Below are positions 1 through 64,000 of a stretch of DNA of 64,000 nt, piece after piece; the first letter of the stretch is position 1; every line of letters begins with the position of its first letter. The notes under the pieces are model-generated. The model had not been told where the DNA came from. It made no database searches and worked only from the letters and a program-made list of their open reading frames with translations. Source of the stretch: a virus. Position numbers and translations under genes: made by a program. The DNA lies in the IMG/VR virus record IMGVR_UViG_3300035698_004821, positions 29,085-93,084 of that record; one strand, given 5' to 3'.

Positions 1-1
1 G

Positions 2-3000
2 TATAAAAAGAACTACATCAGTTCACTGAGCGCTATGTTATTAGCCAGTGATGCGCCCTCTTCTTTTGTGTTCACTAAGCCTGGATTTTTAGGGCACGAA
101 GAAGGGAAGTTTCTAATAAGTTCTCCGCAGCTAACTAAGATGTTCGGCGGTGACTTAGAGAAACACACCTTAGACAAGGGTCTTTTTCAACTAGCTAAGC
201 TTAAGCACACAGACAGTGGTCTAGCGCGAAGCCTTATAGAGGAGGGCATAGACCCAACTGCGCCGTATGTGATAGCGGGTGAAAGTCGTGGGCAAACGTT
301 AGCTAGACTAAAGCTGAAAGTAGGTATTGTTGATACAGCTAATGATGCTGTATCTCGTTTACTATTCCAAGAAGGCGGAGCTATACTTGGTAAGCCGGGC
401 ATAGCTATGTTTGCACAGAATGCACCTATGGGTGATCTGTCCTTCTCTTCACCTTCTGAGAAACTCATAACCTCAGTAGAAGATGTCTTTGGTATTAACC
501 TGGGAGCAGGCAATGTACAGACCTTCGACTGGAGCCCAACTACCCAATTAGGCAAAGCAAAAACTGAAGACTTAAAGAGAATACTTAAAGCTAGTGGAAA
601 TCAGAGAGGCTTGGCTAGGCTACTGGCTGTGACAGACAACAGGCTAGCCAAAGTAGAGCTAACTGACTCAACCCTTAAGCTGAGCTTCGTCACCCCTAAT
701 AGGGTGACTCCTGCCACCTCTGAAATTAACATAGCGGCCCGTAGATTCGCCGCCACTAAGCTCAATGACTTTAACAAACTAGCTAACTCTGGCATCCCCG
801 AAGACCTATTAGAGAGTGTTCATGTTTGGCATGGTGCCGATGAGTATCTTAAGAACCATGGTCCTGATGTCTTTATCACCAACTTCATAGAAAAGGTAAA
901 AGGCAGAGACGACGCCGAAGTAATATTCCGTAAAGCTTTTGGACACGCAGCTAACATATCTATAAATGGTAAAACCAGAATGGTTGTGCCCGAGATTACC
1001 AGTGTAGATCACGCTTACCGTAACTCTAAGTTACTCGTCCTACGGATGCTCAGAGGAGGCACAGATGAAGAGAAGACGCTAGCCGCAACGATACTAAAGG
1101 GAAACAAGGTAGTTACAGATAAGATGCTCAAGTCTGGCATCACGGGTGTCACTGTAATTGGTATGGGTGGCGCGTCTAGAACTGACTTCATGGGTGATAT
1201 CAATATGATGAACCCTGTGACTATCTCTCCAACTAAGATGACCCACATAGCTGCTGGTGCAAGGCAGCTAGGCTATGACCATCTGTACCAAGACCCAATG
1301 TACAGTCTCTTGGCTGGATCTAATAAATCATGGAATAGTGGGGATATACGTGTACTAGCCGGATCAGGTCAGCTCCATATTAGTGACAAGCATATAATGT
1401 CCAGGTACGCTAAAGCTTTATATGCTAAACCAGGACACATAGATCCGTCGGCTATAGTTACGCTTAACAAGGGCGGAGGCTTTTCAATAGGGGGTAAACC
1501 ACTTAGAGCACTACCTACTGACTTTAACGATTTTTCACATGCTAAAGGTGTTGATTTTAGCCGATTAGAAGGTACCATTTTAGGCCAAAAGCAGGACATG
1601 TTGTATCTTGACCTAGGCAAAGAAAGGCAACTAGATCTTTTGGGCTCAGGTAAAAAAAGTTACAGATACTTGCCTATACCTTTAGACTACCTAAGAGTTA
1701 AAGAAGGGTTACATAACAGACTAATAATTGGCAAAAAGAACCCAACACGAGGTATTGTCCAGTCACTAGTAGACATAGACTCTAATAGAGACTTTTATAA
1801 GGATGTTTTAGCTGAGCTAGAAAATACAGAGTCAAAATTAGGCCGTCAAATGAGCCAAGGCTTCTTTAGCCTTAACAAATCTATAGCGGGTAAAGAAGGT
1901 ATTTTCCAAAAAAGCAACACTATCCTTATGCCATTAGGCGCAAGAACTAGATTGACCCCACAATCGGGTAGTTTCTTTGACATGGCATCTTTAGATGATG
2001 CCAGTAAACTATACACCAGTGTTATGTCTTCTTCAGATTTTGAAGACTACTTAGCTAGAAAGAGCGGAACAGGGAAAGGAGTCCAAAAGCAGATAAGCAA
2101 GATCAAAGAGCTGGTTAAGAAGCAGGGTCACTTCTACGCCATGGTATCTGTAGACCCCATGCAGAGAGCAGAGCACGCTAACCTGATGCGAATTCGAGTG
2201 GATCCTACTATACCTGGCTCTGCAAAGATAGGTCAGCTTAACATGGCCCAGCACCCGTTCTGGTATTTATTGTCGGAAAGAGACACAGACAGAGATGCTG
2301 CGTCTATAGTCCCTCTATCTGGTATGAGTAATACAGGGCTAACAGACGAACAAATAAACTCTCTGCTAGAAGATAGATGGTTGAGACAGCAAAAGCTATC
2401 TAAGCACTTTATGTGGTTTTACAAGCACCAGCTACTGACGGGTAGCGTGGCGTCTGCTGAAGATAGATTCTCTCTTTTAAAGAAAGGTCTAGTTAAGGCT
2501 AAGAACGCTATTAACCACATACCTACATACTTAGGTATTTCTGAGTCACTTGGTTACTCTACAGTGCGTGCCTCAGAAGACATAATGAGTAACCTCATAG
2601 CCTATGATGTGCGTGGCGCAAGACTAGCTGGCGTCAAACACTCAACAGCGTCAGATGAAATGCTGAAACTTATACGCGCTCCCTACGCTAATGACAAGGT
2701 AAGAGCTGAAATAGCTAGAAAAGCATACCAAAACATATACCAGTCACCTGTTGTTAAAGCTGGAAAAGACCTTCTAGGTGCGTTTGACGCGGCGCTCATA
2801 GACATTGGACACAAGTACAAGGGTACTGCCTTCGACTATGACAAAGTAGTAAGTGAAACTGCAGACGCTTTCTACGATCTTTTAGCCGGATCAGGTAAGG
2901 TTAGATCATTCACAGAAACGGAATACCTATACAACAACTTCCCAAAGGTAAAGTCCTCTATGGACCTCATGAAGGCAGACCTAGAGAGAGGTGCTGAGTA

Positions 3001-3682
3001 CGCTAAAGAGAGTGGTAAAAAAGCCAAAGAACAAATCTTCAGAGCAACCTCTCAGCTGATGGGAGAAATGCTAGGTGGAGGCCAAGTTCTCGCTGCATCA
3101 CAAAGCATGCCTAAAGGTGTCAACAGTATTATACAGTCAATAATGAGACCTGAAACAACTCAAGCAGTTGTTGAGTCTAATGTTTTGAGACCAGCTCTTG
3201 GTCTTGAAGAGAAAAACAAAAATAGCCAAAAAGTGGTAGGTGCGCTTCAAGACACGGGTGGAAGAATGCCGATAACCGATGGCGATGCTAGTGAGTCAAT
3301 GATGTCTAAGGCGACTAAGTACTTCAACTCATCTAAGGGTAGAACTTTTGGTGCAGGTATTGGCATCGGCGCCTTGGTAGGCGCTGGTATAGTATCTAGC
3401 ATGTCTGGCCCTGAAGCACCAATGCCAAGAGACGTCGATGGACGTCAACCTACAGACCGTGCACCCGACGTGTACAGCACGCCACCAAGAATATATGGTA
3501 ACCACCAGAGTTTCTCCGCTTCAAAGCAGGGATCTCCAACGGCAATACCTAACATAGGGGCTTATCAGTTCCCGAGTTTTGGTAATTCATCAATAACTAT
3601 AAGGGACAGATCAAGTTCCAGCAACCCCCGTATGATCGAGAGACATATGAGAGATATATCTAACAGCGATTACACATACTAA
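2..3682 (+). CDS. Large virion/tail structural protein, 5' end outside window
   Basis: The reading frame is open from base 2, so the gene probably begins before the window. The first in-frame ATG is at base 35 and would give 1215 residues, but no clear ribosome binding site precedes it. I do not recognise a family. The protein is mostly soluble and mixed alpha/beta, with Lys-rich helical stretches near the C-terminus. About 110 residues from the end there is a Gly/Ala-rich hydrophobic segment (about residues 1105-1122 counted from the ATG at 35), followed by a Pro/Ser-rich tail. This hydrophobic segment could interact with a membrane or pack inside the virion. It is the first gene of the tail block and is followed one base later by the tail spike gene, so a structural role in the tail or injected complex is inferred from position only. 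The proximal part is missing, so a catalytic domain upstream cannot be excluded. Confidence 0.6.
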   Translation, partial: YKKNYISSLSAMLLASDAPSSFVFTKPGFLGHEEGKFLISSPQLTKMFGGDLEKHTLDKGLFQLAKLKHTDSGLARSLIEEGIDPTAPYVIAGESRGQTLARLKLKVGIVDTANDAVSRLLFQEGGAILGKPGIAMFAQNAPMGDLSFSSPSEKLITSVEDVFGINLGAGNVQTFDWSPTTQLGKAKTEDLKRILKASGNQRGLARLLAVTDNRLAKVELTDSTLKLSFVTPNRVTPATSEINIAARRFAATKLNDFNKLANSGIPEDLLESVHVWHGADEYLKNHGPDVFITNFIEKVKGRDDAEVIFRKAFGHAANISINGKTRMVVPEITSVDHAYRNSKLLVLRMLRGGTDEEKTLAATILKGNKVVTDKMLKSGITGVTVIGMGGASRTDFMGDINMMNPVTISPTKMTHIAAGARQLGYDHLYQDPMYSLLAGSNKSWNSGDIRVLAGSGQLHISDKHIMSRYAKALYAKPGHIDPSAIVTLNKGGGFSIGGKPLRALPTDFNDFSHAKGVDFSRLEGTILGQKQDMLYLDLGKERQLDLLGSGKKSYRYLPIPLDYLRVKEGLHNRLIIGKKNPTRGIVQSLVDIDSNRDFYKDVLAELENTESKLGRQMSQGFFSLNKSIAGKEGIFQKSNTILMPLGARTRLTPQSGSFFDMASLDDASKLYTSVMSSSDFEDYLARKSGTGKGVQKQISKIKELVKKQGHFYAMVSVDPMQRAEHANLMRIRVDPTIPGSAKIGQLNMAQHPFWYLLSERDTDRDAASIVPLSGMSNTGLTDEQINSLLEDRWLRQQKLSKHFMWFYKHQLLTGSVASAEDRFSLLKKGLVKAKNAINHIPTYLGISESLGYSTVRASEDIMSNLIAYDVRGARLAGVKHSTASDEMLKLIRAPYANDKVRAEIARKAYQNIYQSPVVKAGKDLLGAFDAALIDIGHKYKGTAFDYDKVVSETADAFYDLLAGSGKVRSFTETEYLYNNFPKVKSSMDLMKADLERGAEYAKESGKKAKEQIFRATSQLMGEMLGGGQVLAASQSMPKGVNSIIQSIMRPETTQAVVESNVLRPALGLEEKNKNSQKVVGALQDTGGRMPITDGDASESMMSKATKYFNSSKGRTFGAGIGIGALVGAGIVSSMSGPEAPMPRDVDGRQPTDRAPDVYSTPPRIYGNHQSFSASKQGSPTAIPNIGAYQFPSFGNSSITIRDRSSSSNPRMIERHMRDISNSDYTY

Positions 3683-3683
3683 C

Positions 3684-6600
3684 ATGACAACCACAACATT
3701 AACTAACTATGCAAGCGCATATGCAGTAGGCCGCCAGCATGTTCACTTTGACTGCAGGGCGAGCACACCAACTACTGGTTTAATGAGTGATCGAGATGCC
3801 CAAGGATATTGGAGGGTTATTCGCGCAGGATCAATTATTAAACGTGAAAATGGTATATTAGACTTTGCTTGGCTTGGTCTAGACGGAGACATCGTACAAT
3901 GCATGGCTGTCGATAGTGCTGGCAACAAAGGGGAGTTTGTATCTTACACTTATAGTGTTGCTGCGAACACTGCCGCTGATGTTGTTTACTACGTCAACTC
4001 AGCAACGGGTAATGACTCTACTGGTGATGGCTCAAGTGGCCTACCTTGGGCTACTCCAGGTAAAGCTGCTACTGAGATGGCCTCGGCCTTAGGTGGCACT
4101 GAATCAGGTGTTATCTTTATCTCAGGCAGTAACACATACGTGATTACTGGATCCTTATGGGGTGGTGGTGATGCACTAACCCGTCAGGTTAGGTTTATAT
4201 GGGATGGGACTGGTACGAAGCCGACTCTTAGCTTCTCGAATAATGCTACAGGATTTATCACTGGTAAGCGTGAGTCGCCACATATTGAAGGCTTTATATT
4301 AGATGGTGACGCGGTAGACGGAACTGCTAATAGTTACTGCGTTACCTTTAACCGTGATGGCGGAGTCGCAGCTGATCGATCGGCCTACAACATCATGTTG
4401 GTCAATTGTGACCTGCGGAACTTTTCAAACCATATTGAAGGTAATGAGGTAACCGTAGGGTCATCGGACCGATCATCTGGCTGTTTTGACTTTGTCGCTC
4501 TTGAAAACTGCACACTAGCGGGTATTCACGGAGCATCTCCAGGTGCCCAGTACTACCTTTACTCTTGGAAGTACGTAGAGAAGTGGTTACTTAACAACGT
4601 CTCATTCGGTGCTGCGGTTAGTTTCAACTCAGGTATAAGACTACTACAGACAGGTAGAGGTTATACCTCTGATGTTGTAGAAGACTACGGAATCAAAAGA
4701 ACCCGATTCACTATCGCTCCAGGAGTAGGTAACGAGACTAAACTTCAGTCTCACGTTCGATGGACTAAGTATGCTGGAGATGGAGATGATGTCATAGGTT
4801 ACGAGACTGATGCGTCTAACGTTGGCATTAGTTACGTTGAAGATATTCGATACTACGACTGTAGGCTACTGGATTCAAGAATATCTTTTAGAGCTAATGA
4901 AGGAGCAGTTCTAAATGGTGTTAATGTCACTAGGTTTGACATTATCAATACAGTATCTAAAGGCTACCATATTGGTAGGACTGCTGCTGTAGGTCACTCC
5001 ATTAGCTCCATCAGGTGGAGGGATTGTGCAGTAATCAGAGACTACCAAAATGGCGCATTCATCACTATAGATGGTGTAGCCGATGGTCTAGAGACTGACT
5101 CCTTACTGTTCAACGGCTGCTACGTTTATTGGCGGATGACTAATGGCTTTGAAGGTGGTGGTGTATTCTACTCTGCGTTCAATGCACTAAGAGCCACGAT
5201 CGCTGCGGCAGTTCACGGTGACTCTGATAATAACCATACTGCTAAAGTAAACTCTACTTTCCTGCGGTGGGCTTCTCACTCAGATGATTCTGGGGAATCT
5301 GACTTAACTCAATGGCAAGCTGTATCTGACGCTGACGACTCTTCAGATACACATAATAGTACTACACTATTCTTAACTAATAATGGTGCATCTGACTTTA
5401 GAGATACTGATGTCACACTAACTAGTGGAGCAGGACCATTAAATAATGTTGGATCTCCCTTAGCTCTTGGCGTTGCTATTGACTCAGCAGGTAAGTTAAG
5501 AAGTGCCTCTACCCCTGATGCAGGACCCTATGAGTTTGGAGCTACGGATCTACCCGACGACCCACTACCCGACGACCCACTATCCCCTCTATTAACTACG
5601 AGTTCCATGCCTGTTGTTACAGTCGAGGTACAGTCCCCACCGGTGACGCCTTTGCCCCTAGTATCAGCAGGCTCTATACCTGCTGTAACAGCGAACATCG
5701 CTACATCTACAGAAGTAGTGGTTGGTTCTCCTCTTATATCCACAGTTAGCCTACCAGTAGTGGTTGGTTCTCCGCTTATACCCACGGCTATCCCACCCCT
5801 TTCTAGTGTAAGTAGCCTACCAACTGTAAGTGTTGCTTCCGTTGATCACTTTCAAATTGACACAGCTGGACCAGGAATGGAAAGCTGGAGATCTACAAAA
5901 TTCTCGGCTACAGTTAATGGTGATACAGCCTACGTCTATGCACATACTAGAGAGACACAGTTTTCGTGTTCAGTTTGGGACGCAGGGGTTGATGTTGAGC
6001 AGTCCGTGCTTAGGTATGGCGCTAGTGAAGCAACGACAGTAACCATTAGTCTTGCGGATGCCACTGCAATTACGTCTGCTATAGTCTACCCAAAAAACTT
6101 AGGTGTTACCCAGGTAATTTCAATGGGAGTCTTGACATTGACCGTGCCTGCGAATGTCAGACTACGGGTTGAGGTTAATGGGGACCGTGCCGAAGTACTG
6201 TCTTTACTCGCCAACCCGCTTACTTCTACTCCTACCTCAGTAGTTGACTACACAACTCTAGCAAAAGCTATTGACTCTGTGAGTACTACTGCAGACGGGT
6301 ATATAACTATTACGGCGCATGGTTGGACTGGGTTTTTACGCGGTCTTATGACTACGCCAGATGAGTTACCAACACCTACCGAAGGTACAATAGGGGCTTA
6401 TGAAGCAGTTCTTCTTTTGGTCATTGATGAAAATACTGTTGTAATTTTAGACGATAATTACGTCCCAAGGACATTTAGCGCATCAGGTAGTGATGTGTTT
6501 ATGTCTCCAGCCCAATGGACTGATACGGTTAACACACTGTTAATACCCGCCGGTCAGCATAACATAGGTGCTCAGTTTACCCTGGGTGATAACGTAAGCG

Positions 6601-8075
6601 TCTACCTTGAAAAAGGGGCTGTAGCCCTAGGGTCATTTCAAATGAACTGCACTAATGCAAGGGTACATGGTCCTGGCGTTTTAGCAGGAACTCACGTTGA
6701 TTCTCTGGTTGGCTGGAACTCGGGGGACTTTAATGTAAAAGTAGTTACATCTATGTTTTACAGGGCCCCCACTAGTTCTGATGATCACTCTAATACTATT
6801 GAAGATATCACAGTGTTGGGTAGCCCTTTCTTTTTAAACTTTTTAGGTGTAAAGAAGTTTAAAAATGTGGCACATATATCTCCCTGGAATTACTCAACAG
6901 ATGGTTTTGCTCCTCAGACTATAACAAGTAACGAAAGTGATATAAGTGAGATCATAGATTGTTACGCTCTTTGTGGCGATGACGCGTTACGAATAAGTAT
7001 AAGAGAACGTAGCTGTGAAACTTCAGGCACCTTTGTTACCACTACAAACAATTCATGCATTAGCAGTGACACTAGGGTGCATTTTATTAATGAAAATAGG
7101 TATAGCAAGACTACAGACACGCACTTAATGCATTTAGGAAAAGCGGATAGTGTCGGGGGTAATATAGCCTCTAAAACAATAATTAAGTTATTGACCGACG
7201 GTCGCGATAACACACCACCCTTTGGTCACTTCAACTACACTTTTGAACGGATCAATGTATGGGGACCAATAGAGTCTAGGCTTTTTTGGTTGGGTAGTTT
7301 AGCTAACCCGTTTCAGGTTAGTAGAGGTTTGCATGGTGTGGTGCAAAACGTACTCTTTAAAGACTTTACTGTAGAAGCAGTCCCTGGTCAAATCTCATCT
7401 ATCACATCTAAGGATGCCACTAACACACCCTCTAATATTACTTTTGAAGAACTATCTATAGGCGGCCAAAAAATATTTAGTGATAACCGGCATTCTTATG
7501 TGTCCGTGTCGGGTCTTGCATATGATATAGTCTGGGACATTCGGCCTGGCACAATACTTCTTGATCCTTCTGAGGTGCACAGCATCTCGTCTATTAATCT
7601 TCTTTATGCTGGTGATGTACCGGCCATACTTGTAAGTAATAGTGAATCAGTAGCGACTACATCAGCTGGGCAAGGAGGCTTAACAGAGGTTATAGCTTTT
7701 GATCTACACCTAAAGGTAGGTCAAGCAACAGCCTCTGGAACTAATGAGCCCATTGATCCACCAAGAGATCCACCGACCGAGCTACCCGTATTTAGCATAT
7801 CCGTTCCCTCCTCTACTCCCAGCTTAGAGCAGGCTGTGGCTATACGGGATGAAGTGGTGCTGCCTATACTGCTAGAGCTTGATAAAATTGATAACAATAT
7901 TGCTAAAGCATCCACTAATAGCAAGGTGGTGTGGTCGCAAAGTGTATTAGATCGTATAGAGGTTCCTGCTGTGTCACGGACCATAATTAAAATTAAAGCT
8001 GCCAACTACAGTAAGTTCACCCGAAGGGTGGACAGTCCTGTCGTAAGAGCGTCCACACCTAGACGAAGATTCTAA
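3684..8075 (+). CDS. Tail spike with two beta-helix regions, GH28/GH49-type depolymerase
   Basis: This 1463-residue protein probably binds and cuts a host surface polysaccharide. Residues about 100-620 read as a right-handed parallel beta-helix. They open with YYVNSATGND, typical of pectate-lyase-like repeats, and close with a PDAGPYEF motif often seen at the end of such domains. Residues about 620-715 are a Pro/Ser/Val-rich linker with a 14-residue tandem repeat. Residues about 715-850 look like the beta-sandwich that precedes the helix in GH28/GH49-type enzymes, ending in a RVEVNGD...LLANPL stretch. The second beta-helix (about 950-1330) contains STDG (Asp1073) and GDD (Asp1099, Asp1100), the expected catalytic aspartate arrangement. 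The C-terminus is basic (TPRRRF). The gene lies directly before the baseplate hub and overlaps it by one base. The enzymatic half looks AT-rich compared with neighbours, suggesting exchange. Activity and substrate are inferred. Confidence 0.72.
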   Translation: MTTTTLTNYASAYAVGRQHVHFDCRASTPTTGLMSDRDAQGYWRVIRAGSIIKRENGILDFAWLGLDGDIVQCMAVDSAGNKGEFVSYTYSVAANTAADVVYYVNSATGNDSTGDGSSGLPWATPGKAATEMASALGGTESGVIFISGSNTYVITGSLWGGGDALTRQVRFIWDGTGTKPTLSFSNNATGFITGKRESPHIEGFILDGDAVDGTANSYCVTFNRDGGVAADRSAYNIMLVNCDLRNFSNHIEGNEVTVGSSDRSSGCFDFVALENCTLAGIHGASPGAQYYLYSWKYVEKWLLNNVSFGAAVSFNSGIRLLQTGRGYTSDVVEDYGIKRTRFTIAPGVGNETKLQSHVRWTKYAGDGDDVIGYETDASNVGISYVEDIRYYDCRLLDSRISFRANEGAVLNGVNVTRFDIINTVSKGYHIGRTAAVGHSISSIRWRDCAVIRDYQNGAFITIDGVADGLETDSLLFNGCYVYWRMTNGFEGGGVFYSAFNALRATIAAAVHGDSDNNHTAKVNSTFLRWASHSDDSGESDLTQWQAVSDADDSSDTHNSTTLFLTNNGASDFRDTDVTLTSGAGPLNNVGSPLALGVAIDSAGKLRSASTPDAGPYEFGATDLPDDPLPDDPLSPLLTTSSMPVVTVEVQSPPVTPLPLVSAGSIPAVTANIATSTEVVVGSPLISTVSLPVVVGSPLIPTAIPPLSSVSSLPTVSVASVDHFQIDTAGPGMESWRSTKFSATVNGDTAYVYAHTRETQFSCSVWDAGVDVEQSVLRYGASEATTVTISLADATAITSAIVYPKNLGVTQVISMGVLTLTVPANVRLRVEVNGDRAEVLSLLANPLTSTPTSVVDYTTLAKAIDSVSTTADGYITITAHGWTGFLRGLMTTPDELPTPTEGTIGAYEAVLLLVIDENTVVILDDNYVPRTFSASGSDVFMSPAQWTDTVNTLLIPAGQHNIGAQFTLGDNVSVYLEKGAVALGSFQMNCTNARVHGPGVLAGTHVDSLVGWNSGDFNVKVVTSMFYRAPTSSDDHSNTIEDITVLGSPFFLNFLGVKKFKNVAHISPWNYSTDGFAPQTITSNESDISEIIDCYALCGDDALRISIRERSCETSGTFVTTTNNSCISSDTRVHFINENRYSKTTDTHLMHLGKADSVGGNIASKTIIKLLTDGRDNTPPFGHFNYTFERINVWGPIESRLFWLGSLANPFQVSRGLHGVVQNVLFKDFTVEAVPGQISSITSKDATNTPSNITFEELSIGGQKIFSDNRHSYVSVSGLAYDIVWDIRPGTILLDPSEVHSISSINLLYAGDVPAILVSNSESVATTSAGQGGLTEVIAFDLHLKVGQATASGTNEPIDPPRDPPTELPVFSISVPSSTPSLEQAVAIRDEVVLPILLELDKIDNNIAKASTNSKVVWSQSVLDRIEVPAVSRTIIKIKAANYSKFTRRVDSPVVRASTPRRRF
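5715..5785 (+). repeat. 42-base tandem repeat in tail spike linker
   Basis: Two 29-base copies start at 5715 and 5757, differ at two bases and have a 42-base period. They encode a 14-residue repeat starting VVVGSPLI. The repeat lies in the Pro/Val/Ser-rich linker joining the two beta-helix halves of the spike, so it probably sets linker length. It may also be a site of recombination. Confidence 0.8.
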
Positions 8076-11000
8076 TGCTAGAAAATAACACAAACCTACA
8101 GATAGGACCCCTAAAGTATAGCCACGTTGTTCAGAAAATTGCTATACAGGAGAGAAAGTCTGTGGACGTCCTAGAGACTACAAGGTCGAATAGAAACTTT
8201 GTAGTAGACTCTGGCGAAGCAATGCACAAGGCGCAGATAAGACTATTGTTTACTGGGCTAGATGAGATCAATAGAGGTGCAGGAGCCGAAGGCGAAGAGA
8301 GTGGCCTAAGAGGACTGATAGCTCTATTCCGTACTGCCCCCATTATCTCCATACTAAACAAGTACCTGAATACATCATGGAAGAAGCAGGACGAACTGCT
8401 TAGAGAGGATGATGGCTCCCTCTCTGAGGGTAGTGTCTATTTCTCAGAGATAGTTCCTGTGGCCTTAGATGGTATAGAGCTAGAGAATGTCCCTGACATT
8501 CCCTTTAGTATCCAGGTCACGCTGTCGGTATCTAGGGTTGAGATTGGCCCTGTGTCTAACTCCGAAGTTCTGTATTACCTAGGTGAGAATAGCAAGGAGG
8601 ATAGGAAGGAGAGACCTCAAGATGCCTTCTGGTTAAGGAAGTGGATAGAGCAGATATTAAGTTCTGATGAAATACCAGAGCTAAAGCCTACCGACTTTGA
8701 TAAAGCTAACTTTAACTGGTACGGTAAGACAGCAGTTGGCACAAGCATAGAGACTAATAGAGAGAACTTTCACTTACACCTTACTACATCAGATACAACG
8801 ACAGGCGGTGTACTCATATCTGAGAACTGCTCCATGCGCCATAGGTTTGCCTACAACAAGCTACTGGGTAACATCTTCTCCTTTCCAACGCACATGGGAT
8901 CCACAGCCCGATCTATGTCTCTGGACATTGTCTTCAACAACCAGGAGTCGGATGAAACGTACGCCCAGTTCTGCAGGTTCAAGGAGACAGCGGATGAGAT
9001 AGCTAAGAGCAAGAATAGGTTTGATAGAGTCACAGGGTGGCACATTCAGACCCCTATATCTAAGTTGCTTGGCCTTAAGAAGACGACACTAGCCGAAGGA
9101 GTCCCAGGTCAAAAACCATACGAAGGGGTGTACGTGCCTGTTAATATTACCTCTGAGAGTGGGGAGCAACCTAATATGGTCAACTGTAGAATAGACCTAC
9201 TAGAGAGTAATGTAGACTTCTACAGGGATAATGAGATCAACCTAATCAATGGAGGCACAGACTATGAGGACCTGTGGCAATACTTTGATAGTATTATGGA
9301 TCAGGAGTTCGCCTTTCGGAAGAAACTAAGGGATGATAAGGATGCGGCCATACGAGAAATAGTAGGTAGAAGTAGTGAGGATAACTACAAAGGGTACCAG
9401 CTGTTCTGGCCTATAACCCAGGGGGTTACAAAGATCAAGACAGCTTCTCCCTTTGCTATACTAAATGTAGATACACTACGTGCCGTCTTCCTGGACCCTG
9501 ACTTTGATGTAGGTGGAAGGATACGTGACGCACTGTTGAACCACTCTCTAACATACGGGGAGGTGGTAGCCAACCGTCGAGTAATTATATCTGATAAAGT
9601 TGTACAGAATGGTAGCCTAATTTGGAGAACTTTTGCTGGACTAGACAACAATGATCTAGAGACAGGAAAACTAATAGAGGCAATTCGTAATGTAGTTGCT
9701 ACTCAATTCATGACTTGGTCTGACTTAGAGGAGCCAAGTGTGCAGGACATAGTTCGACATTTAGCTAATCCGGCTACCTTAGGTGATCAACCCCCAGAGA
9801 TTCTAGGTGGGCTTGGAGCCGTAGATATTCTATCTACTGCCATAGCTATAGACCTAACCCGAGGGTTCTTAGGTGATGCTAAAAGCTTTTTTACTACAGA
9901 ATCATCAACAGGAAAAGTACTTTCTAGGCTATTCTCAAGTAAGTATGAGTTCCTTCCAGCCTTCAAGGAGGCTTTGTTTAAGGTAATAACAGAGCGAAAG
10001 GGTAAGCCTAAACTCCTACCTCATGTATATTCTACAGATGGTGTCTACTCTGCCTTCTACAAACTCATAACATCCTACACCCTAGAGAAGGACGCCACCA
10101 TAGGCATACAAGAGGCAAGAGATAACTATGTACAGGACAATAGGAACCTACAGGGCTCCAGTCTATACCCTGACCTTTTACTGCCTACGTATGTTGACCT
10201 CTATGGGAAAGATAGATGGAGTGAGTTCGCGCCGACTATAGAAGACTTAGGTCTAGACACTTACTACGAGGGGGCACTTACTTCAGAAGACCTTAAGGCT
10301 GTTCAAGGTAATGACATCGTGTCACCTGCTGCATGGTTCTATATAAAGCGAGTTAAGAATGGGGAGACAGGCTTGAAAAGCCTAGCCAGAACTACGGCTG
10401 ACGTCATAGACAAGACTAGTCCCAACCTCCATATCTCCATGCCCTTCAATACTAATGAGATAGCAGACATCAAACAGCTGATCCAAAAGGATGGGAAAGA
10501 GACAGGCATGAAGGGTATGAAGACTAACCGTACCCTCTCTGAAATCATTGAGGATTCCTTATACTCCTACAAGGAGTCTGACCCCTCTGGGTACAGACAA
10601 GACCTAACCACCCTACTAACTAACGCTGATAAGTTTGAAGAGGGGTATCTAAAGGATAACGGATCTCTTAAGGTCTACATACACCACAATAATAACTACT
10701 CGATACCTAGGGAGATTAATGTTCCAGGACTAGGTGCTCAAGTATACAAGATAGCGAGCAAGAAGAGAGAGCTCAATACTGATAAGCTACGCAGACTAGA
10801 CGCAGATGCGGCGTACACGACTCCTCTTGAGGAGGATGTCAAGTTCAACAGACACCTAGATGGCAACACTAGAAAACTTATGGACTCTTCTCTTAGCCAA
10901 ATACCAGATGACCAGTACAGCCCGGAAAGGTTGTTCCCATCTATAAAGGTATTCCTGATAGACAGAAGAGGCAATGACATAATAGCAGACGATGGTCTGT

Positions 11001-14000
11001 TCTCTGTCAACGCCATAGTCTCTGTGGATGTGACACTAGATAAACAAGACGCCCCACTGGCCGTGATAAAGTTAGCTGACCCACTGTACACACTGCAGAA
11101 TGACTACTTCGATAAGTCCAACATATCCAACAGGGATAGCAAAGGGAACGCTTTACCTGAGAATAGAAAGAAGGTCCTAGGCTCTCTAAGAGACCCTGAC
11201 TCAGATAGCAACCTTAAGAGATACAAACTCATCCAGGGCAGATCCATACAGATCAGGATGGGCTATAGCTCCATGGCGTATAACCTGCCTATCGTATTCA
11301 CAGGCAGAATTACAGAGATAGTGCCTGGTGATCAGCTCACTGTCGTGGCGCAAGGCTGGAAAGCTGAGCTTATAAACCGTAAGGTTAGCTTCCTTAACAA
11401 GGAGCCTGCCAACTGGGGAGCAAGAGACCTAGCTATCCAAGCGATAACCTACGCGAACCCGGATGGGTTCGGCGATAAGTTCCCTGAGCATGACGCTCAG
11501 TTCATCCTACGTAACCTTAGAAACCAGGATGTCGCTTCCGCAGTTACTAACGCTATAGATGCCTACCAGAACATCCAATTAGAGGGTGTCGGCTCGACAG
11601 GTGTTGTAGGTGGCTTAGGCAATTACATAATCAAGACCATAGGTCTTAAGTCGGTTACTAAGAAGGATAAAGGCTTTGACACACGCCTAAAGAACATATG
11701 GTATCCGGATACATCACTGTACAGTAACGTATTCGGTCTGAGATCCACCTTTGGTTTAATGCCTAGCTTCCTAAACGATAGCTGGATTATACCCTTACAG
11801 CCCGCCTGGGACGCCCTACAAGAGGCGTCAAGACATGCGTGGAACTGCATTATAGATGTGGTGCCATACGATAATGAAGCAACCATCTTCATGGGCCATC
11901 CTGACCAGCCTTATTACTTCACTCGGGGTACAGCCCTTAGCAAGGCGCTGTATAACAAGTACAGGAAGAGCTCTAACAAAGATGTTAACAAGGTGTTGAG
12001 CAACTTGTTCAATGGGTTCTTAGACTCTAAGTACTATGCCAATGAGGCTCCAGACTTTATAGAGGGTCGGATTAAGGCTGCTGCAGCACTACTGACTGAA
12101 AGACAAGGCTTCTTTGTAACTAATAGGAACGCGATTTCAGCTGCTGCCGCTAGCATCTTCCGAGGAGTAGAGCTATCGGGTCTGTCCGCATTCGGTTCCC
12201 TAAGTGACTACTATAGGCTGTACGCCAAGTACTTACTTGAAGACAAGGGTAACGCCTCTGAGCTTGTCGCGTCCAATGCCATATTTGAGGAAGCAGAAAA
12301 GTCCGGACTACCCTTAGCTAGACTAGAGCAGGTGAAGAATACGGGTGTATCTTCCGACTTCACTATCCTAGTCTTTGCCAAATTCTTTGGCATAGATGCT
12401 AGTAGAATATTCATAGGCTGGCCGAATGCAGACAAGGATATAAATCAAATACTAGCTAGGAACTCAAACGTGGAGGACTTCCTGAAGCCTGTAGAGATAG
12501 CTATAGACGGGCTGACGGGAAGGAGCTACTACAGCGACAAGTTATTGGAGTACATAGACAAAGACCTACGCCGAATAAACTCTACTAGACCCCTCGTTGA
12601 ATATGTGAGCGCAGGATCAGGTGGAGCCTCAGTTAGTGCCTACAGCATTCTACCCACCCTTAGATACGCCAAGACGTCTACGTCGTACCTGAGTAACGAA
12701 GGTCTTACCTCGTTCATTACTCAAAGCTTAGAAGCCTACAGTACTGATGATGCATCTAGCAGAGGTCTACTGGATAAAGCTTCACACAGGGCAACACTGA
12801 CGGACCTTAGGGCCAAGATAGAAGCCATCAGATCCAACAAGGAATACATAGTTAGTAAGTCCATACTCAGTGAGCTTGGTGTACCAATTAATGGAAAGCT
12901 GTCTGACATAGTCAAGGACAACATAGCCTTATTCAAGATATTCATGTACTTCTTCTGCTCCTACGTCATGGAAGACGGAGAGGCTATACAGACAACACAA
13001 GAACTTACTGAGGATAATGACTTCAAGTTGCCACCGAACATGAAGGTGTTTAGGGTACATCACTACGCTGACGATGACCACAACATTATACAGAATAACA
13101 TTGTGTCTACTACTCGTGAGATGTGGAATACGGTAGTTATTGAGCACCCTTCCGCTGGCTCAGCCGAAGACACCGTTAGCTCAGAAGAGCAGCTCTACAC
13201 TCAGGGAAGAATCAATGCAGGCGCCAACTGGGTGTACTACCCCAAGCAAGAAGTGACAGGTGTAATAGGTCTACAGTTCCACCCTGGTCTAACATTAGCT
13301 AATAAGAAAATAAAGGTATTCACAGAGCTAAACTGCCAGAGCCCTGAGCTCGCTGCAAAGCTGGCTTGTAACCACCTTGCCCAAGGCATTAGAAAGATGT
13401 ATCGTGGTAACTTGCTCCTACTGGGTAAAAACATTAAGCCCCACGATAGAATCATCTTAGGTGACAAGTACACCAACATGGCTGGACCAGTAGAGGTGGA
13501 GAGCGTGATACATCACTGGAATGCTGATCAAGGTTGGGTAACCAACATCATACCTAATGCTGTATGCGACTCCAACCCAGGAGCAGGTATACTACAGACA
13601 GCTGCCATGGAAGCTACCTTCCAAGGTGTCTTCAATGTAATTGACTTCGTATCAGACGCACTCATGTGGGCTACAATTATAGCAACCCTAGGCGCGGCTA
13701 CTCCTCTAGCTGTGGGTGCCTTTAGTGTTAAGCAGGGTGTATTAGGTTTAGCCAAGAAGGTAGTGAGTAAGGGTCTACGTGGGAGCTCTAAAGAAATCCT
13801 CAAGTCGTATGGAAGAAGACTCAAGTCCGCAGGGGCAGGGGCAGGTGGTGTTGGCGGTGCGCTCCTAAAGAGAGGGCAGTCGGTGAATGCACTTAGAAAG
13901 GTCTTCCGTGAAGTAGCCGGTCCAGGAGTAGCTTTGCTTAGCAATGAGTTGAAGATAGGCGCAGCAGAATTTGGGGCACATATGTTCTTTAAATCCAATG

Positions 14001-14203
14001 TTATCGCTGGGTTTGTTGATTCATCTAAAGATGTCGAACAACTGCCCGTAATTCTATCCCCCATACTGTTCAATGGCAACCCATTTACATCAGGGCTAGA
14101 GACAGAGGATGCCATATGGGCCATAGCCTCTTTCGGATTCTACTACTCCTCAAGAGAGCTTCAGAGAGGAGCAGCCCTTCTTTACGATGAGATCTTTAAA
14201 TAA
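8075..14203 (+). CDS. Giant baseplate hub protein (gpD/gp27-like regions)
   Basis: This 2042-residue protein most likely forms the central baseplate hub joining the tail tube to the spike. Residues about 950-1130 read like the first half of a late-control gpD/gp27 hub, with a KLADPLY stretch, a G-R-x-IQIRMGY stretch and then FTGRITEIVPGDQLTVVAQG. Residues about 1725-1830 look like the second hub half (KVFTELNCQSPELAAKLACN, then GDKYTNMAGPVEVESVIHHW). The roughly 600 residues between them and the first 900 residues are not assigned. Near residues 1855-1890 is a hydrophobic Ala-rich segment, followed by a basic, Gly/Ala-rich tail. T4 gp27 and P2 gpD are each under 400 residues, so this protein is about five times larger and may carry fused wedge or tape-associated parts. 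Its start codon overlaps the stop of the spike gene (TAATG). The hub role is supported by motifs and by the gp25- and gpJ-like genes downstream. Confidence 0.68.
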   Translation: MLENNTNLQIGPLKYSHVVQKIAIQERKSVDVLETTRSNRNFVVDSGEAMHKAQIRLLFTGLDEINRGAGAEGEESGLRGLIALFRTAPIISILNKYLNTSWKKQDELLREDDGSLSEGSVYFSEIVPVALDGIELENVPDIPFSIQVTLSVSRVEIGPVSNSEVLYYLGENSKEDRKERPQDAFWLRKWIEQILSSDEIPELKPTDFDKANFNWYGKTAVGTSIETNRENFHLHLTTSDTTTGGVLISENCSMRHRFAYNKLLGNIFSFPTHMGSTARSMSLDIVFNNQESDETYAQFCRFKETADEIAKSKNRFDRVTGWHIQTPISKLLGLKKTTLAEGVPGQKPYEGVYVPVNITSESGEQPNMVNCRIDLLESNVDFYRDNEINLINGGTDYEDLWQYFDSIMDQEFAFRKKLRDDKDAAIREIVGRSSEDNYKGYQLFWPITQGVTKIKTASPFAILNVDTLRAVFLDPDFDVGGRIRDALLNHSLTYGEVVANRRVIISDKVVQNGSLIWRTFAGLDNNDLETGKLIEAIRNVVATQFMTWSDLEEPSVQDIVRHLANPATLGDQPPEILGGLGAVDILSTAIAIDLTRGFLGDAKSFFTTESSTGKVLSRLFSSKYEFLPAFKEALFKVITERKGKPKLLPHVYSTDGVYSAFYKLITSYTLEKDATIGIQEARDNYVQDNRNLQGSSLYPDLLLPTYVDLYGKDRWSEFAPTIEDLGLDTYYEGALTSEDLKAVQGNDIVSPAAWFYIKRVKNGETGLKSLARTTADVIDKTSPNLHISMPFNTNEIADIKQLIQKDGKETGMKGMKTNRTLSEIIEDSLYSYKESDPSGYRQDLTTLLTNADKFEEGYLKDNGSLKVYIHHNNNYSIPREINVPGLGAQVYKIASKKRELNTDKLRRLDADAAYTTPLEEDVKFNRHLDGNTRKLMDSSLSQIPDDQYSPERLFPSIKVFLIDRRGNDIIADDGLFSVNAIVSVDVTLDKQDAPLAVIKLADPLYTLQNDYFDKSNISNRDSKGNALPENRKKVLGSLRDPDSDSNLKRYKLIQGRSIQIRMGYSSMAYNLPIVFTGRITEIVPGDQLTVVAQGWKAELINRKVSFLNKEPANWGARDLAIQAITYANPDGFGDKFPEHDAQFILRNLRNQDVASAVTNAIDAYQNIQLEGVGSTGVVGGLGNYIIKTIGLKSVTKKDKGFDTRLKNIWYPDTSLYSNVFGLRSTFGLMPSFLNDSWIIPLQPAWDALQEASRHAWNCIIDVVPYDNEATIFMGHPDQPYYFTRGTALSKALYNKYRKSSNKDVNKVLSNLFNGFLDSKYYANEAPDFIEGRIKAAAALLTERQGFFVTNRNAISAAAASIFRGVELSGLSAFGSLSDYYRLYAKYLLEDKGNASELVASNAIFEEAEKSGLPLARLEQVKNTGVSSDFTILVFAKFFGIDASRIFIGWPNADKDINQILARNSNVEDFLKPVEIAIDGLTGRSYYSDKLLEYIDKDLRRINSTRPLVEYVSAGSGGASVSAYSILPTLRYAKTSTSYLSNEGLTSFITQSLEAYSTDDASSRGLLDKASHRATLTDLRAKIEAIRSNKEYIVSKSILSELGVPINGKLSDIVKDNIALFKIFMYFFCSYVMEDGEAIQTTQELTEDNDFKLPPNMKVFRVHHYADDDHNIIQNNIVSTTREMWNTVVIEHPSAGSAEDTVSSEEQLYTQGRINAGANWVYYPKQEVTGVIGLQFHPGLTLANKKIKVFTELNCQSPELAAKLACNHLAQGIRKMYRGNLLLLGKNIKPHDRIILGDKYTNMAGPVEVESVIHHWNADQGWVTNIIPNAVCDSNPGAGILQTAAMEATFQGVFNVIDFVSDALMWATIIATLGAATPLAVGAFSVKQGVLGLAKKVVSKGLRGSSKEILKSYGRRLKSAGAGAGGVGGALLKRGQSVNALRKVFREVAGPGVALLSNELKIGAAEFGAHMFFKSNVIAGFVDSSKDVEQLPVILSPILFNGNPFTSGLETEDAIWAIASFGFYYSSRELQRGAALLYDEIFK

Positions 14204-14721
14204 TGGAACTATTTGATAAACTAAGAAACCAAGCCAAGCTAGATTCTAGGCGATTCGGCAAGAGTATAGCCTGTAGGATTGTGTACGACAAGCTACTGGA
14301 TATAGTGGAGAAGGAGAACCTTGCGCCCTCTGGTATATTCTTCAACAGGAAGACAGGGTTAGACCCCATCAATTACAAAATGTTTGTGATACCTGTGAGT
14401 AGCTACCCGCAAATAGAGAGGTTAGTTAAGGACTATACGACTAGCCTTCCAGATAACCAAGACCCCCAAGACTTTGAATCTATAGAGAGAACCACCCAAT
14501 CTAGGTCAGGTCTTGTAGCAGCCCTTGAACAGAACCTCATCTTAGTTACGATAGGAATGGCAGTACCTCATGGACTGGGAGCAGGTCTTCTCCCCGAAAT
14601 GTGTGACGTACTTATAGATAGTGTTGATGTAAACCAAACTATAGAAGGTACCTATGTCTATAGGACTAAGGAAAAACTTAGAACACGAGCACAGCTCAAT
14701 GACAAATTAGACAACCAATGA
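14203..14721 (+). CDS. Small baseplate-associated protein, function unknown
   Basis: The 172-residue product is not recognised. It has a basic, helical N-terminus (residues 1-35), a central acidic loop and a hydrophobic stretch around residues 105-130 (LILVTIGMAVPHGLGAGLLP) that is short for a membrane helix and may be a buried strand. The gene overlaps the hub gene by one base and the next gene by four, so it is likely co-translated with the baseplate core. Position between hub and wedge genes suggests an assembly or hub-to-wedge connector role, which is inference only. Confidence 0.55.
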   Translation: MELFDKLRNQAKLDSRRFGKSIACRIVYDKLLDIVEKENLAPSGIFFNRKTGLDPINYKMFVIPVSSYPQIERLVKDYTTSLPDNQDPQDFESIERTTQSRSGLVAALEQNLILVTIGMAVPHGLGAGLLPEMCDVLIDSVDVNQTIEGTYVYRTKEKLRTRAQLNDKLDNQ

Positions 14722-15380
14722 CACAACCTAATCCCCTTGACGTCACCGCTATAGGCGGCTCGCACTCTGGAACGAAGTCTCAAGATGAGATGGCGGCCAG
14801 GGTTAGCTTTACAATAGATAATGATAAGAGTATATCTGAAGTAGGTAACAAGATAATGAGTGCTGCCGAGTGGCAGTTCACTTCTCTGTCTGACCCTAAT
14901 AGATCACCCAAGTATGCTGTAGATCCTTCGGTCGCCTACTACGGTGCTGGTGCTCTTAGCTTGCTGCCTAGGGTAGGTAAGTTTGTCTTCGCCGCTAACA
15001 TGAATGAAGCTAATCGAGGTGCCTTCCGTTTAGATCATGGAGAGTCTAACTTCTACTCTAGCATGAATAAGACCACCCTGGGGTCACTAGACATAGACAC
15101 TGTGGACGGTCAAGTTCTTAACCCTCAGTCTCCTCAACAACCTAGCACCAACTACAGTCCTACCAAGCCTTGGATCAAAAAGCTATTCCCTACACTGTCT
15201 TCAAAAAACTTGATGTCCATAGCTATACTAGAGCTTGTGCAAAGGACACTTCTCGACTCACTAGACAGTCAGAGAGAGCCTCAAGCGTCAAAAAATAACG
15301 AGCGCAAACAAGGTATAGACATGGGCACCATTATCGCGGATAACCAAGAGATACAAGATCAAATTTTAGGAATCAATTAA
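14718..15380 (+). CDS. Baseplate-region protein, function unknown
   Basis: The product has 220 residues and no family I recognise. It is polar, with a Ser/Asn/Gln-rich middle and a C-terminal helical part (from about residue 150, WIKKLFPTLSSKNLMSIAIL) ending in an acidic helix. It starts inside an ATGA overlap with the upstream gene and ends in a TAATG overlap with the gp25-like gene, which has its own AGGA ribosome binding site in the last codons here. The order hub, two small proteins, gp25, gpJ resembles that of other large myoviruses, so a baseplate structural or assembly role is likely but unproven. Confidence 0.55.
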   Translation: MTQPNPLDVTAIGGSHSGTKSQDEMAARVSFTIDNDKSISEVGNKIMSAAEWQFTSLSDPNRSPKYAVDPSVAYYGAGALSLLPRVGKFVFAANMNEANRGAFRLDHGESNFYSSMNKTTLGSLDIDTVDGQVLNPQSPQQPSTNYSPTKPWIKKLFPTLSSKNLMSIAILELVQRTLLDSLDSQREPQASKNNERKQGIDMGTIIADNQEIQDQILGIN

Positions 15381-15823
15381 TGGCTATATATACCCAACAA
15401 GATATTGAATCAACACTAGATGGTGATATACAGCTATCCCCTAGAGGGGATCTACAGTTAGCCAATCCACTTGACACGTTCAAGTCATTAGCTAACTTTT
15501 TATTAAGGACAGACTTCGGAGATTATAGCCCGGATACATCGGTAGGCTGCAATCTAGGTTCCTTCGTAGGTGAGCTAAACACTACGGATAACAGGCAGTT
15601 TATGGAGTATAATATAACTAGTGTCCTGCGAGAGAGATTATTCACCGTAGCAGATGTTGAAGCTACGGTTGTTCCATTCGATCTAAACGAAGTTCTTTGT
15701 GTTGTCAATATAGGTGGTTCCTACTTACTAGATGGAACCATACAGACTATTAAAGGCGAAACACTAACGTACACATTCCCATATATAGATGGGACCCACA
15801 TCACGCCAATCACTACAGACTAA
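15380..15823 (+). CDS. gp25-like baseplate wedge protein
   Basis: This 147-residue protein is close in size to T4 gp25 (132 residues), the wedge component that helps start sheath polymerisation. It begins with a short tyrosine-containing segment and has D-x-x-LSPRGDLQLANPLDTF near residues 17-33, the pattern that opens many gp25/W-type proteins. A central region has an Arg-rich helix (VLRERLF) where the family has its conserved arginines. It sits immediately before the gpJ-like gene, the usual order for these partners, with a one-base TAATG overlap on each side. An AGGA at 15368-15371 can serve as ribosome binding site. The assignment rests on size, motif and order; no search was possible. 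Confidence 0.65.
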   Translation: MAIYTQQDIESTLDGDIQLSPRGDLQLANPLDTFKSLANFLLRTDFGDYSPDTSVGCNLGSFVGELNTTDNRQFMEYNITSVLRERLFTVADVEATVVPFDLNEVLCVVNIGGSYLLDGTIQTIKGETLTYTFPYIDGTHITPITTD

Positions 15824-16968
15824 TGGTCACAAGAAAAAACTTTTCTGATTCAGTACAAGATAGCGTCAGATATCTAATTAAAAATACTGACATAACCTAC
15901 TTTTCTGACGGGTCTATAGCAAAGGCGTTAGTTGAAACCAATAACTTAGAAGTAAGTAGGATTCAGCAATACGTGACAGGAGTGTTCCAGAATGCATTCT
16001 TGAGTTCCACCACAGGTATCTATCTAGATATGTGGGGAGAGACTCTTGGTCTTCCTAGAATTAAGGACAGACGAGCAACGGCACTGATCCAAGATGGAGC
16101 AGTCCGTTTTTATGTATCTAACGGAACACTGGGATCAAGGCTTCCCAATCCCGACAACTCAGGTTTAGGTCTTATACAATCAGGGGTATCTATTACGACT
16201 GCCTCAAACACTGTAGAGTACAAAGTTACGGAAGCGGTAACTTTCCCGGTAAATACTAGATCAGTATTTGTACCAGTCACAGCACAAGGAAGCGGCACAG
16301 ACTACAACGTAGGTGCTAACCAGCTGACTGTACATAACCTCAACAAATCAGAGGTCAAAGTTACTAATGACATTGCCATAGTTACGGGAAAGGACGTGGA
16401 ATCTGATGAAGAGTACAGGTTCCGGCTTTCACGAGCTATGACATCTAGATACGGAAGTAACCTCGCTGCTGTTGAGGTAGCTGCTGTATCTAATCCTGGC
16501 GTAGCCAGGGCAGAACTCCTGCAGTATGCTAGAGGCGCTGGGACCTTCGACGTACTGCTTATACCTCAAGGCAATAGAGTTACAGTAAGTACACGAGAGA
16601 ATACTAGAAGAGCTATAGAGCAGGTCGCTGCCTATGGTGTCTCTTTCGAGGTAAGAGAACCAGAGTACGTTCCTGTAAGGATCTCACTCCAGCTAATATT
16701 TAACAACAACGTCACAGAAGCAGAACGAATTAGCCTTAGAGCACAAGTTCAATCTAGTATTTTACAATACATTGCCTCCATCCCTCTGGGTGGAGAACTA
16801 ATCATTAACCAATTACGAGCCGCTTCCCTTGTGAGTCCCAGTATTAAAGATATCAAAATAATTGAACTGTATGTCAACTGTAAGCCTAGAACGCTCAGAA
16901 ATGTACAGCTTCGCGAGGATGAGCTATTCATCCCTGACGAGAAGACTGAGGCCATCGAGATAATATGA
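15823..16968 (+). CDS. Baseplate J-like (gp6/gp47-type) wedge protein
   Basis: The 381-residue product reads clearly as a Baseplate_J family protein, equivalent to P2 gpJ and the core part of T4 gp6, which forms the wedge ring that triggers contraction. Diagnostic stretches are an N-terminal helical domain with GIYLDMWGETLGLPR (about residues 64-78), a central region with AQGSGTDYNVGANQLT, the family hallmark ESDEEYRFRLSRAM (about 192-205) and then NPGVARAELLQYARGAGTFD. The C-terminal part includes IPLGGELIINQLRAA, as in the family. It overlaps the gp25-like gene by one base and the next gene by four. This is the best supported assignment in the window and fixes the virus as having a contractile tail or a related injection machine. 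Confidence 0.88.
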   Translation: MVTRKNFSDSVQDSVRYLIKNTDITYFSDGSIAKALVETNNLEVSRIQQYVTGVFQNAFLSSTTGIYLDMWGETLGLPRIKDRRATALIQDGAVRFYVSNGTLGSRLPNPDNSGLGLIQSGVSITTASNTVEYKVTEAVTFPVNTRSVFVPVTAQGSGTDYNVGANQLTVHNLNKSEVKVTNDIAIVTGKDVESDEEYRFRLSRAMTSRYGSNLAAVEVAAVSNPGVARAELLQYARGAGTFDVLLIPQGNRVTVSTRENTRRAIEQVAAYGVSFEVREPEYVPVRISLQLIFNNNVTEAERISLRAQVQSSILQYIASIPLGGELIINQLRAASLVSPSIKDIKIIELYVNCKPRTLRNVQLREDELFIPDEKTEAIEII

Positions 16969-17438
16969 CATTCGAAATATACAAACCTGAGTACAACCCT
17001 AGTGACCTTACTGGTCAGGTAGGAGGCAACATAGGTACAGAGATACTAAGTGGGTATATTAACGAACTGTTCCAGCACGTCTCTTCTCCTCCCTCTGGGA
17101 TAGACACCACTTCGTATCAATATAGGAAAGTGTTTGTAAAGAACACTTTTACAAGCACAGCCACAAATACACGAGTATGGGTGGACGCTATAGAGCATGT
17201 AGATCAGATTACGTTAGCTAAGTCTACAGCCATAGATGACCTTAGTACGGCGTCTACAAGGGAACCTGCTGGTATATCTGGCTGGTCATCCCCCGCAAAC
17301 TACGCAGAAGGGACGAGTCTCGGAACACTTGTCTCTAATGCACACACAGGCATCTGGATAAGACAAGCTCTTTCCGGCGTCTCCCTCCCTGACCCATATG
17401 CCACCTTCCGTATCTACGTCGGTGGAATCGTACAATGA
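16965..17438 (+). CDS. Baseplate/tail protein, function unknown
   Basis: The product has 157 residues. A central stretch (about residues 54-85, VFVKNTFTSTATNTRVWVD) looks like a small beta-sandwich domain found in structural proteins of large phages, but I cannot name the family with certainty. The C-terminus is beta-rich and ends YVGGIVQ. The gene begins in an ATGA overlap with the wedge gene and ends in another ATGA overlap with the next, so it belongs to the baseplate operon. It may be a small wedge or fibre-attachment protein placed right after the J-like ring. Confidence 0.6.
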   Translation: MTFEIYKPEYNPSDLTGQVGGNIGTEILSGYINELFQHVSSPPSGIDTTSYQYRKVFVKNTFTSTATNTRVWVDAIEHVDQITLAKSTAIDDLSTASTREPAGISGWSSPANYAEGTSLGTLVSNAHTGIWIRQALSGVSLPDPYATFRIYVGGIVQ

Positions 17439-19087
17439 CATCATCTAACTTTGACCTTTCGGTTCACCTTGATTACAAAACTAGACAGACAACGGTAAGT
17501 CTAATTAACCCTTATCCTACTGGTGGTACCACAGACACCCCAAACATGCTGTTCAGAATGTATGATAAGAACGGCTGCGTCATCCAACACATAATACTAT
17601 CGGGGGACCCTTCGTCCTATCAGTCTCAGACCCTTAATCAGACCGCCTCGTTCGGCCTACAGATAGGAGGTCTTGGATCAGAGAACCCAATCGGAGGTTA
17701 TGACTCATCTATAAACCACACAGACACCTCTGGTGTCTCCGTCGCCTACACGACAACTATGTGGGAGATGAGTGCGGAAGTCATTGACACCCCCGTCTTC
17801 CTCTTCGCTACACAAGCGATAGAGAACGGTTTCCGTGATTCCCTGTACATTGATGTGGACAGGAGAGATGACTGTTACATAGGGACCCCACTACTTATTA
17901 CAGACGGCGACGCTGTAGTCCAGGGCACAGTAGATGTTGTGACTGGTGACACGTACATGACCCTGGCATACGATAAATCTATCTCTGCCTATACTAACTC
18001 TACTATGGGTAATGCTGTCTGCGAGGTAATAAGTGGAGCCAACCTAGGTCAGACGTTCTCTGTAAGAGAACATACACCAGGTAGTGATTCATTATCTGTG
18101 GACTTGGACGTCAACCACCTATCAGGGCAGATAGTTAAGGTCATGCCCTACCGTACTGTTACGTCCTATGAGGGTTGGACTTACACTGGCTCTTCAGCAT
18201 CTAACAAGGGCGATGGAGGTATGCGGGCTAGGTTTGGTTTAGATACGGATATACCAGCGGGTCCAGGATCAATACATTATCTCTCTGGCACCGTAAGTGG
18301 CGACGCCACAATTGCTCACCCGTTTGATTTAACGAACACACCTGTGTTCAGCGCTTCTGTCGTTGTCCTACAGGACGACCCTTACATGCGTATTGTTTCC
18401 CCTGGTGACTTAGTTTACTTTACACCAGCGGCTTCCCCTAGTTCTGAATCCACAGGTGTGATTATATCTGTAAATGAGCATGCTGTGTCTGCAGATGGTG
18501 ACTTTGCAATAACATACTGGCCAAATGAGCCACCGACCGCCACGTCAGAGTATAAGATCTTCCGATCAAATGTGGTCGATCTGCAGTCTTACCCAGAGCT
18601 AGGTAGGGATTACCTATGTATCGCTCGCGATGGCTCCTTAGTAAATACTGGAGAGAGGTACGCAACTGTAGTTAGGACTCCTTCCGTCGAAGTAGACTTC
18701 GCAGCCAATGAATTTGAGAGTACCTTCCCAGCCATACCGGAGTCTAGTCACTTCCACATCGGACCTGTCTACCTTAGTAACGGGCAGACGCTACTAGAGG
18801 ATGGAGTAGGCAGTAACGGAGTGGCCCCTCACCTGCACTTCAGTGGTCTGGTTACCAACGGAGATCCAGAAGCACCGGCGACTTTGATTGACACTACAGC
18901 CTTCTCAACCCAGAGAGCTGATGCAGCCCACAAGTTTGCTGGTATGTACTACAAGGATGGCATCATGACCATGGCAGTAGGGACCTCCTTCAATGCATCA
19001 GAAACTATAATCTGTAAAACGGTTATCAATTACGGATCTATTAAGATAGACAAAGTATTTACTATACCTGTACAGCCTTCAGTATGA
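17435..19087 (+). CDS. Beta-rich baseplate/tail protein, function unknown
   Basis: The 550-residue product is rich in Ser, Thr, Gly and Asp with few predicted helices, typical of beta-structured tail appendage proteins. No enzyme motif was seen. The last quarter contains a His-rich stretch (SSHFHIGPVY and APHLHFSGL, about residues 430-475) that could bind metal, followed by a small beta-sandwich-like end. It shares ATGA overlaps with both neighbours. A structural role on the baseplate periphery is inferred from composition and position. Confidence 0.58.
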   Translation: MTSSNFDLSVHLDYKTRQTTVSLINPYPTGGTTDTPNMLFRMYDKNGCVIQHIILSGDPSSYQSQTLNQTASFGLQIGGLGSENPIGGYDSSINHTDTSGVSVAYTTTMWEMSAEVIDTPVFLFATQAIENGFRDSLYIDVDRRDDCYIGTPLLITDGDAVVQGTVDVVTGDTYMTLAYDKSISAYTNSTMGNAVCEVISGANLGQTFSVREHTPGSDSLSVDLDVNHLSGQIVKVMPYRTVTSYEGWTYTGSSASNKGDGGMRARFGLDTDIPAGPGSIHYLSGTVSGDATIAHPFDLTNTPVFSASVVVLQDDPYMRIVSPGDLVYFTPAASPSSESTGVIISVNEHAVSADGDFAITYWPNEPPTATSEYKIFRSNVVDLQSYPELGRDYLCIARDGSLVNTGERYATVVRTPSVEVDFAANEFESTFPAIPESSHFHIGPVYLSNGQTLLEDGVGSNGVAPHLHFSGLVTNGDPEAPATLIDTTAFSTQRADAAHKFAGMYYKDGIMTMAVGTSFNASETIICKTVINYGSIKIDKVFTIPVQPSV

Positions 19088-22000
19088 TCAATAAAAGAGC
19101 AACCGTGGGTGGGCTAGCTCCCACCTCATTCCATAGGGGTAAGGTCCTCTACCCCCGAGTAGACGTGTCCTCACTATCTAATTGGACATTGACTAATGGC
19201 AGGGTGAGCTTCACCTTTCTAGAAGATATTACTACTGGAGTACGCTTGGCCAACTGGGAGGAAAGTTCCTTCTCAGCACCCACCGTTAACCAGTCTAAGA
19301 ATCTATGGTCTATGGGTATGCTCAGCAAGTACACGCTACACAACGCGTCAACAACAAGATTCAACACATATGTGGTCTACCCTAGAAAGGCCAACTTTGT
19401 AGGTCCTGCACCTCTACCTGTTGAGAACGGTACTGTCAAATCATTCACGTTTCAATGGACAAACGTGGCGTACGATAGAAAGAACCCAACGTACACCTGC
19501 TCCGTTACTCTAGTTGCCTCATTAGACACTGAAGAAGATAGTCTGGATATGCAACTGCAGGTTGATGCCGATCAAGCTTACACGTCCCATGATCTTGATC
19601 TTCTGTATTCCGACGCAGTGCACTACCTGGGGATGCCTACGCTCATCTTTCAGAAGGACGCTGACGAGGCAGTTAACAAGGGTTCTTTCGTAACTAACTC
19701 AAGCGGTTACGGGTACACGTACCTTAACCCTTTTAAGCACCTAAGGGCCCCTAGATATGAAGCAGAGTCTATTCAGTTTAGCCATCTAGGGAACAGGGCA
19801 TATGCTGCTGGCCAACCTAGTGCTCCACTCGCAGCTCTCTTTAAGTATAACTACGGGTCTCCCGGTGGTTTCTCCATTCCGGCTATGGTGTATGGCAATA
19901 GGGATACCAAGGAAGGTACTCTGATTTACGGGCTAGACACAGAAGGAACTAACCCTAAAGCCTTTCAGTTCTACTTAGACGATGCAAACCTATTCATCAA
20001 GACGGCACACATCTCTGATGAAGCCTTTGACCCCTACGGTGTTGGCGGTTACGTCAATGACTCAGGTGGACAGAATTACTCGATACAAAATAAACCCACC
20101 TGGTCACTAAGGATACACCCATTCAAGTCCACCACTAAATGGGCAGATTGGTATGGCTATGGACTGTACAGGGATACAGTAATTGACAAGCAAGAAGCTT
20201 ACGGCTGGCTGCCTCCTAGCTTCTATGACAGGTACCAAGCAGGAGAGATAAGCAAGCAGGCTGCAGAAGTACCTATGATACTTAATACCTTTGGTTTCAC
20301 AACTGGAGATATGAGCACACTTCCGATTGCTGCTGACTATTACAGATACCTGTATACAAATGCAATCAATCCGGGACACACTACTCCTCCTGTCATACCT
20401 ATACACTACCAAACTGCTGAGCTGAACTTCGACACTAATAGAAGAACGGGTGAGGCTGATCCTGCAGCGACTTACAATGGCTGGGAACCGTGGGCTGGAC
20501 ATGGTACAGGTATTGATCACTTTGGCCCTGAGGCATATAAGGCCCCGGACTACACAGGGCTTAATGCCAATTCATCGGGAGCGTTCTACGAACTAGCTGC
20601 CACAGGTCACCTACCTTATTCATATAACGCATACCCATTCACTATATCCTCTGGCTCTGTGTGGACACAAACGTATAGCGGCATTGACCTCATTGGTAAA
20701 GCCATCAACGAGTCATCTACACGCATAACAAATGATATATATAGGGCCTGGGCATATGATGGTCAAGCTCCTGGTATCTTTGGTGGAGGCTTTAGTGCTT
20801 GCTTTGTTCCTCAGGTGAACAAAGATAAGAATAAGCTGATAGCCGCCACCCAAGGTCTGCAAGGGATGAACAACTACCACGACACCTTAGGTGCCTGGGG
20901 TAGAGGTTGTACTGCAGAGTCCCACGTACATTATGACCCCACCTTAAAGAAGGAAGTAGTCACTACCCACCCTAGATCCGTGTTCTCCCGTTACTATAAC
21001 AGGAAGATGGTAGAGTGGTCTGATGAATGGACCGTAGCCTCAACTAGTGGCTTTCGAACTAAGTTTGGTAATGACGCAGGTTCGTATGGTATAAAGGACT
21101 GGAAGATGGGTCAGAGTGCTGAGTTCCCTGTAGACCTTAACCTATCAAATGTACCTATTGCCCTTATCTATGAATCAGTAGGCCCCATCTTTAATGCGTA
21201 CGTCCACGATGTTTTAAATCCTAGAACAGATGTCACGTCTGTACCTTTAATAGACAACCTATCCGACCAATCTATAGCTAGTGGTGTGGCTCTTGGAATA
21301 ACACAATACGCGTGCCACATCGAGCCACCGAACTGGCTTCAACGTTGCCCCGTAGCTAAGATAGCTCTAAACGATAGGATGACCCAGAATGAATGGCATG
21401 CTGTCTACGCATCTAATGCCTCACCTGTCTTCTGGAGGAATGAGGCACCCACTGGAGTAGGTGCATACGGTCAGTCGTTCTACTCAACGGGCACCAGCGA
21501 AAGACAAGCTATGGACTGGGCATCATTTGCTCTTACTCAATGGCCCTACTCAAACAACCTAAGCGTGTGGCATGTGAGTAATCAGTTTGAATTCATCAAC
21601 CCAGCATACGGCGAGATCGTTAGTAATGAGAATGAAGTATTCCAATCGGGTGTATGGAGTGGCTATGCAGAAGACCTACTAACTAGGATGATCCGTATCC
21701 AATCATACAACCCTGATTTCATACATCATGGTGATATGCTATATCCTCTGGATAGTTATTCAGTAGATAGGAGTGTAGAGAATGCGGGAACCAATGGTTT
21801 CCTCCGCTCTCAGCACCCCAATAATGAGGACATTGACTCCCTTGTCACAGGCGACGAAAAAGTAACCCACTTTGTCAGGCGACATAGAGAGAATGGTAAC
21901 CTGCTTATTGCTATAGGTAACTGGTTCTCAGGTAGTAGCTCTTTCCAGGCTACCTTCGATCCGGATACGTATGAAATAACTAATGGCTATCAGGTGTATT

Positions 22001-23760
22001 CTCTGGATGTAAACACCGTTAACCATGGCACTAAGACCTTAGACACTATTGTTGAAGCGGGTGCCAACTTCCACATAAACCTCAACCTAGATCAATATGA
22101 GTTCAAGGTGTACGAGATAGAGGTCAACCAGGGTCAACTGGACAATGAAGTCTTTGCTGACCTACGGACAGACTACACTCCCGTAGCCTACGGCTACTCA
22201 ATACAAGACGTCTCTATGGATAGCTTGTCAATGGCTTACTCATACGGTAGTATAAGTCTTGGAGATCTTGAAGCTCGTCAAGAAGGGTTCAAGTCTCCGG
22301 CCACGCAAGAGATACTAAACAATCTCCCGCAGTGGATGAAGATGAGGCAGAGCACAGAGTCCGATGGCTGGAAGCTAACCAACACATGGGGCATGGCCCT
22401 AGAAAGGGTAGTAGAGAATGCAGAAAAGAACACCACCAACCTAAACATCATCACGGCAGAGACATACCCCCTTAGCAAGGTCACACACATAGATATAACA
22501 TCCAAAGATCTCCTGGAACCCAGAAATGCTAGGAACCTTTTGTTCAACTCGTCCTTTTCTATAAAGGATGTTAGCAGATCCAAGATGCCAGCCGGCTGGG
22601 AGAAGTACACGGCTGACCAGTCTACGGCTCTCAGCGACAGGAGTACTGGTATAACTTGTTGCTCCCTAGTCTCCCCATCTGGTAAGATGAAGGTAGGGCA
22701 AGGCGCCATACTAGGTAATGTCATGATAGGGAAGATGTATGCATCCGTGTACGTTCTATGTGACGCGCCTAACACTGATATCACACTCCATGTGTCTGTC
22801 GAACAAACGGATGCTGTTAACAACGCAAGCCAAGCCAAGATAACTAGTAGATCAGCCGAGTGGGTAAGACTAGTACTGCCTATAGATGTTAATAGCCAGG
22901 TGTACAGAGTCAACTTCTCCATCACAACCAACTGCAATAACCCCGTTATCATCGCTGCCCCTCAGTTAGAAGTGGGGTCTCTAACAGCTTGGTCTAAGTC
23001 ACTGCTTGACACGCTGCCTTATGAGCCTGCTAGTTCTATCTTCAACCTAGTCTACTCTCACTCCAACGAAATTAATACAAGAAAGATAGTCGTGCACCCT
23101 ATATCTGAAGAAGATAGATTCATTAACGTTAGCAGGCCTACGAGAATAGAAAGAACCTCAGCACCTATAAGGGATATAGAGCCCTACTCCAGTGCCGCAT
23201 TCGGCAGGAAGGTTGACCAACTAGGTGAAGTAACTCGTACCGAGTTCTCAGTACTAAACGGTCAAGTAGCAGAAAGATCTATAGCCCCGTCCAACTGGGA
23301 CATCTTTGGTAGGTATAACATTAAAGATCTAAGGTTCTATGAGGAACTAAGATATGGCACAAGAGATGACTCTAGTGTAACTATACTGCCTGTAGTGGCA
23401 GCCGTAAGAAATGACATCCTGTACGTCGTCTGCAAAGAGACGTCCAATGGTGAAACTAACTATGTGGTTAAGATAATCGACCCTAGGACCCCACCTAATG
23501 GTGAGGACTACCTAGAGTCAGTGATAGACTTTGACCTTGATCTAAATTTTGATAAGACGTTTAGCATAGAATCACAAATAGATGAAAAGGTGTTCTCTAT
23601 ATCTTTCTCAGATATCGAGCCCACTTATATGATCATCACTACTACAAATAACATAAGCTGTTACTACAAGTTGCACTTCGATTATTACTACTTTAATAAT
23701 TCAAAAAATAGACTGTACCTTGTAGAGTCTTACCCTGAAGCTAATATATCAGTTATCTAA
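19084..23760 (+). CDS. Large tail protein with glycosidase-like region and jelly-roll domain
   Basis: The 1558-residue product reads as a multidomain glycan-active or glycan-binding appendage. Residues about 25-330 begin with LTNGRVSFTFLEDITTGVRL, the way the beta-sandwich of some glycosidase-like proteins (the DUF6259 type) opens. Residues about 370-900 are rich in Trp, Tyr, His and Asp and look like a large TIM-barrel-type region, including VIPIHYQTAELNFD and a WRNEAPTGVG stretch. I cannot assign catalytic residues. From about residue 1147 a jelly-roll module begins (NLLFNSSF, then PAGWEKY), resembling carbohydrate-binding CBM4/9-like modules. The last 200 residues are beta-rich and unassigned. 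The start lies in an ATGA overlap with the previous gene. It is probably a baseplate-mounted fibre that engages host polysaccharide; glycosidase activity is only a suggestion. Confidence 0.5.
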   Translation: MINKRATVGGLAPTSFHRGKVLYPRVDVSSLSNWTLTNGRVSFTFLEDITTGVRLANWEESSFSAPTVNQSKNLWSMGMLSKYTLHNASTTRFNTYVVYPRKANFVGPAPLPVENGTVKSFTFQWTNVAYDRKNPTYTCSVTLVASLDTEEDSLDMQLQVDADQAYTSHDLDLLYSDAVHYLGMPTLIFQKDADEAVNKGSFVTNSSGYGYTYLNPFKHLRAPRYEAESIQFSHLGNRAYAAGQPSAPLAALFKYNYGSPGGFSIPAMVYGNRDTKEGTLIYGLDTEGTNPKAFQFYLDDANLFIKTAHISDEAFDPYGVGGYVNDSGGQNYSIQNKPTWSLRIHPFKSTTKWADWYGYGLYRDTVIDKQEAYGWLPPSFYDRYQAGEISKQAAEVPMILNTFGFTTGDMSTLPIAADYYRYLYTNAINPGHTTPPVIPIHYQTAELNFDTNRRTGEADPAATYNGWEPWAGHGTGIDHFGPEAYKAPDYTGLNANSSGAFYELAATGHLPYSYNAYPFTISSGSVWTQTYSGIDLIGKAINESSTRITNDIYRAWAYDGQAPGIFGGGFSACFVPQVNKDKNKLIAATQGLQGMNNYHDTLGAWGRGCTAESHVHYDPTLKKEVVTTHPRSVFSRYYNRKMVEWSDEWTVASTSGFRTKFGNDAGSYGIKDWKMGQSAEFPVDLNLSNVPIALIYESVGPIFNAYVHDVLNPRTDVTSVPLIDNLSDQSIASGVALGITQYACHIEPPNWLQRCPVAKIALNDRMTQNEWHAVYASNASPVFWRNEAPTGVGAYGQSFYSTGTSERQAMDWASFALTQWPYSNNLSVWHVSNQFEFINPAYGEIVSNENEVFQSGVWSGYAEDLLTRMIRIQSYNPDFIHHGDMLYPLDSYSVDRSVENAGTNGFLRSQHPNNEDIDSLVTGDEKVTHFVRRHRENGNLLIAIGNWFSGSSSFQATFDPDTYEITNGYQVYSLDVNTVNHGTKTLDTIVEAGANFHINLNLDQYEFKVYEIEVNQGQLDNEVFADLRTDYTPVAYGYSIQDVSMDSLSMAYSYGSISLGDLEARQEGFKSPATQEILNNLPQWMKMRQSTESDGWKLTNTWGMALERVVENAEKNTTNLNIITAETYPLSKVTHIDITSKDLLEPRNARNLLFNSSFSIKDVSRSKMPAGWEKYTADQSTALSDRSTGITCCSLVSPSGKMKVGQGAILGNVMIGKMYASVYVLCDAPNTDITLHVSVEQTDAVNNASQAKITSRSAEWVRLVLPIDVNSQVYRVNFSITTNCNNPVIIAAPQLEVGSLTAWSKSLLDTLPYEPASSIFNLVYSHSNEINTRKIVVHPISEEDRFINVSRPTRIERTSAPIRDIEPYSSAAFGRKVDQLGEVTRTEFSVLNGQVAERSIAPSNWDIFGRYNIKDLRFYEELRYGTRDDSSVTILPVVAAVRNDILYVVCKETSNGETNYVVKIIDPRTPPNGEDYLESVIDFDLDLNFDKTFSIESQIDEKVFSISFSDIEPTYMIITTTNNISCYYKLHFDYYYFNNSKNRLYLVESYPEANISVI

Positions 23761-23761
23761 C

Positions 23762-26191
23762 ATGACATACCCTATATTCTCTGATCACGCACCCACTGGG
23801 GAGAACGCTACAAAGGTAGTGTCCCCCAACTCATATAGTACAGCCGGCAGAACTATCGGGTACCCTAACCGGTTTGATGTGTACGTCCAGCATCTTTCTG
23901 ATGCCGACGGATCTAAATCTGTCATAGAGTCCAGAGAGGTTGCTGACCTCATTGGTAGTCGACTATACCTGCACCACAGGCCTATGGTCAACTCAGACGG
24001 GACACCATCTACGATATCTGCATCCGACGGCACTATAGACTCCTCGTTTACCAACGCTTCTCAAAGTTATATCGTATTCTCTGTCCTACCAACTGCAGCC
24101 TTCACGGTCAGCTATGTGGCTGTACCAGATTGTGACCTATCTTGGAGTGTTAATAATCTGCAGAACTCTGTTATGGAGCTTCAAGGGCAGTTAGGACCAG
24201 ACAACGATACTGACTACCCAGGCATCAAGAACCTCAAGATAGCTACGTTCAATAACCCCACAGGCTTTACGGCCGACGGCGTGCTGAATAATGGTGTTCA
24301 CTTACCTCACCTGGACCAGAACATAACCATAGCCTCTAGTGATGACCCTACCCTACAGATACTGAGAGGTACCGGATACACCATCCAGATTGGACGAGAG
24401 GCTGATAACATCATCGTAGACGGCGAGAGCTTCACTGTAACGCAATCAGATGGATCAAAGGTATCAGAGATCAATCTAGGAACTAAGACCGGAGACTCGA
24501 TCTGGTGGAAGGGTGTGGCATCAGGAGCTGGTCCTCTCTCACTAGGTGGCCCAGAATGGGCTGGCTACTCAGGTGTCGTGTTCGCTGGTGACCTTACAGG
24601 GGCCTACTACACAGGCTCAATGCTGCGAGTACATGGTGACGCCTCCTTTATGGGAAACGTTAAAGCCATAGGTAACATCACAATTATCAACAGCACAGGA
24701 AGCACATCTACTGTCATAGGTGACTGGACTATCCGAGACGAGCTGTTTGTAGAAGGCATCTCTCACCTACAGGGCCCGACCATAACTAGTCAATTAACCG
24801 TACAAGAGAACCTACACCTAGACAAGGACCTCATAGCTAATAACGCGGCAGGTCAAGGTGGAGGAGGCCAATCTCTGGTTGATGGTTTAGATTGCTCTGA
24901 GATAGCTTGGACGTACAATACAAGTATTAAAGCTAGACATGCTAACAGTGTTGTCTCTGCTCCGATGAACACATCCTACGCCGACCCTAAGAATGTAACC
25001 TATAGACCCTGGATGTCACTAGGCCCAGACAGCCTGGTTGGTGATATCTTTGCTATCACAGGGTCACTGAATGCTACGGCGTCTAGTTCCGGCGCTCACC
25101 CACATATACTCCAACTACTAATGAATGTCTCTATGGTCAGCGGCACCTACAGTGAGTATGGCTATGAGTCAGGTTACTGGTCACCTGGTATGATGGAGCC
25201 AGGATCTATGTGGATCAAGATGCTAGACGGCCAGGCACAGGGATTCAACTCGCCTATCTACGGACACACAGTGGAAGAGACGGGTACGGTTAATACACTA
25301 ACGAGACTTAATGTCTTCCTTCCGGAAGCCATCTCCAACCCCCCTCAAACGAATAACAACTACATACTGTACAACCCGGGCTCTGTTCGGTACAACACAG
25401 TAAGTGCTGCTGGTGGAGCAGGACCCACTTTCTCTATCAACGCGTCAACTACAGAGCCTTTAGCTCTGTCATTCGAGGACTCAGTCCGAGTAATGAAGTC
25501 TAACTCCTCATCATACTCACTGACTGCTGCTCTCAACAGTTCAGTCTCAGGCTTAGGTGGCTCACCTGTAACAGGTGTCGCTTACATCTATGCGGATGCT
25601 AATGGCACTGACCCTGAGAACCCACCTATCTTTAAGGCAAGACCAACTTCCATACGTATGAAGAACCAGACACCGGTCGGCGAGGTCGTGGCATCCACCA
25701 ATGGGGCCACATGGACTATCCTAGATACTGTATCATACAGACCGAATGGACATTATGACTCAGCTTGGATACCTATCTTCAATGACGAAAACGTATCAGA
25801 GGTCTCTGGTCGTTGTGTGCCCGGCTTTACGAGTGACTCGACGGACTACCTACAGGTATACTTCCACCATGATCTTGGGACAGACCTAGACATTGGTAAC
25901 ATCTCGGCTAACCTATTCTTAGGTTCCCGCGCATCTGCTACACCTGATTGGAATCAAACTCATACGCCTATGTACAGTTTCTTTGGCCAAGACAGTAGAA
26001 ACCCTCATGGTATATCTGGGTCCTTTACTCACGTGTCTCTAGGTGCAAAGAGTGTGCCCAATGCTGTGGGTGACGCAGAAGCTTCTATCTTCTTCTTAGA
26101 TAGTTCACTAATAGGTATTGATATAAGCCCTGGACTCCTAGCAGGTGCACAACAAAACTACCTAAGACTATCCGTAAACAAGAATAACTAG
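23762..26191 (+). CDS. Tail fibre-like protein with beta-structured shaft
   Basis: The 809-residue product has an N-terminal globular part (about 1-140). A Gly/Ile/Val-rich segment at about residues 288-363 repeats short strands of the kind G-x-[VIT]-x-[VIL]. This pattern (LRVHGDASFMGNVKAIGN, later SQLTVQENLHLDKDLIA) is typical of intertwined trimeric fibre shafts. The C-terminal half is Ser/Thr/Asn-rich and could form a receptor-binding head; it ends in RLSVNKNN. No catalytic motif was seen. It starts one base after the stop of the preceding gene and ends with TAG two bases before the next start. Fibre function is inferred from the shaft-like composition. Confidence 0.55.
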   Translation: MTYPIFSDHAPTGENATKVVSPNSYSTAGRTIGYPNRFDVYVQHLSDADGSKSVIESREVADLIGSRLYLHHRPMVNSDGTPSTISASDGTIDSSFTNASQSYIVFSVLPTAAFTVSYVAVPDCDLSWSVNNLQNSVMELQGQLGPDNDTDYPGIKNLKIATFNNPTGFTADGVLNNGVHLPHLDQNITIASSDDPTLQILRGTGYTIQIGREADNIIVDGESFTVTQSDGSKVSEINLGTKTGDSIWWKGVASGAGPLSLGGPEWAGYSGVVFAGDLTGAYYTGSMLRVHGDASFMGNVKAIGNITIINSTGSTSTVIGDWTIRDELFVEGISHLQGPTITSQLTVQENLHLDKDLIANNAAGQGGGGQSLVDGLDCSEIAWTYNTSIKARHANSVVSAPMNTSYADPKNVTYRPWMSLGPDSLVGDIFAITGSLNATASSSGAHPHILQLLMNVSMVSGTYSEYGYESGYWSPGMMEPGSMWIKMLDGQAQGFNSPIYGHTVEETGTVNTLTRLNVFLPEAISNPPQTNNNYILYNPGSVRYNTVSAAGGAGPTFSINASTTEPLALSFEDSVRVMKSNSSSYSLTAALNSSVSGLGGSPVTGVAYIYADANGTDPENPPIFKARPTSIRMKNQTPVGEVVASTNGATWTILDTVSYRPNGHYDSAWIPIFNDENVSEVSGRCVPGFTSDSTDYLQVYFHHDLGTDLDIGNISANLFLGSRASATPDWNQTHTPMYSFFGQDSRNPHGISGSFTHVSLGAKSVPNAVGDAEASIFFLDSSLIGIDISPGLLAGAQQNYLRLSVNKNN

Positions 26192-26193
26192 AT

Positions 26194-28785
26194 ATGACTT
26201 CTGATGACAGATTCTATGTCTGTGAGGCTCTGGGATTTCCAGAGGTTTCACAGTACGACTATCAAACCAACCTTCCTATCCGAGGAGTCAACGACAGAGA
26301 CTTCAGGTGGGAAGAGGTAGCAGTAAAATCTGTCTATCTACTTCAAGAGGCTACAGTGAGTGGCTCCTTTGAGTTGAACTCCTATCTTACAGACTTCTCC
26401 GTACCCAATCCAACAGGTGTCAACTATATAACTAGTGGCCTAACATCTAATAGTATGACGTATGATGGGTGGACTATAACAGGTAGCAGCACATTCTATA
26501 TCGGAATGTCTGGTGTCCAGGTAACTAGTGGAGCTATACCAGGAGTCACGGAAGACTTTTACGCACACCCCATAGCAGGTAACGATGCTGTAGGTCTTTA
26601 CTGTAGAAGCGGCAGTCAGTTCCCTGGCATGATTTCCACAGCTATGTCAACTGGAGAAGAGGGCCCTATTGTGCTCTCTAATACTCACCAGGTTTACATG
26701 CGTGCTAAGCTCAACTACGGGGAGAGTGGCAGGATACACCCAGTTATGCGAGGGTGGTCTGCTGGTAGTATTGTTGCGTACTACAACCCATTCAGTGGTT
26801 ACTGGGATACGACGGAGCCTGATGAAGGTTACTCCGTGTCTGCTACTGGCTACACAACAGTTAAGTATCAGTTCCTAGCTAACAACTTTCCTGCTGCTAC
26901 ACCCACCTCATTTGATCTGCACGTCCACAGTGACGTTAGTGGTAGTTACCTTACTGTAGATGACATCCATGTGGATGCCTTGATGAAGAAGAATGCCTTC
27001 CTGGATTACATTGTACCTACTGGGTACATGATTCAAGTTACCCCTGACCTTGGGTGGCATGACATCACAGCCATGTTCGAGTCTGATGAGACTCTACTTA
27101 ACCCTCACCTTAAGACGTTAGGGCCATACCAAGCGGACCTTGGTAACCTAAATGATAACCTGGACAATACTGTCACAGCAGCTATAGACCTAAGTGACTT
27201 CACCACGTCTACCTCAGATAATTTCAAGAAGTATCTATGGAGAGCTATACCTATTAGCCCTAATGGGCAGCTAGGATCTGGAGGACTACCAAGTAGGTTT
27301 GACTACGTTGGTACTATCATCGATAGCCTCTTTACTGTGACTGATGTTATTAATGAGGACACGTCCACTAACAAAACCATACTAGGTACCAAGTCTAGCT
27401 CTATGACTGTCCTAGTAGATGATATGGTGGCCTTCCCCGGTCTTGAGTACCCTTCCAGGACCACATGGAAGCTCACCCTTAGCATTAACTCACCAACTAG
27501 AACTCTTAGTCTAAAAGCTATAGACACTTCTGGTACCAGTTCCAGTATTCGTTATGTCACGCTTACGAACAAGTTGTATGAGCAGAACACCTCTGCTCTC
27601 TGGAATGTCTTTGATGAGCATGGACTCATAGCTGATGTAGTAAGGTTAGAGGACGAGAGCAACTACGATTACTCGCAGCGGATCAAGGATGCCTACGCGT
27701 TCAGGAGCAGCCCTGACTTCGTTGGTATAGTCAATGGCTCCACTAGAGAGTTGAACCTCAAGAAGGTGCCCGACGGCATTAAGCTTAGCATTAATAAAAA
27801 CCAGTACAACACATCAAAGGCAACTGACTTTGATATAGAGGTGACACCTTACTCCTTTAGATTGTTTAATGGCATGTTCACTAAGACGGAGAGACTCCTA
27901 GTCGACCCTGTTCATAGAACTATAGAGTTATCTAACCTACCTAAGGACTTGCCTTACTCAGTACGGTCTGATGTAAGTGCAGATATAAAGTTAAAGGATA
28001 TCTCACTACAGCTATCCCAAGACAGCTCACGGATAACGTACAGAGCTAAGATAAACTGTAAGAGGTCTACCTTCGTAAATGTCACATACCAATACGTTGA
28101 GGAAATACTCTTTAAGAGTTACCCCACTCTTGAGTCTGTGATTAATTACATAAACCAAATAAAAGACCCGTCTGGAGAATCGATACTCACCGCTCAAATT
28201 TCTTCTCTCCTTTCGGGCAATGAACAATCCCTAGGTCTATACCTTACAGCTGCTACTCTGCCTGACACTAATGCGATAGATATTGGCTGGTCCCCCGTCT
28301 ACCTAAAGAAGATGACGGACATTGGGTACAAGGATTACTTCCTTACTGAAGACAACACACTTAAGGAGACTGAGTACTATGAGTTCGTCAATGAACTCAA
28401 GAGGAGCACTAAGGTGTTCTGGGGGCATGTAGAAACGGATAGAGATAGATGGGATGCGGCTGACAGCAAGTCACTAGGTATGGAATCTATACCCACTCTA
28501 TTCGATCCACCTGTGACTAAGATCCTATCTTTAGTTAGTGGCAAGGACGAAAGGATAGACCCTACCGTAGCATGGGGCAGAAACTACATTGGTTTCAATG
28601 GTGAGTACCTCGCGAACTATGGTCTTAGTTCTCCTCTGTTCCAGCCTGGTGTAGCTCACACGAATGACCTTCAGCCTGACCTGTACCTCACGACCAGCTA
28701 TACAAACTATGCTGACTCCTTAGACTCCAACATAGGGCCCACGCAGAACAACAACAAAGTTGTTATCTTCTCCGGACAGAAATAA
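26194..28785 (+). CDS. Large baseplate/tail protein, function unknown
   Basis: The 863-residue product is acidic and beta-rich. Around residues 480-520 is LEDESNYDYSQRIKDAYAF followed by a GIVNGSTRELNLKKV stretch. This resembles a helical segment found in tail proteins of large phages (pattern E-S-N-x2-Y-x2-RI-x-D-[AV], then NG-x-x-REL). That suggests a baseplate-mounted connector, but I cannot name the family. Residues about 80-260 may hold a jelly-roll module, judging from a Tyr/Gly-rich stretch with DVSGSYLTVDDIHVDALMK. The C-terminus ends KVVIFSGQK, and the stop overlaps the next start (TAATG). No enzyme motif is visible. Confidence 0.55.
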   Translation: MTSDDRFYVCEALGFPEVSQYDYQTNLPIRGVNDRDFRWEEVAVKSVYLLQEATVSGSFELNSYLTDFSVPNPTGVNYITSGLTSNSMTYDGWTITGSSTFYIGMSGVQVTSGAIPGVTEDFYAHPIAGNDAVGLYCRSGSQFPGMISTAMSTGEEGPIVLSNTHQVYMRAKLNYGESGRIHPVMRGWSAGSIVAYYNPFSGYWDTTEPDEGYSVSATGYTTVKYQFLANNFPAATPTSFDLHVHSDVSGSYLTVDDIHVDALMKKNAFLDYIVPTGYMIQVTPDLGWHDITAMFESDETLLNPHLKTLGPYQADLGNLNDNLDNTVTAAIDLSDFTTSTSDNFKKYLWRAIPISPNGQLGSGGLPSRFDYVGTIIDSLFTVTDVINEDTSTNKTILGTKSSSMTVLVDDMVAFPGLEYPSRTTWKLTLSINSPTRTLSLKAIDTSGTSSSIRYVTLTNKLYEQNTSALWNVFDEHGLIADVVRLEDESNYDYSQRIKDAYAFRSSPDFVGIVNGSTRELNLKKVPDGIKLSINKNQYNTSKATDFDIEVTPYSFRLFNGMFTKTERLLVDPVHRTIELSNLPKDLPYSVRSDVSADIKLKDISLQLSQDSSRITYRAKINCKRSTFVNVTYQYVEEILFKSYPTLESVINYINQIKDPSGESILTAQISSLLSGNEQSLGLYLTAATLPDTNAIDIGWSPVYLKKMTDIGYKDYFLTEDNTLKETEYYEFVNELKRSTKVFWGHVETDRDRWDAADSKSLGMESIPTLFDPPVTKILSLVSGKDERIDPTVAWGRNYIGFNGEYLANYGLSSPLFQPGVAHTNDLQPDLYLTTSYTNYADSLDSNIGPTQNNNKVVIFSGQK

Positions 28786-31700
28786 TGGTAACATACGTCT
28801 ACTCACTAAGTCCTAGCGGACCAACGTCTAGCATCCAACAAGTGATGAATAACATCACTGCCGAGCTGTCTACTGACCCAGTTATATCTAGGGACATTGA
28901 GGTCTTACTAGGCAGGGGTAACTATGCTGGGTTTACGATACCTACTGGAGCCCTGCTCCCACTGTTTGGTACCCCCTACCGCCTCAACATAAAGGCGGCC
29001 GGTGATTTCTTCCCCATAGTTGACTTTAACTACTCAGACCCTTCTCAGGTTGTTGGCATAGATATAGGCTCTGGTAATCCTAATGTGACGATCAAGGGAC
29101 TCAGAGCTCAGTACTTTGCTATTGGTATACGGGCTGGACTAAACAGTCACTTCCCTCTTGTACGTAACTGCATAGCAAACAACAACCGTAACGTTGGTAT
29201 CATGTTCGAGCAGTCGGCAGAGGCACAAGCACTACAGAACGTTGTCATCAATGGTGACTACGGTATCGTGTCCCGTCTGTGTAAGTCCTCAGCTATAATA
29301 CATAACACTATATTCCAGAACGGTGCCATTAGCACGCAGGTAGGAAAGTCTAAGTCCTGCATCTGGGCTGAGTCTGCTAACGACTACGGAGGTGGCCTTA
29401 ATGACACTGGCGTAATACACCTAGTAGGTAACGTGGCATGGAACACATCAGGCAGGTGCTTGACGCTGTTCTCTAACAACGTTGACCAGCCTGGTGCCAT
29501 AGTATCGAATTACAACGACTGGGTCGTAGGCGATCCAGATGACTTCATAGCTGTAGAGGACAACGCCTTTTTCTTCGGCCCTGAAGCTGAACCTAGACAG
29601 GTGTTCACCAACCTAACGGCATGGAAGTCAATAGGTTTCGACGCTAACTCTATAAGCCAAGACCCTAAGTTCATAGCACCCATTAAGATCAGAGCAAATA
29701 GAAACGGCTTTGCTATTGACCTCAATCTATTGCCTGTCTCCCCTGTCCTAGGGATGGTTCCTAGTTTTGCCTTCAACTCAGTAGCAGCTCAGGAATGGAT
29801 ACCAAGCTACACGGACACATCACATATAGCCACAGACATACTTAGAAGTAACCGTAACCAATCTGGTACAGCTGCTGGATCTAATGAGAAGGTATCCTCG
29901 TCTGGTTTCTTTGGCCAGGACGTATTTAGTAACCCACTGGACCTTGGCCTAGCCAAGCAGTGTGGCGTTGACCCCTTCTCTAACGTACTCTTCAAGAGTC
30001 TAGACCTATGGTACCCCAAGCTGAAACGTGGCTACTTCTACTCTAACGATAGAGAGTTCTACCTATACTCAAGAAAAGAAACGATGACCATAGGTGAACT
30101 GTCGGCGACTACACTGTACCTACCTGCGGCTATTGTGCACAACAAACCAATAGAGGTGAGGGTAGCCGGAGGCGTCGTGGCTGCAGAGTACTATGACTTG
30201 ATCAAAGATCAACTTGTTATATACCATAAGAACCTACCTATATTCACAGGTAACGAAGAAGTGGAGATCAGCGGATCAATAGCCAACTGGAATGGGGACA
30301 GCTTTGTCCATAACACCGTACTCTATAGGCTTAAGATAAATGAGGGCCACACTAGGTACCTCCTTCCGGAATACTATGTCAATGTGGGTCCAGTCGTCAT
30401 TACGGATGATATGTCCTACCCAACGGATAGTGATGCTGTATCTAATAGAGAGTTTGCACTCTCTTTCGACCCTGACTCTAATACGTCAGAGATTATCCTA
30501 GCTAACAATACAAACAAGGTATTGAACTCTCAGTTCGATTACCTTACTACAGGTAGTCTCCCAACCTTTTGGGATTCTAGTCTCTGCACTATACATGACG
30601 GGGAAAAGCCTCACTTCACAGTTGCGGGTAGCAAAGTAGCGCACATAGCTGATCAAGGATACCTAAAGACATCGCTGCAGGTTAATACAGGTGACAGCCA
30701 CAACCTTTCATTCCATGCACGAAGTGATGGTAAGGGTGATATCTCCTGGGAGATAGAGTACTACGACGCCTCGCACAACGTCCTCGGTGTCGTCGAGACA
30801 GGTTCAATAGCTGCTACTGAGTCATGGCACAGGTACGTTATTGGCTTCAATACTACAGACCAAGACTTCGGTATAACTGTCCCTCAAAAACCCCACGCCT
30901 GTACATGGCTAACGGGTTACACACCACCTACTAGGTCTTACCTCATGACTGTTAAGCTCAAGCACAACTATAGCCCAGCATTCACAGGTGACCTAAAACT
31001 TGATGCCATACAGTATGAGAGCACAGACAATGCAACACTATACCACCGTAAGACCTTCTTCAGTGAGATGACTGTGGAGTATGAGGTTGGAGAGGACGAA
31101 CACTTCATTGATACCAAGTTGTCTATGTCTCCCGTAACAAACCTAATGACAGATGGTTTCCTCTATATCCCTGAGGTCCCAGCGGCTATGTACAACGGCC
31201 CGTACACACCTACTGTCACTACACTACATGAGTGGCGCTGGCCACTCGGTCGCAAGAACGTAATGCCTTGGGCTAGGAGCAAGGGAAAGGACAAGCTAAG
31301 GAAGAGGCCATTAGGCCTATTCAACCTTGTCCCAGAGGATAAGCCCGAGATAGTTTCTCCAGTTAGTAACTACCCAACAGCCGGCAAACTGTATGTAATA
31401 CCATCTATCCCATCCACATTCGTGGGGGACAAGAATGGAGTAGGCTTCAGTATCCGAGTGAGGGACACAGACAATAACCCGTTTGCTATAGCGGGCGTAC
31501 ACGTCACCCTATCGGACTATAACCTAAGGTACCCTGGCACATTATCTAAGAGGCTTTACGGCCTCAAGCAACAGCTAGGGGCTTCCATAAACACCCAGAC
31601 AGATAACTCTGGAGTGGTGTCCTTAACCTGGATACCACCCGATAGGAATGCAGGCATATACAGGGGACCTCTCCCTACCCCTAGTCTAACATCTACTATT

Positions 31701-32267
31701 GGGGATCGCATCTCCGTCATCAAGACGGAGTATCCTGTTTCTCTTGAGTCATATGGTAATGTAACTATACTAGACAACCAGGGAAGCCAAGTAAAGACGT
31801 ACGCGTCATCGGCTACTATTGAGATACATGAGCCTGCTCTGGGGGAGAACTCCTCACAGGTCAAGCTTAAGTACCCAGCCAAGGTAAGTTCAGTTAGTGT
31901 TATCGTAGATGGCATGAGGTATACTGAGAACGAGATAAACATACTAAGCACTCATCAGTTCTTTGTAGACTATGACAACGCCTTAGTAACTGTGAAGGGT
32001 AGAGCCCCATCCGTCAAAGTAGAGTACATTGCCAGCTACGTATTCGTTAGTCAGGTAGACCCCTACAAGATAATGCTGTACCATGACAAGCTATTCCCCG
32101 GCTACACCAACAGCATAGTACTAGGCTATGACTTCTCAATTAGCTTAAACGTAACCGTGGCTGATCCTGGCACACTTGGCACTCTACAGAAGAGCTTCCT
32201 ACTGACAGCTCAGAACTCACTAGGCCAAAAAACGAACACCTATAGCCCCTTATCACTTGAATTCTAA
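28785..32267 (+). CDS. Tail protein with beta-helix, jelly-roll and Ig-like regions
   Basis: The 1160-residue product has several regions. Residues about 30-325 read as a right-handed parallel beta-helix, with the turn-rich series VTIKGLRAQYFAIG, NCIANNNRNVGIMFE and NVVINGDYGIVSR typical of NosD/pectate-lyase-like repeats. No GDD-type catalytic pair is present, so binding rather than cleavage is more likely. Residues about 575-740 begin NKVLNSQFDYL and continue as a CBM-like jelly roll. Residues about 885-975 (GVGFSIRVRDTDNNPF, then DNSGVVSLTWIPPD) resemble an Ig-like invasin/bacterial-Ig fold. Overlaps of one base on both sides tie it to its neighbours. It is probably an appendage contacting host surface glycans. 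Confidence 0.6.
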   Translation: MVTYVYSLSPSGPTSSIQQVMNNITAELSTDPVISRDIEVLLGRGNYAGFTIPTGALLPLFGTPYRLNIKAAGDFFPIVDFNYSDPSQVVGIDIGSGNPNVTIKGLRAQYFAIGIRAGLNSHFPLVRNCIANNNRNVGIMFEQSAEAQALQNVVINGDYGIVSRLCKSSAIIHNTIFQNGAISTQVGKSKSCIWAESANDYGGGLNDTGVIHLVGNVAWNTSGRCLTLFSNNVDQPGAIVSNYNDWVVGDPDDFIAVEDNAFFFGPEAEPRQVFTNLTAWKSIGFDANSISQDPKFIAPIKIRANRNGFAIDLNLLPVSPVLGMVPSFAFNSVAAQEWIPSYTDTSHIATDILRSNRNQSGTAAGSNEKVSSSGFFGQDVFSNPLDLGLAKQCGVDPFSNVLFKSLDLWYPKLKRGYFYSNDREFYLYSRKETMTIGELSATTLYLPAAIVHNKPIEVRVAGGVVAAEYYDLIKDQLVIYHKNLPIFTGNEEVEISGSIANWNGDSFVHNTVLYRLKINEGHTRYLLPEYYVNVGPVVITDDMSYPTDSDAVSNREFALSFDPDSNTSEIILANNTNKVLNSQFDYLTTGSLPTFWDSSLCTIHDGEKPHFTVAGSKVAHIADQGYLKTSLQVNTGDSHNLSFHARSDGKGDISWEIEYYDASHNVLGVVETGSIAATESWHRYVIGFNTTDQDFGITVPQKPHACTWLTGYTPPTRSYLMTVKLKHNYSPAFTGDLKLDAIQYESTDNATLYHRKTFFSEMTVEYEVGEDEHFIDTKLSMSPVTNLMTDGFLYIPEVPAAMYNGPYTPTVTTLHEWRWPLGRKNVMPWARSKGKDKLRKRPLGLFNLVPEDKPEIVSPVSNYPTAGKLYVIPSIPSTFVGDKNGVGFSIRVRDTDNNPFAIAGVHVTLSDYNLRYPGTLSKRLYGLKQQLGASINTQTDNSGVVSLTWIPPDRNAGIYRGPLPTPSLTSTIGDRISVIKTEYPVSLESYGNVTILDNQGSQVKTYASSATIEIHEPALGENSSQVKLKYPAKVSSVSVIVDGMRYTENEINILSTHQFFVDYDNALVTVKGRAPSVKVEYIASYVFVSQVDPYKIMLYHDKLFPGYTNSIVLGYDFSISLNVTVADPGTLGTLQKSFLLTAQNSLGQKTNTYSPLSLEF

Positions 32268-34531
32268 TGTCTAACTGCATAAACATAAACGGTCTAGAGA
32301 TCCTCCCTCAGGAGGATACGTTACTTGTACACTACAGTGTGACGTGTACTGGTACATGGTATTTGGCGCAGCTATCTACAGCGTACCGTAATGTCTGCGA
32401 CACTGAGTGGACTGTGATGTACCCTAACCATCAGCATCCCCGCCACACAGACTTCCCCATCGTTGTTACTCAACCTCCGTACCCTGCAACATTCGCGTGG
32501 AACTATGGGGGCATACAAGGTATATTAGCAGAGAGCTTTGATGAACAACACTCGTACCTAGTTCAGCTGACCATATTTAACTACGATTGTTTTAACACAG
32601 GACAAGTAAACACAGGAGAACCGCCTGGTAGTGGCGGAACCACCGGTGAACCTACGGGGCAGACTACTGGTCAACCTGGTACTGGAGGAGGAGGCCCTAG
32701 TGGACCTAGTGGACCTGGGCCAGGTATTCCATCAGGACCAGCGCCGGGACAACCAAGTGGCCCCTCTAATCCTGGTGGTGGCGCCCCTGGAGCCCCAGCT
32801 CCAGGAGGAACAAACCCTGGAAGACCTACTACAGGAGGACCAGGAAGACCAACAACCGGAGGCAACCCTAAAGTGCCTGGGGCTCCGCCACCCGTAAGAA
32901 GACCAGGAGGACCAACAACCGGAGGCAACCCTAAAGTGCCTGGTGCTTTGCCACCTGGAACAGGTGGCGGCCTTCCTGGTACTTCTGGAGAGCCTACTGG
33001 TACTAAACCTATCGTACCTCCTCCCCTAGTTAATGAGCGAATCCCATGGGTGTACTATACACCACACCCTGACCCTACAACACCTGTAGACCCAGGTCTG
33101 CTTGGAATTCAAATAGAAAATACAACACCTGTAACTAACAATACTAGCTATAACACGAATGTGGCACTAACATTTAACAGACCTAGTAATGCTGAACCAG
33201 GTGAAACACTGAACCCCAATATTAACTTTGTCTCAATATCCACATCACCTGCTATACCTGGCGAGCCTAACAACAACATAGGTACACCTCAGCTGACGTC
33301 TAATGTAAACTTTAACCAGGTCAACGCCTCCAGCGAAGGCAGTATACCTGGGTCCCTATCATCCAGACTCATTGGGGACAGGGTTGTTGGTAAAGCGACA
33401 GTGAATCAGATTAATACGTCCAGCCTGGAGACATCCGCATTCATGGATGTCCTGGTAGCTAGTGAGGTCGTGACTATAGGTGAGCCAATAGTTATCTCTT
33501 GTGTCTTCGCACCGCCTACGGCTATGCAAGCCAGAGCAACCATTACTGTGCAGGATGGCAACCACAACGTGACTGTGGGGAGTACGTCTCTGCTTGAGGT
33601 GTCCACAACACTGCCACTCACATGTGGTACCTCCACCCTCTCATCCCTGTACAACTTAGGTGAGCTAGTAGTCACTTGCATCATACGTGACATGAATGAC
33701 ATGGTCATTGGTATCAAGTCTATCTTAGTCTCCAACATAGAGGGGGTTAACAATGGTGTGTACCAAAGCTCTAAGGTAACTATCTCTGAGGCTATACCTT
33801 CTACCATATGTAATCATGGGGGTATGTCCAATGAACCTGTTACTCTAGACCTATCTAATAACAGGACTAAGTACGTTCTACTAACTGCAGAGACATCTGC
33901 TTCCAACTTCTCATCTGTATTACAGACGGATGGAGCTGAACAAACACCATACTCCATGTCTGTGTTCGTTCCCTCTGGAGGAGGGGGGTTCGAGGAGATC
34001 TTCTTAACTTACGATGAGGAAGAGGAGACTCTTAATGTACCTAAACTTAGTGGTGAATTTAGCTTCATATCTTCTCAAAGTGTTTTCTCTAGTTCCTCTA
34101 GGTACACTATTAATGAGGCAGAAGTCTACCCACACACACATACAGTGGGTATTGCTAATGCAACTATACCCTCAGCAACTAATGTGGCTGTCAAACTATC
34201 TGCTACGTCTACGAGTACGGCAGAATATGGTAAGCTGTACATCTCATCTGAGTTTTCCCTGAGAACAGCAAGTGGGGCTGCAACTGCCACTACTGTCACG
34301 GCCTACTTGCCTTACGGATCTGAGACCTATGGTCTCATACTTCACGGCAAGGCGTCTGGCCAAGTACCACCCACGTATACACCTAACTTGACGATGACTA
34401 GTAATGATGGCATTGGAGTGTGGAGCGGAGTAGCGCTAGCAGACGGTGACTACTACTCAGTTGTTTCCAGCATTAACAACGTCGTAAACCCATTCAAGTT
34501 ACCTGTGCTCACAAGCATCTACACACCATGA
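32267..34531 (+). CDS. Tail protein with Gly/Pro/Thr-rich low-complexity stalk
   Basis: The 754-residue product has a small N-terminal domain (1-105) with four cysteines in the first 90 residues (for example C4, C26). Residues about 111-255 are low complexity, rich in Gly, Pro and Thr, with short GPSGPSGPG and PTTGGNPKVPG repeats. This is a flexible or polyproline/collagen-like stalk, although strict Gly-X-Y periodicity is not kept throughout. The rest (about 260-754) is Ser/Thr-rich and beta-structured, without a recognised catalytic motif. The gene overlaps its neighbours by one and four bases. A spacer holding a binding head away from the baseplate is a reasonable inference. Confidence 0.6.
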   Translation: MSNCININGLEILPQEDTLLVHYSVTCTGTWYLAQLSTAYRNVCDTEWTVMYPNHQHPRHTDFPIVVTQPPYPATFAWNYGGIQGILAESFDEQHSYLVQLTIFNYDCFNTGQVNTGEPPGSGGTTGEPTGQTTGQPGTGGGGPSGPSGPGPGIPSGPAPGQPSGPSNPGGGAPGAPAPGGTNPGRPTTGGPGRPTTGGNPKVPGAPPPVRRPGGPTTGGNPKVPGALPPGTGGGLPGTSGEPTGTKPIVPPPLVNERIPWVYYTPHPDPTTPVDPGLLGIQIENTTPVTNNTSYNTNVALTFNRPSNAEPGETLNPNINFVSISTSPAIPGEPNNNIGTPQLTSNVNFNQVNASSEGSIPGSLSSRLIGDRVVGKATVNQINTSSLETSAFMDVLVASEVVTIGEPIVISCVFAPPTAMQARATITVQDGNHNVTVGSTSLLEVSTTLPLTCGTSTLSSLYNLGELVVTCIIRDMNDMVIGIKSILVSNIEGVNNGVYQSSKVTISEAIPSTICNHGGMSNEPVTLDLSNNRTKYVLLTAETSASNFSSVLQTDGAEQTPYSMSVFVPSGGGGFEEIFLTYDEEEETLNVPKLSGEFSFISSQSVFSSSSRYTINEAEVYPHTHTVGIANATIPSATNVAVKLSATSTSTAEYGKLYISSEFSLRTASGAATATTVTAYLPYGSETYGLILHGKASGQVPPTYTPNLTMTSNDGIGVWSGVALADGDYYSVVSSINNVVNPFKLPVLTSIYTP
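32848..32943 (+). repeat. Exact 33-base repeat in Gly/Pro stalk
   Basis: Two identical 33-base copies (32848-32880 and 32911-32943) lie 63 bases apart and encode PTTGGNPKVPG plus part of the flanking codon. They sit inside the Gly/Pro/Thr-rich stalk coding region, and exact identity at the DNA level points to recent duplication. Confidence 0.85.
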
Positions 34532-35559
34532 CAAAAATAAGAGACGAGAACTTCTCAGATCCTTCTGAAATAAACATGCATCCGTGTGTGACATCAGACC
34601 GGTGGCTTAATGCCGTGCCGGAAACTGTTGTTATAAACCAAGTGTGTCAGGACGTTTACAACACCTCTCTAGTAATTTTTAATATCTCACTAGTTGGTGC
34701 CTTCCTCTTCTCGCCCACTCTGAAGATTACGGCTGTAGACGGAGACGTGTCTTACTCCACTAATAGCGTCTCAGCTCCCTTCGCCCAAGGACACTACAAG
34801 AACCCAGAGATACCCATCAACACAAACTGCGCTACGTGGCACGGTCAGTTAGTCTTTGATGTTGGTTCTGTAATAGCTGAGTACTTGAGTGCAGCCACTA
34901 TAGAGTTCGTACTAGAGATGCAAGGCCAGGTTCCCCTGTCTTACAATGTTAGCTACCCAGCACAGACGGCTGTAACTACATTCGTATGGAACAAGGGTAT
35001 TATTCCCTCCCCCGTAAACCTAACGTATGTAGAGGGTAGTCTTGGCGTTACATTCGAGTATAATGGTGAAGTGGATTGCGCCTGTGACATTAGCTGTAGT
35101 GTCGCCTCTGGCGTCACCCAGAACATTACCTTCTGCCCTGGTGAGATGCAGACAGTTATACTATACCAGGACCCAAACTCCACTGATCCCTTCTCAGTAC
35201 TAATTCAGTTATCTGATACGATAGGTAACAACTCTAGCTTGGAGTTCCAGACTGTATTCAATACTGAACCTAAGCCACCTATTGTGACCAAAGGTGACAA
35301 ACCCAAAAGAGTTAGTGTGGGTATATTAAAGCAGTCCGCTAATAATGTAGAGATTGATGCTGTTGTGCAGTACCAAGTTTTAAAGTACGTAGGCTCTCCT
35401 GCTAATGCAACAGTATGGAAAGACTGGTCTAGACATGATTGGTCTAACTTCGTTGATTATGATGTGCTGCCGAGGCAGTCATACGGATACGCCTTAAAGT
35501 TTAAGGGGTTATTCGATGATGAGTCTCAGCTATCTGAGTGGTCTGAGATTACAATATGA
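34528..35559 (+). CDS. Tail protein, possible C-terminal fibronectin-type domain
   Basis: The 343-residue product is not recognised overall. It contains about seven cysteines, unusual among its neighbours, including a CDISC cluster near residue 190. The last 90 residues read like a fibronectin III-type or similar Ig-like domain, with VEIDAVVQYQVLKY and the closing pattern GYALKFKGLFDDESQLSEWS, where YxxKFKG...LSEWSE is typical of such domains. It is coupled by ATGA overlaps on both sides. A structural role next to the large fibre proteins is likely. Confidence 0.52.
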   Translation: MTKIRDENFSDPSEINMHPCVTSDRWLNAVPETVVINQVCQDVYNTSLVIFNISLVGAFLFSPTLKITAVDGDVSYSTNSVSAPFAQGHYKNPEIPINTNCATWHGQLVFDVGSVIAEYLSAATIEFVLEMQGQVPLSYNVSYPAQTAVTTFVWNKGIIPSPVNLTYVEGSLGVTFEYNGEVDCACDISCSVASGVTQNITFCPGEMQTVILYQDPNSTDPFSVLIQLSDTIGNNSSLEFQTVFNTEPKPPIVTKGDKPKRVSVGILKQSANNVEIDAVVQYQVLKYVGSPANATVWKDWSRHDWSNFVDYDVLPRQSYGYALKFKGLFDDESQLSEWSEITI

Positions 35560-38500
35560 CATTCTATCCTGAAAAAGGCAACTACTCCATAGAGGAATTC
35601 GATAGCTCAGTAGGGGCTGTTTTTGATAGCCCATCCCTTCAAGGTGTGATAGGCGGGTACGTAACACTGAAGTCTTTGAAGACGGGTACCTCCAGCTACA
35701 TAAGCACATGGAACACGGATATAAGTTGGACTATTAGTGACAGCCTGTACTCAGAGGCTACGATTGGCACTACCTTCGATTTATTCACGGGTCAGATACC
35801 ACCCCTTACAAACACTGTGGTAGGTACCTGGGGTGTTGAGCCGAACACCACAGCCTGGCAATTCAATACGCCTTACCCTACATTCCTTACTGGATACGGA
35901 TACTCTGGTAGAGGTGACTTCGTCTTAGCACTTACAGAGGGAGGACCTAATCCTCTCCTCTCTGACGCCCAAGACGCTGGGTCTCAAGCGACCACCTTTG
36001 AGTTTGATGTCTCTTCTGACATCCTCTACTCAGGTCAGCTTCCTCTTCTTGGGTTCTCAGCAACGGGTAATAGCCTAAGTGGGCTACCTCCTCTTACTGG
36101 GTTCGTTAACCATGGCTTGCTCTTCTGTGATGGTACTCGCTGGGACTATATAGAGATATCACCTTATGGCGTTAGATCTCTCAACCACCCTGAGATAGCC
36201 ATACCCATAAACATGTACTCACCTAAAAAGGTGAGAGTTGGCTTCCGGGGCTTTGACCTTTTCATTGCTACTGAGGATGGAAGATCAGTTGCGGGCTACA
36301 ACAAGTTTGATACTGAAATAGACACGCCCCCTATCCCAGCCTTTGCCGCCTTCGGTGCACCCTCCTCTGAGGCCTTCTACTCTGTAGGTAATGGTATCAT
36401 GTCTGATGTAGACGCGACAGTAGGTCGCTCAACATGGGACAACATAAAGGTAGTCACAGGTGAGATGTCTATCCACCAGCTAAATGGTGCAGAACAGCTG
36501 TACACTACTAGTACGAGTACCATGTACTCCGCACCATTTGATCCTGGTGTCAACCTAAACTCATACCTATATGCTAATGTTGTCTCCGTTCCTTTCCAAG
36601 GAGGAGAGACAATTGTAACTGCACAGTCATCTGGCGTAGCCGGGTGGGAGATTCAAAACTCGGTTACCCTAAGTACAGGTACAGTAGACAGCCTAGACCT
36701 ATCCAACTTCCCGGTTGTATCTTACCCACGAACTGCGGGCGGAACAGACTACCTCTCCAACCCCATACGGTTTAAGATAGATCAAAGATCATACAACGGT
36801 GACTCTCTCCCGCCTGCTGTCGAGTCTATTGAGATCTTTGCCAACAAAGCGAACCTCCATATTGACATGCTACCAGACTGGAAGCAAGTTGGGGACTACG
36901 TACAGGCTAAGATCTATGTGCAGACAGGCACCTTCTTAACAGACGACCCTACGCCACAGCTCTGGTCCTCACTCCTATTCAATACGCCTACTGTAACAGG
37001 TAGGTATGCCTCCACTGCCATAGCAGATGAGTCAGCTAGTATAGATGTGAATGTTGTGGGCACTGGAGAGGTTAACCTGAGAGGTCCTTTCGGCGCAAGC
37101 TTCAAGAACTTTGTTGATGTCAGTCGATCAGGAGTAGCGGGTAGTGAAGCCTTCCAAGCTTTCGGTGGTCAACCCACTTTCAACTTCTTCCCCAACCCTC
37201 TCTTCTCAGAGGGATTCAGGTACCTAACCTCTGGGGATTCAAACTACTATACAGGTCAATCTGAAGGCGAGATAGCCAAAGACCTGCAGCTGGCTGCTAC
37301 GTATACAGGCTCACATAACATAGAGCTAAGTAAGCAGTCCGTCTACCGTCCTGAGACTCAGGCTAGAGTCAGCAAGATCAATAGCTACCTAGGAAGAACA
37401 TCTTCACCTAATGAAGAATACCTGCAGTCGGTACACATACTAGACAACGGCCTCAGCCACGATGGCACTGTTGGTATCGAAGCAGTCATACCTTCTGGCA
37501 TAGCTACTGGTGACTTGAAGGTCACCTTTGATCTTGAGATAGTACAAGGCACTGGAATAGAAGTAACCCTAGTAGGTAGTAGCGTGACACCGTTCGCACT
37601 ACCAGGAGAGTTCTTCAGAACTTACCGCACCGTGGGCTTCCCAGTAACCAACGCAAATGACTTTGAATTCCTTGTCAGGTTTAATGTACCATCTGGACAC
37701 CCTGCGCAAGACTATCAGTTCAATATAGACAATCTAACTGTCTCTGCATGCGACTCTAGCTATCTTACAGCTAAGGGCTTAGAAGGCTACACACATCAAT
37801 CAGGTGTGGCTAACGCTGAGACTCCTTCTGCTCCTCCACCTGGTAAAGCAGCAACAGTATTCAACTCGTCTATTTACCTCTACTCGTATCCTCAAGCGCA
37901 AGGCACGTTACTAAATCTAACTGGGGATAACGGTAGGGGTTTAGACATTTCTATAGATTCATCAGGCTACATAACTGCAGCCATGGATATGATAAGTAAC
38001 GCATGGTCCTTGAATGAGTCATCGCAGCCACTCTTCGAAGAACTAGGTCAAGAGACCATGACATCCCATGTCCCTCTGCCTCTAGGTAGGTGGACCAGTG
38101 TTGGGTTCCTGCACAATGCCGACTCATACAGTGGGTGGACTCACTCAACTAGCAGTGGTGACGGTCAGTCCTGGAACTTCGCATCCACCAACAGGTCATA
38201 CCTAACTATCGATGGGCACCCAACTGCGTCTATTGATATGATGTCTGGATGGAGGGACAAGGTAGACTACCGCGATAGAGCTTATCCTTGGGTAACATAC
38301 GTTGACTTAACGGGAGCTGTTCAGGCTACATTCGCATCAGGTATGCAGTGCGAGATAGACGCCCTACACATTCAAAGACCACCATCCGCAGATGTGGAGA
38401 CGGACCTAGCACTAAAGGGTGCCAGAGCCTACGTCCCCTACATGGTACCAGACAGCTTGTACCTACCAAATAACATAGTGGATAACCACCTTATTACAGG

Positions 38501-40418
38501 CGCTGTTCCAGAAGACAGGCTCATAGGTAGTTGCTACAACTTCTCATCCCCAAACCACACAGAGTGGGATAGGGGTTACCTTAAGAACCACCTTATCTAC
38601 CACGGCACAGTGAGTAAGGACATACTTTCTCCTTACGATGGCCAAGAGCTATACTCAACTAGATTCCACAGTGGGTCTTATGGCGTCGCCCCTTATAGTA
38701 GCTCTTACGAGAAGCTACAGAATAATACTGGACAACAGTACCTAGATGATGCAGAGACTAACTTAGCTCAGGGACATATACGTGCAGCAGGCTGGTTGTA
38801 CCCAAGAACCACTGGGGTATTTCTTACCTTATACGAAGACAGTAGTAACCTTACTGGATCTAGATTCGAACTGACGGTAAGTAGTGATCAGTACATCACA
38901 GCCAATAAGTACGATAGCAAGACCAACTCTATAGCCATTACGGAGCAAGGTCAACCGGTTAGTCTGTCTGGTTGGTCCTTTGTTAACGTCCTCTATGATA
39001 TGGATCCGGGTTACCTTACTTTTGGAGACACCTCAACAGCGACTATATGGTTAGCCAATGAATCAGGTATGGTTAACACGCCTCATGCCAGTACTGGTGT
39101 AGATTTCGGACTGAACTACAGGAACGACCTGAAGTCAGAGTTCCACTTCGGTGGAGGCGCTGACTGCAACATGTTCAACTGGATCCTGCCCATACCATCC
39201 ACTGGCGAAGCAAGTATAATTAGAAACCTACATGGTGATCATGCTAAGAGCGGTCGCTTCCAAACAGCGACACTGGGCAACGTTGCATTCACAGGCGTGC
39301 AGACCTACTCGACATATGGCTACGGATACATCCACCTAGGCCCGGGTAACACAGGAGAGGACTACTACTTTGGTCTGGCCATGCACAACAGCTATGACAC
39401 ACTACCTAGGCTGGGTGGCATAGTGGCCTACGATGATAAGCCCTTCCGTGAAGTGAACAGCTACAACATGCTGTACAACACAGCATCTGTGGACACAGCA
39501 TTCGGTTCCACCACCTCGCCCATTAGGTTAGGTAACCAGGTGCCTGAGGCTGGTATCAACATAGCCAGAGTCAGTAGCCCAACATACACAGTCTCGTCTA
39601 GCATAGCTAGCATCGACCTCTCAGATAGTAACGTCAACAACCTCGTGACCTATCGCAATGGCAGGTATGACATTGGTGGCGCTCAGATAACAGACCCTTC
39701 TGTTGTCACCGGCTACCTGGGAACCAACACACCCATCTACTCTGGTAGATACGACCTGACTATATCAGGTCAGGTTCTGTCTTCTGACGTTGAGATATCT
39801 ACTATCCAGATTACAGATCAGGAAACTAACACGTATGATAAGGCTTACTACTACTACCTAGTAGGCAGAGGAGACAGAGCTGTTAAGTCTCTAGGTACTT
39901 TCCCTCACTACACCGGTCAGATTTATGAGGACTCTACAGGAGAAGTCGTAGACAGGTACACCGCAAATTTACAGAGGATCAAAAATAGCATCAAGCTTAA
40001 GAATGCCAAGGGCGACGTCATAGATAAACAATTATATCCTTACGACATAGCTATTAGCACATACACTCCTGATGACCTGTACTACTCAGCCCTTAGTGGG
40101 GAGAATATCTACCTTGATAACATTGGTGGGTACGCTTCTGGCAAGGTCCTACCTGATTCTATATTCACAGTTATCTTACTAACAAGCAAGAACACACTTC
40201 CTGGACAGTCAGTTTTCGTTCACTACGACTCATATGACATCTATAGCAAGGAGGAGGCAGCATCTTACAAGGAGATTGTTAACCCCCAACCTATATTCCG
40301 AGAGAAACACTCGCAGGAAACCCCGAACATCGGTTACTTCTCCCTAGACCTCAACGAGAGTAACTACTACGACCTGACATTTTACGGACTAGCAACAGGA
40401 TACAGTGGGCAACTTTAA
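35556..40418 (+). CDS. Giant tail appendage protein with LamG-like domains
   Basis: The 1620-residue product appears to be a chain of carbohydrate-binding beta-sandwiches. Around residue 543 the stretch FNFFPNPLFSEGF marks the start of a jelly-roll module like those in two other large genes of this block. Residues about 762-946 and 1028-1212 each look like a LamG/concanavalin-like sandwich, the second containing RAAGWLYPRTTGVFLTLYED and a central GWSFVNVLYD strand. The N-terminal 450 residues are also beta-rich, perhaps holding another LamG-like unit. No catalytic motif was seen. The start is in an ATGA overlap and the end overlaps the next gene by 14 bases. It probably binds host envelope glycans. 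Confidence 0.58.
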   Translation: MTFYPEKGNYSIEEFDSSVGAVFDSPSLQGVIGGYVTLKSLKTGTSSYISTWNTDISWTISDSLYSEATIGTTFDLFTGQIPPLTNTVVGTWGVEPNTTAWQFNTPYPTFLTGYGYSGRGDFVLALTEGGPNPLLSDAQDAGSQATTFEFDVSSDILYSGQLPLLGFSATGNSLSGLPPLTGFVNHGLLFCDGTRWDYIEISPYGVRSLNHPEIAIPINMYSPKKVRVGFRGFDLFIATEDGRSVAGYNKFDTEIDTPPIPAFAAFGAPSSEAFYSVGNGIMSDVDATVGRSTWDNIKVVTGEMSIHQLNGAEQLYTTSTSTMYSAPFDPGVNLNSYLYANVVSVPFQGGETIVTAQSSGVAGWEIQNSVTLSTGTVDSLDLSNFPVVSYPRTAGGTDYLSNPIRFKIDQRSYNGDSLPPAVESIEIFANKANLHIDMLPDWKQVGDYVQAKIYVQTGTFLTDDPTPQLWSSLLFNTPTVTGRYASTAIADESASIDVNVVGTGEVNLRGPFGASFKNFVDVSRSGVAGSEAFQAFGGQPTFNFFPNPLFSEGFRYLTSGDSNYYTGQSEGEIAKDLQLAATYTGSHNIELSKQSVYRPETQARVSKINSYLGRTSSPNEEYLQSVHILDNGLSHDGTVGIEAVIPSGIATGDLKVTFDLEIVQGTGIEVTLVGSSVTPFALPGEFFRTYRTVGFPVTNANDFEFLVRFNVPSGHPAQDYQFNIDNLTVSACDSSYLTAKGLEGYTHQSGVANAETPSAPPPGKAATVFNSSIYLYSYPQAQGTLLNLTGDNGRGLDISIDSSGYITAAMDMISNAWSLNESSQPLFEELGQETMTSHVPLPLGRWTSVGFLHNADSYSGWTHSTSSGDGQSWNFASTNRSYLTIDGHPTASIDMMSGWRDKVDYRDRAYPWVTYVDLTGAVQATFASGMQCEIDALHIQRPPSADVETDLALKGARAYVPYMVPDSLYLPNNIVDNHLITGAVPEDRLIGSCYNFSSPNHTEWDRGYLKNHLIYHGTVSKDILSPYDGQELYSTRFHSGSYGVAPYSSSYEKLQNNTGQQYLDDAETNLAQGHIRAAGWLYPRTTGVFLTLYEDSSNLTGSRFELTVSSDQYITANKYDSKTNSIAITEQGQPVSLSGWSFVNVLYDMDPGYLTFGDTSTATIWLANESGMVNTPHASTGVDFGLNYRNDLKSEFHFGGGADCNMFNWILPIPSTGEASIIRNLHGDHAKSGRFQTATLGNVAFTGVQTYSTYGYGYIHLGPGNTGEDYYFGLAMHNSYDTLPRLGGIVAYDDKPFREVNSYNMLYNTASVDTAFGSTTSPIRLGNQVPEAGINIARVSSPTYTVSSSIASIDLSDSNVNNLVTYRNGRYDIGGAQITDPSVVTGYLGTNTPIYSGRYDLTISGQVLSSDVEISTIQITDQETNTYDKAYYYYLVGRGDRAVKSLGTFPHYTGQIYEDSTGEVVDRYTANLQRIKNSIKLKNAKGDVIDKQLYPYDIAISTYTPDDLYYSALSGENIYLDNIGGYASGKVLPDSIFTVILLTSKNTLPGQSVFVHYDSYDIYSKEEAASYKEIVNPQPIFREKHSQETPNIGYFSLDLNESNYYDLTFYGLATGYSGQL

Positions 40419-43400
40419 TTTAAAAAATGTAGAATTCTGCAGGCAGGCTCTTCTTCAGAAGATGACCAGGCCACTGCCAGTCTTAGTGCTATACCCTAAG
40501 AACTCTACGGACACCTCACTCTATGTGCAAGTCGTAGACAACGCCACAGTCATAGCTATTCGCTACGTGTCTAGTGTCGTCACCAACGCGTCAGTGGACT
40601 TCGTTGGAAAGTCAGTTGAGGATGTGGTTCAGGAGATCAACCAGCTGAACCTACCTATCAGGGCGGCCACTGTACACAACACACTGTACCTTAACCAAGG
40701 GGATATAGTCTCTACTGGAGCTGGCTACGTGGAACTACCTGATAGCTTCACTGCCTACGACAGAGTAGACCAGTCGGGTGTTGTACTGAGAGCAAAGAAG
40801 CTAGCCGTAAGACACAAGAGCAATAGTAAGATACGTACCTTGGCGCCCTACGCTGAGAGCGCCTCCCTCCCTTGGTACCCGAGAATCACTCAGGGTTCCT
40901 TCAGCCAGAAGTATAACAACAAGCTGTACCACTTCTACATCCCAGAGTTCGATAACCAATCTTGGTCGTCTCGGTATGGCAAGCCTTTCAAGGACCTCTA
41001 TGGTGTTAAGCCAGTTCTGAAAGGTGAGAACGTTTACCAGCTACCTAGGTTCCCCGTCTACTGGGACGGCCAGAACATAACACTGTACAACGGTGACGTA
41101 CCTATATCTGAATCAGCTATAGAAGACATTGATGTAAACAATGGCCTGCTGTACACCAAGCCAGGTGTCTACCTCCAAGACGGGTTCTCCGTGGACTACT
41201 CCTACCTTGAGAAGTCGTACGTCTACAAAGAGATCAACGTCAACGGACACTTTAGTCAGAACCCTTTGATCCTAGACAAGTACGTTGTCATCTACATACT
41301 GCCCGCCAAGAGCAACCAAGGCATACGTAAGAGATCTGTCTTCCACACCATTGGGGATTCAATAGACCAAGCCATAGACTCTATTCAGCTAGACGACTCT
41401 AGCACTCCTATTGCAATCATAGGTGCTTACAACATACAGCAACTCTTCAGCTCAGACAAGGTATCTATCCTAGATACCAGAGGCAAGGGTGGTGGACTGA
41501 AACTTACGGATGGGCCAAGAAGCCCTATCCATGACATGGACCCATCCCTTGAGCCGGAAGGGACACCCATTGAAGACTTGTACCAAGAGTCCTACCGTTA
41601 CTGGGACATTGGTAACTACGATGGTGAAGCCTACCCAGGTGCAGCAGCCGTAGCTGTTGACTTGCCCATTGACCTACAAGAGGTACTATCCATAAGCGAC
41701 ATCAAGGCCAAGACTAGTAAGTACATGGCCGCCGGAGTATACCCCTCAATCAAGTATACCAAGAGAGACCTACCGTCGGTCACGGGCATGTCAGCTCAAG
41801 CCAGCTGCGCATATAACCTAGACTTGTCATGCGTGCATACAGCTTTGGTCAGTGAAGCAAAGATATACGAAAGTATACCTAGCTCGTTCACAGGTGGTGG
41901 CTGGTTGTACGAGTCGTACAATAACCCTGTCTCAATCATCTCTGGAGATTGGGATGAGTTCCAGCCTACTTTTGATATATCCTCAACTGACCCAGCGACT
42001 ATAGAGGTAAACACAACTACTGGAGTAGTCATGCCTTATTTGAAAAGCACATCATGGGCTGGCGTTTCATGGGAAGAGAGAGAAGTAGTGTACAACGCAG
42101 GCGCCCTAGAGGAGCCAGTAACGTACACACCATGGAAAGAAGTCAGGTACTACGACGTTAAAACAGTGGCCACAGGCCAGTTGGTCAAGACGTACCTGTC
42201 CCTAGATCCAGAGAGTGTTGTCAAGCAGTACAGGCACATAAATATTAACAGCCCTATACTCACTGGTAACCTGCCTCAGCTGCTAGAGGATAGCATTGTT
42301 GACATTGTTGATAACACCTTAGCCCTGCAGGTTGGCACAGATAACACCATAGACTATGCTACACCGCTAGCACGCAGGTACACCAACGTACTCGATAAGA
42401 CTGAGACCACTACTGCTGACGACTTCATACTTATAGACGGACTGTACAAGCACCTCTTCAAGATGGGTAACACACCTCTAGAAGATAAGTACTACGATAG
42501 GCTGTACCAGATAGGTGAGGACTTCATTAATGGAGGGACGTACACGGATGGTCACTACCTAAAGCCATACATCCAGAACATCGATAGCTATGTCACTGTT
42601 GCCACAAATCAGGCGTACTCTATCTTTAACTTTAATGACCCACTCAAGGCACTGAACGGTTACCTCAACATGCGTACCCGAAAAGGCCAATGGTCTGGGG
42701 CATGTGATGCTGGAGCCCAAGCATCCATAGGTTTAGCCTACGACTTGATGCAGTCCACTCTTGTTAGTGGCCCCTTTGAGAGAGGCATACCTATATACTG
42801 GACATACTTCCCACAAAATATACCCGATGGATACACACAAGACCTACTTAGTGGGTTCCTCTTAGAGGATCCATTTGATACAGTAGGTACCCTTAGTGAT
42901 GTGGTCACGGAACACAACGCCGATGCCACATTCAACTTCTCATTACCTGCCTTAATGTCAACATGTGTAGCTAATAGTGGTGAGCTAGTTACTGACGTCA
43001 ACGCTCAGTCTGTATGGACTGAGGCGTATGACCTAACTGTGCAGTCTACCGTGAATAACATTGATATAGCGATTAACGAGCAACGCACACTTAGTGGACT
43101 ACCTACGACGACTCACTGGTTCGTAGGGCACAATAGACTTGGCTCATACTTGGGCAACACTCTATTCAATATGGTAGAGGCTTACGGTTACGTTAGTGAA
43201 TACAACGTTTCTAGAGAGTCTATTACAGATGTTAGGTCACCAGCCGGTGCTAGTGCCAACGATCTGAACTACATGTTCTCTGGTATAGAGACTGTGCTTG
43301 AGGCTGGATACGATGCGGTTTACCACAACCTCCTAAGAGGTGGTGTTGTAGAGCCCGACATGGCGCTAACACTGTACGGTTACGGTTGGTACCTCAACAA

Positions 43401-45282
43401 CTGGAAGAACAACTACGGTATAAGATCCAAGACCTACTCAACGGACAACAGAGATAAGTTTGAGAAGCTCTTCCAAAATGGGCTAAGGCAGCTGGTTAAA
43501 AACCAAATCACCCCAGAGGGTGAACTGCTCGAAGCTAACACTGTCTACGGGGAGATTGGTCCCTTCCCGGCTAGCACAGCCAGCAAGATACTTTACCCAC
43601 TAGCTGAAGCCATCAAGCTTGACTACAGTAACTGGGCTGGTGTAGCTGAGGGTGTAGTAAACACACTAGTTAATACATACTCTAACGATGGACTATACTA
43701 CCAGAACCCTTACCGACAGACTACACAACCAGGTAAGGAAAACGACGTACTAGCTGGACTCATTGAGATGTATAAGGCAGTAGCACAGACGGGCCAGTTC
43801 ACTAATTGGGAGCCTATGAGCGATGAGTTAACCACCCTTCGTGGTGCTGAGTTCTTGCCTCCGTTTGATTCATACGAGACTGTTCCTGTCAGTGACTGGG
43901 AAGGAACAGTTAATCCATTAGCTTTCTGGAAGTACTATAACTCAGGTGATGTAGAGACTGCCGCGAACAGACTTAAGGGCGCGGGCATCAATACTATAGA
44001 GGTGCCCCTAGACTACATCTACTGGAAGGAGAACTCTACTGAGTTCCACAGCAAGTTGGCTCACCTGCTTTCTACCTGCTACGAGAATCGCATCCGTGCC
44101 ATCCCAGTACTTATGGAAGGTGGGACCACAGCTGTACTCAGTGGACAAGAAGCCGACTACGTAAACACCTTTGGCCACACCGGTGGTAGATACTACTATG
44201 AGCCTATCTCAGACGCAGGGTTTATAAGTGGTGCGTTCTCTGGTGAGGCTTATGTCGCAGACCTCGTTAACACGTATGACAACGACCCAACCATCCTAGC
44301 ATGGAGTATTGCATCTAAGCCAGTTAACACAGCTGGCGCTATGGTTAACTACAACACCATGGCATGGAACATTAAGCAGCTAGCTACTACCCCTGTCATA
44401 TATAACCTGGATACCAACGTTAGTAACGCAGAGTACTACGGTCTATATGATCAGGACAGTGACCTTATCCCCGAGCCTGGAGACAAGAGACTGGGTGCCA
44501 CAGTGGTAGAGGTTGATGACATATACAATGTCGTCAGTCCACTCTATAACCCTAACTATGACTTCGTAGGCATGCAACCTAACAACGTCTTTAGTTACTA
44601 TCTGGATAACCTGTCTAGGCTTATAACTAAACCCACCATCCTAAGTAAGTATGGCGATGGCGCTTACGGTGACTACTCTGTTAGTATACCAAGAGCCACC
44701 TCCCGGGATATACCCTTTACGTTATCTAACTTCTTTGTATCCTCCGGAGAGTACCCAGGTAACCTGTACTTGGATGGTAGATCTAGAAACACTAAGCAGC
44801 TGTTAGCTCTGAACACAGCGGCTGTAGATGATGGCGTCACACCCACAGGACAGATAGATCAAGTTACTACATTCGAAGGCAGGTACCTATATCCGGAAGG
44901 ATTTGTTCCAGCCTCTAATGCAGGCACCATTCTTCGTGACTTGTCTTCCTGGAACAGCAGGACACTATTTTCTGCTACTACATCTGATGAGACGTTTACA
45001 CAGGTAGACATACTGTCTACTGTTCAAGCTGGTTTAGATACCTTAGATTATGTACACATCTGGACAGCGGATAACTACTTCGTACCTCAGAACCTGACAG
45101 TACAGGAGTGCAATACTCTTAACTACTACCGATCAACATGGAGCACAGTGGACGTGTTTGACTCTTCAGCTACCCAGTGGACCCTTAACGGCGATACTGA
45201 CTACGCTAGATACAACACCTTCCTAGGTGACTGGGGTAACTTCCTACTCTCCCTATGCATAAGACTAAATATAAATGGTTAA
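40405..45282 (+). CDS. Giant tail protein with clan GH-A-like barrel lacking catalytic Glu
   Basis: Translation appears to start at GTG (40405), 14 bases inside the previous gene; the next in-frame ATG is at 40462. The 1625-residue product has a beta-rich N-terminal half, then a long mainly helical region (about 662-1152) that may be an (alpha/alpha)6-type toroid. Residues about 1160-1490 read as a clan GH-A TIM barrel. Supporting stretches are AANRLKGAGINTIEVPLDYI at an early strand, YDNDPTILAWSIASKP where the family has a NEP motif, DFVGMQPN, and KPTILSKYGDGAYG where the family has [TS]E[YF]G. Lys1305 and Lys1415 stand where the acid/base and nucleophile glutamates would be. Enzyme activity of this type is therefore unlikely and a glycan-binding pseudoenzyme is suggested. 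It overlaps the next gene by eight bases. Confidence 0.58.
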   Translation: MGNFNLKNVEFCRQALLQKMTRPLPVLVLYPKNSTDTSLYVQVVDNATVIAIRYVSSVVTNASVDFVGKSVEDVVQEINQLNLPIRAATVHNTLYLNQGDIVSTGAGYVELPDSFTAYDRVDQSGVVLRAKKLAVRHKSNSKIRTLAPYAESASLPWYPRITQGSFSQKYNNKLYHFYIPEFDNQSWSSRYGKPFKDLYGVKPVLKGENVYQLPRFPVYWDGQNITLYNGDVPISESAIEDIDVNNGLLYTKPGVYLQDGFSVDYSYLEKSYVYKEINVNGHFSQNPLILDKYVVIYILPAKSNQGIRKRSVFHTIGDSIDQAIDSIQLDDSSTPIAIIGAYNIQQLFSSDKVSILDTRGKGGGLKLTDGPRSPIHDMDPSLEPEGTPIEDLYQESYRYWDIGNYDGEAYPGAAAVAVDLPIDLQEVLSISDIKAKTSKYMAAGVYPSIKYTKRDLPSVTGMSAQASCAYNLDLSCVHTALVSEAKIYESIPSSFTGGGWLYESYNNPVSIISGDWDEFQPTFDISSTDPATIEVNTTTGVVMPYLKSTSWAGVSWEEREVVYNAGALEEPVTYTPWKEVRYYDVKTVATGQLVKTYLSLDPESVVKQYRHININSPILTGNLPQLLEDSIVDIVDNTLALQVGTDNTIDYATPLARRYTNVLDKTETTTADDFILIDGLYKHLFKMGNTPLEDKYYDRLYQIGEDFINGGTYTDGHYLKPYIQNIDSYVTVATNQAYSIFNFNDPLKALNGYLNMRTRKGQWSGACDAGAQASIGLAYDLMQSTLVSGPFERGIPIYWTYFPQNIPDGYTQDLLSGFLLEDPFDTVGTLSDVVTEHNADATFNFSLPALMSTCVANSGELVTDVNAQSVWTEAYDLTVQSTVNNIDIAINEQRTLSGLPTTTHWFVGHNRLGSYLGNTLFNMVEAYGYVSEYNVSRESITDVRSPAGASANDLNYMFSGIETVLEAGYDAVYHNLLRGGVVEPDMALTLYGYGWYLNNWKNNYGIRSKTYSTDNRDKFEKLFQNGLRQLVKNQITPEGELLEANTVYGEIGPFPASTASKILYPLAEAIKLDYSNWAGVAEGVVNTLVNTYSNDGLYYQNPYRQTTQPGKENDVLAGLIEMYKAVAQTGQFTNWEPMSDELTTLRGAEFLPPFDSYETVPVSDWEGTVNPLAFWKYYNSGDVETAANRLKGAGINTIEVPLDYIYWKENSTEFHSKLAHLLSTCYENRIRAIPVLMEGGTTAVLSGQEADYVNTFGHTGGRYYYEPISDAGFISGAFSGEAYVADLVNTYDNDPTILAWSIASKPVNTAGAMVNYNTMAWNIKQLATTPVIYNLDTNVSNAEYYGLYDQDSDLIPEPGDKRLGATVVEVDDIYNVVSPLYNPNYDFVGMQPNNVFSYYLDNLSRLITKPTILSKYGDGAYGDYSVSIPRATSRDIPFTLSNFFVSSGEYPGNLYLDGRSRNTKQLLALNTAAVDDGVTPTGQIDQVTTFEGRYLYPEGFVPASNAGTILRDLSSWNSRTLFSATTSDETFTQVDILSTVQAGLDTLDYVHIWTADNYFVPQNLTVQECNTLNYYRSTWSTVDVFDSSATQWTLNGDTDYARYNTFLGDWGNFLLSLCIRLNING

Positions 45283-48067
45283 CTTTCTAGACAAAATAAT
45301 AAGCGTCCTTCCTGAATCACAGAAGGTAGCCATCAAGTCACTCATAGCTGCCAAGGTAGCCGTGGGTGAGTTGGCTAGTATCCGCTCTAAGCAAGATGAG
45401 TCCAACCTAATATACAACAGGGTAAAGAGTAAGCTAAACAGTGTTCTTCTTAGTCCTCGCTATGCTGAGCCGGGGGGTAAGATAGACTCTGATGACCACA
45501 ACCAGAATATGGAAGAGGTCTTCATTGACCTCAACTCCCTGTACCAGTCCATAAACACTCTGTTCACCAACACTAAGGACCAGACTGTTACCTTAGACAA
45601 TGACTATCAGAGGTCCCGCGCCACTATCGAGAGGCTAATCAATGACGTGAGGGTCTACTCACTGCGTAAGCAGAACCCACAGTTCAACGAGATCAAGCTA
45701 ATTGATTTCAACTCGTCAAACAACAGCAGCAAGAAGGCACCCAGTGCCGTTGTTACTCCTGACGTTAGATTGCTGCAGCTCAAGCCACTCATCACCACGA
45801 GAACACACCTGACTAATAGGTCAGCGCGTAACACCAAGATATACACAAAGACATACAGCCAAGGTCTGAAGGGTGAACTGTCAGCTAGCTTCCCACCAGA
45901 GAACATGGTGGATCAGAAACCAGACTCCTTCTGGGGAACGATCATACTAGCTGATGCACCTGTCTCACAGATATACCAGAAGAACACCAACACGGGAGGC
46001 TCCTTCCAGGTGTCCGTGGATGGACCTGTCGTAGAGGTTTACTTTAAGTTCTCACACACTGAGAAGATAAACACTATCAAGATCCTTCCTTTCTCTGAGT
46101 TCCCAGTAAAAATACTGGACGTGTCTTACCGCCCCAGCTCTTCTTCTCAGATCTTCTTCCCTATAAAAGACTTCTCTCCGTCCACTACACTAGACTGGGA
46201 AGAGATTAACTTTAGTCCTGTCCTCGCTAACGAGGTCCGGATTACACTAACGCAAGAGAACTATAAAAAAGTCTCATACCTGTTGCCAAAATCTACTGTT
46301 GTCAACACAGATATCTTCCAAAGAATACTTAAGCTTAGAGCATCTAAAGTAATAGGTAACTCTATCTTTGATTCAGATTTCTCTTTATATCTGTTAAGTA
46401 CTATCAACTCATATGACGCTGCTATAGATAGCTTGCAAAAACTGTACAGCGATTTTAATGTAGACCTTACAACTCAACCTAATCTTGAGTTCTACGATGA
46501 CGTGACGTCACTGATTGGGATGGCATATAAGGAACTAGCACCATCCCAAGCAACACGAGTGGCCGACTCTGCCCTATCCGCACAAGCCAACCAACAGCCT
46601 GGAGACACGACAGTAAATATCACCAAGTATGAATATGTACTAGGTCTCAGAGAGGTTGAAATTAACTATCAGTTCTACTACCCCACTTCCTACTACGAGT
46701 CCGAAAAGTATGTGCCTAAGGCAACAGTGTCTGAGCTACAGATCGAAGTTGATGAGAAGCATACGGAGATAGAAACTCCGTGGCAGTCAGACTTTCGCAA
46801 GACTAGTACTGAGTGGGAGGTTGATATAGGGGACGGAAGAAAGATACCTATACACCCTAAGAATATTGTAGACAGCATAGATGGCATACCTGCGGTCAAG
46901 GATGAGAACATATCATTCAACTTTAACAATAACATCGCGTACACCCGCTTGGGTGGTTATTACGGCACCCCCTATCGACTAAAGAAGAACGGAGATGCTA
47001 TACCATCTGATGCATATAGCTCAGAGAGAATCACAGGATCGATACCTAAGATACAGATAACCCTAACTGGTGAGTACTTCGACACTAATAGTATCTACAC
47101 GGTAGACTATGCTGTTGATCCATCTAGTTATAGCCTTGACATTCTAAACAGGTTCAGCAGTGAGCCTATCTCCTCTCCTGAAATATTCAGTGAGGTAGGT
47201 ACCGATAATGATATAGAAGTATCCAAATTCCCATTCATAAACTACGAAGTTATAAACCTAACAGGTTTCTTCCAGAAGACGGATGAGTCAGAGTGGGACT
47301 TCATAACACCACAGGCCGACCTCGTCAGTGGCCAGCTAGTCATACTGCCTACCATCATTGATAGTGTTGGTAACGTTGTACAGGCTGGTAGTGTTACTGG
47401 CACACTAGTCAGCGGTCAATGGGGCAATCAATCCGGATCCACCGCCCCTGACCTAACGGGCAGCGGAGACATAGACCTATCTTACTTCGGAGAAGTAAGG
47501 GGTGTAGAGTTTGGTTACTTCCTGAAGGTGATGGACAGTAGTGTCTACGCTCAGGTTGAGACGTTCTCCGACTCGGACACCTTCATCTTAAAGGAACCTA
47601 TCACAGTTACAGAAGAACAGGTCCAAAGATGGGACTCCGTTGCCACAGGCAATGTGTTCTCTGGCCCTCTAACCTCCCCTGTTATAGGTCAGCTTACTGC
47701 TGACTATGTGATTGGTGTTGGTGTTAAGTCTGATGATAATATCTACTCTATCACTGACATAACCTACAACCCTATCCGGGTAGTAGTAGCTGGCAAGGAC
47801 GCAAAAAACATAACTAACTATGCTACTCTCATACATCCTGCGTTCACAGTGGGGTCGAACAACGACAATGACATGGAGTACATACAGGCAGGTAAGAAGA
47901 TCTATTTCAACCAGGACACAGCTGGTAGGGAGATCAGAGTATACTACAACTGGCTGACTGAGTACATACAGATATTGGGCACCCTAAAGTTTAACGGCCC
48001 TGTTAACCCTAACCTTACTCCGAAAGTAAACCAGATCAGAATCTTCTCAAACAACCTAGTAATTTAG
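45275..48067 (+). CDS. Discoidin-type fibre protein, paralogue family member 1
   Basis: The 930-residue product begins with a helical region bearing the signature H75-N76-x8-D85-L, shared with three other proteins downstream. Residues about 200-345 look like a discoidin (F5/8 type C) sandwich, marked by ENMVDQKPDSFWG and later ANEVRITLTQ. At residues 454-459 the motif YVLGLR opens a further beta-domain also found in paralogues. The last 350 residues are beta-rich and unassigned. The whole looks like a baseplate-attached glycan-binding fibre. The gene overlaps the previous one by eight bases and ends TAG four bases before the next start. Confidence 0.6.
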   Translation: MVNFLDKIISVLPESQKVAIKSLIAAKVAVGELASIRSKQDESNLIYNRVKSKLNSVLLSPRYAEPGGKIDSDDHNQNMEEVFIDLNSLYQSINTLFTNTKDQTVTLDNDYQRSRATIERLINDVRVYSLRKQNPQFNEIKLIDFNSSNNSSKKAPSAVVTPDVRLLQLKPLITTRTHLTNRSARNTKIYTKTYSQGLKGELSASFPPENMVDQKPDSFWGTIILADAPVSQIYQKNTNTGGSFQVSVDGPVVEVYFKFSHTEKINTIKILPFSEFPVKILDVSYRPSSSSQIFFPIKDFSPSTTLDWEEINFSPVLANEVRITLTQENYKKVSYLLPKSTVVNTDIFQRILKLRASKVIGNSIFDSDFSLYLLSTINSYDAAIDSLQKLYSDFNVDLTTQPNLEFYDDVTSLIGMAYKELAPSQATRVADSALSAQANQQPGDTTVNITKYEYVLGLREVEINYQFYYPTSYYESEKYVPKATVSELQIEVDEKHTEIETPWQSDFRKTSTEWEVDIGDGRKIPIHPKNIVDSIDGIPAVKDENISFNFNNNIAYTRLGGYYGTPYRLKKNGDAIPSDAYSSERITGSIPKIQITLTGEYFDTNSIYTVDYAVDPSSYSLDILNRFSSEPISSPEIFSEVGTDNDIEVSKFPFINYEVINLTGFFQKTDESEWDFITPQADLVSGQLVILPTIIDSVGNVVQAGSVTGTLVSGQWGNQSGSTAPDLTGSGDIDLSYFGEVRGVEFGYFLKVMDSSVYAQVETFSDSDTFILKEPITVTEEQVQRWDSVATGNVFSGPLTSPVIGQLTADYVIGVGVKSDDNIYSITDITYNPIRVVVAGKDAKNITNYATLIHPAFTVGSNNDNDMEYIQAGKKIYFNQDTAGREIRVYYNWLTEYIQILGTLKFNGPVNPNLTPKVNQIRIFSNNLVI

Positions 48068-48071
48068 AAAT

Positions 48072-49700
48072 ATGACAGACGCAAGCCAAATCGCAACCGA
48101 CAGTGAGTTCTCAATAATAAAGTTGAGGAACTCCTTACAGGCGCTAGCCGAACGATCTGACCCAGACTCAGACGCTAACACTCTTTTGTCTGAAGCTACT
48201 GCGCTGTTCAAGAACTTCTTCACTAACCTGGCTGAGCCTGAGTTCAAACCTCAGACCCTAGACACAGGGGACACCCCCAAGTCTCAGATATACAACGACA
48301 ACCTTAGGGGAATGTATAATGACATCTCTCGCTTCTACACAGAGCTGAGAAACCTAGCTGTGTCTAATGTCAAGTCATTTAACTTCTCCCAAGTAGTCAT
48401 CAGCGAGGTCAGAAAAAGGGCAGCTGGTTTGGCTAGCATTGTTCTGGATCTAAACATCCTAAGCGACTTCACTAGAGGTGACGTAATAGTAGCTGGAGAT
48501 GACTTCCTCAACCTCGACCGAGTTGACACAGGAGCCGCTATGGGCTCCCCTCCTGCCGAATTAATATCTAATGGTGCTGGGCTGTCCTTGGCACGAGCGT
48601 CCACTAACAACCTAAGCACGGACCCCAGAACGAAGATAGAGATCTTCCCCGTCGGACCACCTACAGCCGGAGCTAATAGCTCAGAGGTAAACCGTAACCC
48701 TACCCCTGGTAACTTGGGCAGGTTCTACGAGGGTAACTACTATAACTTCCTAGGTCAAGCTCGACCAGAGGGTGGTAGCTTTAATATTCAGTACGTCCTT
48801 GACCCTACACAGATACAAGCTGTAGTTGACGTGACCCCCGGATCTAACACCAGCACGGAACCACCAGAGCCTAACTCACTGGGTACTGCCCCAGGACTGA
48901 TACTGGCGCCACCTCAAGAAGCAGGGGGAGCACCAACAGGAGGCCCAGCAGGGACACCCGCTGCAGGAGCCACAAGGCCAGAGGACTACTTCCTTGAATA
49001 CGGCGCATCAGAATCTGCAAAGGCACAAGCAAGACTTGCCATGCTAGACGGCAACCCTGACACCTTCTGGGAAGGTGAGTACCTAGTCAGGTTACTTAAC
49101 CCCCTTATCACTGGACCTGCAGAGTCGGCTATAGTCACTGAGCTACCTGAGACGGAGAGTGGTGGGGCCGAAGCATCGTCTGGTGATCCTGATGCTCCAA
49201 CAGCAGCAGCCTTCCAGATAGACGTTGCCGACCTGAACAACAGGGCACTAGAGAATGACTCAGTAGACCTGATAGTAGACTTGGTTATAACACTGCCTGA
49301 AGAGCAGAACGTTAACTTCCTGGCCATCAACCCTGTGGTCTTCAGCCAGAAAGCCTTCATTGAGGTCGTGGATATCTCAACCATCAGCAGCACAGAGGGA
49401 GAGTTCAAGACAGTAGACAACTGGGATGCCATCCGGTTCCCTAAGACTATTACTCCTGAGGCTAACGAGTTCCTAACGGACAGTCAGTTAGCTGCATCTC
49501 TAGCCCCAAACCGTTACTCTTACTTAGGCCAGGGAATTTATCCCTTCCCACTTAGGGTAGCTAGCAAGGTTAAGATGCGCCTGAGAATGAATCAACCATC
49601 TTCTCAGGTGTATGAAAGAACGTACGTCCTACTCAAGAATAACATTGATGTTACGACAACTACGACAACGACAGTGAAACGAGGATTTCTTAGGTTCTAA
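48072..49700 (+). CDS. Discoidin-type fibre protein, paralogue family member 2
   Basis: The 542-residue product has the shared helical signature (Y74-N75-x8-D84-I). A Pro/Gly/Ala/Thr-rich linker follows at about residues 255-300. A discoidin-like domain occupies about 310-510, recognisable from LDGNPDTFWEGEYLV and strand patterns like VNFLAINPV. The protein ends soon after the discoidin part with a Thr-rich run, so the YxxGLR domain found in members 1 and 3 is missing. That domain is instead present in the separate 287-residue gene starting one base after this stop. The two genes together may correspond to one full-length member. Function in glycan binding is inferred from the fold. Confidence 0.6.
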   Translation: MTDASQIATDSEFSIIKLRNSLQALAERSDPDSDANTLLSEATALFKNFFTNLAEPEFKPQTLDTGDTPKSQIYNDNLRGMYNDISRFYTELRNLAVSNVKSFNFSQVVISEVRKRAAGLASIVLDLNILSDFTRGDVIVAGDDFLNLDRVDTGAAMGSPPAELISNGAGLSLARASTNNLSTDPRTKIEIFPVGPPTAGANSSEVNRNPTPGNLGRFYEGNYYNFLGQARPEGGSFNIQYVLDPTQIQAVVDVTPGSNTSTEPPEPNSLGTAPGLILAPPQEAGGAPTGGPAGTPAAGATRPEDYFLEYGASESAKAQARLAMLDGNPDTFWEGEYLVRLLNPLITGPAESAIVTELPETESGGAEASSGDPDAPTAAAFQIDVADLNNRALENDSVDLIVDLVITLPEEQNVNFLAINPVVFSQKAFIEVVDISTISSTEGEFKTVDNWDAIRFPKTITPEANEFLTDSQLAASLAPNRYSYLGQGIYPFPLRVASKVKMRLRMNQPSSQVYERTYVLLKNNIDVTTTTTTTVKRGFLRF

Positions 49701-49701
49701 T

Positions 49702-50565
49702 ATGGGAAGAAGAACAACAACAGTAGTGGAAGAAGAGAAGAACCTAGTTCTGTCTAAGATAGTTAAGTTCACCTACCTGCAGTCGCTGGCCATCAACGGT
49801 GGCTTGACTTCAGCTAGAGATATAGCTGGGGAGACTGAGTCTAAAAATGAAGAGGACGTCACCAGCAACCAAGACCTGAGTAGAGACTCAGCTTTTGTAC
49901 AGAACAATACAGAGATTGTCGCTGCCATCTTCTTCGGAGGGGCAGTTGAGCTTGGTCTCGGACCAATCGGTGAGGCCCTTAGCAACGCGTATAACTCTAC
50001 CTTTGGTAAGAAGACTACTGTAAATGTTAAGGTGGACTATAAAGAGTCCGGCTGGACACTCACCAAGACCTGGAACCAACCTCAGTTTGATATTGTGCGT
50101 TACGCTCTGGGCATTAGAGACTTAACCTTAGCTCAATTCACATACAAAAAGGTTAGTGAGATCATTTCTAAGCCCTGGGGATCACCTAAAGAGATTGTCA
50201 AGGTTGTTTTAAACGTAGATCAATTTGTACCAAGTGTTTTTCCTGCGGGAAATTACATTGAATACTACGTGAAAGCGAATACAGAAAACTCTGAATGGAT
50301 ACAGATCAACCCTCTAGGGTTCCCTTCTGTCTTCAGAGAAGACGGGAGCATCGTGCCCCGTGTCATCAGCTTCAATACTGAGCAGCCCTTAGGGGCCAGG
50401 CTGGAAGACAGTTACGTCACCACTGACAAACCGGTTAAGGAGATTATCTTCCGAGCCGTATTGAAACGACCCTCATCCTTAGAAGGCACTACAGCATCAG
50501 CAGATGGTTACAGCCCTATTCTAAGATCCTACCGACTTTTAATAACACCAAAGAATGGACTCTAA
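49702..50565 (+). CDS. Separate YxxG[LI][RK]-domain tail protein, partner of upstream gene
   Basis: The 287-residue product starts with a short basic, Thr-rich segment, then a helical part containing a hydrophobic stretch (about residues 70-98, IVAAIFFGGAVELGLGPIG). From about residue 125 it matches the C-terminal domain of its neighbours: YALGIR at residues 134-139 is followed by a strand series, an IEYYVKAN stretch and a WIQINPL stretch, as in the YVLGLR and YLIGLK regions of the 930- and 992-residue proteins. The preceding gene supplies the helical signature and discoidin-like domain, so the pair looks like a split version of the family. The stop overlaps the next gene by 11 bases. Confidence 0.58.
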   Translation: MGRRTTTVVEEEKNLVLSKIVKFTYLQSLAINGGLTSARDIAGETESKNEEDVTSNQDLSRDSAFVQNNTEIVAAIFFGGAVELGLGPIGEALSNAYNSTFGKKTTVNVKVDYKESGWTLTKTWNQPQFDIVRYALGIRDLTLAQFTYKKVSEIISKPWGSPKEIVKVVLNVDQFVPSVFPAGNYIEYYVKANTENSEWIQINPLGFPSVFREDGSIVPRVISFNTEQPLGARLEDSYVTTDKPVKEIIFRAVLKRPSSLEGTTASADGYSPILRSYRLLITPKNGL

Positions 50566-50935
50566 ACTATTTGAACTAGAAAAAAGAATCATCCGCCTCG
50601 AAGCTATGCTCGAAGCAAAGGAAGATCTTATCGACATCCTAACGACTGTCATGCGACAGCCGACATTACAGCCTCAGCCATATGTATTCCCAGACAACAC
50701 CGCTGCGCCTGTGTGGACCTCACATCAAGGCACGTCAAACGTCCCATTTGTGATTTCCGGATCAGTAGATCAAACGTTGTACTCAGTTAGTGGTGGGTAC
50801 GATCCTGCCGCTTGGGAGACATCATGTGGAGCGAACACAGTAGGCAAGACACACAAACCAACAGGTAACCAGAACACGACATCTGTAGAATCAAACCCTA
50901 TGCGTCTTGACTTGGCCACACCGCACGGACTATAA
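50555..50935 (+). CDS. Small coiled-coil tail protein
   Basis: The 126-residue product opens with a strongly heptad-like helix (about residues 1-36, LFELEKRIIRLEAMLEAKED) that should form a coiled coil, perhaps a trimer. The rest is Pro/Thr/Asn-rich and ends LDLATPHGL. No family recognised. It starts 11 bases before the end of the preceding gene and overlaps the next by one base (TAATG). Small helical proteins between fibre genes often act as oligomerisation or attachment adaptors, which is the inferred role. Confidence 0.55.
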   Translation: MDSKLFELEKRIIRLEAMLEAKEDLIDILTTVMRQPTLQPQPYVFPDNTAAPVWTSHQGTSNVPFVISGSVDQTLYSVSGGYDPAAWETSCGANTVGKTHKPTGNQNTTSVESNPMRLDLATPHGL

Positions 50936-53913
50936 TGGCTATTTATAACAGACAGTACCAGAAGCTATTGGCTGGTGAGTTATTAAGGTACCTCATGCTG
51001 GGTAAGACGCCCAGTCTTAGTGAGCTGTCTGCTCGGTTATCTGATACCCTGAGCAGTAAGAGTAAGGTAACCTACAAGTACGTTCCTCAACAGTACAGGT
51101 CTGTTTTCAATAATGAAGTCTACAACAAGTCTCTCCGCCGGATCAAGTTTGACATCGATACCTTTCATGAAGAGCTCATCCAGATGTTTGCTGATGCCAG
51201 CACGAGACTTAACTTCGCCGACCTCTACCACAAGGTCAACAGCTATGAGCTGAAGAAGCTACAAGCTGAGCTAGAACTACTGCTATTCACCACGGGCAAC
51301 GCAGACTTCTACTTCGATGGTGCTTTCGAAACATTCTCCGACACCTCTAATATGGATTCGACTGTCTCCACTAGAGACGTCGTTGACCTGGCAGAACAAT
51401 GCCTTGCCCTTCCCTACGGTGGTAACAACACCCAGCGTATTGACGTGGGCTCACTGATAGATACCCCTACTGTATCTATAAATATCTCAGAGCCTAAGAA
51501 CTCTGAGGTTATATCTAAGTCTCAGATACCAGGCACCCAGTTCGGTAACATCTTTAATGATACCCTATCTGTCTGGGGCTTCGAGATAATTACAGAGAAC
51601 AACGGACCTCTAGACGCTACGTTCACCTTCCCCCTTAATCCTGATGGAGAGGTGGAGTCAGAGTTCTTCGTTAGTAGACTGGAAGTAGTCCCACACAGTG
51701 ATGGGAAACAGAACATCAAAATATCAACGTCGAATGACAACGTTAACTTCAGTACCCTGTTAGGGTATGAACAGGGCTCTCTAATAGAGGACCAGAAGGT
51801 AACCTACGCGTTCGACTTTGAGACGACCCTTGTACAGTACGTTAGAGTCACCCTCAGCAAGACTGAGGCTGATGAAGAAATACTAGAAGGCAACGTCAAG
51901 AAGTATAGATATCTTATTGGGCTTAAAAAGTTTGCTGCTCTCCAAACGGGCAGGTCAAGACAGGCAACCTATATTAGCAACCCCATCAAATTTACGTCGG
52001 GTAAAACCATAGGAAAACTATCTATAAGATCAACCCAGGCAATACCTGCTGGCTGTAGCATTAACTATGCTGTCGCTGGCGTTATAAACGGCACTCAAGG
52101 ATCATTCATCCCTATCGTACCCGTTGGCTCTCAGTCAACCATTGGGTCCAATAAGATAGTAACATTCAACGCCACGAACAAGCAGACGACTAAGTTCACA
52201 ACAACTACAGAGGGGCCTGACGCACCTATCGTATATGGCACGGCCTTCCAAGGCAAGGAGTTCTTTAGAATAGGGCCTGCTCTGGAGACCCCTCCCATCT
52301 ATGGTGCTAGTCTAATGTACCGTGGATTCAAAGCCTGGTCCCGAGACAGCTCGGGATCTTTTGAGATCCTTAATGTCACGGACAACTATGTCAGCTTCGA
52401 ACAAGCAGACCTAGAAGCCATGTACGCATTGGAGACTGAGTTCCCTAATATAACCAACTTACCTTTAGGGCAAGATGGTGTTAAGAAGGTTAGGCTTCAG
52501 GTAACTAAGCCACCCTATTATGACACGAGTAGAGGACACAGTCTTAAGCCTCAGCCTGGAACACAGAACAGCCTTCTAGACACTAGACCTAACTACGCTG
52601 TCTACAGGATAACACACAAAGCAGATCTATCTAGGACTAGTACTAATTTCACATTAGATAGTGCACGGACACAATACCTACCCATATCTAACTTCGTACT
52701 AGAGAGTGGCTCAGCGCTTGAGCTACCCAGTATCGCTGGAGGCGCCGGAGCTATATACCAAGAGGGCATAGACTATACCTACGAGGTTATAGACATCGGT
52801 GGGCGTAACCGCCCTACCGGTAGGATTATTATACCCAATGGCAGTGCCTTCCTGGACTCTAGTGGTAACGTTATTCAGCTGCAGTTGGTGTTCTCCTACA
52901 TCATAGATCCTGACATCACCCATAAGGTGGTGAGGATCCTAGGCAATAACATCACACTAGATCATTCGAGTAACACACAGTATGATTCTATAGAGATAAC
53001 ATACAGGTACATACCTGTGTCACCTAGTCAAATCATCAAAGCTTCCATCCGCGTTAGTGACCTACCAACTAGCAGTAGCACACGCACCTTCTATGTAGAG
53101 GGAAGAGACTATGTGGTGGATGCTGATACTGGAGCCATACAACGTATACCCACTGGAACTATACCTACGACTGGATCAGTTTACGTACAGTTCTCATACA
53201 GAGGTTCGTCTGATACCTTAGAGACATTTACTACATGGGCTAACGTCTCCGCCGGCGCCGGTGCGCAGATTAAGTTTGATGTAGATCCATCTACTAAGAA
53301 GAATAGACTGGTAGTCGACTCCGAAGTAGGTGAGTCCTTCTTCGTTAATTCTAAAGAAGGCCTTATCAACCTTACCAATGCAACTAGTAGTCCTGTCCTG
53401 CCCTTCGGGTGGGTGCAGTTCATAGTCAGGTCTAAGAACCCTTCCTCGAACCAAGCCTTTAGAACTAATCTGATAGACCAAGTCATTCAGCTTAAGGATG
53501 TTAACAAGAAGAAGATATTTAAAGAGTATAACTATTACTTCAACGAGATCACTGCCTACCGCCAGCCTCTCCTTGAGAAGACACTAAACCACCTGAAGGT
53601 TAACACCCTTCTAACAGATCATGGTAACTTCGCTATAGATAGTACCACTGATCCTTTCAGCAGCTACATAGTGCTAAACTTTAAACCCAATGAAACAGAA
53701 GAACTATACCTCAAGGTCCCGACGGCAGATGCCGATGAGACAAGCCCTCCTGAAACAACTGATGAAGACTTTATGTTCACATGGAGTGAAAGAACTGAAG
53801 AGGATCTTGTCCCAACGGAAGTAGTAGTACGAATAGAACTGAACAGGAATCAGAATGTTGACGGTGCCATGACACCTAAATGTTTTGACTTTCAATTAAG
53901 GGTTGGTACATGA
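50935..53913 (+). CDS. Discoidin-type fibre protein, paralogue family member 3
   Basis: The 992-residue product has the shared helical signature (Y63-N64-x8-D73-I) in a basic, Lys/Arg-rich N-terminus. A discoidin-like sandwich follows at about residues 190-320 (VSRLEVVPHSDGKQNIKIST, then VQYVRVTLSK). YLIGLK at residues 326-331 opens the same second domain as in members 1 and 2. Beyond about residue 560 are three or more beta-sandwich-like repeats with lines such as YVEGRDYVVDADTGAIQRIP, suggesting a rod of Ig-like units. The last 100 residues are acidic. It is most likely a baseplate-attached binding fibre. It starts in a TAATG overlap and ends in an ATGA overlap. Confidence 0.6.
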   Translation: MAIYNRQYQKLLAGELLRYLMLGKTPSLSELSARLSDTLSSKSKVTYKYVPQQYRSVFNNEVYNKSLRRIKFDIDTFHEELIQMFADASTRLNFADLYHKVNSYELKKLQAELELLLFTTGNADFYFDGAFETFSDTSNMDSTVSTRDVVDLAEQCLALPYGGNNTQRIDVGSLIDTPTVSINISEPKNSEVISKSQIPGTQFGNIFNDTLSVWGFEIITENNGPLDATFTFPLNPDGEVESEFFVSRLEVVPHSDGKQNIKISTSNDNVNFSTLLGYEQGSLIEDQKVTYAFDFETTLVQYVRVTLSKTEADEEILEGNVKKYRYLIGLKKFAALQTGRSRQATYISNPIKFTSGKTIGKLSIRSTQAIPAGCSINYAVAGVINGTQGSFIPIVPVGSQSTIGSNKIVTFNATNKQTTKFTTTTEGPDAPIVYGTAFQGKEFFRIGPALETPPIYGASLMYRGFKAWSRDSSGSFEILNVTDNYVSFEQADLEAMYALETEFPNITNLPLGQDGVKKVRLQVTKPPYYDTSRGHSLKPQPGTQNSLLDTRPNYAVYRITHKADLSRTSTNFTLDSARTQYLPISNFVLESGSALELPSIAGGAGAIYQEGIDYTYEVIDIGGRNRPTGRIIIPNGSAFLDSSGNVIQLQLVFSYIIDPDITHKVVRILGNNITLDHSSNTQYDSIEITYRYIPVSPSQIIKASIRVSDLPTSSSTRTFYVEGRDYVVDADTGAIQRIPTGTIPTTGSVYVQFSYRGSSDTLETFTTWANVSAGAGAQIKFDVDPSTKKNRLVVDSEVGESFFVNSKEGLINLTNATSSPVLPFGWVQFIVRSKNPSSNQAFRTNLIDQVIQLKDVNKKKIFKEYNYYFNEITAYRQPLLEKTLNHLKVNTLLTDHGNFAIDSTTDPFSSYIVLNFKPNETEELYLKVPTADADETSPPETTDEDFMFTWSERTEEDLVPTEVVVRIELNRNQNVDGAMTPKCFDFQLRVGT

Positions 53914-54152
53914 CAGATGAAGAGTTAGATTTCGAAGAAGTCTTATTGGCTTATTTACGCTCAAGTAAAAAAATCAAGCTTGCAAAACTAGATGTAGAAG
54001 AAGCAGGCGTCAAAACACAATACATAGTCAGGTTCGAGGTTAACAATAGCTTTCCTGGCAACCTCACTAGCCAGATATACAATCCGTTTTCTGACCTAGT
54101 GGAACAACTACAGCATAATGAACAAAGAATTATTGAAAAGCAAGAAGTTTAG
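53910..54152 (+). CDS. Small acidic protein upstream of holin, function unknown
   Basis: The 80-residue product is acidic at the N-terminus (MTDEELDFEE) with a short beta-region and a helical C-terminus containing Gln/Glu-rich heptads. No family recognised. It starts in an ATGA overlap with the discoidin fibre gene and overlaps the holin-like gene by 35 bases, which may couple the lysis genes to the fibre operon. Its role is unknown. Confidence 0.5.
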   Translation: MTDEELDFEEVLLAYLRSSKKIKLAKLDVEEAGVKTQYIVRFEVNNSFPGNLTSQIYNPFSDLVEQLQHNEQRIIEKQEV

Positions 54153-54411
54153 GGCCGCCATTCTGTCGGCAGTCTCGTCCATACTGACCTTTGGGGCAGC
54201 TAAATGGGGCTGGGATCTACAGCCACAAGAGACGATGATACTGATAGGTATCATTACTACTCCCTTTCTAATGTACATCGGGGCCGAAGGCCTGTCAGAG
54301 GTGTCCGCTAAAAAGGTAGTAGAAGAGAACAAGGTGAGAGAAGACATCACAAACAAGGTACTTGCCGAGGTCGCAAAACAAATTGAGGATAAACAAAATG
54401 AAACACAATAG
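54118..54411 (+). CDS. Probable holin
   Basis: The 97-residue product has a basic N-terminus (MNKELLKSKKF), two hydrophobic segments separated by a short polar turn (about residues 12-32 and 38-60, FRAAILSAVSSILTFGAA and TMILIGIITTPFLMYIGAEG), then a charged, helical C-terminal tail. Two membrane helices with a charged tail is a class II holin pattern. The following gene encodes a small lipoprotein, as expected for a lysis cassette in a Gram-negative host. An inner-membrane spanin is an alternative because of the coiled-coil-like tail, but two hydrophobic segments favour holin. The start overlaps the previous gene by 35 bases, and no strong ribosome binding site precedes it. Confidence 0.62.
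   Translation: MNKELLKSKKFRAAILSAVSSILTFGAAKWGWDLQPQETMILIGIITTPFLMYIGAEGLSEVSAKKVVEENKVREDITNKVLAEVAKQIEDKQNETQ
54385..54389 (+). promoter_or_regulatory. Ribosome binding site fixing the lipoprotein start
   Basis: GAGGA lies eight bases before the ATG at 54398 and supports that start over the upstream TTG at 54362. It lies within the end of the holin-like gene. Confidence 0.65.
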
Positions 54412-54655
54412 TAAACTTAAGATGGCCGCTGTGGTCATCCTAGCAGCCCTTTTCTCCGGCTGCGCCTGCGATACCAACTTCAGACTGTATGTGAAGGCCC
54501 ATCGCCTGGCCTATAACGTGACTACGATCCACTACTCTGCACTAGTAGCAGACTCTGCGCTCAGTGTGGAGGCTAAAGCCACTCACCTACGCAGGGTTAA
54601 AGCTGAAGAAGGCATGATTACTAAAGCTGAGAAGCTCTTAGGTATTACCAAATGA
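54398..54655 (+). CDS. Small lipoprotein, Rz1/o-spanin-like candidate
   Basis: From the ATG at 54398 the product has 85 residues. It starts MKHNSKLKMAAVVILAALFSG followed by Cys, a basic n-region, hydrophobic core and a lipobox-like LFSGC with a second Cys two residues later, so a signal peptidase II lipoprotein is likely. The mature part (about 60 residues) is helical and Lys/Ala-rich. A small lipoprotein overlapping a holin-like gene fits the outer-membrane spanin that fuses membranes at the end of lysis. However, an inner-membrane Rz partner is not clearly seen, and typical Rz1 proteins are more Pro-rich. The stop overlaps the next start (ATGA). Confidence 0.55.
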   Translation: MKHNSKLKMAAVVILAALFSGCACDTNFRLYVKAHRLAYNVTTIHYSALVADSALSVEAKATHLRRVKAEEGMITKAEKLLGITK

Positions 54656-54942
54656 CAATAGAAGAAATTGTCAAGGCAGAAACTGCAACCCTAATCGCTA
54701 GTCTGGAGGGTCAGATTAATGACCCAGCACAGAAGGCGGCTATTGCTCAGATGACTGCCGACCTCGCTATGATCCCTATCCAAATGGCTAGGGGAGAGGA
54801 CACTGCACTAGTGTTTGCTTCGCTTCAAGCGGAAGCAGCCATGCGTGGAGTAACAGCTAGCCTTATGATGCAAGAAGCTGTACAGAAAGCCTGGATGAAT
54901 ATCATCCTCAAGGTCATTACAGTAGCTTTAACAGTAGCGTAA
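54652..54942 (+). CDS. Small protein with C-terminal hydrophobic helix
   Basis: The 96-residue product is Ala- and Met-rich and helical, with a hydrophobic C-terminal segment (about residues 80-96, MNIILKVITVALTVA) that could anchor it in a membrane. No family recognised. It starts in an ATGA overlap with the lipoprotein gene, so it may be a third lysis component, but a structural tail protein is also possible. The nine bases to the next gene are the largest gap in the block before 60186. Confidence 0.5.
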   Translation: MTIEEIVKAETATLIASLEGQINDPAQKAAIAQMTADLAMIPIQMARGEDTALVFASLQAEAAMRGVTASLMMQEAVQKAWMNIILKVITVALTVA

Positions 54943-54951
54943 CATAGTATT

Positions 54952-56265
54952 ATGGAAGACAAGAGAATTATCAACACCAATTCAGTTAGACGACCGGCTA
55001 GATTCCGGGGCGCTCTAACTAGTTCTGACTACAATGATAGTCAAGAAGAGATTATCACTGACATTCAGGAGTTGAGCAATGTTGTTAATTCCCTAAATGC
55101 TAGACTTACTCGATCATCATTGATTCTCAACAATGAGAATGCACATCTTAGACGCCAGGTGAATGCCCTTAGGGAGCAACAAAAATTCCAAGAGAAGACA
55201 TCAGTAGCATTTAATACTGTCACTCACCGGTTCGTAGACTTATCTAACACAGAAGGGATCTCATTCCCCAATGGATTAGATGATACTAGATCAGCCATGT
55301 TGGCTGCTGAATACGGAGAGGTAACCCTCCCCGCCAATAGTATTGAGAACAAGTTCTATACCACTAGCTTAGCCAGCAACAAACTGGTTACCCCTCCTCT
55401 GAACATCGTAGCATCTGGTACCTTTGATAAGGGTTCCGGCGATGGGTTAGTCAACTATGAGAAGGGCGGTAAAGTCTACGCTGGCAAAACGGAGCACGCC
55501 TTCAATGGCGTCAATGATCTGTACTGGGTAAGGAAGGTAGAGTTTCCCTTAGACTCAAGAGTGGACGAAGTAGAGTGCGAGCTAACTGTGATTGTACCAG
55601 AAGGCAGCAGTTCCAACAGTAACTTGATGGACATTATACCCTACCCCAACGGCGCACTCGATGTTACCGAACTAGCTACAGCCTCTGATCTAGGTAATAA
55701 CTTTATCAGAGTGGATGGCTTTGAGCCCAAGGACAACCTTGTCGCTCGCCGGTACCACTTCTCATCTACCATCGTTGACCAAGTCAAGATAAGGCTACGT
55801 CAAAGAAACTGGGTAGAAGAGAACGGCAAAAAGGTTTTCTATTATGGGCTTCAAGAACTAGGACTTAAGCTCGTGGACTACGACAAGCAGTTCACGGCTG
55901 GTGCCAGCTTTGGAGGGAACAACTCATTCATCATTGCTATCCCAGCAGTGGAAGGAACATCCTTCAAGAGTCTGTACGCTATCACTGGTAAGCCAAACTT
56001 CCTAGCGGAAGACTTCAGCCAAAGGCACATACATGTCAGACTATGCTCCTCGCTAGATTACAACAACAACGTTTTATGGGACAGCGATACTAATCTGCCC
56101 CCTCAGCAAACTACTCAGACCATTAGTGTAAACAATTCTATCATGTACGCCTTTGTGCAGATGAATTATGTCAAGACGTCCGGAGGCGTGTCTAGTCCCT
56201 TCCCTGTTGGGACTACACCGTACCTTCACGGCCTAGGCTTAAGCTACACTCTCGGTGGTTTATAA
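54952..56265 (+). CDS. Coiled-coil fibre protein, paralogue family member 4
   Basis: The 437-residue product shows the shared helical signature (Y27-N28-x8-D37-I) inside a strong coiled coil (about residues 30-75, SNVVNSLNARL and ALREQQKF). A beta-sandwich region follows (about 130-290) that may be discoidin-like: VDQVKIRLRQRNW resembles the closing strand of the paralogues. At residues 296-301 FYYGLQ, followed by ELGLKLVDY, matches the YxxGLR domain start. The protein ends with a small beta domain (GLGLSYTLGGL). It appears to be a shorter member of the same fibre family, separated from the others by the small lysis-like genes. Confidence 0.57.
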   Translation: MEDKRIINTNSVRRPARFRGALTSSDYNDSQEEIITDIQELSNVVNSLNARLTRSSLILNNENAHLRRQVNALREQQKFQEKTSVAFNTVTHRFVDLSNTEGISFPNGLDDTRSAMLAAEYGEVTLPANSIENKFYTTSLASNKLVTPPLNIVASGTFDKGSGDGLVNYEKGGKVYAGKTEHAFNGVNDLYWVRKVEFPLDSRVDEVECELTVIVPEGSSSNSNLMDIIPYPNGALDVTELATASDLGNNFIRVDGFEPKDNLVARRYHFSSTIVDQVKIRLRQRNWVEENGKKVFYYGLQELGLKLVDYDKQFTAGASFGGNNSFIIAIPAVEGTSFKSLYAITGKPNFLAEDFSQRHIHVRLCSSLDYNNNVLWDSDTNLPPQQTTQTISVNNSIMYAFVQMNYVKTSGGVSSPFPVGTTPYLHGLGLSYTLGGL

Positions 56266-56267
56266 AA

Positions 56268-56762
56268 ATGGACATAACTGGACGAATCGAAAGTCTAGAA
56301 AGTCAGTTAGCATTCATATCACAAGAGCTAATTAGAAAACCTTCTCTGGAAGTTTTCTCCCAGTACAGTTCAGTCTGGAATCAACAATTCTGTGGTATAG
56401 ATGATAAGGTTAATGCGACGGAAGCAGCACTTAACGAGCTGCAAATTCTCTACGCTAACCTAACCCTTGATATCGATGGTGCTATACTTGATGCGAACCA
56501 AGATGTATTGTTTGAGACATTCGAAACAATAAATCAGAACTTGAAAGAATATCCCTACTCGCTTTCCTACTCAACAGGCTCAGATTTAACCGGAATACGG
56601 TACACTCTAAGCGAGACAGGATACATCCAAAAAAGTCTGGACTACGATCTCTCCGGACTTCTAACTAAAGTCAGCATAGCTGGCAATTCATTACTCTCTG
56701 TCACCCTCTCTAAGAACTTCCTGTACACTGGAGAGGACATGACAGGAGTATATTATTCATAA
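56268..56762 (+). CDS. Coiled-coil tail adaptor, paralogue of the 62156 gene
   Basis: The 164-residue product begins MDITGRIESLESQLAFISQ and is helical over the first 65 residues. That part aligns without gaps to the 95-residue protein at 62156-62443, with about 28 identical residues of 65 by hand count, including WNQQ and LYxNL. The remaining 100 residues are beta-rich, end TGVYYS and are not shared apart from a similar TGVY end. It lies directly before a LamG-type fibre gene. A trimerising or attachment adaptor for the fibre that follows is a reasonable inference. Confidence 0.58.
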   Translation: MDITGRIESLESQLAFISQELIRKPSLEVFSQYSSVWNQQFCGIDDKVNATEAALNELQILYANLTLDIDGAILDANQDVLFETFETINQNLKEYPYSLSYSTGSDLTGIRYTLSETGYIQKSLDYDLSGLLTKVSIAGNSLLSVTLSKNFLYTGEDMTGVYYS

Positions 56763-56763
56763 T

Positions 56764-57969
56764 ATGGCCTACAGAGACGAGATCACGGGTATAAATGCGG
56801 ATCATTTATGGCGTTTTGATGGAGACGCCAATGATACCATTGGCTTTACTACTGGTACCGCCTCATCCATAACCTACACTACTCCTGCTTTGTGTGAAGA
56901 CTCTACTAATGCAGCCCAATCTAATGATGTTGGAGATAGAATAGCTTTTCCAGATGCTTCGGATATTAATAGTTCTCTCTCAAACAAGGCCGTAGGTGGA
57001 TGGTTGAGACTCACTGAGATACAACTTCCTCCCAAGTCTATATACAGAGAAGGAACAACCACACAGCAGTTCAACTTTGTTGTTTGGTCTGGTAATATAC
57101 TTATGCTAGAAATCGTAGATAGTAGTTCTGTTTACCAGGCCTTCTCAAATGTGGCACTACAGCCAGATAGGACTTACCATATATTTGGTAGGGTAACAGG
57201 TGATGGTGACTTTGCCCTTTATATAGATGGTGTTAAGCAAGCTATTACTCAACCAACCGATGGTTTGTTTGGGTCAAGCACTTTTGATTCGGGTACCCCT
57301 ATAGAATTTGGAGACCCTTCGGGTAGTACAGAAGTGGGTAATGCACCAGTGTTGCTTAACTGTCCAGTTAATGGTTATTGGGCATTCTGGTGTACATTCA
57401 GTAATTCAGATGTGCCTAATGACACCACAATTAGAGAAAAACTGTTTGAAAAAGGGGCCCTACCTGAGTCTACGGTCACTAATCAGACTCAGCTTGATGC
57501 ATTGGCAGACACGGTTAGAGGAAACACCCCTTTAGCTATCCGAGTGGATGTCGCTGGTGACTTATCTCTATCCGCAGATAACGTAACTTTTGATCCGTTA
57601 TGCTCAATACATGTGCAATACGCAGGAACTGGCACTCTTACCTGGACTAATACTAATGGATCTGATGCTAGTATAGGCTCTACAACAGACGATGGTACTA
57701 TCACTTTTGTAAATCCCGCAACGCTTACTACAGAGCCATTAATTACTGGCTCAGAAGTGAGATATTTCATTGCCGGAACTACAGGAGAAATCAACGGAGT
57801 AGAGAGTTCCAGCACGTCCTTCTCATCATCAGTGGATGTTAGTTCTGTTGATGTTGTTATACATGCAGTGGATTATGTTTACATTAGGGTAAAGAATATT
57901 GACATGACTCAAGGTAATGTGACTTTACCTGTGTCCCAGAGAATAGACCGTAACTACAATAATCCATAA
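56764..57969 (+). CDS. LamG-like tail fibre protein with RNYNNP end
   Basis: The 401-residue product starts MAYRDEITG. Residues about 12-220 form a LamG/concanavalin-like sandwich (HLWRFDGDANDT, GGWLRLTEI, DRTYHIFGRVTGDGDFALYI, DGVKQ). Residues about 235-400 hold a second beta domain with NTPLAIRVDVAGDLSLSADN. The last ten residues are QRIDRNYNNP, a motif also ending the next two proteins. The whole protein is similar to the C-terminal 410 residues of the following protein. It is probably a receptor-binding or decorating fibre component. It starts one base after the previous stop and ends in a TAATG overlap. Confidence 0.62.
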   Translation: MAYRDEITGINADHLWRFDGDANDTIGFTTGTASSITYTTPALCEDSTNAAQSNDVGDRIAFPDASDINSSLSNKAVGGWLRLTEIQLPPKSIYREGTTTQQFNFVVWSGNILMLEIVDSSSVYQAFSNVALQPDRTYHIFGRVTGDGDFALYIDGVKQAITQPTDGLFGSSTFDSGTPIEFGDPSGSTEVGNAPVLLNCPVNGYWAFWCTFSNSDVPNDTTIREKLFEKGALPESTVTNQTQLDALADTVRGNTPLAIRVDVAGDLSLSADNVTFDPLCSIHVQYAGTGTLTWTNTNGSDASIGSTTDDGTITFVNPATLTTEPLITGSEVRYFIAGTTGEINGVESSSTSFSSSVDVSSVDVVIHAVDYVYIRVKNIDMTQGNVTLPVSQRIDRNYNNP

Positions 57970-60185
57970 TGGCTATTACCTTTATAGATAGTAACACCCA
58001 AGATTCGGCGGCCGGCTTATCTCTTACGTTTGCCATTCCAGGTGGGGCTACCACCGATGATCTTATACTCGTCTTTGTTAAGCAATGCGAAAACACTACA
58101 CAACGTATTTGGGATGATGATGGTGGCGGCGGAAGAGGGTATACTAGACTAGACTACAATAGAACTACAGCCGATCGAGATCAAGAGACAGCTATCTATT
58201 ACAAAATACACTCTGGTACTGAAACAAACCCTACATTTACCTGGGCTTCTGGTATTACTGCAGAGCCTATGTCAGGCTCTATGCTGATATATCGAGGCAC
58301 GTATACGATTACACCTATATCTGCTTTTGCTTACGCAAATAATACGAATGACGCTAACCCACCTAATCCTTCTGTTTCGGTAGGGTTTACTAGCTCGGCT
58401 ATGGTAGTGTTTCACGCGGCTACTCATGATGATATTTCAGCAGTGGCCGCTCCTACTGGATATGCACTTAGAACGCAAGTGTGGAACGGCATCGACGACG
58501 ACCATAGAAACCATTTTACGGCTGATTTACTATCAGGTCTTTCAATAGGTGTAAACACACCTCCAGATTGGCAACACACTGTCTTAAATAATACCCCTGA
58601 GTATCATACATATTCAATAGTACTTCAAATACCCATACTTATTAGCATAGAAGTTTTCCCTGAGGGGTTTAACTATGGTGATTCTGTGGTTATCGAAGGT
58701 TTCGGCTTTGAAGCCACAAAAGGCACAGGAAAAGTAGAGCTTTGGTCGGATATCTCTGGAACAATTAAAACAACACAGACCACAACTGCTTGGGCTGATG
58801 ATGAGATTACTTTTACAGCTACACAAGGTAGTCTGAATAACAATGCTTTAATTTACATAGTCGTCACCAATGATAACGGAGACCCTAGTGGTCCAGTTAT
58901 TAGTTCGGCAGGTCTATTAGATTATAGTAGCATTATATTGGCTAATAACCCTGATCACTGGTGGGTTCTTGAGGAGGATTATGACGACACAGGGGGTTGG
59001 GCGACCACAAGTAATCTCACGTCCATTCAAGAAGGCGACGGGGGCGCCTTCGTTTCAGAATCTATGTCAGAGGGCACTACAGGGTGTTGGCAAGCTACTA
59101 ATGATAGAAGAGCATGTGCTAACACAACTGCAATGAATGCGTCTACCACTACTGATAGGTTGATGGGCGGATGGATACGCCTAGGAGAAATCTTTCAAGG
59201 ATTAACATGTATTTATGAAGAAGGCGGCAGTGTCAACAACATAGCGTTCTTTGTGGGTATGGGCAACAGACTTGTTGCTCAACTCGCGGATACCAATGAC
59301 GATAATGTGCAAGCCTTTTCTAATATGTCTTTAGAGCCTAACAGAACATACCATATTCTTTTTAGGTTTTCATATACAGAAAGTAATAAACAGTTTCAGC
59401 TTTACGTAGATGGGGTGTTACAGGAAGTAACCAGTGGTAATCCCCTAACCTCGTCGGATCTTGACGCCCATAATGCAAACATTAGTTTCGGAGGTCCAGG
59501 TGATAACTTAGAGGTGGCCGGCACTGATGTGTTATTTCTAACTGCAACCGATGCTAAATACAGCAACTGGGTAACTTGGAGTAGAGCCGTACTTCAACCG
59601 GATATAATTAAGCTTTTTAAGAGAGGAGCTGTACCTGATGTTACAATAACAACGGATATCCAAGCTAATATGCAGACAGGTATAGACGCCTTAGCGTCTA
59701 CTTCTCTATCTAACACCCCTTTATCTATCCGAGTTGAAAACTATACCGGAGCTGGGGATCTCAGTTTAGAAGCAGATGGGGTCATCTTTGATCCTCTCAC
59801 ATCAATCTATTTAGAGTGGAGAGGAGCAGGTATTCTTAACTGGACTAACTTGAATGGGTCTAATTTAATAGCTGATAAAGTGTATACACCCTTAAGCGGG
59901 ACAGTTAATATTATCAATCCTGCATCACTTACTTTACTGGGTGTAGTCTCAGGATCAGAAGTTAGGATGTATACAGAAGGAGCCACTGGTGAATTGTTTG
60001 GAATAGAGAGCACTAATGGTGAAGACAATCCCACCTATCAGTATCAAGAAACAGGTAATATTGATATTGTTATACACAACATTTATTACCAGTACTTTAG
60101 GATAGATGGGTACGCTATTACGGGAGGTGACGTAATCCTACCTGTATCTCAGATTTTTGATAGAAATTACACTAACCCTACATAG
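57969..60185 (+). CDS. Tail fibre protein with TIG-like and LamG-like domains
   Basis: The 738-residue product has three parts. Residues about 1-220 are a beta domain of a kind I associate with marine phage fibres (LILVFVKQ, FTWASGI, PTGYAL). Residues about 227-317 look like an IPT/TIG-type Ig fold (FNYGDSVVIEGFGFEA, then IYIVVTNDNG). Residues about 328-738 are a divergent copy of the preceding gene, from DHWWVLEEDYDDTGGW through GGWIRLGEI and RTYHILFRFSY to the end QIFDRNYTNPT. Gene duplication with addition of N-terminal domains is the simplest explanation. The DNA looks AT-rich here. The stop (TAG) is followed by the only sizeable intergenic gap of the window. Confidence 0.63.
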   Translation: MAITFIDSNTQDSAAGLSLTFAIPGGATTDDLILVFVKQCENTTQRIWDDDGGGGRGYTRLDYNRTTADRDQETAIYYKIHSGTETNPTFTWASGITAEPMSGSMLIYRGTYTITPISAFAYANNTNDANPPNPSVSVGFTSSAMVVFHAATHDDISAVAAPTGYALRTQVWNGIDDDHRNHFTADLLSGLSIGVNTPPDWQHTVLNNTPEYHTYSIVLQIPILISIEVFPEGFNYGDSVVIEGFGFEATKGTGKVELWSDISGTIKTTQTTTAWADDEITFTATQGSLNNNALIYIVVTNDNGDPSGPVISSAGLLDYSSIILANNPDHWWVLEEDYDDTGGWATTSNLTSIQEGDGGAFVSESMSEGTTGCWQATNDRRACANTTAMNASTTTDRLMGGWIRLGEIFQGLTCIYEEGGSVNNIAFFVGMGNRLVAQLADTNDDNVQAFSNMSLEPNRTYHILFRFSYTESNKQFQLYVDGVLQEVTSGNPLTSSDLDAHNANISFGGPGDNLEVAGTDVLFLTATDAKYSNWVTWSRAVLQPDIIKLFKRGAVPDVTITTDIQANMQTGIDALASTSLSNTPLSIRVENYTGAGDLSLEADGVIFDPLTSIYLEWRGAGILNWTNLNGSNLIADKVYTPLSGTVNIINPASLTLLGVVSGSEVRMYTEGATGELFGIESTNGEDNPTYQYQETGNIDIVIHNIYYQYFRIDGYAITGGDVILPVSQIFDRNYTNPT

Positions 60186-60270
60186 TGAATAATAGTATAT
60201 CTGGTACGCAAAATAAGTATAAACGCTGCGGCGTCAGAAATTAAAACAGATAAAGGTATAAAGAAAGAAC
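60186..60270. other. Only notable intergenic region; possible promoter
   Basis: This 85-base gap separates the long coupled block from the last fibre genes. It is AT-rich and contains GTATAAAC at 60217-60224 and GTATAAAG at 60256-60263, which vaguely resemble T4-type late promoter elements (TATAAATA). No convincing inverted repeat or T-run terminator is visible. The purine-rich stretch just before the ATG at 60271 may serve as ribosome binding site. A promoter here is possible but weakly supported. Confidence 0.3.
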
Positions 60271-61626
60271 ATGGTAACAGTAACAGACCCTGACCTCTTA
60301 GTGGACCCAACAGATATTGTAGTTGATACAGACGCTAAGACAATTCAAATTTTGACAGGCAGTGCCGTAGATAATGCTGGCGCCACTGGTGGGGTAACGG
60401 GTCAAGCTCTTTACTCTTTCCTAAAAGAAGAGTGGAAGACGAACTCGACTTATATTAGGTTTCCCTTCCCAATGGAAGCTATTACTCCTGAACAGTTCGA
60501 GTTTATTAACGGGTGGGCACCTGCTGATGACTCAACTAGAAAGTTGATTCGTACAGCTGGCTGGGCGGAAAGATCCCTCGCTGGTGTAATCGAAAGACAG
60601 TACACAGGTATTGTTTCTCTTGGCAATCTCGACATCGATGACCAACCTTACTCTAGGTTCGGTAATCTAGGAGACTTTGATTTCACCTATCCTGGACCTA
60701 TTAATGAGGCCCTGCAGATCTTTGGGGATGCGAGCAATGGCAACTTTGACTACTCAGCTGGTACAGCTCTAACCCTATTCTGTAGAGAGCAGGGCAAGAC
60801 GTACTCTACGTCAAACAACACTGCCATTGGTGCTACCACGCTAACGTACATTACGTATCGTTTCCCGTTGACTAATGCTGTTGATCTTAACATCACACAA
60901 ACTGATGCTATCATCGCAACTGGCGCACCGTACACGACGATTACTATTGAGTACTTCGGTACTGACCAGCTTTACGACGTTGATGATGAGGGTATCAATG
61001 AAGCTTACCGTTACATCATCACAGATGGCTTAGGTACTTCAACTACTGCTCAGATCTATGAGAAGATCCAATATGAGCTAAGGCAAGCCACAGACATTGA
61101 TAATGGTGGAGGTACTGTTACCGGTCGTGTTGCTGACAGCCTACTAAACTTCGTTGGTTCTACACTCGTTGGTGAAGACGGCGTGTTTATTACTGGCCTT
61201 AACAGTAACTTTTTGAACTCTGTTGACTTCTATGACTTCACAGGTATCGTAAGACGCTACCCGTTTGTCTCAGCTGGTAACATTAACTTTGGAGCCTTCG
61301 CAGGTTCTGGTGACTTCCGCTGGTGGGCTTTCTATGACAGTGTGCCAGCTGGTGACTATGGAACTAGTACCGGTGTTATCGTGCAAGATAGTAATGGTGT
61401 AGCACTTAGTGGTATCTTTGAGGGTGTCGCTCGTAGTTTTGACTACGCCTATGACTCTAATATACAGGGTGGACGAACCCAGGGTACAGACGCAGATGTT
61501 ACCCTTGTGGGTATTGGTCTGACCGGTGGTCAGTTCGCTTCTGTTGGGTTCACCATCACCCGAAGTCAGGGCATCTCTGTCCTTCTTGCTCCTGCACAGG
61601 AACGTAACTACACCAACCCAGCCTAA
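60271..61626 (+). CDS. Marine-phage-type tail/virion protein with RNYTNP end
   Basis: The 451-residue product resembles a protein family I associate with marine phages of several morphotypes. It starts TDPDLL...PTDIVVDTDAKTIQI and carries TGQALYSFLKEEWK and IRFPFPMEAITPEQFEFING near residues 45-90. Such proteins are usually annotated as virion or tail fibre components, and their function is unknown. The rest is beta-rich with repeats of Gly/Asp-rich turns (for example DTDNG-like loops near residue 270). It ends AQERNYTNPA, the same closing motif as the two preceding fibre proteins. It starts after the 85-base gap and may be transcribed from there. Confidence 0.62.
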   Translation: MVTVTDPDLLVDPTDIVVDTDAKTIQILTGSAVDNAGATGGVTGQALYSFLKEEWKTNSTYIRFPFPMEAITPEQFEFINGWAPADDSTRKLIRTAGWAERSLAGVIERQYTGIVSLGNLDIDDQPYSRFGNLGDFDFTYPGPINEALQIFGDASNGNFDYSAGTALTLFCREQGKTYSTSNNTAIGATTLTYITYRFPLTNAVDLNITQTDAIIATGAPYTTITIEYFGTDQLYDVDDEGINEAYRYIITDGLGTSTTAQIYEKIQYELRQATDIDNGGGTVTGRVADSLLNFVGSTLVGEDGVFITGLNSNFLNSVDFYDFTGIVRRYPFVSAGNINFGAFAGSGDFRWWAFYDSVPAGDYGTSTGVIVQDSNGVALSGIFEGVARSFDYAYDSNIQGGRTQGTDADVTLVGIGLTGGQFASVGFTITRSQGISVLLAPAQERNYTNPA

Positions 61627-61641
61627 TAACCTATGAGCTAT

Positions 61642-61649
61642 AGAGGTGA
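61642..61649 (+). promoter_or_regulatory. Ribosome binding site fixing the ATG at 61656
   Basis: AGAGGTGA ends six bases before the ATG at 61656 and supports this start rather than the TTG at 61653. The same bases are part of a seven-codon reading frame (61633-61656) whose stop overlaps the ATG. Confidence 0.6.
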
Positions 61650-61655
61650 TTTTTG

Positions 61656-62153
61656 ATGTTAACTTTTGATGGCATTAACAGGTTAATCATAATAGTTCAA
61701 GGTGTAACTGACGTGAACGTAAAGGCAGACGTCTATTCTTCTTGGAAAAAGTGGGTCATGATTGATGACAATTCTAAGTTTTTACCAGCTATTAGAACTA
61801 TAGGGGGAGACCCTGCAGGGGATGGTTTTGCTGGTGACCTCTACTTCATGCAAAACAATTGGAGGGTACAGGTAGATGAGTTTGTGAATCTAAACGGAAT
61901 TCTTTACTCAGATGACTTTGATTCCCCCTACATCGTTGGCGCGGGTGGTGGCGTTGTAGCTTCTGTTTCTAACCTAGCTTTCGCAGTGGCAACGGCCGCT
62001 GCAGTAGTTGAGGCTCCAACGGTAGAAGAAATTGGAGACGAGGTAACAATAAGACTCCAAGTCATCCTAGACGCCCTAGAAGGCGTCGCCCAAGAAACAA
62101 CCGCTGCTGCTGCTTTGCGTTCCGCTAAGCTAGCCGCCGCACTGAGTGCATAA
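61656..62153 (+). CDS. Marine-phage-type structural protein
   Basis: The 165-residue product starts MLTFDGINRLIIIVQGVTDV and continues DVYSSWKKWVMIDDNSKFLP and GGDPAGDGF, a pattern I recognise from small structural proteins of marine phages, often next to the family of the preceding gene. The first 110 residues are beta-rich; the last 50 are Ala/Glu-rich and helical. ATG at 61656, with the AGAGGTGA site, is preferred over TTG at 61653. The function is unknown; co-occurrence with the upstream protein suggests that they work as a pair on the tail or capsid surface. Confidence 0.62.
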   Translation: MLTFDGINRLIIIVQGVTDVNVKADVYSSWKKWVMIDDNSKFLPAIRTIGGDPAGDGFAGDLYFMQNNWRVQVDEFVNLNGILYSDDFDSPYIVGAGGGVVASVSNLAFAVATAAAVVEAPTVEEIGDEVTIRLQVILDALEGVAQETTAAAALRSAKLAAALSA

Positions 62154-62155
62154 TC

Positions 62156-62443
62156 ATGACATTATCCGGAAGAGTAGACACACTTGAAAATCAAGTCACG
62201 TTCATAACTCAAGATCTTATTCAAAAGATAGATGTATCTACGTCGGCGACTAATAGTACGTCATGGAATCAGCAGATGGATGCTTTTGAGGATACTGTTA
62301 ATGTTCTCTCTGCCCAACTACATACTCTGCAGTCACTTTACACTAACCTTTACATGAGTGTACAGTCTCATTACTACGAGTTCACTGGCCACCGTGACTC
62401 AGCAGTCACTGGAGTGACACCAGTACACACTGGCGTGTACTAA
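62156..62443 (+). CDS. Coiled-coil tail adaptor, paralogue of the 56268 gene
   Basis: The 95-residue product begins MTLSGRVDTLENQVTFITQ. It aligns without gaps to the first 65 residues of the protein at 56268-56762 (about 28 identities by hand count, including WNQQ and LYTNL). The C-terminal 30 residues are polar and end HTGVY. It lies directly before a long tail fibre gene, as its paralogue lies before a LamG fibre gene. An attachment or trimerisation adaptor role is inferred. Confidence 0.58.
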   Translation: MTLSGRVDTLENQVTFITQDLIQKIDVSTSATNSTSWNQQMDAFEDTVNVLSAQLHTLQSLYTNLYMSVQSHYYEFTGHRDSAVTGVTPVHTGVY

Positions 62444-62460
62444 CCCCTATGTCTTAAACG

Positions 62461-64000
62461 ATGACTCTACAGTCTAAAAGCTTCTTAATATATAAGGGCG
62501 ACACTCTAGAAAACATAGCTCAGTTTCTTCAAGAAGAAATTGGGCTTAATGCTTTTCTTATCAAAACGATAAAGGGTGTTAGCCTCAGTAAAACAGTTAC
62601 TCAGATAACTCTTCTCTTCGAGAGTTACCCTACTGATATACTGGACAGCATAGCCCCTAGAGAAGGCGCTATCTTTACCACCGGTGTAGCCTCAGATGAT
62701 TTTGATCTAAGGTTCTTGTTCAATGATCCAGTCGACTTTCGATCTATCCAGAGTGGTACATTTTCTATAGATGGAGTGGGACTCGATACCGGCAGAGTCT
62801 ACCTAGATCCCGGAAGTAATGACTACTTCCTTAAGGTCTCAGCGTCAGGAGCTAACTTTCAGTCCGACGCTTTTCACACGTACCAACTTTCCACGTCTCT
62901 AAAGAGACAGGATGGGTCTACGTTTTCTTACACGCCTGTTGGCGGGTATGTGTTCCATACCCTCTCCAATGCTCACATTGGTGACTACAATAAGCCTTAC
63001 ATAGGACGCAGGAGAGGTAGTGTAGCAGTGGCCGTTGTACGTCTTTCTAAGGGCATAAACCCTCAGCAAGGTATCACAGAGTTCCTTAGCCAGAGACAGC
63101 TGTCAGACGACAGGCTGATAGCCTACACGCCCATCTCAACGAGTACGAACACCGTTGATGTCTACTTTATATACATTGACAAGCTGGAACCACAGATCAT
63201 CAGTGGATTCCCGCTAAATAACTCATTACTGCCAGATATATCAGCGCCCGGTAAGGTTACTTTTGTCTTTAACACACCACTAGACAAGGCTAAGCTGTCA
63301 GCCACTACAGGTCTCTTCTCTATTGAAGAGGGCTTCAGTACATCTACTAGTGTTCCCCCGTCTAAGGTGACTCTACTAGATGACCTCCAAACTGTAGAGA
63401 TAGATACTTCTACCTACTTCACCTCTCAGAAGATTTATAGTATTCTGGCCCGGCCTGGTATTCTGGGTCTGGGTGGGCTTGCTAAAGAGAAGCCGGAGCA
63501 GTGGACAATCCACATTGCGTCTTATGAGGGTGTCTCAACCACAGGAGAGGGAGCCACGGGTGTATCTCAGGAGCAGTTTAATATACTGGAAGCCTCCTTC
63601 GGTAACCATACTGGTGAAGAGACCATTCACTACACTCAGGCAGACATTGATATAGGTACAGGTCAGATCACTGACCTCCCACCACTAGTATCTGTCCCTG
63701 AGTACCTTAGTTTCAGCGGTACCTTTACAGGCCATACTGGGGAGACTGTCTTTCACTTTACCCAAGCTGAGATATCTATAACTGAGGGACAAGTCAGCGA
63801 TCTAGGTAACTATGCTACCGTACCTGAGCTAGGGTATGTGAGTGGCGAACTTAATACACATGTTACAGCTGAAAACCCACACTCTGTAAATGCAGCTGCC
63901 GTGGGCGCACCTACTGTTGCTGCATTCACAGGTCACACTGGTGAGACAGGCATACACTTTACTGTCGCATCTATTAGCCACGGAACTATACAGGGCGTTG
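62461..64000 (+). CDS. Long tail fibre protein, 3' end outside window
   Basis: The frame is open from ATG at 62461 to the window end (513 codons), so the gene is 3' truncated. No good ribosome binding site precedes the ATG; coupling to the previous gene 17 bases upstream is possible. Residues about 245-290 (FPLNNSLLPDISAP, then KVTFVFNTPLDKAKLSATTG) resemble an SbsA-type bacterial Ig-like domain. From residue 383 three copies of an HTGE motif followed by H[YF]T appear (His at 383, 425 and 492). Between copies two and three is a HVTAENPHSVNAAAVGAP stretch, typical of phage fibre repeats of the form NPHxVTxxxVG. This is a trimeric fibre shaft, and more repeats are expected beyond the window. 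Confidence 0.7.
   Translation, partial: MTLQSKSFLIYKGDTLENIAQFLQEEIGLNAFLIKTIKGVSLSKTVTQITLLFESYPTDILDSIAPREGAIFTTGVASDDFDLRFLFNDPVDFRSIQSGTFSIDGVGLDTGRVYLDPGSNDYFLKVSASGANFQSDAFHTYQLSTSLKRQDGSTFSYTPVGGYVFHTLSNAHIGDYNKPYIGRRRGSVAVAVVRLSKGINPQQGITEFLSQRQLSDDRLIAYTPISTSTNTVDVYFIYIDKLEPQIISGFPLNNSLLPDISAPGKVTFVFNTPLDKAKLSATTGLFSIEEGFSTSTSVPPSKVTLLDDLQTVEIDTSTYFTSQKIYSILARPGILGLGGLAKEKPEQWTIHIASYEGVSTTGEGATGVSQEQFNILEASFGNHTGEETIHYTQADIDIGTGQITDLPPLVSVPEYLSFSGTFTGHTGETVFHFTQAEISITEGQVSDLGNYATVPELGYVSGELNTHVTAENPHSVNAAAVGAPTVAAFTGHTGETGIHFTVASISHGTIQGV
63601..64000 (+). repeat. HTGE repeats in tail fibre shaft (continues past window)
   Basis: Copies start at about 63601, 63730 and 63931, each encoding [NG]HTGE[TE] then H[YF]T. 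They are related at protein level but diverged at DNA level, as is usual for fibre shaft repeats. Confidence 0.75.

Follow-up and report, generated by a model that had tools for sequence, protein, structure and literature searches.

The window analysed here, a 64,000-nt stretch spanning bases 29085–93084 of a 93-kb linear virus record (IMG/VR IMGVR_UViG_3300035698_004821), carries on its plus strand three genes whose products end in nearly the same short peptide, followed by a neighbour that lacks it. The first product, protein A (56764–57969, 401 aa), combines a LamG/ConA-like N-terminal part with a constant C-terminal β domain (residues about 304–401, 57673–57966, supported by AlphaFold2 pLDDT and a cluster of 130 homologues) and closes with the tag DRNYNNP (57946–57966). 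Protein B (57969–60185, 738 aa) has an extra N-terminal part, a LamG-like domain, a C-terminal domain of the same type as that of A, and the tag DRNYTNPT (60159–60182). We call A and B gp54-like and the third protein (60271–61626, 451 aa) gp53-like, after their relatives in the marine Synechococcus phage Syn5; the latter, a gp53 homologue by tblastn, has an N-terminal domain related to gp55 (60289–60525; hhalign, limits approximate), a C-terminal β-sandwich (residues about 326–451, 61246–61623, from the AlphaFold2 model) and the tag ERNYTNPA (61600–61623). The untagged neighbour (61653–62153) is a gp55-like protein of 166 aa from a TTG start, or of 165 aa from the ATG at 61656.

The original prediction had read the three endings, at 57969, 60185 and 61626, correctly, and had recognised A and B as paralogues, which share 38% identity across 428 aa. 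Its statement that the codons differ among the three tags holds in part, but not at every residue: protein A uses CGT AAC TAC AAT AAT CCA, protein B uses AGA AAT TAC ACT AAC CCT ACA, and the gp53-like protein uses CGT AAC TAC ACC AAC CCA GCC. BLASTP found no significant similarity of the gp53-like protein to A or B. No other ORF of at least 80 aa in the window or the rest of the 93-kb record ends in such a tag, so the shared ending is more than chance. Against Pfam, protein B matches Laminin_G_3 (E = 3e-6, 27.9 bits) just over the cut-off of 27.6 bits and protein A falls under that cut-off (E = 8e-5, 23.2 bits); structure comparison gives ConA/LamG fold matches for the N-terminal part of A. 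Searches with the gp53-like and gp55-like proteins matched no family in Pfam, PHROGs or NCBIfam.

The virus record also encodes a terminase, a portal, a major head protein and a Baseplate_J protein, and because of the last of these the phage is probably contractile-tailed. Upstream in the window, about 32 kb (17435–49700) encodes predicted structural proteins of very large size (750–1625 aa in many cases), a region that we predict to be an unusually large appendage or baseplate region; the three of these proteins that were checked against Pfam gave no match. Just ahead of the tagged genes, 54118–54411 encodes a 97-aa protein with a hydrophobic stretch and a holin-like look.

The closest characterized relatives of the tagged proteins are encoded by Syn5. 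Along its full length, the 451-aa protein is homologous to Syn5 gp53 (tblastn, 39% identity, 100% of the query, E = 2e-74); S-TIP28, Maribacter phage Panino, ctPCi537 and Rctr197k encode other relatives. Residues 311–401 of protein A match the C terminus of Syn5 gp54 (42% identity, E = 2e-3), the C-terminal 91 residues of Syn5 gp54 are matched by both A and B, and a profile HMM of the gp54 C-terminal domain built without its tail still finds Syn5 gp54 (E = 1e-21). The N-terminal parts of A and B are not homologous to that of Syn5 gp54: they fall into separate clusters and have a LamG fold in the window. The genes of the module are of a known but barely studied kind, the Syn5 horn genes. Both gp53 and gp54 have reportedly been localised by immuno-electron microscopy to the Syn5 horn opposite the tail (Raytcheva et al., 2014), and we take them to be the proteins of this head appendage. 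To our knowledge, no assembly rule has been described for the Syn5 horn, and few relatives of it are known. Since the Syn5 relatives are horn proteins, the earlier label of ‘tail proteins’ is probably wrong in the strict sense.

In addition to the horn, Syn5 has knob-like capsid proteins (PMC10575957). Its gp55 and gp58 have been tentatively assigned to density on the capsid surface, and the assignment of gp55 is disputed (PMC9207676). The laboratory host of Syn5 is Synechococcus WH8109. Editing of the phage genome by homologous recombination has been described (PMC8776855).

Genes for gp53-like, gp54-like and small gp55-like proteins lie clustered in Syn5, S-TIP28, Panino, ctPCi537 and Rctr197k, and the gp55-like protein of the window matches the Rctr197k gene that adjoins its gp54. 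Across viral and genome collections, we found the gp53–gp54–gp55 module at about 206 viral loci, on records ranging from short contigs to 330 kb and from sources as different as phages of Synechococcus and Maribacter and contigs binned with Patescibacteria; the gp55 family HMM detects a member at 185 of these loci. The contigs of three gp53-like genes (loci L192, L197 and L208), one of them a 1.08-Mb chromosome record, are binned as Daviesbacteria and Woesebacteria, which suggests prophages or phages of Patescibacteria that carry the module. At another locus (L161:6001–7425), the gp53 frame runs on in frame beyond an internal TAG codon (NDA*GTPITGTISA), which may reflect stop-codon reassignment, a pseudogene or a sequencing error.

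Like the gp53-like gene of the window, Syn5 gp53 adjoins gp54-like and gp55-like genes; its product ends ERNYSNP. Syn5 gp54 shares with A and B a C-terminal domain that spans about 91 aa (42% identity) and ends DRQYNNPV, but has a long N-terminal part that is not LamG-like. Syn5 has one gp54 gene, downstream of gp53, whereas the window has two, upstream of it. Syn5 gp55, like that of the window, is the third conserved member of the module; it belongs to a family that resembles the N-terminal domain of gp53 and, unlike gp53 and gp54, it has no tag. The phages themselves differ, Syn5 being a T7-like podovirus and the phage of the window, with its Baseplate_J protein, probably having a contractile tail. 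Panino CDS0098–0100 resembles the window in having one gp53-like and two gp54-like proteins, one of LamG type and one with an extra N terminus, and all three end in RQYxN; its tails (RQYQNA, RQYENN and RQYLNS), genome and gene order are different.

How exclusive is the tag to these two families? Defined as a C-terminal [DE]-R-x-[YF] plus 1–5 residues, it is present in 143 of the 168 distinct gp53-like proteins and 126 of the 156 distinct gp54-like proteins at the 206 loci. Only 14 of the 3142 remaining ORFs of 100 aa or longer carry it, and about 5 of these look like gp54-like proteins overlooked by the profile. The original prediction had proposed looking for such enrichment, and it is clearly present, confined to two families. 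In the complete genomes of Syn5 and ctPCi537, gp53 and gp54 are the sole tagged ORFs, and in Panino, over the regions covered, the tag is limited to the gp53-like protein and the two gp54-like ones. Screening all viral contigs without bias for one codon version of RNYTNP gave 7 occurrences, 2 of them C-terminal (one gp53-like and one gp54-like protein) and the remaining 5 internal to other proteins; a second scan that included the stop codon returned three proteins of the gp53 type, along with two short frames that were spurious. A literature search, outside which most subscription papers lay, turned up no account of the shared tag or of its matched evolution.

In gp54, the domain that bears the tag is constant and the parts in front of it are interchangeable: the C-terminal domains form a single sequence cluster of 130 proteins and the front parts form at least ten. 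In gp53, the gp55 family profile matches the N-terminal region (hhalign probability 86%, E = 4.6e-6, against E ≥ 0.35 for the remaining gp55 pairings), so that the gp55-like protein and the gp53 N-terminal domain appear to be homologous. An hhalign match between the N-terminal and middle parts of gp53 was discarded as an artefact of overlapping ranges.

Whether the two tagged domains share an ancestor bears directly on what the tag means, because a common origin could explain it as simple inheritance. In the AlphaFold2 models, the gp53-like protein has a mean pLDDT of 94, with 86 for the tail block; in protein A, residues 311–400 reach 88–98 and form seven main strands, the tail block has 92 and the front part is poor. 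The two modelled C-terminal domains have identical strand order, and DSSP assigns a bridge to the acidic residue preceding the Arg in both, and in gp53 also to the residue ahead of it. Among predicted structures of viral proteins, the gp53 model fits best to a Syn5 structural protein of 622 aa, which is the length of gp54 (Foldseek, E = 1e-7), with low TM-scores (0.27/0.22) and with the proviso that multi-domain β proteins match each other easily. A fold search of the PDB with gp53 gave only generic β-sandwich and CBM20 matches, and no relative by sequence was found among solved structures. Profiles of the gp53 and gp54 C-terminal domains match significantly with the tail included (E of 5e-5 to 2e-4); without it, hhalign gives P of 0.02–0.09, no better than controls. 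The shared strand order and the Syn5 gp54 fold match make it likely, at the level of models, that the two domains descend from one ancestor and that the tail forms their last element. The original description of the tagged proteins as unrelated therefore agrees with the lack of detectable sequence similarity outside the tail, but not with the models; by the same token, the homology of the C-terminal domains that it had named as grounds for abandoning the idea of a tag finds no significant support in tail-less profiles and some in the shared strand order.

On the main rival reading, one ancestral β-sandwich was inherited by both families and the tail is an intramolecular cap without a partner; its Tyr and Arg would pack against the last strand, and its form would drift by lineage. 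The strand order, the similar DSSP bridges, the Syn5 gp54 fold match and the prediction of an ordered tail within the monomer all fit this reading. Against it, the domains show no significant sequence similarity beyond the tail, which alone is conserved between the families, and a cap offers no reason for the tails of two genes to change in length, Arg content and truncation in concert. We consider it rather unlikely; the evidence on the concerted change is as follows.

First, variant tails are matched between the proteins of a genome in ctPCi537 (DRAYIV/DRAYLV), Panino (RQY in all three proteins), an Arg-less clade (DPSYVV/DPSYVD) and locus L191 (ELTYQNPI/DLTYKNP); at L184, both genes stop at the Tyr codon position, leaving DLA and DLP. 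Among 136 distinct gp53–gp54 pairs, tail class agrees in 120 and the presence of Arg in 130.

Second, because related phages share states, we tested the correlation on a tree of gp53 sequences from which the tail had been removed. Pagel tests reject independence for long versus short tail, Arg, one versus two residues and second-position Asn (each p ~1e-4 to 5e-4), and simulated independent evolution reached the observed value in 0 of 60 and 0 of 59 runs. Parsimony places 4 changes of long/short tail, 4 of Arg and 8 of one/two residues in gp53; independent contrasts are mirrored in gp54 in 2 of 4, 3 of 4 and about 2.5 of 7, with none or almost none opposite and the rest unchanged. Since the independent events are few and some tip-level tail changes are unmirrored in the partner protein, the evidence from these sequences that tail matching exceeds the expectation from shared ancestry under a simple model is good but not overwhelming.

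Third, the resemblance is not a product of recent copying between neighbours. Recent gene conversion, or convergent drift, might have been expected from adjacent genes with similar 3′ ends, yet the shared tail residues use the same codon 239 times against 242.5 expected, no more than codon usage predicts, which excludes recent conversion; the upstream sequences are unrelated and the match holds across 136 distinct pairs. We regard this origin as highly improbable.

A possible structural correlate of the Arg was also considered. The position of gp53 Asp395 is acidic in 92% of R-bearing and 26% of R-less proteins, a contrast contributed mostly by one clade, and an Arg–acid salt bridge was accordingly set aside as an explanation and kept as a lead only.

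The concerted tails suggest that gp53 and gp54 attach to the virion at a common position. We propose, with a probability of roughly 0.57, that the module encodes one appendage in which gp53 and interchangeable gp54 proteins dock through tagged C-terminal assembly domains at equivalent sites. The tag would be the last element of a C-terminal β-sandwich assembly domain in both families; gp53 would join a gp55-like N-terminal domain, its link to the capsid, to one such domain, and gp54 would join an exchangeable N-terminal tip (for example, LamG), which it displays, to another. The two C-terminal domains would dock at equivalent sites in the same appendage, sharing an acceptor or each other, with the tail at the subunit interface, and this shared docking would keep the tails matched within a genome. 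We infer four elements of this proposal: the homology of the C-terminal domains, the interface position of the tail, the shared acceptor and a horn-like appendage in the phage of the window. AlphaFold orders the tail within the monomer, which fits a purely intramolecular role too. The original suggestion of a shared functional tag is borne out in part, as an enriched C-terminal signature that is correlated between families, with docking as the conditional part.

As for partners, the coiled-coil proteins that had been suggested fare poorly. Their genes, at 56268–56762 and 62156–62443, encode coiled-coil-like paralogues (41% identity over 69 aa) that flank the horn module. We rejected them as the common partner, which is unsupported because only one locus outside the window (L044) holds a match. 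The other suggested partner, the protein at 61656, emerges in modified form. It is the 166-aa gp55-like protein starting at 61653, whose family has members at 185 of about 206 loci and appears related to the N-terminal domain of gp53; as a candidate component it is preferable to the coiled-coil proteins.

The reader of the tag might instead lie outside the virion, with the C-terminal peptide recognised by an assembly chaperone, a protease or a host factor. Such a signal would suit a short tag at the extreme C terminus that is restricted to two adjacent families and varies in concert. A host reader is argued against by the spread of the tag over phages from very different sources (Synechococcus, Maribacter and Patescibacteria bins), an unsystematic look recognised no extra conserved gene beside the pair other than gp55, and the tail is predicted to be folded rather than exposed; we judge recognition of this kind improbable.

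The docking proposal can be carried a step further, more tentatively. The tag may be a lineage-specific docking code, a C-terminal plug such that the outer N-terminal part of gp54, at the tip of a capsid appendage, could be swapped if its tail matched that of the resident gp53 and the common socket; we hold this to be a possibility with the odds against it. If true, horn-type appendages would be widespread among phages, beyond Syn5.

For the Syn5 horn, a shared tag that changes in concert is a direct handle on how its two proteins assemble. The presence of the module at roughly 200 loci suggests that many phages, some of them binned with Patescibacteria, carry horn-type appendages whose tips can be exchanged, and the tag itself provides a simple annotation rule for genes that are currently named hypothetical.
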